Source of the DNA: a virus
Virus record (IMG/VR): IMGVR_UViG_3300027899_000068
Location: 1 to 24,761 of that record
Reading direction: 5' to 3' (one strand)
DNA length: 24,761 bases
Shown one piece after another: positions 1 through 24,761 of the stretch. The position numbers were made by a program, and so were the translations under genes. Numbering within the stretch: position 1 is the stretch's first letter; each line of letters begins with the position of its first letter. Under the pieces are notes generated by a model. It was given only the letters and a program-made list of their open reading frames with translations, made no database searches and was not told the DNA's origin.

Positions 1-5
1 TAAAA

Positions 6-260
6 ATGAAAAGATTTAACTGTAAGCATGGCCCAGTTGATATGATTGAAGATGTTAATGGTTATTGGATAACTTATGATGACTATAATCGAAGTATACT
101 TGACAATAATAAATTAGTTGAAAAATCCTGGAGAGCAAGAGATACCCAAACTTTGGTTAATGAAGAAAAGGTAGAAAAACTACAAAATACTATTGTTGGT
201 TTGTCTATTGGTTTGTTTGCTGCAGTTGTTACATTATTGTTTATTTGGATGAGGAATTGA
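6..260 (+). CDS. Small protein with C-terminal membrane anchor (MKR-F/Y family)
   Basis: Encodes 84 residues of unknown function. The N-terminus has MKRF followed by a GYW-Y motif near residues 19-24, a charged middle, and one hydrophobic membrane segment at about residues 62-81 ending in WMRN, so it looks C-terminally anchored. The same plan (M-K/Q-R-F/Y start, an acidic -GxW- motif, then a C-terminal membrane segment) recurs in the genes at 2691 and 3023, which I take to be paralogues. The window opens with TAA just upstream, probably the stop of the previous gene, so the ribosome-binding site lies partly outside. The next gene starts 1 base after the TGA. Reality of the gene is likely; its role is unknown. 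Confidence 0.8.
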   Translation: MKRFNCKHGPVDMIEDVNGYWITYDDYNRSILDNNKLVEKSWRARDTQTLVNEEKVEKLQNTIVGLSIGLFAAVVTLLFIWMRN

Positions 261-261
261 T

Positions 262-672
262 ATGACTTCGCCAAATAACTCGGGTGATTTATACACAAAT
301 TTAGCTACTACAGGTGCATCAAATATAGATGTTAATGCTATGGGTAGCACTACTAGACCTCTGCCTACAGCAAATGGTTCAAGTTATAACGAAATAAAAC
401 CATTTACTGTTGCTCAAATTAAAGGAGAAATGTTTACTATAGAGAAAACTGATCGAGAATTATTTCCAGAAATGAGTATATTAAATTCTGATGAAATTAA
501 ACGATTTTTAGTTCAATATCTATTAGAGAAAATGATGAAAAGTAATTGTATTGAATTTACTAAACAAAGTAATCCTAATACTATGGATTATACATATAGA
601 GCAAGAATCTTTGCCGTACCAAATGCTGATGTTCAACTAATACGAAAACAAGAAATAAATGAAAACGTATAG
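262..672 (+). CDS. Hypothetical phage protein, 136 aa
   Basis: I do not recognise this protein. The first 45 or so residues are rich in Ser, Thr, Asn and Gly and look disordered. The remainder (about 46-136) looks folded, with an amphipathic helix around residues 76-95 (a DEIKRF-LVQYLLEKMM stretch) and a C-terminal strand-rich part with YRARIFAVP. There is no membrane segment or signal peptide. It follows the anchored protein by 1 base and overlaps the next small gene by 14 bases, so it belongs to the same cotranscribed block. Start ATG at 262 sits downstream of GAGGA at 251-255. Function unknown. Confidence 0.8.
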   Translation: MTSPNNSGDLYTNLATTGASNIDVNAMGSTTRPLPTANGSSYNEIKPFTVAQIKGEMFTIEKTDRELFPEMSILNSDEIKRFLVQYLLEKMMKSNCIEFTKQSNPNTMDYTYRARIFAVPNADVQLIRKQEINENV

Positions 673-835
673 AGCTCGTGATTTAACCAAAGGTCAAGTT
701 ATTATAAACAATGACGAGCAACTTGTTATTGATAGAGTTGATATATCTAGACGAGGTAATATTCTAGTTTGGGTTAATAATAAAATTAACCAAGTTATCC
801 ATTATGATCCAATGGATATTGTTATTTTAAAATAA
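659..835 (+). CDS. Short hypothetical protein, 58 aa
   Basis: ATG at 659 opens a 58-codon frame that ends in TAA at 833-835, overlapping the end of the previous gene by 14 bases. The protein starts MKTYRARDLTKGQ and alternates hydrophobic and polar residues (VIINNDEQLVIDRV, NILVWVNN, DIVIL), suggesting a small all-beta barrel. Lack of any other gene between 673 and 835, the tight overlap and the ordered composition support it. It ends just before promoter P1, so it is the last gene of the first block. No function can be assigned. Confidence 0.7.
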   Translation: MKTYRARDLTKGQVIINNDEQLVIDRVDISRRGNILVWVNNKINQVIHYDPMDIVILK

Positions 836-837
836 AC

Positions 838-870
838 GTTTACATTCCCTGAAAACATGATATAATAGAC
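838..870 (+). promoter_or_regulatory. Early-type promoter P1
   Basis: TTTACA at 839-844 and TATAAT at 861-866, separated by exactly 16 bases and preceded by CG. This is a near-consensus sigma-70 promoter and resembles the GTTTAC...TATAAT pattern of T4 early promoters. The start of transcription is expected near 873. The leader CATAAATTAAAT and a GAGGA ribosome site (888-892) precede the ATG at 899. It is one of five copies in the window. Confidence 0.88.
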
Positions 871-898
871 TCATAAATTAAATTATTGAGGAATTAAA

Positions 899-1153
899 AT
901 GAATAATAAGTTTTTAGAGTTGGCAGAACAGGCAGGATACCAAGAAGGTTTTAGGTTTGCATTAGAAGATTTTGATCTCGAAAAGTTTGCTGAATTGATT
1001 GTGAAGGAATGTGCTAGTATATGTGATAGACTAGAAGACGAGTATTTAAAAGAAAGCGGGTGTCAATTCAAAGATGATGATAATCATCTTATGGGAATGG
1101 GTGCAGGAATATGTTGTAATGAAATATTAGACCATTTTGGAGTTGAAGAATGA
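899..1153 (+). CDS. Phage FAELIVKEC / HFGVE family small protein
   Basis: 84 residues of a small family common in marine phages. It shows the usual landmarks: N-terminal NKFLELAEQAGY, a central EKFAELIVKECA motif at about residues 28-39, and a C-terminal ILDHFGVEE. It is acidic, helical and soluble, with cysteines in the second half (C38, C42, C56, C72, C73). It is the first gene after promoter P1 with a good GAGGA site, and overlaps the next gene, a paralogue, by ATGA. Other copies or partial copies lie at 1150, 5359 (C-terminal motif only) and 6869. Molecular function is not known to me; its position suggests early expression. Confidence 0.85.
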   Translation: MNNKFLELAEQAGYQEGFRFALEDFDLEKFAELIVKECASICDRLEDEYLKESGCQFKDDDNHLMGMGAGICCNEILDHFGVEE

Positions 1154-1416
1154 ACGATAAATTCTTGGAAATATTGTCTAAATCTTCTGGGCGAACTATT
1201 ACTAGACCATACGATGGTTCACTCCTTATCAAATTAGATTTATCAGAATTGGAAAAGTTTGCTGAGTTGATTGTAAAGGAATGTGCCAATGTTGCTGCCG
1301 ATCACGATGCATTGGACATTTATGAAGAAATTAGAGAACATTTTGAGGTGGAAGAATGGTGCGGATCAGTAGCAAGAAATCCGGATAAGAATGCAACGTG
1401 GCATCAAGGTGGTTAA
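1150..1416 (+). CDS. FAELIVKEC / HFGVE family paralogue with C-terminal extension
   Basis: 88 residues. Residues 1-70 match the family of the preceding gene: NDKFLEILSKS at the start, EKFAELIVKECA at about 35-46, and IREHFEVEE at about 61-69. In relatives the frame ends right after this last motif with GAATGA. Here the codon is TGG, and the frame runs on for 19 more residues (W-CGSVARNPDKNATWHQGG) to TAA at 1414-1416. The tail looks like a stop-loss extension, although a genuinely fused short domain is possible. The start overlaps the upstream gene by ATGA. Function unknown. Confidence 0.8.
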   Translation: MNDKFLEILSKSSGRTITRPYDGSLLIKLDLSELEKFAELIVKECANVAADHDALDIYEEIREHFEVEEWCGSVARNPDKNATWHQGG

Positions 1417-1515
1417 GTGTTAATATCATTTGTTATATGGGCTGGGTGGTATTGGAATATGCCAGTATCATATTGGATTACTGCTTTTATATGTTTAATA
1501 TTGGGTGAAGTATGA
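1417..1515 (+). CDS. Micro-membrane protein, 32 aa, GTG start
   Basis: A GTG directly abuts the previous stop codon (TAAGTG) and opens a 32-codon frame ending in TGA at 1513-1515, which overlaps the ATG of the next gene. The product (LISFVIWAGWYWNMP...) is almost entirely hydrophobic and aromatic, consistent with one or two short membrane passes, and ends in LILGEV. Exact abutment at one end and an ATGA junction at the other argue that it is translated by coupling. The non-ATG start and small size keep confidence moderate. Function unknown. Confidence 0.55.
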   Translation: MLISFVIWAGWYWNMPVSYWITAFICLILGEV

Positions 1516-1772
1516 GTAAAGCACTAGCGGTATTATTAGATCTAAAAGAGTCTGCATCTTATTGGTCTGAGTATGATGTGCCCATAGGAATACACGAGCG
1601 TATTGATGAAGCGATACTAGAACTAATTGCCACAAATGAGAAAAATTCACTAATTAAAGTATATACTGATCTTTTAAAAACATTAATAGAAAATAACGGA
1701 GAAGGTTTAAAAGAACTACAAGCCTTTGATCTTGAAACATATAATAAACTAAAAGAGGTTTTCGATCAATAA
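1512..1772 (+). CDS. Hypothetical helical protein, 86 aa
   Basis: 86 residues, predicted mainly helical and acidic, with heptad-like leucines (ALAVLLDLKESA at the start; LIKVYTDLLKTLIENN in the middle; a final LETYNKLKEVFDQ). No metal site, signal peptide or membrane segment is visible. It overlaps the preceding micro-membrane gene by ATGA and is followed by a 44-base gap before the ATT-initiated gene. I do not recognise the family. Confidence 0.75.
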   Translation: MSKALAVLLDLKESASYWSEYDVPIGIHERIDEAILELIATNEKNSLIKVYTDLLKTLIENNGEGLKELQAFDLETYNKLKEVFDQ

Positions 1773-1805
1773 GTAAAGAAATACTGTAGTTTATTTTAAC
1801 CAAGT

Positions 1806-1819
1806 GGAGGTGTATTATT
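1806..1819 (+). promoter_or_regulatory. Strong Shine-Dalgarno site that points to an ATT start codon
   Basis: GGAGG at 1806-1810 is followed by 6 bases and then ATT at 1817-1819. There is no ATG, GTG or TTG in this frame within normal range of the site; the first in-frame ATG is 36 bases further on at 1853, with no ribosome site in front of it. The codons after ATT spell SGGTFDY, which is how this phage family normally begins after Met. A second in-frame ATT at 1814 is too close to the GGAGG. Confidence 0.65.
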
Positions 1820-2113
1820 TCTGGCGGAACTTTTGATTATATCCAATATAGAATGGATCAAACTATCGGTGATATTGAAGATATCATCTTTTATAATGAT
1901 GATAAAACCCTCAATGATTGGGGTGATACCAAAGGTCGTGGTTACAGCGACGAAACCATACAAGAATTTAAACTGGCAGTATGGTATTTAAGACGGGCAG
2001 TAACTTATACTCAAAGAATCGATTGGTTACTTGCCGATGATGATGGTGAAGAAACTTTTCATCAACGATTGAAAAAAGATTTAGAAAAACTGGTGAACCA
2101 TGAAAATATATAA
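1817..2113 (+). CDS. Conserved phage SGG-F-DY family protein, ATT start
   Basis: 98 residues when begun at the ATT at 1817, or 86 from the ATG at 1853. I prefer ATT because the 12 extra residues hold the family signature (M)SGG-F-DY and follow a strong GGAGG. The rest matches a small protein widespread in phages: a YSDETIQEFK segment, a helix with LRRAVTYTQRIDWLLADDDGEE, then FHQRLKKDLEKL. It is acidic and soluble, with no catalytic motif that I can name. The end overlaps the AbrB-like gene by 14 bases. AUU initiation is known for infC, where IF3 controls it; whether that applies here is untested. Confidence 0.75.
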   Translation: MSGGTFDYIQYRMDQTIGDIEDIIFYNDDKTLNDWGDTKGRGYSDETIQEFKLAVWYLRRAVTYTQRIDWLLADDDGEETFHQRLKKDLEKLVNHENI

Positions 2114-2261
2114 AAGTCTTGTTGAAGATTATATAGGTGAACTATTTTTTAAGATTCCAGCCGAACTAATCGAAGAACTTGGTTGGGAAGTTGATGATAA
2201 GATAACTTGGATAGACAATAATGATGGTTCATTTTCACTAAGGAAAAATGATGACAATTGA
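2100..2261 (+). CDS. AbrB/SpoVT-like small protein
   Basis: A 53-residue frame from ATG at 2100 to TGA at 2259-2261. Residues about 16-50 follow the swapped-hairpin AbrB pattern: FKIPAELIEELGWEVDDKITW, then an acidic turn, then GSFSLRK. This matches the IP-E---ELG---GD--- ...L-- layout of AbrB/MazE-type proteins. Such proteins usually bind DNA as dimers or act as antitoxins. No toxin gene is seen next to it, so a phage transcription factor or structural relic are both possible. It overlaps its neighbours by 14 bases on each side. Confidence 0.7.
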   Translation: MKIYKSLVEDYIGELFFKIPAELIEELGWEVDDKITWIDNNDGSFSLRKNDDN

Positions 2262-2400
2262 AGAAGCGAAAGATGTGTTGATAGGAGAACTTCAAGAAGA
2301 AGTCACTAAGTTAAAAAAACTTAATGAACTTTGGGAAGCACGTTTCAATAATATGGAAATCAGATTTAAAAATGCTAGAGGGGATTATCAAAATGGGTGA
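2248..2400 (+). CDS. Short coiled-coil protein, 50 aa
   Basis: Begins with tandem ATGs at 2248 and 2251, overlapping the AbrB-like gene, and ends in TGA at 2398-2400 inside the next gene. The product is highly charged with leucines at heptad spacing (VLIGELQEEVTKLKKLNELWEA), so it probably forms a short coiled coil. Overlaps at both ends support translation as part of the block. No function can be given. Confidence 0.6.
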   Translation: MMTIEEAKDVLIGELQEEVTKLKKLNELWEARFNNMEIRFKNARGDYQNG

Positions 2401-2689
2401 AGAAACACAATTAGTATTAGTAGAATGTATTCAAACATATCGTATGAGATATGTGGTTGAAGTTCCTGCAGGACATTCAGATTGGGCATTGGATACTGTA
2501 TCTTGCGATGAAGCAAAGGAGTTTTCTCAATTATCTCTTGGTGAAACTATTGTATCCCATAGAGTTATAAGTAAAGATGAAGTGTTGAACCTCTGTGATA
2601 AAGATAACGATTACGGTTCTTCTTGGACTGATGAACAAAAATTTGATGTATTTGTCACATCCCTTGATGAAGACCTTATGGAGTATTAA
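2393..2689 (+). CDS. Hypothetical acidic protein, 98 aa
   Basis: The ATG at 2393 is chosen because AGAGGGG at 2377-2383 lies 9 bases upstream; a longer in-frame start at 2324 would sit deep inside the previous gene. The product starts MGEETQLVLVECIQTYRMRYVVEVP and looks like a small alpha/beta fold with a strongly acidic second half (SLDEDLMEY at the end). The segment with VEVP-GH-DWALDTV recalls phage proteins that replace a short repetitive ligand-binding fold, but this is only an impression. It ends one base before the next gene. Confidence 0.75.
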   Translation: MGEETQLVLVECIQTYRMRYVVEVPAGHSDWALDTVSCDEAKEFSQLSLGETIVSHRVISKDEVLNLCDKDNDYGSSWTDEQKFDVFVTSLDEDLMEY

Positions 2690-2690
2690 C

Positions 2691-3026
2691 ATGCAAAGAT
2701 ATAATCAACAATTCGGTAATGTAGGACCAATGATAAAATCTGATGATGGATATTGGTGCAAAAATGAAGATGCCGAAAATATCTTACACTGGAACGAGCA
2801 ATCTTTATTTGATGTTATCAAAGAACGCAATGAAGAAGTTGTCGTGTATCAAGAAGAAATAGCACAAATGCAACAAGATGTTCAAAATCTTGTTGATTGT
2901 TGTGAGGAAGATATAGCAGAACTTAAAATGAGGAATGATAAGTTGTTCAGTTTGTTAGTTATATCAACCGCATTAAATCTTATGGCGATAACTACTATAG
3001 CATTAATTAAGGTAGGAATATTATGA
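2691..3026 (+). CDS. Coiled-coil protein with C-terminal membrane anchor (MKR-F/Y family)
   Basis: 111 residues starting MQRYNQQFG at 2691, one base after the previous stop. Residues 14-24 carry the MI-x-DDGYW signature shared with the gene at 6. Residues about 35-85 form a charged coiled coil (VIKERNEEVVVYQEEIAQMQQ and onward), and residues about 86-109 are hydrophobic, consistent with one membrane pass near the C-terminus. The gene overlaps its paralogue at 3023 by ATGA. The likely topology is a coiled coil in the cytoplasm with a tail in the inner membrane. Function unknown. Confidence 0.8.
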   Translation: MQRYNQQFGNVGPMIKSDDGYWCKNEDAENILHWNEQSLFDVIKERNEEVVVYQEEIAQMQQDVQNLVDCCEEDIAELKMRNDKLFSLLVISTALNLMAITTIALIKVGIL

Positions 3027-3355
3027 AAAGATATAAATCGGGTTTTGCAGGCATGCAAGAATCTGAAGAAGGCAAATGGATCCAGTATTTCTATTTTGCA
3101 TCTGAACAAGAACGAGCCGAAAGATATTTAATGATGTTGAAAGACCAAAGTACTCAACTAAGTTTATTAAAAGAAAAACTTTTAAACTTAACTGAAACTA
3201 ATATACAATGTAAAGAGGCAATTAATAAAATAGAAATTCAAACAAATAAATTAAAAGTTTCTAAATCTGAAAATCTGAAATTTGATTTATTCGTTACATC
3301 TATCACTCTAAATATAGTATGTTTATTATCAATTATTGTGTATTTAACAAAATAA
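3023..3355 (+). CDS. Coiled-coil protein with C-terminal membrane anchor (MKR-F/Y family)
   Basis: 110 residues. It starts MKRYKSGFAGMQ, has an EEGKWIQY signature at about residues 15-22, a long charged coiled coil (about 25-85), and a C-terminal membrane segment (about 87-108). It overlaps the preceding gene by ATGA; both have the same layout, which suggests local duplication, although the coiled-coil sequences have diverged strongly. It is the last gene before promoter P2, whose -35 begins 5 bases after the stop. Function unknown. Confidence 0.8.
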   Translation: MKRYKSGFAGMQESEEGKWIQYFYFASEQERAERYLMMLKDQSTQLSLLKEKLLNLTETNIQCKEAINKIEIQTNKLKVSKSENLKFDLFVTSITLNIVCLLSIIVYLTK

Positions 3356-3358
3356 AAC

Positions 3359-3391
3359 GTTTACATTCCCTGAGATAATGTTATAATAGAC
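3359..3391 (+). promoter_or_regulatory. Early-type promoter P2
   Basis: TTTACA at 3360-3365, 16 bases, TATAAT at 3382-3387, followed by AGACACATAAATTAATT and an AGAGGA ribosome site before ATG 3422. The sequence before and after the core matches P1 closely (CGTTTACATTCCCTGA is shared). Confidence 0.88.
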
Positions 3392-3421
3392 ACATAAATT
3401 AATTAAAGAGGATATAAAAAA

Positions 3422-3583
3422 ATGAAAGGTTCTATTAGATTTATCATGGGATTCATTATGATTTTTGGAGCAGTAGGAGCAGTTGAAAATTCGCCATACA
3501 TTAATGGAATTGTTCCTTTATTTTGGGGAACTTTAGGGTTTGTAATGATGTATTGGGGTGTTACTACTATAAGGAAAAACTAA
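3422..3583 (+). CDS. Small membrane protein, 53 aa
   Basis: First gene after promoter P2, ATG at 3422 with AGAGGA upstream, stop TAA 3581-3583. The product has two hydrophobic helices, about residues 5-21 (FIMGFIMIFGAVGAV) and 30-47, joined by a short ENSPYIN turn, with basic residues at both ends (MKGSIR and IRKN). This suggests a hairpin in the inner membrane with both ends in the cytoplasm. The stop overlaps the next start as TAATG. Function unknown. Confidence 0.75.
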   Translation: MKGSIRFIMGFIMIFGAVGAVENSPYINGIVPLFWGTLGFVMMYWGVTTIRKN

Positions 3584-3741
3584 TGTATCTATTATTAATT
3601 GTGTTGTTTACCGGTCAAATCCAAATATATGAATATCCTAGTGCATCAGATTGTGAATCAGCGTTGATTCAAAAAACCGATGTAGGTAACTACAAAAATA
3701 TTAAAACCGCAGTGTGCGTTAATACAGAAGAGGTAAAATGA
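3583..3741 (+). CDS. Small exported or anchored protein, 52 aa
   Basis: Starts at ATG 3583, which shares its A with the previous TAA (TAATG). An upstream in-frame TTG at 3523 would be buried in the membrane gene and is not used. The first 12 or so residues (MYLLLIVLFTGQ) are hydrophobic, like a signal or anchor, although no basic residue precedes them. The remainder has two cysteines (C23, C47), which could form a disulfide if exported. It ends ATGA into the next gene. Function unknown. Confidence 0.65.
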   Translation: MYLLLIVLFTGQIQIYEYPSASDCESALIQKTDVGNYKNIKTAVCVNTEEVK

Positions 3742-3920
3742 AGAGATTTTTAATAACGATAACAGATTTAATGGTTCTATCATTATCAACAGTGTTTTTT
3801 ATTACATTGTTTATGACCGGTGAAATTTTGATTATGTCTGTAATGGGGATTTTTGTATTAGGGTCTGTGTATGCATATTATAGATCTAGAAAGAAATATC
3901 TATACGGATGTTGCTGTTAA
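3738..3920 (+). CDS. Small membrane protein with Cys-rich end, 60 aa
   Basis: 60 residues with two membrane segments, about residues 9-27 and 30-47, then a basic stretch (YYRSRKKY) and a terminal GCCC. The start overlaps the previous gene as ATGA. The third of three consecutive membrane-protein genes behind promoter P2. The terminal cysteines might bind metal or be modified; this is speculation. The next gene begins 13 bases after the stop. Confidence 0.7.
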   Translation: MKRFLITITDLMVLSLSTVFFITLFMTGEILIMSVMGIFVLGSVYAYYRSRKKYLYGCCC

Positions 3921-3933
3921 TTGGAGATACAAA

Positions 3934-4443
3934 GTGATAATAAAAACAATTTATGTAGATATGGATGGTGTCTTATGTGATTTTAAGAAACGGTTCTATG
4001 AATTATATAAAGATGTTCCTGAAGTAGATTATCCCAGCAAAGGCAAGGAAAAGAAAGAATACAAAAAGAGATTTGGTGAGTTTGTTAAGGATGGTCATTT
4101 TGCTACTTTAGATCCAATGCCAGACTATATCAAAGCAAGTCATTTCTTTTGGTGTTTTGGTGAAAAGTTTAGTATCAAGATATTATCATCCGGTGCTTGT
4201 GAAAAATATCTTGAGGATATATCCAAGCAAAAAGAAAGTTGGTTGGCAGAGTGGGAAGTTACATATCCTGCTATTTTTGTTGCTGGCAAGAAACTTAAAA
4301 AAGAATATGCTACGCCCGATAGTTTACTGATTGATGATACTTTAATTAACGTCTTAGAATGGAGGGATCGAGGTGGACATGCTATCCTACACAAAACTTG
4401 GGCAGAAACACTTATTGAATTTATGGAAATTATTTATGAATGA
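3934..4443 (+). CDS. HAD-family 5'(3')-deoxyribonucleotidase-like protein, GTG start
   Basis: 169 residues. HAD motif I is DMDGVLCDF at residues 9-17, with D9 as nucleophile and D11 as acid/base. A motif II/III area lies around ILSSGA (about 85-90), and KKEYA followed by LLIDDTLIN (about 128-140) supplies the C-terminal acidic pair. This is the layout of NT5C-type nucleotidases, which remove the phosphate from deoxynucleoside monophosphates; phages use them in nucleotide turnover. The GTG at 3934 is chosen because GGAGA (3923-3927) lies 6 bases upstream; an in-frame ATG at 3871 lies inside the preceding gene. It overlaps the next gene by 8 bases. Confidence 0.8.
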   Translation: MIIKTIYVDMDGVLCDFKKRFYELYKDVPEVDYPSKGKEKKEYKKRFGEFVKDGHFATLDPMPDYIKASHFFWCFGEKFSIKILSSGACEKYLEDISKQKESWLAEWEVTYPAIFVAGKKLKKEYATPDSLLIDDTLINVLEWRDRGGHAILHKTWAETLIEFMEIIYE

Positions 4444-4615
4444 AATGACTAAAGAAGAAAAAGAAGTGTATGCTATTTTATTAAAGGAAATATCTATAAA
4501 AATATCTAGCAATAGCAATAGTACCAATTATCATATAGCAAGATTAAGGGATTTCGTTGAGGTAGTTAATCTTAGAATTGAAGGTGCAAATTACAAAAGT
4601 GAATATGATGTGTAA
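4436..4615 (+). CDS. Hypothetical helical protein, 59 aa
   Basis: Starts at ATG 4436, overlapping the nucleotidase end by 8 bases; an upstream ATG at 4373 in the same frame lies well inside that gene and is less likely. The product begins MNEMTKEEKEVYAILLKEI and is mostly helical, with no recognisable motif. It ends TAATG into the next gene. No known function. Confidence 0.65.
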   Translation: MNEMTKEEKEVYAILLKEISIKISSNSNSTNYHIARLRDFVEVVNLRIEGANYKSEYDV

Positions 4616-4842
4616 TGGAAACTCCTAAAGATAAGAGGTTAAGGCAAAAAAATAATCATATTAAACGCCAGTTAGAAATCGCTAAATCTAATGGCGTTCC
4701 TGTCAAAGTTCCTCATAAATTGCACAAGTCCAATGTAATGAATTGTGGCAATCCCAAATGTATTATGTGTAGTAATCCAAGAAAACTCTGGAAAGAATTA
4801 ACTATGCAAGAAAAGAAGTTTCTTGAAGACTCAGGTGAATAG
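4615..4842 (+). CDS. Small Cys-cluster phage protein (NCGNPKCxMCxNPRK family)
   Basis: 75 residues. The N-terminal half is very basic (RLRQKNNHIKRQLE). Residues 43-56 hold NCGNPKCIMCSNPRK, a short C-x4-C-x2-C cluster that I recognise from small phage proteins, followed by W-ELTMQEKKF. With only three cysteines plus histidines H33 and H37 nearby, it may bind zinc. A nucleic-acid-binding role is plausible from the charge but unproven. The start shares a base with the preceding stop (TAATG). Last gene before promoter P3. Confidence 0.75.
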   Translation: METPKDKRLRQKNNHIKRQLEIAKSNGVPVKVPHKLHKSNVMNCGNPKCIMCSNPRKLWKELTMQEKKFLEDSGE

Positions 4843-4849
4843 ATACTTT

Positions 4850-4875
4850 GTGAAAATATTTCACTTAATGTGAAA
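4850..4875. other. Alternating GTGAAA / TTTCAC / GTGAAA hairpin segment
   Basis: GTGAAA (4850-4855), TTTCAC (4859-4864) and GTGAAA (4870-4875) lie in a row. The middle copy can pair with either side, giving two mutually exclusive 6-base-pair hairpins with loops of 3 and 5 bases. It sits 7 bases before the -35 of promoter P3. There is no T-run, so it is not a standard terminator; an operator or weak attenuator is possible. Confidence 0.4.
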
Positions 4876-4881
4876 TAAAAC

Positions 4882-4914
4882 GTTTACATTCTCAGAAAAC
4901 ATGATATAATAGAC
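4882..4914 (+). promoter_or_regulatory. Early-type promoter P3
   Basis: TTTACA at 4883-4888, 16 bases, TATAAT at 4905-4910, then AGACTCATAAATTAAATA and a GAGGA ribosome site before ATG 4947. The leader is almost the same as that of P1. Confidence 0.88.
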
Positions 4915-4946
4915 TCATAAATTAAATAAATGAGGAAATATATATT

Positions 4947-5357
4947 ATGAGAAAATATGAAGAATTTGTAAAAGAAGCAGGACCTTATCCAAAATTAATA
5001 AACAGAGAATACGTATGGTGGGCATATAAACAGGGAGAAAGTAAAGCATTCACTAATATCAGCGAAGCACTGAAGTTTTCTAAAGTAGTAGATATGGTTT
5101 GGGAAAATGAAGATTTATGTCAAGCAAGTATGGACGCAATTAATGAACATAGCCAGAAGATATATGACGCTTGGTATGCTGAATTAAGAAACTCCAAATC
5201 AAGCATCCCTGATAAGGTATTCGATATATTTTTTAAAAAAGCTGAATGGTTTGTCGATGAAGCTGATTATCTTGGCGACAGTAATGATAAGGCAGCAGAA
5301 TTTTTAGAAGAATTTGTTGAGTTTTTTAATAGTGTATATGCTAATTGGTATGAATAA
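4947..5357 (+). CDS. Hypothetical early protein, 136 aa
   Basis: First gene after P3. 136 residues, acidic, rich in Trp, Tyr and Phe (REYVWWAYKQGES near residues 22-34; KKAEWFVDEADYLGD near 91-105; FNSVYANWYE at the end). Predicted mainly helical and soluble. I do not recognise a family. Being the first gene behind a strong early promoter, it may act in host takeover, but that is inference from position only. The next gene starts just after its TAA. Confidence 0.75.
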   Translation: MRKYEEFVKEAGPYPKLINREYVWWAYKQGESKAFTNISEALKFSKVVDMVWENEDLCQASMDAINEHSQKIYDAWYAELRNSKSSIPDKVFDIFFKKAEWFVDEADYLGDSNDKAAEFLEEFVEFFNSVYANWYE

Positions 5358-5358
5358 T

Positions 5359-5622
5359 ATGAAAACTTGTCCTAAGTGCAAAACAGAACTACAAAACCTT
5401 TCCGCAATTGGCGACTATTGCCCTAATAAGGATTGTGATGTAATAGACAACCTTGTACCATTATGGCAACTTACAGGTGACAAACCATACAGTGAAAGAT
5501 ACAATATGTACACACGAGAATCAGTAGTGCAAGAATGTATTGATGTTATTATGAACTGCGGAGATAGGCATCGTAAAGAATACTTTGCCGGACTTTTAAA
5601 AGAGCATTTTGGAATTGAATAA
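5359..5622 (+). CDS. Zinc-ribbon protein with HFGIE tail, 87 aa
   Basis: Start taken at ATG 5359, one base after the previous stop; an in-frame ATG at 5350 (MNNMKTC) is also possible. Residues 4-7 (CPKC) and a second cysteine pair about 15 residues later (YCPNKDC) form a four-cysteine zinc ribbon. The C-terminal part reads VVQECIDVIMNCGDRH...LLKEHFGIE, so it ends with the same motif as the genes at 899, 1150 and 6869. This looks like a zinc ribbon joined to the tail of that family. Function unknown; metal binding is likely. Confidence 0.75.
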   Translation: MKTCPKCKTELQNLSAIGDYCPNKDCDVIDNLVPLWQLTGDKPYSERYNMYTRESVVQECIDVIMNCGDRHRKEYFAGLLKEHFGIE

Positions 5623-5645
5623 TGAATATCTGTAAAGGTTAAACC

Positions 5646-5891
5646 ATGAGAGATAGAAATCCTGCCCAAACAACCAAAATTTGTAACAAGTGTGGGAAGG
5701 TTGGTCTAAGACAATATATTTCATTTAAATTTATTCAACATTATGGTGTTTATTGTGAAATATGTAATTATAAATCTGAAGCAAGTCCAAGTGAGAATTA
5801 TGGTTTACAAGAATGGATTAATGCAAAAGAACTAAAAGAAACTCCTGAGCAGATGATTACTAGGATTAATGAAAGTCTTAAAGGTAAATGA
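5646..5891 (+). CDS. Lar-like zinc-ribbon protein
   Basis: 81 residues. CNKCGKVG near residues 13-20 and CEICNYKSEA near 37-46 give a C-x2-C ... C-x2-C zinc ribbon, followed by a YGLQEWI helix and a helical tail. The spacing and the -A--WN-like ending recall Lar (restriction alleviation) proteins and related phage zinc ribbons. Lar in Rac prophage lowers type I restriction, but this family is broad and used loosely, so an anti-restriction role here is only a possibility. It overlaps the next gene by ATGA. Confidence 0.7.
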   Translation: MRDRNPAQTTKICNKCGKVGLRQYISFKFIQHYGVYCEICNYKSEASPSENYGLQEWINAKELKETPEQMITRINESLKGK

Positions 5892-6148
5892 TTATGGTAG
5901 AAGAATATGTAAATTTTACAGAAGATGCTTGGAATAACATTAAGGTTTTAAAGGATAAAGAAGCAATTGAAATGCTTAGATTGGTCAATGAATCAATTGA
6001 AGCAGTGACTAAGTGTGCTAAACAATCTCAAAAAATAAGTCACAATAAGCATATAGATGATAAGTATAAATCTGCTCTATTTGAGTTAGAATTGAATCGC
6101 ACTTATGCCGAAGCATTTTTAGTTAGAGTTAAAGCAATTGGAAGGTGA
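5888..6148 (+). CDS. Hypothetical helical protein, 86 aa
   Basis: 86 residues beginning MIMVEEYVNF. An alternative start is the ATG at 5894, in frame and two codons later. The protein is predicted to be helical throughout (EAIEMLRLVNESIEAVTKCAKQ; ALFELELNRTYAEAFLVRVKA), probably a helical hairpin. No motif is recognised. The start overlaps the zinc-ribbon gene as ATGA, and the next gene starts 3 bases after its stop. Confidence 0.75.
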   Translation: MIMVEEYVNFTEDAWNNIKVLKDKEAIEMLRLVNESIEAVTKCAKQSQKISHNKHIDDKYKSALFELELNRTYAEAFLVRVKAIGR

Positions 6149-6151
6149 AGA

Positions 6152-6388
6152 ATGAAAATATATGTTGTGACTGCATATCGGTGGGGTAATAGAGAATCCC
6201 ATAGTTATGTTGTAGGTGCATTTGATAATGAAGAAAATGCAATCAAACAAGCCAAACTTGAAAGTGAATGGCGTGGTGGAAAATATGATTGTGAAATTCG
6301 TTCAATGGAATTAAATGAATCATTGAAATATAAGAACTATGATGTTGTATTGGCATTACCCAAACAAGAACCACTTGAGGAAATATAA
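6152..6388 (+). CDS. Conserved small phage protein (VVTAYRWG-x-HSYVVG family)
   Basis: 78 residues. The N-terminus (MKIYVVTAYRWGNRESHSYVVGAF) and the middle (QAKLESEWRGGKYDCEI) match a small family that I recall from many phages. The pattern is a beta strand, a loop with Arg and His, a second strand, a helix (NAIKQAKLE) and a further strand. Its biochemical function is unknown. AAGGTGAAG upstream serves as ribosome site. It is followed 2 bases later by the next gene. Confidence 0.75.
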   Translation: MKIYVVTAYRWGNRESHSYVVGAFDNEENAIKQAKLESEWRGGKYDCEIRSMELNESLKYKNYDVVLALPKQEPLEEI

Positions 6389-6390
6389 TT

Positions 6391-6618
6391 ATGCCTAATT
6401 GTCTACAAGATAGAGAAGAACTACAAAAACTTGTCAAGGATTTCTTTGAAAAGTTCCTTGATACTTGGGAAGAATCTGATTCGGGTAAAGAATTTCATCC
6501 CATTACAATTAATTGTTGTAGGTGTATGAAGGTAGAACCTTTGGATAATTTACTAAAAAGAATGAGAGAATTATCAGGAGCAAAACCTGCATATGAAATA
6601 GGAGTAGATGATGAGTAG
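6391..6618 (+). CDS. Hypothetical protein with CCRC motif, 75 aa
   Basis: 75 residues, acidic at both ends, with a helical first half (DREELQKLVKDFFEKFLDTWEE) and a central INCCRCMKVEPLDNL stretch holding three close cysteines (about residues 42-45) plus C4. Metal binding is possible but there is no full zinc-ribbon pair. It overlaps the next gene by 11 bases. Unrecognised. Confidence 0.7.
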   Translation: MPNCLQDREELQKLVKDFFEKFLDTWEESDSGKEFHPITINCCRCMKVEPLDNLLKRMRELSGAKPAYEIGVDDE

Positions 6619-6862
6619 GAATGAAATCTTTGATAGATTTACCGATGGAGAACGTAAGTGTGGTCCTCTTGGTACTAGATTAGTTGAAAATCATACTGAC
6701 CCTTATGCCCAATATCACAATGATCCAACTTGTGGAAGTAACTTAACCCATAAACAAGAGGTAGAAGCATACAAACGAGGTTACGACAACGGTTACAACA
6801 TAGCAGTCCGTGATTTAAAACAAAAAGTAGACAGCGTTTTTAAAGCAATTATGGATATATAG
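6608..6862 (+). CDS. Hypothetical protein, 84 aa
   Basis: Starts at tandem ATGs (6608, 6611) inside the end of the previous gene. The product has a polar first half with GERKCGPLGTRLVENHTDPYAQYH and a Cys at 42, then a helical second half (QEVEAYKRGYDNGYNIAVRDLKQKV). The EAYKRGYDNGYN segment resembles the short helical linker in many small phage proteins of the FAELI type. No function can be assigned. It is followed 6 bases later by the interrupted gene at 6869. Confidence 0.7.
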   Translation: MMSRNEIFDRFTDGERKCGPLGTRLVENHTDPYAQYHNDPTCGSNLTHKQEVEAYKRGYDNGYNIAVRDLKQKVDSVFKAIMDI

Positions 6863-6868
6863 AAAAAA

Positions 6869-7159
6869 ATGAACAAGAAAATTAAAGAACTTGCTGAAGA
6901 AGCAGGATTTATGGATTCGTGGTTTTCCGAATCTTGTGAAGTTGATGTGGAAGTATTTGCCAAGTTAATTATCCAAGAATGTATTAATGAAGTATCGTAA
7001 TATCATTCTACAACAATCAATGCTTGGTTTATTCCAGAAAATCCTACTAGAGAACATTACGAAGAATTGGCATATATCAAGGGAAGTAATGAAGGATATA
7101 ATGATGCGGTAAAGCAAATTACAGATGGATTAAAAGAACACTTTGGAGTTAAAGAATGA
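6869..7159 (+). pseudogene. FAELI / HFGVE family gene split by one in-frame TAA
   Basis: From ATG 6869 one reading frame gives KKIKELAEEAGF, then VFAKLIIQECI, then TAA at 6998-7000. In the same frame, without any shift, it continues for 52 codons (YHSTTINAWF..., AYIKGSNEGYNDAVKQ) and ends LKEHFGVKE plus TGA at 7157-7159, overlapping the next start as ATGA. Both halves carry the landmarks of the 899 family, so the gene appears intact apart from a single nonsense codon. It may be a recent pseudogene, a sequencing error, or a 43-residue short form still made. TAA ends many normal genes here, so general TAA recoding is ruled out. Confidence 0.75.
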
Positions 7160-7794
7160 AAATATATATGTCAAATTATCGCTCAAATTGGGTGTCGCCC
7201 TATGTGATTCTAGAGAAGTTTTTCTATTGGCGTAAAGACTATGATGCATATAAAAATGAACCACCAAAATGGTTACAGACATTATGTGAATGGAACACAA
7301 AGGTTCTTAATACTATTCATCCAAAAATAGAATATGTAAAGATAGATCCTTGGGATACATGGAGCATGGATCACACTTTGGCTCCTATTATCTTACCAAT
7401 GCTAAAGCATTTACAAGAATCTAAACAAGGTGCTCCATATGTTGATGATGAAGATGTTCCAGACGAACTGAAATCTATGAATGCTCCCAGATGTGAGAAT
7501 GAATGGGATACTGATGATAACTGGTTTAAGAGATGGGATTGGGTGTTAGGAGAAATGGTTTTTGCATTTGAAACTAAACTTGAAGATAATTGGATGGATC
7601 AGTTCAAGACTGGAGTTTCTGATACAAATTGGGTTGAATCTGATTATCAATATGAAGGTGAAAATACTTGGGAAGTAATACACGGACCAAAGCATACATT
7701 AGAATACGATTGGGATAGCATCAAAGCATATCAAGCAAGAATACAAAACGGGTTTACATTGTTCGGAAAATATTACCAAAATTTGTGGGATTAG
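7156..7794 (+). CDS. Conserved phage protein of unknown function, 212 aa
   Basis: 212 residues of a family that I recognise from many T4-like and marine phages but whose function is not known to me. Landmarks are the VKIDPWDTWSMDHTLAPIIL stretch (about residues 61-80), GAPYVDDEDVPDEL (about 93-106), an FKRWDWVLGEMVFAFE helix (about 124-139), and the C-terminal IQNGFTLFGKYYQNLWD. It is very rich in Trp, Asp and His and has no membrane segment. The His/Asp-rich segments could bind metal. Its start overlaps the end of the interrupted gene as ATGA, so its translation may depend on ribosomes reaching that stop. It is the last gene before P4. Confidence 0.85.
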   Translation: MKIYMSNYRSNWVSPYVILEKFFYWRKDYDAYKNEPPKWLQTLCEWNTKVLNTIHPKIEYVKIDPWDTWSMDHTLAPIILPMLKHLQESKQGAPYVDDEDVPDELKSMNAPRCENEWDTDDNWFKRWDWVLGEMVFAFETKLEDNWMDQFKTGVSDTNWVESDYQYEGENTWEVIHGPKHTLEYDWDSIKAYQARIQNGFTLFGKYYQNLWD

Positions 7795-7807
7795 GTTAAA
7801 AATAAAA

Positions 7808-7840
7808 GTTTACATTTATAGAAAACTGTTTATAATAGAT
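7808..7840 (+). promoter_or_regulatory. Early-type promoter P4
   Basis: TTTACA at 7809-7814, 16 bases, TATAAT at 7831-7836, then AGATCCATAAATTAAATAA and AAGGA before ATG 7873. The spacer differs from P1-P3 while the leader is kept. Confidence 0.87.
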
Positions 7841-7872
7841 CCATAAATTAAATAACTAAGGAAAACTATATT

Positions 7873-8442
7873 ATGATGCATACAACTTTAAACAAAATCA
7901 GACAACATAATCCCTGTGCCGATGGATGGTCTAAGTTATTAAAACACCTTGGCAAAACTGAAGCAGATGATAAACCGTTGAGTTTCTTGACTATTCTTGA
8001 GTCTAATGGTCCTGATGACGCATTGTGGTGCTGTAGATCAGCACCAGAATATGACAAGGAGTGGCGGTTATTTGCTGTCTGGTGTGGTCGTCAAGTGCAA
8101 CATTTAATGACAGATGAACGCAGTGTAACTGCTCTAGATGTTGCAGAGAAGTATGCTAACGGATTAGCGACAAAAGAAGAATTAGATGCTGCTAGTGATG
8201 CTGCTGATAATGCTGCTGATAATGCTGCTGATAATGCTGCTTATAATGCTGCTTATAGTGCTGCTTATAGTGCTGCGGAAGCTGCTGCGGAAGCTGCTTA
8301 TTATGCTGCTAGGGCTGCTGCTAGGGCTGTTGATAGGGTTGTTGATGTTGGTTTGTTCTATTGCCCTTATGTTCCATTGCGAATGGTTTGTGCGGTTGAT
8401 ATAAAAGAGCAATTTATTAAAGTTATTAATGATATACAATAG
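7873..8442 (+). CDS. Conserved protein with alanine-rich AAxx repeat domain
   Basis: 189 residues. Residues 1-105 match a conserved phage and bacterial module (LNKIRQHNPCADGWSKLLKHLG; FLTILESNGPDDALWC; VWCGRQVQHLMTDERS; ALDVAEKYANG). Residues about 106-153 are a run of four-residue AA-x-x units (AADN, AAYN, AAYS, AAEA, AARA), probably one long amphipathic helix. The C-terminus returns to ordinary sequence. In relatives the alanine repeat varies in length. Tandem ATGs (7873, 7876) follow promoter P4. Function is unknown; the non-repeat part may bind a partner. Confidence 0.83.
   Translation: MMHTTLNKIRQHNPCADGWSKLLKHLGKTEADDKPLSFLTILESNGPDDALWCCRSAPEYDKEWRLFAVWCGRQVQHLMTDERSVTALDVAEKYANGLATKEELDAASDAADNAADNAADNAAYNAAYSAAYSAAEAAAEAAYYAARAAARAVDRVVDVGLFYCPYVPLRMVCAVDIKEQFIKVINDIQ
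8188..8332 (+). repeat. 12-base GCTGCTNNNNNN coding microrepeat
   Basis: Twelve-base units beginning GCTGCT encode the AA-x-x repeat. GCTGCTGATAAT occurs three times without change at 8200-8235, and is followed by TAT-AAT, TAT-AGT and GCG-GAA variants, also in neighbouring copies. The pattern of identical adjacent copies indicates expansion by replication slippage or unequal recombination. The length stays a multiple of 12 bases, so the frame is safe. Confidence 0.9.
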
Positions 8443-8453
8443 AGGGAAATAAA

Positions 8454-8627
8454 ATGGCGTTAAAATGGTTAAGTGTAGTTGTTACCGGTTTTTCGATTTG
8501 GTGCATTATAGGGATTGCGATGGAAGATGTATGGGAGATTACCTCATACTCATGGTATATGGTAGCAGGGTTTTGGATATATCCTTGCTTTGATTATTTC
8601 TACAAAACTGTTATGGGACAGAAATGA
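8454..8627 (+). CDS. Small membrane protein, 57 aa
   Basis: ATG at 8454 with AGAGGG 8 bases upstream, TGA at 8625-8627. The product has two hydrophobic segments, about residues 4-22 (KWLSVVVTGFSIWCIIGIA) and 33-52, the second rich in Trp, Tyr and Phe, separated by an acidic EDVWE turn. A helical hairpin in the inner membrane is likely. The next membrane gene starts 1 base after its stop. Function unknown. Confidence 0.7.
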   Translation: MALKWLSVVVTGFSIWCIIGIAMEDVWEITSYSWYMVAGFWIYPCFDYFYKTVMGQK

Positions 8628-8628
8628 A

Positions 8629-8805
8629 ATGAAATTGTATTTTAAAATTGTATTGGGATGTGTAATAACAATCATTGTAATAGGTGGTGTACTACCATAT
8701 CTATTTTCAGCAGAATCAGACTTGCTTGTAGTAAGTGGTATTATCGTGGGAACATTAATGGTTCCTTTTAGTTATGTTTATACAGGATGGGTACTTGACA
8801 AATGA
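8629..8805 (+). CDS. Small membrane protein, 58 aa
   Basis: The start is taken at ATG 8629, one base after the previous TGA; an in-frame upstream start at 8590 would lie inside the previous gene. It has two membrane segments, about residues 5-24 (FKIVLGCVITIIVIGGVLPY) and 33-53, with a short acidic loop (SAESD). It overlaps the SPFH lipoprotein gene as ATGA, which suggests a functional pairing through coupled translation. Confidence 0.72.
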   Translation: MKLYFKIVLGCVITIIVIGGVLPYLFSAESDLLVVSGIIVGTLMVPFSYVYTGWVLDK

Positions 8806-9647
8806 AGAAATTATTATTAGCAATAGTAGCAATCGTATTACCATTATTAACTGGGTGTGACAATGTGCCAGTTGGAAATGTTGGTATTCTTGTACATAAG
8901 TTAGGTGGTAGTAAAGGTGTAGATTCTGAAGAATTAAATACAGGACGTGTATGGTTAGGTTGGAATGACGAGTTGTTTATTTTTCCTACTTATTCACAGA
9001 ACGAATCATGGATTAAAACTGCTGACCGTGATGAATCTATTTCTTTTCAAGATAAAGATGGAATGAATGTTAATGCTGATATTGGCATCACATATTCTAT
9101 TAAAGCTGATAAAGTATCAGTTGTGTTTCAAAAATATCGCAAAGGTATTAATGAAATTTCAGATATATATCTAAGAAATATGGTCAGGGATGCATTAGTT
9201 AAAGAGGCCTCTACTAGGTCAATTGAAACAATCTATGGCGAAGGAAAATCTGATTTAATCAAAGATGTTGAAACATTAGTTAGATCACAAGTCAATGACA
9301 TTGGTATTATTGTTGAAAAAATTAATTGGATGGGAGAAATGCGACTACCTCCATCTATTGTTGAATCAATTAACAGAAAGGCACAAGCTACGCAATTAAC
9401 TGCACAACGTGAACAAGAAATTCAACAATCTAAGGCAGAAGCGGAGAAGAAGATTCAAGAAGCACGAGGTGATGCTGAATCAACTTTACTAAGAGCAAAT
9501 GCCGAAGCACAATCAATTGTCTTAAAAGGAAAAGCGATTGCCGAGAACCCATTAGTCATTCAATTGAATGCTATTGAAAAGTGGTCAGGACAATTACCTA
9601 CAACTATGATACCTGGAGCAGCAACTCCATTTATAAATATTAAATAA
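8802..9647 (+). CDS. SPFH/prohibitin-domain lipoprotein
   Basis: 281 residues. An N-terminal signal (MKKLLLAIVAIVLPL) leads to lipobox LLTGC with C19 as the expected lipidated cysteine, so it is probably anchored to the outside of the inner membrane or to the outer membrane. Residues about 22-195 fit an SPFH/Band 7 domain (VPVGNVGILV at the start; DGMNVNADIGITYSI; GIIVEKINWMGEMRLPPSI). Residues 196-245 form an Ala/Glu/Gln coiled coil used for ring assembly, and the end is proline- and glycine-rich. Prohibitin-like genes occur in several marine phages. A membrane-integrity or superinfection role is plausible. It overlaps the membrane gene upstream by ATGA. Confidence 0.85.
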   Translation: MKKLLLAIVAIVLPLLTGCDNVPVGNVGILVHKLGGSKGVDSEELNTGRVWLGWNDELFIFPTYSQNESWIKTADRDESISFQDKDGMNVNADIGITYSIKADKVSVVFQKYRKGINEISDIYLRNMVRDALVKEASTRSIETIYGEGKSDLIKDVETLVRSQVNDIGIIVEKINWMGEMRLPPSIVESINRKAQATQLTAQREQEIQQSKAEAEKKIQEARGDAESTLLRANAEAQSIVLKGKAIAENPLVIQLNAIEKWSGQLPTTMIPGAATPFINIK

Positions 9648-9649
9648 TT

Positions 9650-9784
9650 ATGACATGTCTTATAGTATGGATTATGATGCTTTGCTATTTATGGCTTTTT
9701 ATTTTCATAGTTTGGCGGAACAGTGGAAGCAGAGAAAGAGATAACTGGCACGAAAATAATAGACATTTAAAGGGGAAGAAATGA
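9650..9784 (+). CDS. Micro-membrane protein with basic tail, 44 aa
   Basis: ATG at 9650, two bases after the SPFH stop, to TGA 9782-9784. One strong hydrophobic segment (residues 3-22, IVWIMMLCYLWLFIFIV) is followed by a charged tail (WRNSGSRERDNWHENNRHLKGKK), predicting an N-out, C-in single-pass topology. AAGGGGAAG in its last codons also serves as ribosome site for the next gene, with which it overlaps by ATGA. Function unknown; probably works with the SPFH protein by position. Confidence 0.65.
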   Translation: MTCLIVWIMMLCYLWLFIFIVWRNSGSRERDNWHENNRHLKGKK

Positions 9785-9879
9785 AAGAACTAAATATGTT
9801 CATAATCAAACTATACATGTGTATAGCAGTTGGTACAATATTTGGTATTATAGTTACCGTTATTCAGGATATGCCATGA
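9781..9879 (+). CDS. Micro-membrane protein, 32 aa
   Basis: ATG 9781 to TGA 9877-9879, with AAGGGGAAG upstream. One predicted membrane helix (about residues 7-27, MYMCIAVGTIFGIIVTVI region) with a charged start (MKELNMFIIK). Overlaps the genes on both sides by four bases (ATGA each time). Too short for family assignment, but the good ribosome site and the double overlap support translation. Confidence 0.6.
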   Translation: MKELNMFIIKLYMCIAVGTIFGIIVTVIQDMP

Positions 9880-9977
9880 AAAAAGACAAATTAATTATAA
9901 TTACGCTTGGTTTAAGTTTTTTAATTTTATTAGTTATAATGGTACTAGTAGTAGACACCGTTCTAACCCTGTATTAA
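9876..9977 (+). CDS. Micro-membrane protein, 33 aa
   Basis: ATG 9876 to TAA 9975-9977. The product is MKKDK followed by about 24 continuous hydrophobic residues (LIIITLGLSFLILLVIMVLVV) and DTVLTLY. The basic start and long hydrophobic core predict an N-in single-pass protein, or a holin-like or regulatory micropeptide. Last of the three nested micro-membrane genes behind the SPFH gene, overlapping the previous one by ATGA. Confidence 0.6.
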   Translation: MKKDKLIIITLGLSFLILLVIMVLVVDTVLTLY

Positions 9978-10016
9978 TGAAATAAATAAATCATAATAAA
10001 ACCTAATAGGTGCATT

Positions 10017-10151
10017 ATGAAAGCAATACCACTAATTTTATTGGCAGTTCTTTTATTCCTCTATATGAACATGGAGATTTCTTCGCAGTCTCCATGTTCT
10101 TCTTTTTCTGCAAATCCTTCTTTATGTACTTCTGATAATCATCCAGGATAA
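10017..10151 (+). CDS. Possible small exported peptide, 44 aa (overlaps a terminator)
   Basis: ATG at 10017 follows AATAGGTG, a fair ribosome site, and runs to TAA 10149-10151. The first 16 residues (MKAIPLILLAVLLFLY) look like a signal or anchor; the rest is rich in Ser, Pro and Cys (SSQSPCSSFSANPSLCTS). A strong terminator hairpin lies inside the frame, so either transcription ends within it or the frame is a chance product. The signal-like start and the ribosome site are the only points in favour. Confidence 0.35.
   Translation: MKAIPLILLAVLLFLYMNMEISSQSPCSSFSANPSLCTSDNHPG
10067..10107 (+). terminator. Intrinsic terminator after the SPFH block
   Basis: GAACATGGAGA (10067-10077) and TCTCCATGTTC (10089-10099) form a perfect 11-base-pair stem with an 11-base loop, followed by TTCTTTTTC (10100-10108). 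This is a good rho-independent terminator for rightward transcription from P4, and it lies 50 bases ahead of promoter P5, so it insulates the two units. Confidence 0.8.
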
Positions 10152-10156
10152 TACTT

Positions 10157-10189
10157 GTTTACATAATCTAAAACTATGATATAATAGAT
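10157..10189 (+). promoter_or_regulatory. Early-type promoter P5
   Basis: TTTACA at 10158-10163, 16 bases, TATAAT at 10180-10185, followed by AGATCTATAATAAAAC and TAGGAAAA before ATG 10224. The core matches P1-P4 while the leader has diverged. Confidence 0.85.
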
Positions 10190-10223
10190 CTATAATAAAA
10201 CTTTCTGTTTATAGGAAAATATA

Positions 10224-10490
10224 ATGAGTTACACACGCTGGTCTACTTCTAATTGGTACAGTTTTTATAATAATAGTAGTGAAGAAGATTCTCTTAAGGA
10301 AGAACAAGTATTATCATTATGGCATGTTTCTGATAAAAAGGATTATACTTATGCTGAACTACAAAGTATGGGTAAGGGAAAATTGCATACCTTATACCCT
10401 GAAGCAACCGATGAAGATATATTAGAGGCAATGGACATTATTGCCAGATTTAAAAAAGATGTTTGTGATGAGTTTGAGAGTATTTTTTAA
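10224..10490 (+). CDS. Small acidic phage protein (MSYTRWS-W family), 88 aa
   Basis: 88 residues starting MSYTRWSTSNWYSFYNN, a start that I recall from small phage proteins of unknown function. The middle is acidic (SSEEDSLKEEQVLSLWHV), with a DYTYAELQSM segment, and the C-terminal half is helical (TDEDILEAMDIIARFKKDVCDEF). First gene behind promoter P5. The 71 bases after its stop contain no hairpin or clear promoter. Confidence 0.75.
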   Translation: MSYTRWSTSNWYSFYNNSSEEDSLKEEQVLSLWHVSDKKDYTYAELQSMGKGKLHTLYPEATDEDILEAMDIIARFKKDVCDEFESIF

Positions 10491-10561
10491 TAATATTTTT
10501 TTAGTTCTGGAAAATATTTACTAAGATTACCTTTATCATAAGATTTAACTATGAGATATTA

Positions 10562-11395
10562 ATGAAAAATACAAATATAAAAAAATTACGAATAGCGTAT
10601 TGCTCAGATTTACATATTGAAAGAGGAATATTAGAACTTGAAAATACAGAAAAGGCAGATGTTTTAATATTAGCCGGGGATATATTTGTTACATATGATT
10701 TAGAAGAACTCAATAAAAATAAAACTGCGGAATGGCTTTTGTATAGGTCAAATAAAATCCATAAGTTCATAACTGACTGTTGTAAAGAATTTCCACAAGT
10801 TATTATGGTATGTGGTAACCATGAAAGTTACAGTTCAGATATTATGAACACGTATAACAATATTACTTCATTTCTTAAATACAATAGTAACTTTCATTTA
10901 TTGGAAAATGAAGTATTAATTATTGATAATGTTGCATTTATTGGTGGTACTATGTGGACAGATATGAATGGAGAAGATTTAGAAACTATCCATAGTATTA
11001 GAAAAATGCTGAATGATTTTAGAATTATTAAAAAGTCTAACACTAGATTTACTCCTGAGGATGCTTTAGATATTTTTAAAGAAACTACAGATTATATTGA
11101 TTTAATGTCTACCATACATAGTGATAAAAATGTGATAGTAGTTACTCATCATTCTCCTTCATTTAAATCTACAGATCCTAGATTTATAAATGAAACTATT
11201 ATGAATGGTGGATTTTGTTCTAATCTCGAGCAGTTTATAAAAGATAGACCTAATATTAAAACTTGGATCCACGGTCATTTACATAATAAAAGTAATTATT
11301 ATGTAGGTACATGTAATGTATTATGTAATCCAAGAGGGTATATAGGATATGAAGAATGTGCCAATACTTTTAAATTAGAATATTTTGATATATGA
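10562..11395 (+). CDS. Calcineurin-like metallophosphoesterase
   Basis: 277 residues with the full set of metallophosphoesterase motifs: SDLH (D16, H18), LAGD (D40), CGNHE (N86, H87), THH (H196) and HGHLH (H237, H239). These residues hold two metal ions and cleave phosphoester bonds. Substrate cannot be told from sequence; phage members include 3',5'-nucleases, phosphatases and 2',3'-cyclic phosphodiesterases. The start ATG 10562 lacks an obvious ribosome site. The end overlaps the P-loop kinase-like gene by ATGA, so the two are likely to be co-translated. Confidence 0.85.
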   Translation: MKNTNIKKLRIAYCSDLHIERGILELENTEKADVLILAGDIFVTYDLEELNKNKTAEWLLYRSNKIHKFITDCCKEFPQVIMVCGNHESYSSDIMNTYNNITSFLKYNSNFHLLENEVLIIDNVAFIGGTMWTDMNGEDLETIHSIRKMLNDFRIIKKSNTRFTPEDALDIFKETTDYIDLMSTIHSDKNVIVVTHHSPSFKSTDPRFINETIMNGGFCSNLEQFIKDRPNIKTWIHGHLHNKSNYYVGTCNVLCNPRGYIGYEECANTFKLEYFDI

Positions 11396-11799
11396 AAATA
11401 TTAATTATGGGATTACCTGGATCAGGTAAAACGGCTCTTGCAAAGGCATTACAAGAAAAGTTAAATTGTGATTGGTTTAACGCTGATGCAATAAGAGAAC
11501 AGTTTGATGATTGGGATTTTAGTTTAGAAGGTAGAATTAGACAAAGTCGACGTATGCGAGATTTAGCTAATACTTGTTTTGGAGACGTTATTGTAGATTT
11601 TGTTGCACCACTTCAAGAAATGCGTAATATATTTAATCCTGACATCTTGATATGGGTAGATAGAATAGAAGAAAGTGTATATAAAGATACCAATCTTCTA
11701 TTCCAAATTCCGACTAATTATGATATAAAAATACCATTTGGATTATCTATTGATGAAGAAGTTGAATTATTCTTGGTTTATAAAAAACACTTGAGTTAA
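11392..11799 (+). CDS. Adenylylsulfate-kinase-like P-loop protein
   Basis: 135 residues. Walker A is GLPGSGKT at 7-14. FNADAIREQFDDWDFSLEGRIRQSRRMRDLA (about 29-59, read as short blocks) follows the APS-kinase pattern of a substrate-binding loop with D-R and an arginine pair, and VIVDFVAPLQEMR (about 66-78) matches the next strand. WVDRIEESVYKDTNLLF lies where APS kinase has its lid. It is shorter than typical CysC (about 200 residues), so it could be an APS kinase that makes PAPS or another small-molecule kinase. It overlaps the metallophosphoesterase gene by ATGA and runs 33 bases into the opposite oxygenase gene. Confidence 0.72.
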   Translation: MKILIMGLPGSGKTALAKALQEKLNCDWFNADAIREQFDDWDFSLEGRIRQSRRMRDLANTCFGDVIVDFVAPLQEMRNIFNPDILIWVDRIEESVYKDTNLLFQIPTNYDIKIPFGLSIDEEVELFLVYKKHLS

Positions 11800-12291
11800 T
11801 CTACTATTTTCAAGTGTATCTCCAAAATATTTTGTAGATTTATGAAATTCAGTTGCCTTATATAATACAAGTCTATTAAACACATTACCTACAATATCTC
11901 TTTCTACATGTGGATGACCTGTGTATATAGTAGTTCCAGCATCAATAGGTGCATCTGGAGTTAAATAAAGAATACCGGCAATTTGAACATTATTATCCAT
12001 GTGAATCCAACTATCTCCATCTGATTCTTTGGTTAACTGAAAACTGCTACTAATTGATAAGTTTTCAGTTAACCCAAAAGAAGATTGAACAAGATAAGAA
12101 ATTCTAGATAATACCATATTAGCATATCCCATATCTAAATCATTAACATTATTTGTTCTTAATCCTGGCCAGGTATTTTCACCTGAATTAATCTTGGTAA
12201 TTTCCTCCGCTGAATAAAACATTTGATCCAAAGCCCAAGTTCTAACAACGTTAGGATAAGGTAAAAAATCATCAACTATTATTAAATTCAT
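11767..12291 (-). CDS. 2OG-Fe(II) oxygenase-like protein
   Basis: 174 residues. The Fe(II) triad is visible as WIHMDNN (H97, D99) and TEFHKS (H150), with R164 in the following strand suited to bind 2-oxoglutarate. Between them lies the core strand GILYLTPDAP, typical of the DUF6445/prolyl-4-hydroxylase-like group found beside glycan genes in marine phages. Such enzymes hydroxylate proteins or small molecules using oxygen and 2-oxoglutarate. It is the last gene of the leftward block, overlapping the SGNH gene by 20 bases, and its end overlaps the convergent P-loop gene by 33 bases. Confidence 0.8.
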   Translation of the reverse strand: MNLIIVDDFLPYPNVVRTWALDQMFYSAEEITKINSGENTWPGLRTNNVNDLDMGYANMVLSRISYLVQSSFGLTENLSISSSFQLTKESDGDSWIHMDNNVQIAGILYLTPDAPIDAGTTIYTGHPHVERDIVGNVFNRLVLYKATEFHKSTKYFGDTLENSRLTQVFFINQE

Positions 12292-12985
12292 ATCCTAACT
12301 CTTTTATTAATAAATCTGCTACATTAATATGTTCTTCTTTGTTCCAGTATTCTTTATCAGTTTTTTTACCTTTAATGCCTCTGGAAGCATTTAATAAATT
12401 GGTTCCTCTTAAAATATATCTTTCTTCTTCTATAAAATGAGAGTCTTCACATTGATCGCACCATACATCAAATGCCAACCATTTGCAACCAGATTTATTT
12501 AATACCTGTTCACAAGAAGTAAACATTACTTTAAACATTTCTTGATACCATACACTAGAATTAAACGGTCCAAATGCTCCCCACATAAATTGCTTAGCAT
12601 ATTGACAGGTTGTAGAATCCATTAAATGATATGACATTCTTTTTGTTCTAATTCCACCAACATCTTCATTTAAATCTGTTATTCTATAATTAATATCAGG
12701 ATGATTAGATTCAATATCATAATCATCCGCAAGACCAAATTCAAATCGTGACGGAGCAGTCCAACCTATTAATACAATATCATCTTTTGTTAAAGGGATG
12801 GATTGCAATATTCTAGCAATCCTCCAGTTACTTGAGGCAGGAAGAGAATAATCTGTTAATGGCATGCCTAATTTTTGAGATAATACATTAGGCCAAATTA
12901 ATTCTTTTCTTTGCTCTTCATTTATATCAGCATCAATGAAAAAGTTCCAACCCCAAGTAAAGCTATCCCCAAAAGTGTATATCAT
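12272..12985 (-). CDS. SGNH/GDSL-type hydrolase-like protein
   Basis: 237 residues. The N-terminus is YTFGDSFTWGWN: GDS places the likely nucleophile at Ser8. A second block with SLPASSNWRIARIL carries the Asn expected later in SGNH proteins, and near the end EEHINVADLL (about residues 218-227) supplies a candidate catalytic His. Members are esterases or acyl-transfer enzymes; similar genes lie in phage and bacterial surface-polysaccharide clusters and remove or add acetyl groups. The start overlaps the TPR-glycosyltransferase stop as ATGA. The substrate is unknown. Confidence 0.72.
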   Translation of the reverse strand: MIYTFGDSFTWGWNFFIDADINEEQRKELIWPNVLSQKLGMPLTDYSLPASSNWRIARILQSIPLTKDDIVLIGWTAPSRFEFGLADDYDIESNHPDINYRITDLNEDVGGIRTKRMSYHLMDSTTCQYAKQFMWGAFGPFNSSVWYQEMFKVMFTSCEQVLNKSGCKWLAFDVWCDQCEDSHFIEEERYILRGTNLLNASRGIKGKKTDKEYWNKEEHINVADLLIKELGYEFNNS

Positions 12986-14310
12986 AAAATATCTTTTAGT
13001 TCTTTTAGAGGTTCATCCCATCTTCTTGGTTTTTCTTGTCTTAACAAAGTAACATTATCACCGTACCAAGGAGATTGTTTCGTTGAATGAGACCAAGTAT
13101 AATATGCAGAAATAGGAATAAAGATACAAGTTTTCTTACCCATTGCTGCAGCTCCGTGCGCAACTGATGTACATGTTGTAATAACTATATCCAAATTATT
13201 CATTATAGACAAAGTATCATCAAAGGATTCCATGTATTCATGCATTGGAATTAATCCTGGAAAATCAACCATTTCTTCCAATCCAACATCACGTTGTAAA
13301 CTATAAAACTCTGCATCTATATGTTTAACAGACTCATAAATCTCTTTTAATGGAACTGATCTATGTAAGTCATTGTCATAATCAGGATTACCTTGCCATC
13401 TAATACCAATTTTCTTTTTATCAGATTTCATCCATTCATATTTTGCATCATATACTTCTGAAGATTTAATGTATGGTCCATACCATAGATTTGTATAATC
13501 TAAACTTAAAGATGTAGGCATATTCATTGGATAAGTCCACAATAAATCTTCTTCTTGTGGGATATCTTTTTTACTGGTAATAGTTTTAAAACCATTACGG
13601 TTAAATATTTCTGCCATATCTTTTCTATCAGTCAGCCAAATTGGGTTCATTCCATAATCAGTAAGATACTTCATAAACCTTACATTGATTATCTCATCAC
13701 CAATTCCTGCTTCAGCAAACAAGATTATAGTCTTTCCAGGTTGAATTCCACCTTCCCAATATTTGAATGGAAGTTTTGCTTTTTGCCAATAATCTAACTT
13801 TTTACCTTCTTCTAGAAATAAATTTAATCCTTTTTGGAACTCATCTCTATACAAATAATATGTACCAAGATTAAACTTGATTTTAGTAACATATTCTTCA
13901 GATAAATTTTTAGCATTTAACAATACATCATGTAGAATTTCTTCAGCTTTATCTCTTTCATTCATTAGAAAATGTGAATAGGCCTTTTCTAATTTTGTAT
14001 CAACATCATCTGGAATTGATTTTAATGCTTGCTTAATGTATTTAAGCGCTAATTCTGGTTCATTAGCATGGTTATAAACATTAATCAAATTTGTACGTGC
14101 AGTCCATATTCTTTCATTAGTATATGAAGTTATTAATGCGCGTTCAGAACATACAATAGCTTTAGGATATTCCTTTTGTTTAAAATAGCATTTTGCTAAA
14201 TCATCATATTCAGTAAATTGCCAAGCATGTTTATGCATAGTGTCTAACAAGGAAATTGCTTGTTTCTTTTCACCATGACCTACAAGATAATTTACTAATT
14301 GCTCAAGCAT
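12982..14310 (-). CDS. TPR-repeat glycosyltransferase (GT9/GT41-like)
   Basis: 442 residues. About 1-185 are tetratricopeptide repeats (YDDLAKCYFKQKEYPKAI; LINVYNHANEPELALKYIKQAL; LGTYYLYRDEFQKGLNLF). Residues about 195-442 form a glycosyltransferase-B-like domain with FAEAGIGDEIINVRFMKYL at its start, KKIGIRWQGNP in the middle, and VITTCTSVAHGAAAMGKKT near the nucleotide-sugar site. TPR-plus-GT proteins of this type add sugars to proteins or glycans. The start overlaps the methyltransferase end by 8 bases and the stop overlaps the SGNH start by four. Confidence 0.8.
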   Translation of the reverse strand: MLEQLVNYLVGHGEKKQAISLLDTMHKHAWQFTEYDDLAKCYFKQKEYPKAIVCSERALITSYTNERIWTARTNLINVYNHANEPELALKYIKQALKSIPDDVDTKLEKAYSHFLMNERDKAEEILHDVLLNAKNLSEEYVTKIKFNLGTYYLYRDEFQKGLNLFLEEGKKLDYWQKAKLPFKYWEGGIQPGKTIILFAEAGIGDEIINVRFMKYLTDYGMNPIWLTDRKDMAEIFNRNGFKTITSKKDIPQEEDLLWTYPMNMPTSLSLDYTNLWYGPYIKSSEVYDAKYEWMKSDKKKIGIRWQGNPDYDNDLHRSVPLKEIYESVKHIDAEFYSLQRDVGLEEMVDFPGLIPMHEYMESFDDTLSIMNNLDIVITTCTSVAHGAAAMGKKTCIFIPISAYYTWSHSTKQSPWYGDNVTLLRQEKPRRWDEPLKELKDIL

Positions 14311-14851
14311 CTTTCATCACCATTAATTTCATATGAGTTTCGCCATATACATTATTAAAGTTTCTAGATACCTCAGTGATTTCTTCTTGAGTCATTTTAG
14401 CAAATCTTGGTTTCCAGAAATCATCAACTAGAAAATCAAATTCGATAATTTCAAAATCTACATCTAATGGTAAACCAAAACCTGAAGAACTATTCCATTG
14501 TTCTATATGCCATTTATTATATCTTTTACTAAACAATCTCATGTTATCAATAGTAACAAATCTTACATGAGAAGGATCTCCATAAAAAATTTCACTTCTA
14601 TGATGTGGAACTTGGATATCAATAATTGCCGTGTCTTTACAAACACGATAAATCTCTTTCATTAATTGAAAGAAGCCATCACCAATATGTTCTAAAATAT
14701 GATATGCACGTACTTCATCGACAGAATTATCTTCAAAGGGTAATGTATCTACACCCAATTTAACCAGATAATCTGGAGATGTTAAAGGATCTGCATCTAA
14801 ATTTAAAAATCCTTCATATCTTTTAAAACCGCCACCAATATTAATTTTCAT
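14303..14851 (-). CDS. Class I SAM-dependent methyltransferase
   Basis: 182 residues. Motif I is INIGGGFKRYEGFLNLDAD (about 4-21), DTLPFEDNSVDEVRAYHILEHI (about 35-56, in two blocks) is the typical type-11 pattern ending in LEH, followed by FFQLMKEIYRVCK and IDIQVPHHRSE. These are the marks of COG4627-like methyltransferases found beside glycosyltransferases. It probably methylates a sugar or small glycan acceptor. The start overlaps the YkgJ-like gene by ATGA and the end overlaps the TPR-GT gene by 8 bases. Confidence 0.8.
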   Translation of the reverse strand: MKINIGGGFKRYEGFLNLDADPLTSPDYLVKLGVDTLPFEDNSVDEVRAYHILEHIGDGFFQLMKEIYRVCKDTAIIDIQVPHHRSEIFYGDPSHVRFVTIDNMRLFSKRYNKWHIEQWNSSSGFGLPLDVDFEIIEFDFLVDDFWKPRFAKMTQEEITEVSRNFNNVYGETHMKLMVMKDA

Positions 14852-15216
14852 TTTTCGCCTCTTACTAATTTATAATATGTATTATTTTCTAATACCCAAG
14901 TTTCAATATAATCTAACACGTCTTTTCTTATAACAACCCCAAGTTCTATTATCTTTAAAAACTGTTTCTTATCGAGATCAAATTCGACACTTATCATAAC
15001 ATTGCTTTCTAATGGATGCATCCAATCAGGAAATAATCCTTGGCTCCATGCACATTGATAAGTAGAACAAACTTTAGGTCTCGTATTATATATAGAACAT
15101 TTTTTATCACACAGGAATTTACAAGGTGATCCGTTACCGAATACATTTCCGTATGCATTCGCTAACATCCAACCATCACAACATGCGGTACAAGTACCGC
15201 AGTCTTTAAAAATCAT
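14848..15216 (-). CDS. YkgJ-like Fe/Zn-cluster protein
   Basis: 122 residues. The N-terminal half carries a dense cysteine set: DCGTCTACCDGW (C6, C9, C12, C13), C32, C36, C40, and RPKVCSTYQC (C50, C55). C-x2-C-x2-CC followed by a C-x3-C-x3-C-x9-C spacing is the signature of the YkgJ (UPF0153/PF03692) family, thought to bind iron-sulfur or zinc. The C-terminal half is ordinary alpha/beta sequence. Its role is unknown; in glycan clusters it has been placed beside modification enzymes. Start and stop both overlap neighbours by ATGA. Confidence 0.8.
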   Translation of the reverse strand: MIFKDCGTCTACCDGWMLANAYGNVFGNGSPCKFLCDKKCSIYNTRPKVCSTYQCAWSQGLFPDWMHPLESNVMISVEFDLDKKQFLKIIELGVVIRKDVLDYIETWVLENNTYYKLVRGEK

Positions 15217-17984
15217 CTTGTAATTTTTTTATGTGAAAATATATCCAAAAATAAGTTAAATTCCTTTTCAGATGTGCCTAATATATTCATCTCAATATCT
15301 AACTCATTTTTGAATTGTCTGGCTTCTAATTTACCAAATGGTAAATCTATTACCTTATTGGTATACATTACCTCATAAAGACCTTGTATAAACCCTGCGC
15401 CATTTTTCAACAACCAAGTATCTTCTGTAGGTATTAATTTGTTATACCACAAATCAAATATCTCTTCTAACTTGGTTAAATCTCCAGTTTTCTGAACAAT
15501 TGCACACAATAAACCCATGTAATAATATTGCGCCATAGTAAAATCAGGTCGTTGTCTATAGTTCTTAACAATCAAATCAAAATAACGATCTTCAATTTTC
15601 TCATTTCTTACAGGTCTATTAATAGTTCCATAATGTGCAATAAACGATAGATCTTGGAATAAACATTTACTAATCCAACCTTCATCTGTCGTTGGATATT
15701 CATGAACCACTCCAGTAAAGTAGATACCATTATTCTTAAATAATCTATCATGGTATGGTGGATCATATGAATTAGGATCTCCATAGACTATACAATGTTT
15801 TTGACTTACCAATATACTATTGTAATAATCTGATGTAATAAACTGAAGTAATGATCTACCATTGATTAATTCTTCATCAGCATCCATCCAAAGTATGTAA
15901 TCACCAGTACATTTACTTAAACTATAATTTCTTGCAGCAGAAAAGTTACCTAACCCATCATCTTCTTCCCATTTATAATCATAAATCTTATCAGTGTATT
16001 TAGAAGCAATTCGTTTAGTATCGTCTGTACTACCAGTATCAACAATGATAATCTCATCAACTAACTTATAGATAGATTTTAAGCATCTAGATAAATTATC
16101 TTCTTCATTCTTAACAATCATACTAGCCGATATCTTTTTATAAGGACGAGTCTTTATAAATTTATCTTGATAGTTTGGTTTATGGAATGTAGGGATATTA
16201 TCCTTTTCAACAGTAAAGTAATACACGAAATGATATAATGGTTCGCCTCTTCTACCAGTTTGTTTTTGTTTAATCGCCTTAATCGTTAGATTAGTTTCCT
16301 TAAAGATTTCTTTAATATCGTTCATTTCAAAATGATGAAGATGTTCTATATGTTTGTTATCTTTATCTAAATTTTGCCAAGGACCTACGGGTGTAGTAAA
16401 AACAAAAGTACATTTATCTTTTACTAGAGTCATAAGTTTAGTTAGGAAAGAAACTGTATCTTCAACATGTTCTATCAACTCAGCTATAACAACAACATTT
16501 ACATCTAGATCATGCTTATCAATATTCAATACATTATCGCGAATAGTTTCAATTTGTTTGAACTCTTCTTTGTATGTAGATTCAAATTGATTTAATGCAT
16601 CTAAACAATAGTCGTATGCATATAATTTTTTGATATACATTGAATATTTTTCTAACAATGGAACTGATACACATCCATCATAAGAACCTATATCTAAAAC
16701 ACTAATATTACGAGAATGTAATGGTAAAATATGTTTCATTTCATCTAAGATGATATCGATTCTTTCACAGTTATTTCTACCACCATTAATATATGCATGG
16801 TCTTCAACATTATCAAAATTACAGATATCAATTAGATCTGAATATTTTTTATAACCCGATAAAGTTTTTGCTGCAACCAAATCTGAATAAATTTCAAGTT
16901 GATCTAGAATAGCTTCTTTATTATTAGAACTTCTTTCGATAAACATTTCATCGATTTTAGCATCCCAAGATTTAGCAACAGTTCCCCATTCGAAAGGTTG
17001 GATCAATTCTTTTGCTTTAAGGACTTCTTGTTCATAAGTATTACCTTTAAACTTTTCTAATAAGTTTAAGAAATTCTTATCATAATCCTTGTCTATCTTT
17101 ACTTTTGTATCTGATTTAACTGTTTCTGCTAAGGCATAATCATCTGTTGTGACGACAAGACAACCTGATGCTTGAGCTTCCATAGCATTAATACACGAAG
17201 TTTCTCCTATACAATCTGTTGGATAGATCATATAAGCACATTCATTAAGCAAATTATAATAATTTTTCTTTGATAAGGTGCCTTGATCAATTATATTTTT
17301 AGAAGATTTCAATAACTCAGTTGATCTTTTGAAGACCTCATAAAATGTATCTCCTTCCTGATAGTTCGCCATAGCATTTTGATAACCACAAATATGCAAT
17401 TTAGCATCAGGGTTTTCTGATACAATGTTTGGCCAAATATCTTCAAGTAATTTAACAAGACCCCGTTCATATCTTGCTGAATAAATGTAGTTATTTTTCT
17501 TCTTATCAAATGGTATTACTTCAGATACTAGAGATTTATCAAATCCATTTGATGTTATCCAGAACGCATCATCTTCTAACTCATAAGATTTTTGAAAGAA
17601 TTTCTTATGGTAATCTGATAAGCAAAATATTTTATCCGCTACTCCCATAGCAAATTTAGGATTATCGATATAGATATCGTGAGTCCATAAAATATTTAAT
17701 TTTGAATCTATAGGTCTTGCTAGGAATTCTGTATATCTAGAAACAATGCAAACATCTGTTTGGCATTTTTCATCATTATTAAACAATTCATAACTACGGT
17801 AATCTACATCTTCATAGGTTCCTGGTTTATCGCAATCACAGTACACGGTCACTTCATTGCCAAGTTTAGCAAGTTCACGGGCCATATAAATCATTGCTGA
17901 TTCAGAACCACCTAGAGATTTTTCGACTAAAGAGTTTCCATTAAATTGTAACCCTAGTGTTACAAATGATATAGTTTTTTTCAT
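15213..17984 (-). CDS. Trifunctional GT4 - methyltransferase - GT2 protein, 923 aa
   Basis: The start is ATG 17984 (MKKTISFVTLGL), one base after the sulfotransferase stop; a longer frame upstream runs inside that gene. Residues 1-345 are a GT4-type glycosyltransferase with LGGSESA near 24-30 and an E-x7-E site at E261/E269. Residues about 425-595 are a class I methyltransferase (LDIGSYDG at 430-437; ELIEHVED at 502-509). Residues about 615-800 are a GT2 domain (SASMIVKNEEDNLSRC; IIVDTGSTDDT; WMDADEEL with D701/D703); the last 120 are helical. One protein with two transferases and one methyltransferase probably assembles and caps a short glycan. The stop overlaps the YkgJ-like gene by ATGA. 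Confidence 0.85.
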   Translation of the reverse strand: MKKTISFVTLGLQFNGNSLVEKSLGGSESAMIYMARELAKLGNEVTVYCDCDKPGTYEDVDYRSYELFNNDEKCQTDVCIVSRYTEFLARPIDSKLNILWTHDIYIDNPKFAMGVADKIFCLSDYHKKFFQKSYELEDDAFWITSNGFDKSLVSEVIPFDKKKNNYIYSARYERGLVKLLEDIWPNIVSENPDAKLHICGYQNAMANYQEGDTFYEVFKRSTELLKSSKNIIDQGTLSKKNYYNLLNECAYMIYPTDCIGETSCINAMEAQASGCLVVTTDDYALAETVKSDTKVKIDKDYDKNFLNLLEKFKGNTYEQEVLKAKELIQPFEWGTVAKSWDAKIDEMFIERSSNNKEAILDQLEIYSDLVAAKTLSGYKKYSDLIDICNFDNVEDHAYINGGRNNCERIDIILDEMKHILPLHSRNISVLDIGSYDGCVSVPLLEKYSMYIKKLYAYDYCLDALNQFESTYKEEFKQIETIRDNVLNIDKHDLDVNVVVIAELIEHVEDTVSFLTKLMTLVKDKCTFVFTTPVGPWQNLDKDNKHIEHLHHFEMNDIKEIFKETNLTIKAIKQKQTGRRGEPLYHFVYYFTVEKDNIPTFHKPNYQDKFIKTRPYKKISASMIVKNEEDNLSRCLKSIYKLVDEIIIVDTGSTDDTKRIASKYTDKIYDYKWEEDDGLGNFSAARNYSLSKCTGDYILWMDADEELINGRSLLQFITSDYYNSILVSQKHCIVYGDPNSYDPPYHDRLFKNNGIYFTGVVHEYPTTDEGWISKCLFQDLSFIAHYGTINRPVRNEKIEDRYFDLIVKNYRQRPDFTMAQYYYMGLLCAIVQKTGDLTKLEEIFDLWYNKLIPTEDTWLLKNGAGFIQGLYEVMYTNKVIDLPFGKLEARQFKNELDIEMNILGTSEKEFNLFLDIFSHKKITR

Positions 17985-17985
17985 A

Positions 17986-18762
17986 TTAACGCCACACTTC
18001 CATTCCACTAAATTTATGAATAATATCGGGTGGTAAAATAGATTGTCTTTCAATCCACTCTACCTTTTTCCTTGTAGTATGCAGTCCTTTAACATTAACG
18101 TCATCATCAAATTCATCATAAGAAGATTCAACTTCATTAAAATTATGTGAATATAATGGTTGGTCAATAAAGTTATATATCGCTTTCATCATACCTTCAG
18201 GATTTTTGCATAGTTGTTCATATTCAACTAGCATAATCATATTCTTTTCAGCAGAAGTTATTGCTTGCTTTAAGGCAAGGTATGCGAATCCTACAGTAGA
18301 ACTTTCTTGCATCAGATAATCACAACGAGAATAGACTGTAGTTGCCCATTCATCAGGTATCATTAGATTTTTATCGTATGGATTTTTTCTGTATAGTTGT
18401 TCGAAAGAATCAAGAACCCAATTTAGATCTCGTACACATATAATTAATTTTGTATTGGGATACAGGTCTTTGATAAAAGGAGTTAGAAGACCCCAACCTC
18501 GATTTGTATCAAAGAAAACTTCTTTGGTAGGATCATCATAATAATTATCAAACACACCTTGGATTATCTTCTTTCTTTTTTCCGCAGGGCATTGATGTCG
18601 ATAACCTGACATTGCTGATGATTGTTCTATAATAGCTCTAGTAAATCTTGCAAGTGGTCCTGAAATACTTGCTTGAAATTTAGGATTTTGATTTAGGATT
18701 GTAGAAAGGAGGGTTGTCCCAGAACGAGGCAACCCTGTAATAAAATAATATTTTTTGTCCAT
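17986..18762 (-). CDS. PAPS-dependent sulfotransferase-like protein
   Basis: 258 residues. TGLPRSGTTLLSTIL (about 9-23) is the 5'-phosphosulfate loop and CVRDLNWVLDSF (about 109-120, R111 and S119) is the 3'-phosphate site, both typical of PAPS-dependent sulfotransferases. FFDTNRGWGLL lies in the substrate area. Such proteins move a sulfate group from PAPS onto a hydroxyl, often of a sugar or protein tyrosine. It is the first gene of the glycan module after the giant RCC1 protein, with a GAGAG ribosome site and a 51-base gap in front of it. The stop is one base before the trifunctional gene. A phage kinase-like gene at 11392 could supply PAPS. Confidence 0.8.
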   Translation of the reverse strand: MDKKYYFITGLPRSGTTLLSTILNQNPKFQASISGPLARFTRAIIEQSSAMSGYRHQCPAEKRKKIIQGVFDNYYDDPTKEVFFDTNRGWGLLTPFIKDLYPNTKLIICVRDLNWVLDSFEQLYRKNPYDKNLMIPDEWATTVYSRCDYLMQESSTVGFAYLALKQAITSAEKNMIMLVEYEQLCKNPEGMMKAIYNFIDQPLYSHNFNEVESSYDEFDDDVNVKGLHTTRKKVEWIERQSILPPDIIHKFSGMEVWR

Positions 18763-18809
18763 TTAAATCTCTCATAGTTAAGTTCACAACTTATATATAA
18801 GAGATTTAA
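18763..18809. promoter_or_regulatory. Inverted repeat between RCC1 and sulfotransferase genes
   Basis: TTAAATCTCT (18763-18772) and AGAGATTTAA (18800-18809) are perfectly complementary. Inside the loop lies a second hairpin, TAAGTT-CAC-AACTTA (18779-18793), and the palindrome CTTATATATAAG (18790-18801), which on the minus strand could act as a late-type TATA box. The stem contains the GAGAG in front of the sulfotransferase start, so it may hide it in RNA. It could be an expression switch between structural and glycan genes. There is no T-run, so it is not a plain terminator. Confidence 0.5.
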
Positions 18810-18813
18810 GATG

Positions 18814-21800
18814 TTACATATCGTCTTTTACTGCCATTGTATGATAATTTCCACCTGCAACTTGTTTCCAATTAGTTCCGCCAGTAATGGTTTGGACTGG
18901 ACTAGATTTATCAGTAACTGTACTATCACCTAGTTGACCATAACCATTATAACCCCATGTCCATAGAGTTCCATTGGTCTTGATTGCCGTTGTATGATAA
19001 GCTCCGCCAGCAACTTGTTTCCAATTAGTTCCGCCAGTAATGGTTTGGACTGGACTAGATTTATCAGTAACTGTACTATCACCTAGTTGACCCTCACTAT
19101 TTCTACCCCAAGTCCATAATGTCCCATCGGTCTTGATTGCCGTAGTATGTAATTGTCCACATGCAACCTGACTCCAATTGGTACCACCTGCTATAGTTTG
19201 GACAGGACTAGATCTAGTAGTAAGTGTATTATCACCTAGTTGACCATTAACATTACGACCCCAAGTCCATAGGGTTCCATCGGTCTTTGTTGCCATAGTA
19301 TAATAACCTCCACCAGAGACTTGTTTCCAGTTGGTTCCACCTGTTATAGTTTGGACAGGACTAGATTTATCAGTAACTGTACTATCACCTAGTGCACCAA
19401 AAGCATTACTTCCCCAAGCCCATAGGGTGCCATCAGTCTTGATTGCCGTAGTATGATAACCTCCACCAGAGACTTGTTTCCAGTTGGTTCCACCTGTTAT
19501 AGTTTGAACTGGACTCCTTTTATCAGCAACGGTACTATCACCTAGTGCACCATTACTGTTATAACCCCAAGTCCATAAAGTTCCATCAGTCTTTATTGCC
19601 GTAGTATGATAAATTCCGCCAGAGACCTGTTTCCAGTTGGTTCCACCTGCAATTGTTTGGACTGGACTAGATCTCTGAACAACTGTACTATCACCTAGTT
19701 GACCATAACCATTCTGACCCCAAGCCCATAAGGTTCCATCAGTTTTTATTATAGCAGTATGACTATATCCACATGCAACCTGTTTCCAGTTGGTTCCGCC
19801 TGCTATGGTTTGGACTGGACTAGATTTATGAGTAAATGTACTATCACCTAGTTGACCATAATTATCTCTACCCCAGCCCCATAATCCACCTTCAGAAAAG
19901 ATATCTCTCGGTACCAATAAATCACCTAAATCAGAAGTATTAGAAATTACTTTTGTTACAATAGGAGCTGATGTACTAAAAATTGCAGCACTGGAATTAC
20001 CGAATCCTGTAGAAAGTTGGCTCCAATTATATCCGCCTGTAATGGTTTGGACTGGACTAGATTTATTAGTAAGTGTACTATCACCTAGTGTACCATTACT
20101 GTTATAACCCCAAGCCCATAGGGTGCCATCGGTCTTTGTTGCCATAGTATGATAACGGCCACCAGAGACTTGTTTCCAATTGGTTCCACCTGCAATGGTT
20201 TGGATTGGACTGGATTTAGCAACAATTGTATTATCACCTAGTTGACCATTACTGTTATAACCCCAGGTCCATAGGGTTCCATCGGTCTTGATTGCCGTAG
20301 TATGATTATATCCACATGCAACCTGTTTCCAGTTGGTTCCGCCTGTAATGGTTTGGACTGGACTAGATTTAGCAACAATTGTATTATCACTTAGTTGACC
20401 CCAATTATTATAACCCCAAGTCCATAAAGTTCCATCTGTCTTAATTGCCGTAGTATGATAATATCCACATGCAACCTGACTCCAATTAGTTCCGCCTGTT
20501 ATGGTTTGAACTGGACTAGATTTATTAGCAGTTGTATTATCACCTAGTTGACCATTACTGTTATAACCCCAAGTCCATAGGGTGCCATCAGTCTTTATTG
20601 CCGTAGTATGTCTATATCCACACGCAACCTGACTCCAATTGGTTCCGCCTGCTATAGTTTGGACTGGACTAGATCTCTGAGCAACTGTACTATCACCTAG
20701 TTGACCATTACTGTTATAACCCCAGGTCCATAAGGTCCCATCAGTCTTGATTGCCGTAGTATGACGAAATCCACCTGTAACCTGACTCCAATTGGTACCA
20801 CCTGTTATAGTTTGGACAGGACTAGATTTATCCGCATTATTTGGCAGTAATTGTTGACCATAATCATTTCTACCCCAAACTAATAAATTATCACTTGCAT
20901 CTATAGCATAAGATGCGGATTGTCCAATAGTTAAATATTTCCAATTGGTTCCACCTGCTACGGTTTGGACAGGGCTAGATTTAGTAGTCTGTGTACCATC
21001 ACCTAGTTGACCATTAATGTTATAACCCCAAGTCCATAGGGTTCCATCAGTCTTGATTGCCGTAGTATGTCTATATCCACCTGCAACCTGACTCCAGTTG
21101 GTTCCACCTGCTACGGTTTGGACAGGGCTAGATTTAGCAGTAATTGTACTATCACCTAGTGCACCATTAGGATTATAACCCCAAGTCCATAGGGTGCCAT
21201 CGGTCTTGATTGCAGTAGTATGCATATGTCCGCAAGCAACCTGACTCCAATTGGTTCCACCTGTTATGGTTTGGACAGGACTTGATCTATCTTCTAATGA
21301 ATTTGGTAATAACATCTGCCCGTTACTATTATCACCCCAAACTAATAAATTATCACTGGTGTCTATTGCATAAGATGCAGATGCATTAGTTGTTAAATAT
21401 TTCCAGTTAGTTCCGCCTGTTATAGTTTGGATTGGGCTAGATTTATTAGTAATTGTACTATCACCTAGTTGACCAAAAGTATTATGACCCCAAGTCCATA
21501 GGGAGCCATCGGTCTTGATTGCCATATTATGATAAGCTCCACCTGCAACCTGACTCCAATTGGTTCCACCTGCTATGGTTTGGATTGGACTAGATGTATT
21601 AGTACTTGTACCATCACTTAGTTCGCCATTAACATTACGACCCCAAGACCATAGGGTGCCATCAGTCTTGATTGCCGTAGTATGACCATATCCACCAGTA
21701 ACCTGTTTCCAGTTGGTTCCACCTGCAATTGTTTGGACTGGGCTAGATTTAGCAGTCTGTGTACCATCACCTAGTTGACCATTACTGTTATAACCCCAAG

Positions 21801-23049
21801 TCCATAATGTCCCATCAGTCTTGATTGCCGTAGTATGATAATATCCACATGCAACCTGACTCCAATTGGTTCCACCGGTAATGGTTTGGACTGGACTAGA
21901 TTTATGAGAAATTGTATTATCACCTAGTAAACCAAAATCATTTCGACCCCAAACCCATAGGGTTCCATCAGTTTTGATTGCTGTAGTATGATCAGATCCA
22001 CATGCAACCTGACTCCAGTTAGTTCCTCCTGCTATGGTTTGGATTGGACTAGATGTATTAGTAAATGTATTATCACCTAGTCCACCATATTGATTCCTAC
22101 CCCAAGTCCATAGGGTGCCATCGGTCTTGATTGCTGCAGTATAATAACCTCCACCTGCAACCTGTTTCCAATTGGTTCCGCCTGTTATGGTTTGGACTGG
22201 ACTAGATTTAGAAGTAACTGTATTATCGCTTAGTTGACCATAAGTATTACTTCCCCAAGTCCATAGGGTTCCATCGGTTTTTATAAGACCAAAATGTTTT
22301 GCTAAAGAAAATTGATTTAATAGATTTAAAGATGAACCTAAAGAAGATGTTATTACGCTTGTTGGAACATTTAATTGAGATACATAATACCAACTATTAC
22401 CTAGTTCACCATAAGTATTCTGACCCCAAGTCCATAGGGTTCCATCAGTCTTTATTGCAGTTGTATATCCATATCCAGCAGAAACTTGTTTCCAATTAGT
22501 TCCACCTGTTATGGTTTGGACTGGACTAGATTTATCAGCAACTGTATTATCACCTAGTTGACCATTCCAATTAGAACCCCAGGTCCATAGGGTGCCATCA
22601 GTCTTGATTGCTGTAGTATGTCTATATCCACACGCAACCTGACTCCAATTGGTTCCGCCTGTTATGGTTTGGACTGGACTAGATCTCTGAGCAACTGTAC
22701 TATCACCTAGTTGACCATAACCATTATAACCCCAGGTCCATAGGGTTCCATCGGTCTTGATTGCCGTAGTATGTTTATATCCACCTGCAACCTGACTCCA
22801 GTTGGTTCCACCTGCTATAGTTTGGACTGGACTAGATTTATTAGCAGTAATTGTACTATCACCAAGGTTACCATAAGTATTATTACCCCAAGCCCATAGG
22901 GTTCCATCAGTCTTGATTGCCGTAGTATGATAATATCCACATGCAATCTGTTTCCAATTGGTTCCACCTGTTATGGTTTGGACTGGACTAGATTTATCAG
23001 TAACTGTACTATCACCAAGTTGACCATAATTATCTCTACCCCAACCATA
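18814..23049 (-). repeat. Tandem repeat array with a period of about 153 bases
   Basis: The 27 coding units are highly alike at the DNA level (for example TGGACTGGACTAGAT and ACCATAGGGT-type words recur in most units). The array is long enough and similar enough for homologous recombination within itself and with the second array at 23816-24761. Copy number may differ between relatives. Confidence 0.9.
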
Positions 23050-23106
23050 TAGAAAATTGTCACTTGGTCCGTCTATGAAATTACTTTTAAATTGATTATC
23101 GGCCAT
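18814..23106 (-). CDS. Giant RCC1-repeat protein, 27 blades, 1430 aa
   Basis: After a 19-residue head, 27 RCC1-type units of about 51 residues follow, each reading W-WG-N--GQLGD, then SSPVQTI-GGTNWKQV, then H--AIKTDGTL. RCC1 proteins fold as seven-bladed propellers. Units 1-20 (residues 20-1045) are divided from units 21-27 (1076-1430) by a non-repeat linker of about 30 residues (genomic about 19882-19971) with LLVPRDIFSEGG; the last block is exactly seven units. Unit 5 (22264-22434) has lost most of the consensus. Units 11/12 and 14/15 carry a YAID-SDNLLVWG variant. No signal peptide or membrane helix. The likely role is in the virion, perhaps a fibre or receptor-binding protein. It overlaps the DUF4376 gene by 11 bases. 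Confidence 0.88.
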   Translation of the reverse strand: MADNQFKSNFIDGPSDNFLYGWGRDNYGQLGDSTVTDKSSPVQTITGGTNWKQIACGYYHTTAIKTDGTLWAWGNNTYGNLGDSTITANKSSPVQTIAGGTNWSQVAGGYKHTTAIKTDGTLWTWGYNGYGQLGDSTVAQRSSPVQTITGGTNWSQVACGYRHTTAIKTDGTLWTWGSNWNGQLGDNTVADKSSPVQTITGGTNWKQVSAGYGYTTAIKTDGTLWTWGQNTYGELGNSWYYVSQLNVPTSVITSSLGSSLNLLNQFSLAKHFGLIKTDGTLWTWGSNTYGQLSDNTVTSKSSPVQTITGGTNWKQVAGGGYYTAAIKTDGTLWTWGRNQYGGLGDNTFTNTSSPIQTIAGGTNWSQVACGSDHTTAIKTDGTLWVWGRNDFGLLGDNTISHKSSPVQTITGGTNWSQVACGYYHTTAIKTDGTLWTWGYNSNGQLGDGTQTAKSSPVQTIAGGTNWKQVTGGYGHTTAIKTDGTLWSWGRNVNGELSDGTSTNTSSPIQTIAGGTNWSQVAGGAYHNMAIKTDGSLWTWGHNTFGQLGDSTITNKSSPIQTITGGTNWKYLTTNASASYAIDTSDNLLVWGDNSNGQMLLPNSLEDRSSPVQTITGGTNWSQVACGHMHTTAIKTDGTLWTWGYNPNGALGDSTITAKSSPVQTVAGGTNWSQVAGGYRHTTAIKTDGTLWTWGYNINGQLGDGTQTTKSSPVQTVAGGTNWKYLTIGQSASYAIDASDNLLVWGRNDYGQQLLPNNADKSSPVQTITGGTNWSQVTGGFRHTTAIKTDGTLWTWGYNSNGQLGDSTVAQRSSPVQTIAGGTNWSQVACGYRHTTAIKTDGTLWTWGYNSNGQLGDNTTANKSSPVQTITGGTNWSQVACGYYHTTAIKTDGTLWTWGYNNWGQLSDNTIVAKSSPVQTITGGTNWKQVACGYNHTTAIKTDGTLWTWGYNSNGQLGDNTIVAKSSPIQTIAGGTNWKQVSGGRYHTMATKTDGTLWAWGYNSNGTLGDSTLTNKSSPVQTITGGYNWSQLSTGFGNSSAAIFSTSAPIVTKVISNTSDLGDLLVPRDIFSEGGLWGWGRDNYGQLGDSTFTHKSSPVQTIAGGTNWKQVACGYSHTAIIKTDGTLWAWGQNGYGQLGDSTVVQRSSPVQTIAGGTNWKQVSGGIYHTTAIKTDGTLWTWGYNSNGALGDSTVADKRSPVQTITGGTNWKQVSGGGYHTTAIKTDGTLWAWGSNAFGALGDSTVTDKSSPVQTITGGTNWKQVSGGGYYTMATKTDGTLWTWGRNVNGQLGDNTLTTRSSPVQTIAGGTNWSQVACGQLHTTAIKTDGTLWTWGRNSEGQLGDSTVTDKSSPVQTITGGTNWKQVAGGAYHTTAIKTNGTLWTWGYNGYGQLGDSTVTDKSSPVQTITGGTNWKQVAGGNYHTMAVKDDM

Positions 23107-23800
23107 ATGGTGTATTTAAATCCATTTGAAAAGGAATAGGTTCCCAAACAATATTATCTGAGACTAAACTGGCATTATTTAAATCTTCTAATGTTAACAT
23201 TGAATCTATTTCTATTATTTTATTTGCTTCCCAATCAAACGCTGATTGGACATGTAATATAATTGCTTGTACTATTGTGCCTAATTCAATATTAGATAAT
23301 GTTAAGAATTCAGTACCAAATTTCCAATTAACACCATCTGTTCCTAATTGATATGCTTGAAGATATAAACCTCTATCTTCTCTAGTAGTAAATAAGGATA
23401 TATCTTTATCTTGGACATTAACTGTAATACCCATTATTTCATATTTATATCTATTTGATGCAATAATTGATTTTAATTCTTGCTTAACAACATCAATTGG
23501 TTTATCTTGAACCGTATGATACATTTCTGCGGATGTTTCAGAAATATTATAAAAAGGACCAACTAGGTGATGAATTTTTGGATTATAATCTCCAGTAATA
23601 CCAATATCAGTAACAGGAATAATTCTTGCTATTTCATTAACAATAATTGCCTCATTTGTGTCATTTGATAGAGGAACTTTGAAATCAATTTCTAAGTCAT
23701 CTCTAAGACAACTTTGGAAATATGAAGGTCTCCAATTCATCGGACCAAGAAGAACATAATCTGTTCCATCGTGTAATTTTTCTATAATTAAATATGCCAT
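23096..23800 (-). CDS. DUF4376-type phage tail protein, 234 aa
   Basis: 234 residues. About 103-202 fit the DUF4376 pattern found at the C-terminus of many tail-fibre and tail-assembly proteins: an ITVNVQDKDISLFTTREDRG segment, LQAYQLGTDGVNWKF, then FLTLSNIELGTIVQAI and a helix HVQSAFDWEANKII. The first 100 residues look like a separate strand-rich domain (LLGPMNWRPSYFQ; EIDFKVPL). It lies between two RCC1-repeat genes, 12 bases after the first ends and overlapping the second by 11, which ties it to the same tail or fibre structure. AGGTATATAA precedes the ATG. Confidence 0.75.
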   Translation of the reverse strand: MAYLIIEKLHDGTDYVLLGPMNWRPSYFQSCLRDDLEIDFKVPLSNDTNEAIIVNEIARIIPVTDIGITGDYNPKIHHLVGPFYNISETSAEMYHTVQDKPIDVVKQELKSIIASNRYKYEIMGITVNVQDKDISLFTTREDRGLYLQAYQLGTDGVNWKFGTEFLTLSNIELGTIVQAIILHVQSAFDWEANKIIEIDSMLTLEDLNNASLVSDNIVWEPIPFQMDLNTPYGR

Positions 23801-23812
23801 TTTATATACCTG

Positions 23813-24761
23813 TTATATGTCTGAATATTGTGTTGCCATTGTATGTTGATATCCAGCAGTAACCTGTTTCCAATTGGTTCCGCCTGTTATAGTTTGGACT
23901 GGACTAGATTTATTAGTAAGTGTACTATCTCCTAGTGCACCATATTGATTCCTACCCCAAGTCCATAGGGTGCCATCAGTCTTTATTGCCGTAGTATGTC
24001 TATATCCACACGCAACCTGACTCCAATTGGTTCCGCCTGCTATAGTTTGGACTGGACTAGATCTAGTAATAAGTGTATTATCACCTAGTTGACCGTATAA
24101 ATTATAACCCCAGGTCCACATGGTTCCATCAGTCTTGATTGCCGTAGTATGATCAGATCCACATGCAACCTGTTTCCAATTAGTTCCGCCTGTTATAGTT
24201 TGGACTGGACTAGATTTATCAGCAGTTGTATTATTACCTAGTTGACCATATAAATTCCAACCCCAGGTCCACATGGTTCCATCGGTCTTGATTGCCGTAG
24301 TATGTCTATATCCACCTGCAACCTTACTCCAGTTGGTTCCACCTGTTATGGTTTGGACTGGACTAGATTTATTAGTACTTGTACTATCACCTAGTTGACC
24401 ATAACCATTACTTCCCCAAGCCCATAAGGTTCCATCAGTCTTGATTGCATTAGTATGTCTATATCCACATGCAACCTGTTTCCAGTTAGTTCCGCCTGCT
24501 ATAGTTTGGACTGGACTAGATTTATTTTCTGCAACTGAGGGAAGTAACATCTGTCCAAAATTATTTCTACCCCAAACTAATAAATTGTCACTGGCGTCTA
24601 TTGCATAAGATGCAAATTGATTAGTAGTTAAATATTTCCAATTGGTTCCGCCTGTTATGGTTTGGACAGGACTAGATTTATTAACAATTGTACTATCTCC
24701 AAGTGCACCAAAAAAATTATAACCCCAAGACCATAGAGTTCCATCAGTCTTGATTGCCGTA
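23813..24761 (-). CDS. RCC1-repeat protein, N-terminus outside the window
   Basis: The frame is open from the window edge (24761) to TAA at 23813-23815; an internal ATG at 24550 lies in the middle of a repeat and is not the start. At least six full units are present plus a partial first one, with the same consensus as the giant protein, including one YAID-SDNLLVWG variant followed by a QMLLPS unit. The protein ends MATQYSDI. It is a paralogue of the 1430-residue protein and probably part of the same structure. Size and number of blades cannot be told. Confidence 0.85.
   Translation of the reverse strand, partial: TAIKTDGTLWSWGYNFFGALGDSTIVNKSSPVQTITGGTNWKYLTTNQFASYAIDASDNLLVWGRNNFGQMLLPSVAENKSSPVQTIAGGTNWKQVACGYRHTNAIKTDGTLWAWGSNGYGQLGDSTSTNKSSPVQTITGGTNWSKVAGGYRHTTAIKTDGTMWTWGWNLYGQLGNNTTADKSSPVQTITGGTNWKQVACGSDHTTAIKTDGTMWTWGYNLYGQLGDNTLITRSSPVQTIAGGTNWSQVACGYRHTTAIKTDGTLWTWGRNQYGALGDSTLTNKSSPVQTITGGTNWKQVTAGYQHTMATQYSDI

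Follow-up and report, generated by a model that had tools for sequence, protein, structure and literature searches.

The stretch of viral DNA analyzed here, referred to as the window, comprises 24,761 nucleotides. It harbors a leftward operon (18762-11767) encoding, in this order, a sulfotransferase (ST), a GT4-methyltransferase-GT2 fusion, a CxxCxxCC-type protein, a methyltransferase, a TPR protein, an SGNH-like protein and a DUF6445 protein. Neighboring operon genes had been predicted to be joined by overlaps throughout; overlaps of 4-20 bp were found at all junctions but that of ST and GT4, where a 1-bp gap is located. The operon is faced by a short rightward gene named KIN, which encodes 135 aa. 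The start of KIN is coupled to the metallophosphoesterase gene by a 4-bp overlap (ATGA at 11392); at the 3' end, 33 bp of KIN are shared tail to tail with the DUF6445 gene. All genes of the original prediction were recovered where it had placed them; the operon contains one more, encoding the CxxCxxCC-type protein.

Table. Features of the window around ST and KIN.
Feature	Position	Strand	Profile match or motif
PAPS-type sulfotransferase (ST), first gene of the operon	17986-18762	-	PF13469, PF00685; 5'-PSB and 3'-PB motifs
GT4-methyltransferase-GT2 fusion, 923 aa, ATG start at 17984	15213-17984	-	PF00534, PF13489, PF00535
CxxCxxCC-type protein, putatively metal-chelating	14848-15216	-	PF03692, 16.9 bits, below cut-off; phrog_9155, 4e-22
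SAM-dependent methyltransferase	14303-14851	-	PF08241 (Methyltransf_11), 26.7 bits, over cut-off; phrog_6636
TPR protein, putative GT-B-like C-terminal half	12982-14310	-	TPR profiles
SGNH/GDSL hydrolase-like protein	12272-12985	-	PF00657, 14.7 bits (cut-off 23.6); GDSFTWG motif by eye
DUF6445 protein, probably 2OG-Fe(II) oxygenase fold	11767-12291	-	PF20043, 26.4 bits (cut-off 24); phrog_1644
KIN, short lidless APS-kinase-like kinase, viral 'cysC' type	11392-11799	+	PF01583, 29.5 bits; phrog_10255
Metallophosphoesterase	10562-11395	+	PF00149, 50.1 bits; phrog_1649
RCC1-repeat protein, 1430 aa, upstream of ST	18814-23106	-	repeat read directly
DUF4376 tail-fibre-like protein	23096-23800	-	PF14301, 28.8 bits; phrog_10508 'tail fiber protein', 2.6e-11

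The predicted PAPS dependence of the sulfotransferase agreed with the profile searches. ST scored 69.6 bits for PF13469 (cut-off 27) and 51 bits for PF00685 (cut-off 22), and its profile matches in the PDB were tyrosylprotein and other sulfotransferases. The 5'-PSB motif GLPRSGTT and the 3'-PB motif R111-x7-S119 are present; residues G10, L11, P12, R13, G15 and T17 of the former and R111 and S119 of the latter are invariant across 13 relatives. Two glycosyltransferase proteins had been proposed, one of them fused to a methyltransferase. The fusion was found as a single chain matching Glycos_transf_1, Methyltransf_23 and Glycos_transf_2; for the second protein the TPR part was confirmed by profiles, family profile searches with its putative glycosyltransferase half gave no match, and this part of the call rests on resemblance. 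Three relatives (L037, L059 and L088) carry ST fused to such a TPR/putative-GT protein. The separate methyltransferase was verified by its profile match. The proposed SGNH hydrolase matched the GDSL/SGNH profile weakly, and the proposed 2OG oxygenase remains plausible from an HMD...H and HxD...H...R pattern read by eye; DUF6445 was its sole family match, and no 2OG profile was matched. The CxxCxxCC-type protein also occurs in the ST relatives L002-L010. Furthermore, RCC1-like repeats are found near ST in relatives, and RCC1-like genes are present in 10/22 KIN loci with ST as compared to 1/58 KIN loci without ST.

KIN had been described as an APS-kinase-like P-loop protein. Its score for the Pfam APS_kinase profile PF01583 exceeded the cut-off of 21.1 bits, the match covering residues 3-80 only, and the KIN of its clade mate L088 reached 61.6 bits; the score for the curated profile TIGR00455 fell far short (26 bits, cut-off 138.7). 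A PDB search with a KIN profile returned APS kinases at the top (2yvu, 2e-11), the nearest other small-molecule kinases being NRK1 and shikimate kinase at about 4e-4. The AlphaFold (AF2) model of KIN has a pLDDT of 96.7 and matched 7yq0 with Z 19.1 at about 1.7-1.9 Å over 135/135 residues. The first 30 places among the fold matches went throughout to APS kinases or domains resembling them (Z 19.1 to 16.2); gluconate kinase was the next fold class (Z 15.5). Polynucleotide kinase, zeta-toxin, shikimate or gluconate kinase and NRK were considered as identities of KIN and rejected, APS kinase being the better match in profile and fold comparisons.

Residues R66, F75 and R80 of the Penicillium APS kinase are APS contacts; the matching residues R35, F43 and R48 of KIN are invariant in 43 KINs. 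KIN shares with CysC (PF01583/TIGR00455; PAPSS1 kinase domain) the fold, the P-loop, the DxxR, FSxxxR and F-x-x-x-x-x-x-Y/F-x-x-P segments and, as in nod clusters, the linkage to sulfotransferases. It differs in being about 40 residues shorter, in an invariant Gln51 instead of Asn at the position of the APS contact N83, and in the KGLYKKAR lid segment, which is absent. KIN was not filed as canonical CysC because the lid is missing and the protein is too divergent. Profile, fold and APS-site residues support its assignment to a lidless divergent branch of the APS kinase kind.

The co-occurrence of KIN and ST expected for related phages was found far above control. KIN is located within 10 kb of ST in 48/84 viral ST loci, on the ST strand in 47 of these, and was found in 0/62 control loci (0.99 Mb). 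It overlaps the end of ST in 26 viral loci, 19 times by exactly 4 bp, and KIN-linked ST is spread over 12/23 ST clusters. In the tree, the ST linkage of KIN switches at least nine times on supported branches. These data suggest that the proposed co-operation reaches beyond this window, and an ST-KIN sulfation link appears to be new. KIN matches were absent from 17/50 ST contigs.

The ST operon of the window could also work alone on host PAPS, with KIN serving another task in a rightward phosphoesterase unit and the co-location being incidental. The opposite strands and the 4-bp coupling to the phosphoesterase gene fit this explanation, as do the closest operon relatives L002, L006 and L007, which carry no KIN in their contigs (27-136 kb), and the closest KIN relatives L011, L012 and L014, which carry no ST in contigs of 33-41 kb. 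However, the window KIN belongs to a supported clade (95/90) with 9/11 members linked to ST, and L003 and L005 contain the same operon as far as the TPR gene, followed directly by KIN on the same strand. We consider incidental co-location rather unlikely. Scans anchored on the DUF4376 gene retrieved one locus and those anchored on the phosphoesterase gene three, the latter being too few to assess the link between KIN and the phosphoesterase.

Marine phages and marine bacteria, SAR86 and SAR11 among them, pair KIN with an HxGH nucleotidyltransferase (NT), either as a neighboring gene or within one fused chain; such pairs were seen in 70/80 loci of SAR86, SAR11 and related genomes. Profile-confirmed STs lie beside KIN-NT in L171, L195, L229 and L239. 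Residues H19, G21 and H22 of the HxGH core and S115, T117, I119 and R120 of the ISxTxIR motif are invariant in 51 NT sequences. PDB matches of the NT profile at E <= 1 were NMN adenylyltransferases, the best being the archaeal 1f9a (2.6e-8), with no ATP sulfurylase among them; the NT fold matched NMNAT and PPAT equally (Z 10.9), and ATP sulfurylase was not among the fold matches listed. NT scored 18-32 bits for curated NCBIfam profiles of the NMNAT type, below their cut-offs of 127-449. The GRxVGY motif of NT is not claimed to be the GRDHAG loop of ATP sulfurylase, as the spacing differs.

The resemblance of NT to NMN adenylyltransferases would suit a KIN or KIN-NT that activates another metabolite, either a nucleotide sugar by phosphorylation and subsequent NMP transfer or NAD by salvage with a riboside kinase and an NMN adenylyltransferase. 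KIN(-NT) would then owe its place in glycan operons to the glycosyltransferases that it feeds, and not to the sulfotransferase. The missing lid is compatible with this proposal, and so is the presence of KIN-NT in phages without ST: neither PF13469 nor PF00685 was matched in many phages that carry KIN or KIN-NT, the complete DLP6 and Bhz60 among them. A Sulfotransfer_1 search of 32 ST-less KIN records returned two genes over the cut-off, one in L050 that was already PF13469-positive and a marginal one with 22.7 bits; DLP6, Bhz60 and L058 still had none. Nevertheless, fold and profile of KIN single out APS kinases with the APS-site residues retained, KIN repeatedly has a sulfotransferase as its neighbor, frequently overlapping it by 4 bp, and NT is missing from the loci of several ST-linked KINs. 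NAD salvage was retained merely as a rival because KIN is unlike NRK, although NT is NMNAT-like. A further point against other metabolites comes from fusions of KIN with DUF2061 (L008, L128, L129 and L131), all four of them in ST-bearing loci, which point to sulfate activation. DUF2061 is located near CysD and CysN(C) in 5/6 plasmid loci, and a Mesorhizobium nod cluster has the order sulfotransferase-DUF2061-cysD-cysN. The rhizobial NodH/NodPQ sulfation module shares the clustering of a sulfotransferase, sulfate-activating genes and DUF2061; NodPQ consists of CysD and CysNC, whereas the phages have KIN with or without NT. Activation of another metabolite appears unlikely.

Pelagibacter was reported to be without cysDNCHIJ and sat (PMC5069961). 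Among 38 of the SAR86, SAR11 and related genomes, 26 contain PF13469 STs, two Sat, and none CysD or a canonical APS kinase over the cut-off. KIN-NT may act as a compact PAPS synthase where known sulfate-activation enzymes are missing from the genome. Human PAPSS1/2, the bifunctional PAPS synthetase, likewise combines a kinase with a following HxGH nucleotidyltransferase in one chain, an arrangement seen in L144 and others; by comparison, NT has 115-135 aa, is NMNAT/PPAT-like and gave no ATP-sulfurylase match. We tentatively propose, at somewhat less than even odds, that KIN-NT constitutes a compact PAPS synthase not described before, consisting of a lidless APS kinase and a new NMNAT-like family of ATP sulfurylases, with which SAR86, SAR11 and related marine bacteria would sulfate surface polymers; phages would carry KIN-NT, or its kinase half as in the window, to sulfate tail fibres or glycans of their own. 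The association of NT with ST in the SAR11 family is modest (43/79 versus 20/68, p 0.002, uncorrected for phylogeny or completeness). The open literature searched yielded no account of such a PAPS synthase from phages or from SAR11/SAR86.

Viral cysC genes have been assigned to assimilatory sulfate reduction as auxiliary metabolic genes (PMC10914622, PMC9529941). In PMC9529941, CysC proteins of 109-135 residues were modelled on APS kinase; KIN is of the same size and probably belongs to the same family. PAPS made by KIN could accordingly be reduced for cysteine, with ST as an unrelated neighbor, and viral cysC and cysH were both reported from freshwater and hadal phages and read as assimilatory. 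In contrast, KIN goes with sulfotransferases rather than with PAPS reductase: PF01507 was found in 0/32 KIN records, many of them fragments, and in 14/14 genomes of the positive control, which counts against an assimilatory role. The KIN-bearing SAR11/SAR86 genomes also lack CysD, in line with the Pelagibacter report. An assimilatory function of KIN is very improbable. The main text of PMC9529941 and PMC10914622 does not mention sulfotransferases.

The role of phage sulfotransferases has been termed unclear (PMC10580990). As in the cyanophages S-SKS1 and S-SRM01, ST occurs here in an aquatic tailed phage, and the S-SRM01 sulfotransferase lies near tail-fibre, TPR and glycosyltransferase genes like that of the window. 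The cyanophage enzymes show 26-33% identity to ST, and those records contain no KIN match at 1e-5.

Taken together, we propose with a probability of about 0.62 that the window contains a phage module for sulfation next to the tail-fibre region, with KIN supplying PAPS for ST. This proposal builds on the gene families, the KIN fold, the APS-site residues, the conserved ST-KIN linkage and the KIN-NT pairing; from these we infer the reactions of KIN and NT, the acceptor, and the service of KIN to ST in this phage. A glycan is most likely assembled and trimmed by the glycosyltransferase and methyltransferase proteins, and ST would transfer sulfate from PAPS to this glycan or to a glycan-bearing protein; the product may be the methylated and sulfated glycan originally proposed. 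KIN most likely phosphorylates APS to PAPS, so that the donor would stay available in the infected cell. In this phage the host would provide the APS; an NT gene was searched for in the window and none was found. In many marine relatives, NT fused to or beside KIN may make it. The RCC1-repeat protein is a possible acceptor or adhesin, a role of RCC1 proteins as carriers of the modification being a guess, and removal of PAP by the metallophosphoesterase is speculation. We have counted against the sulfation module the absent lid, the low TIGR00455 score, the Gln in place of N83, the closest operon relatives and other ST contigs without KIN, the many KIN or KIN-NT phages without ST, the position of KIN on the opposite strand coupled to the phosphoesterase gene, the window being without NT, the resemblance of NT to NMN adenylyltransferases rather than ATP sulfurylase, and the modest association of NT with ST in the SAR11 family.

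The ST-KIN linkage joins viral cysC with phage sulfotransferases. Since both genes share one operon in relatives, viral kinases regarded as serving sulfur nutrition may serve sulfate decoration, supplying the donor for modification of the virion or the cell surface. This would alter how viral cysC is interpreted in studies of viral sulfur cycling. A PAPS-synthase function of KIN-NT, if borne out, would moreover account for the supply of sulfotransferases in SAR11, SAR86 and related bacteria, which lack the known enzymes of sulfate activation.

The viral fragment from IMG/VR comprises 24,761 bases and carries a minus-strand operon of seven genes, downstream of RCC1-repeat and tail-fibre-like genes. 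The operon includes ST, a PAPS-type sulfotransferase, and is faced by KIN, a short lidless APS-kinase-like gene. The gene families and layout described in the original prediction were borne out; its gene list omitted the CxxCxxCC gene, and its SGNH, 2OG and second glycosyltransferase calls are based on motifs more than on profiles. Elsewhere in the window, one ORF contains an alanine-rich repeat (AADNAADNAAYNAAYSAAYSAAEAAAEAAYYAAR), which also produces lengthy artefact ORFs in two further frames.

Features of the window and proteins with a degenerate KIN domain in related phages
Feature	Locus	Position	Strand	Remark
ORF with alanine-rich repeat	window	7873-8442
Artefact ORFs	window	8186-8404, 8182-8439
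Metallophosphoesterase	window	10562-11395	+	4-base overlap with KIN (ATGA)
KIN	window	11392-11799	+	overlaps metallophosphoesterase and DUF6445 genes
DUF6445 protein	window	11767-12291	-	operon; tail-to-tail overlap with KIN, 33 bases
SGNH-like protein	window	12272-12985	-	operon
TPR protein, putative glycosyltransferase half	window	12982-14310	-	operon
Methyltransferase	window	14303-14851	-	operon
CxxCxxCC-type protein	window	14848-15216	-	operon
GT4-methyltransferase-GT2 fusion	window	15213-17984	-	operon
ST	window	17986-18762	-	operon
Very long, near-perfect RCC1-repeat proteins	window	18814-23106, 23813-24760		beside DUF4376 tail-fibre-like gene
Degenerate-KIN protein	L102	10756-11718
Degenerate-KIN protein	L105	1512-2495
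Degenerate-KIN protein	L107	13896-14819
Degenerate-KIN proteins	L112, L113, L116, L125, L126

Viral contigs (2.9 million) were scanned twice, with KIN and with ST as the respective anchor; 62 loci (0.99 Mb) anchored on the band-7 protein of the window served as control. A joint pathway had been proposed, and kinase and sulfotransferase indeed co-occur in relatives: KIN was found within the 10-kb flanks of 48 of 84 ST-anchored loci as compared to none of the 62 control loci, which also contained neither ST nor NT, the HxGH nucleotidyltransferase paired with KIN in relatives. Both genes share a strand in 47 of the 48 loci, and KIN overlaps the ST end in 26, by exactly 4 bases in 19. At 70% identity, the STs form 23 clusters, 12 of them with KIN; over whole contigs, 33 of 50 ST records gave a KIN match, several of these being the degenerate form only. 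Two relatives (L003, L005) share the operon of the window up to the TPR gene, followed by KIN on the same strand, and in L008 KIN lies directly after ST. The window KIN lies outside the ST operon; no KIN was found on the whole contigs of the nearest operon relatives (L002, L006, L007), and no ST on L011-type contigs. The window KIN groups with L011 within a clade (support 95/90) in which 9 of 11 members are ST-linked. On the KIN tree, the ST-linked label changes at least nine times on supported branches (15 changes by parsimony, 31 when shuffled); hence, the association was gained or lost repeatedly.

Single-sequence searches with KIN were ambiguous, AAA_18 and APS_kinase reaching similar scores and the APS_kinase match spanning residues 3-80 only. 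In a PDB search with a profile built from an alignment of 43 relatives, the top hits were APS kinases (2yvu, 2e-11; Penicillium, 1e-10; PAPSS1, 1e-9); NRK1 and shikimate kinase followed at about 4e-4. Furthermore, an AlphaFold model (pLDDT 96.7) matched APS kinases best (Foldseek, VIA), with a Z of 19.1 over all 135 residues, followed by gluconate kinase (Z 15.5). R66, F75 and R80 of Penicillium APS kinase contact APS, and the KIN positions aligned with them are invariant. Asn83, in contrast, corresponds to an invariant Gln in KIN; as compared to the NodQ kinase domain, KIN also lacks some 20 residues, among them the KGLYKKAR lid. KIN is therefore APS-kinase-like yet non-canonical. The predicted assignment thus holds by profile and fold, but KIN is not a canonical CysC, because it stays below the curated cut-off (26 versus 138.7 bits). 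In members of its own clade the DLGFS form is retained, and the score against Pfam APS_kinase reaches 61 bits. Judged from sequence and model, KIN most likely acts like an APS kinase.

At many marine loci, NT (115-135 aa) is fused to KIN or directly follows it. KIN relatives were also located on SAR86 and SAR11 chromosomes and on those of other marine Alphaproteobacteria, and 70 of 80 marine bacterial loci pair KIN with NT. Profile-confirmed sulfotransferases adjoin KIN in L171, L195, L229 and L239, and PF13469 sulfotransferases are present in 26 of 38 KIN-bearing marine genomes. These genomes are partial and single absences mean little; Sat was found in 2 of the 38, CysD and a canonical APS kinase over the cut-off in none. 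Absence of CysD from all 38 is telling despite their partial state, and it agrees with the report that Pelagibacter lacks cysDNCHIJ and sat (PMC5069961). NT is similar to NMN and phosphopantetheine adenylyltransferases rather than to ATP sulfurylase; APS formation by NT therefore stays a candidate reaction, at somewhat less than even odds. Within one SAR11 family (147 genomes), NT and ST showed a modest association (43/79 versus 20/68, uncorrected p 0.002). Several SAR86 loci (L177, L193, L231) carry a conserved 367-369 aa protein directly before KIN-NT with a 1-bp overlap; it is methyltransferase-like by eye and gave no Pfam match when searched in L231.

A serious rival is that kinase and nucleotidyltransferase produce another activated metabolite. 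KIN-NT is present in phages without a recognisable sulfotransferase, including the complete Stenotrophomonas phages Bhz60 (L091) and DLP6 (L092); the pair may therefore have an additional function, or support enzymes of the host. A pointer toward sulfate activation, independent of the other evidence, is provided by DUF2061. KIN-DUF2061 fusions occur in L008, L128, L129 and L131, all four with ST. In plasmid-borne Mesorhizobium nod clusters, a DUF2061 gene lies between the sulfotransferase and cysD-cysN, and plasmids of Microvirga and Gemmatirosa also carry DUF2061 near CysD/CysN(C) homologues. Such neighbours were found at five of six plasmid loci examined. The two Mesorhizobium loci are almost identical and represent a single origin. 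No paper assigning DUF2061 a role in sulfate activation was found in the open-access literature searched.

KIN-NT lies beside phosphatase and Fe(II) oxygenase genes in DLP6, the phosphatase gene being immediately upstream, and beside a NADAR-domain gene in Bhz60. The window metallophosphoesterase is translationally coupled to KIN. Either phosphatase may be a candidate for removing PAP, the sulfotransferase by-product.

Additionally, several phages encode, beside ST, a protein of 300-330 aa whose C-terminal part is a further KIN domain, degenerate in that the P-loop is lost (e.g., GLPGSSRS, GKPGSSRK). The unrelated N-terminal domain is 2OG oxygenase-like by eye and has no Pfam match. This protein precedes an intact KIN-NT in L102, L105 and L126; the degenerate domain is possibly a pseudokinase that regulates the active enzyme or acts as its scaffold.

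Viral cysC, a known auxiliary metabolic gene, has been interpreted as serving sulfate assimilation (PMC10914622, PMC9529941). A search of 32 KIN records gave no PAPS reductase. Phage sulfotransferases are also known, with a function stated to be unclear (PMC10580990). Against the open-access literature searched, the following appear to be new: the linkage of KIN with ST, the kinase form without a lid, the pairing of KIN with NT, and the occurrence of this pair on SAR86/SAR11 chromosomes.

We infer that KIN would phosphorylate host APS to PAPS, and that ST would then transfer sulfate either to a tail protein or to a glycan that the glycosyltransferase and methyltransferase proteins have assembled. 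The PAPS-binding motifs of ST are intact. Fusion of ST to TPR-glycosyltransferase-type proteins (L037, L059, L088) favours a glycan or glycoprotein acceptor; the nearest solved relatives of ST are tyrosylprotein sulfotransferases, so a protein acceptor is possible too. RCC1-like genes were found at 10 of 22 KIN loci with ST versus 1 of 58 without; sulfate decoration of a tail fibre or adhesin is therefore a fair guess at best. RCC1-like repeats were also seen near ST at 20 of 84 phage ST loci versus 1 of 62 control loci.
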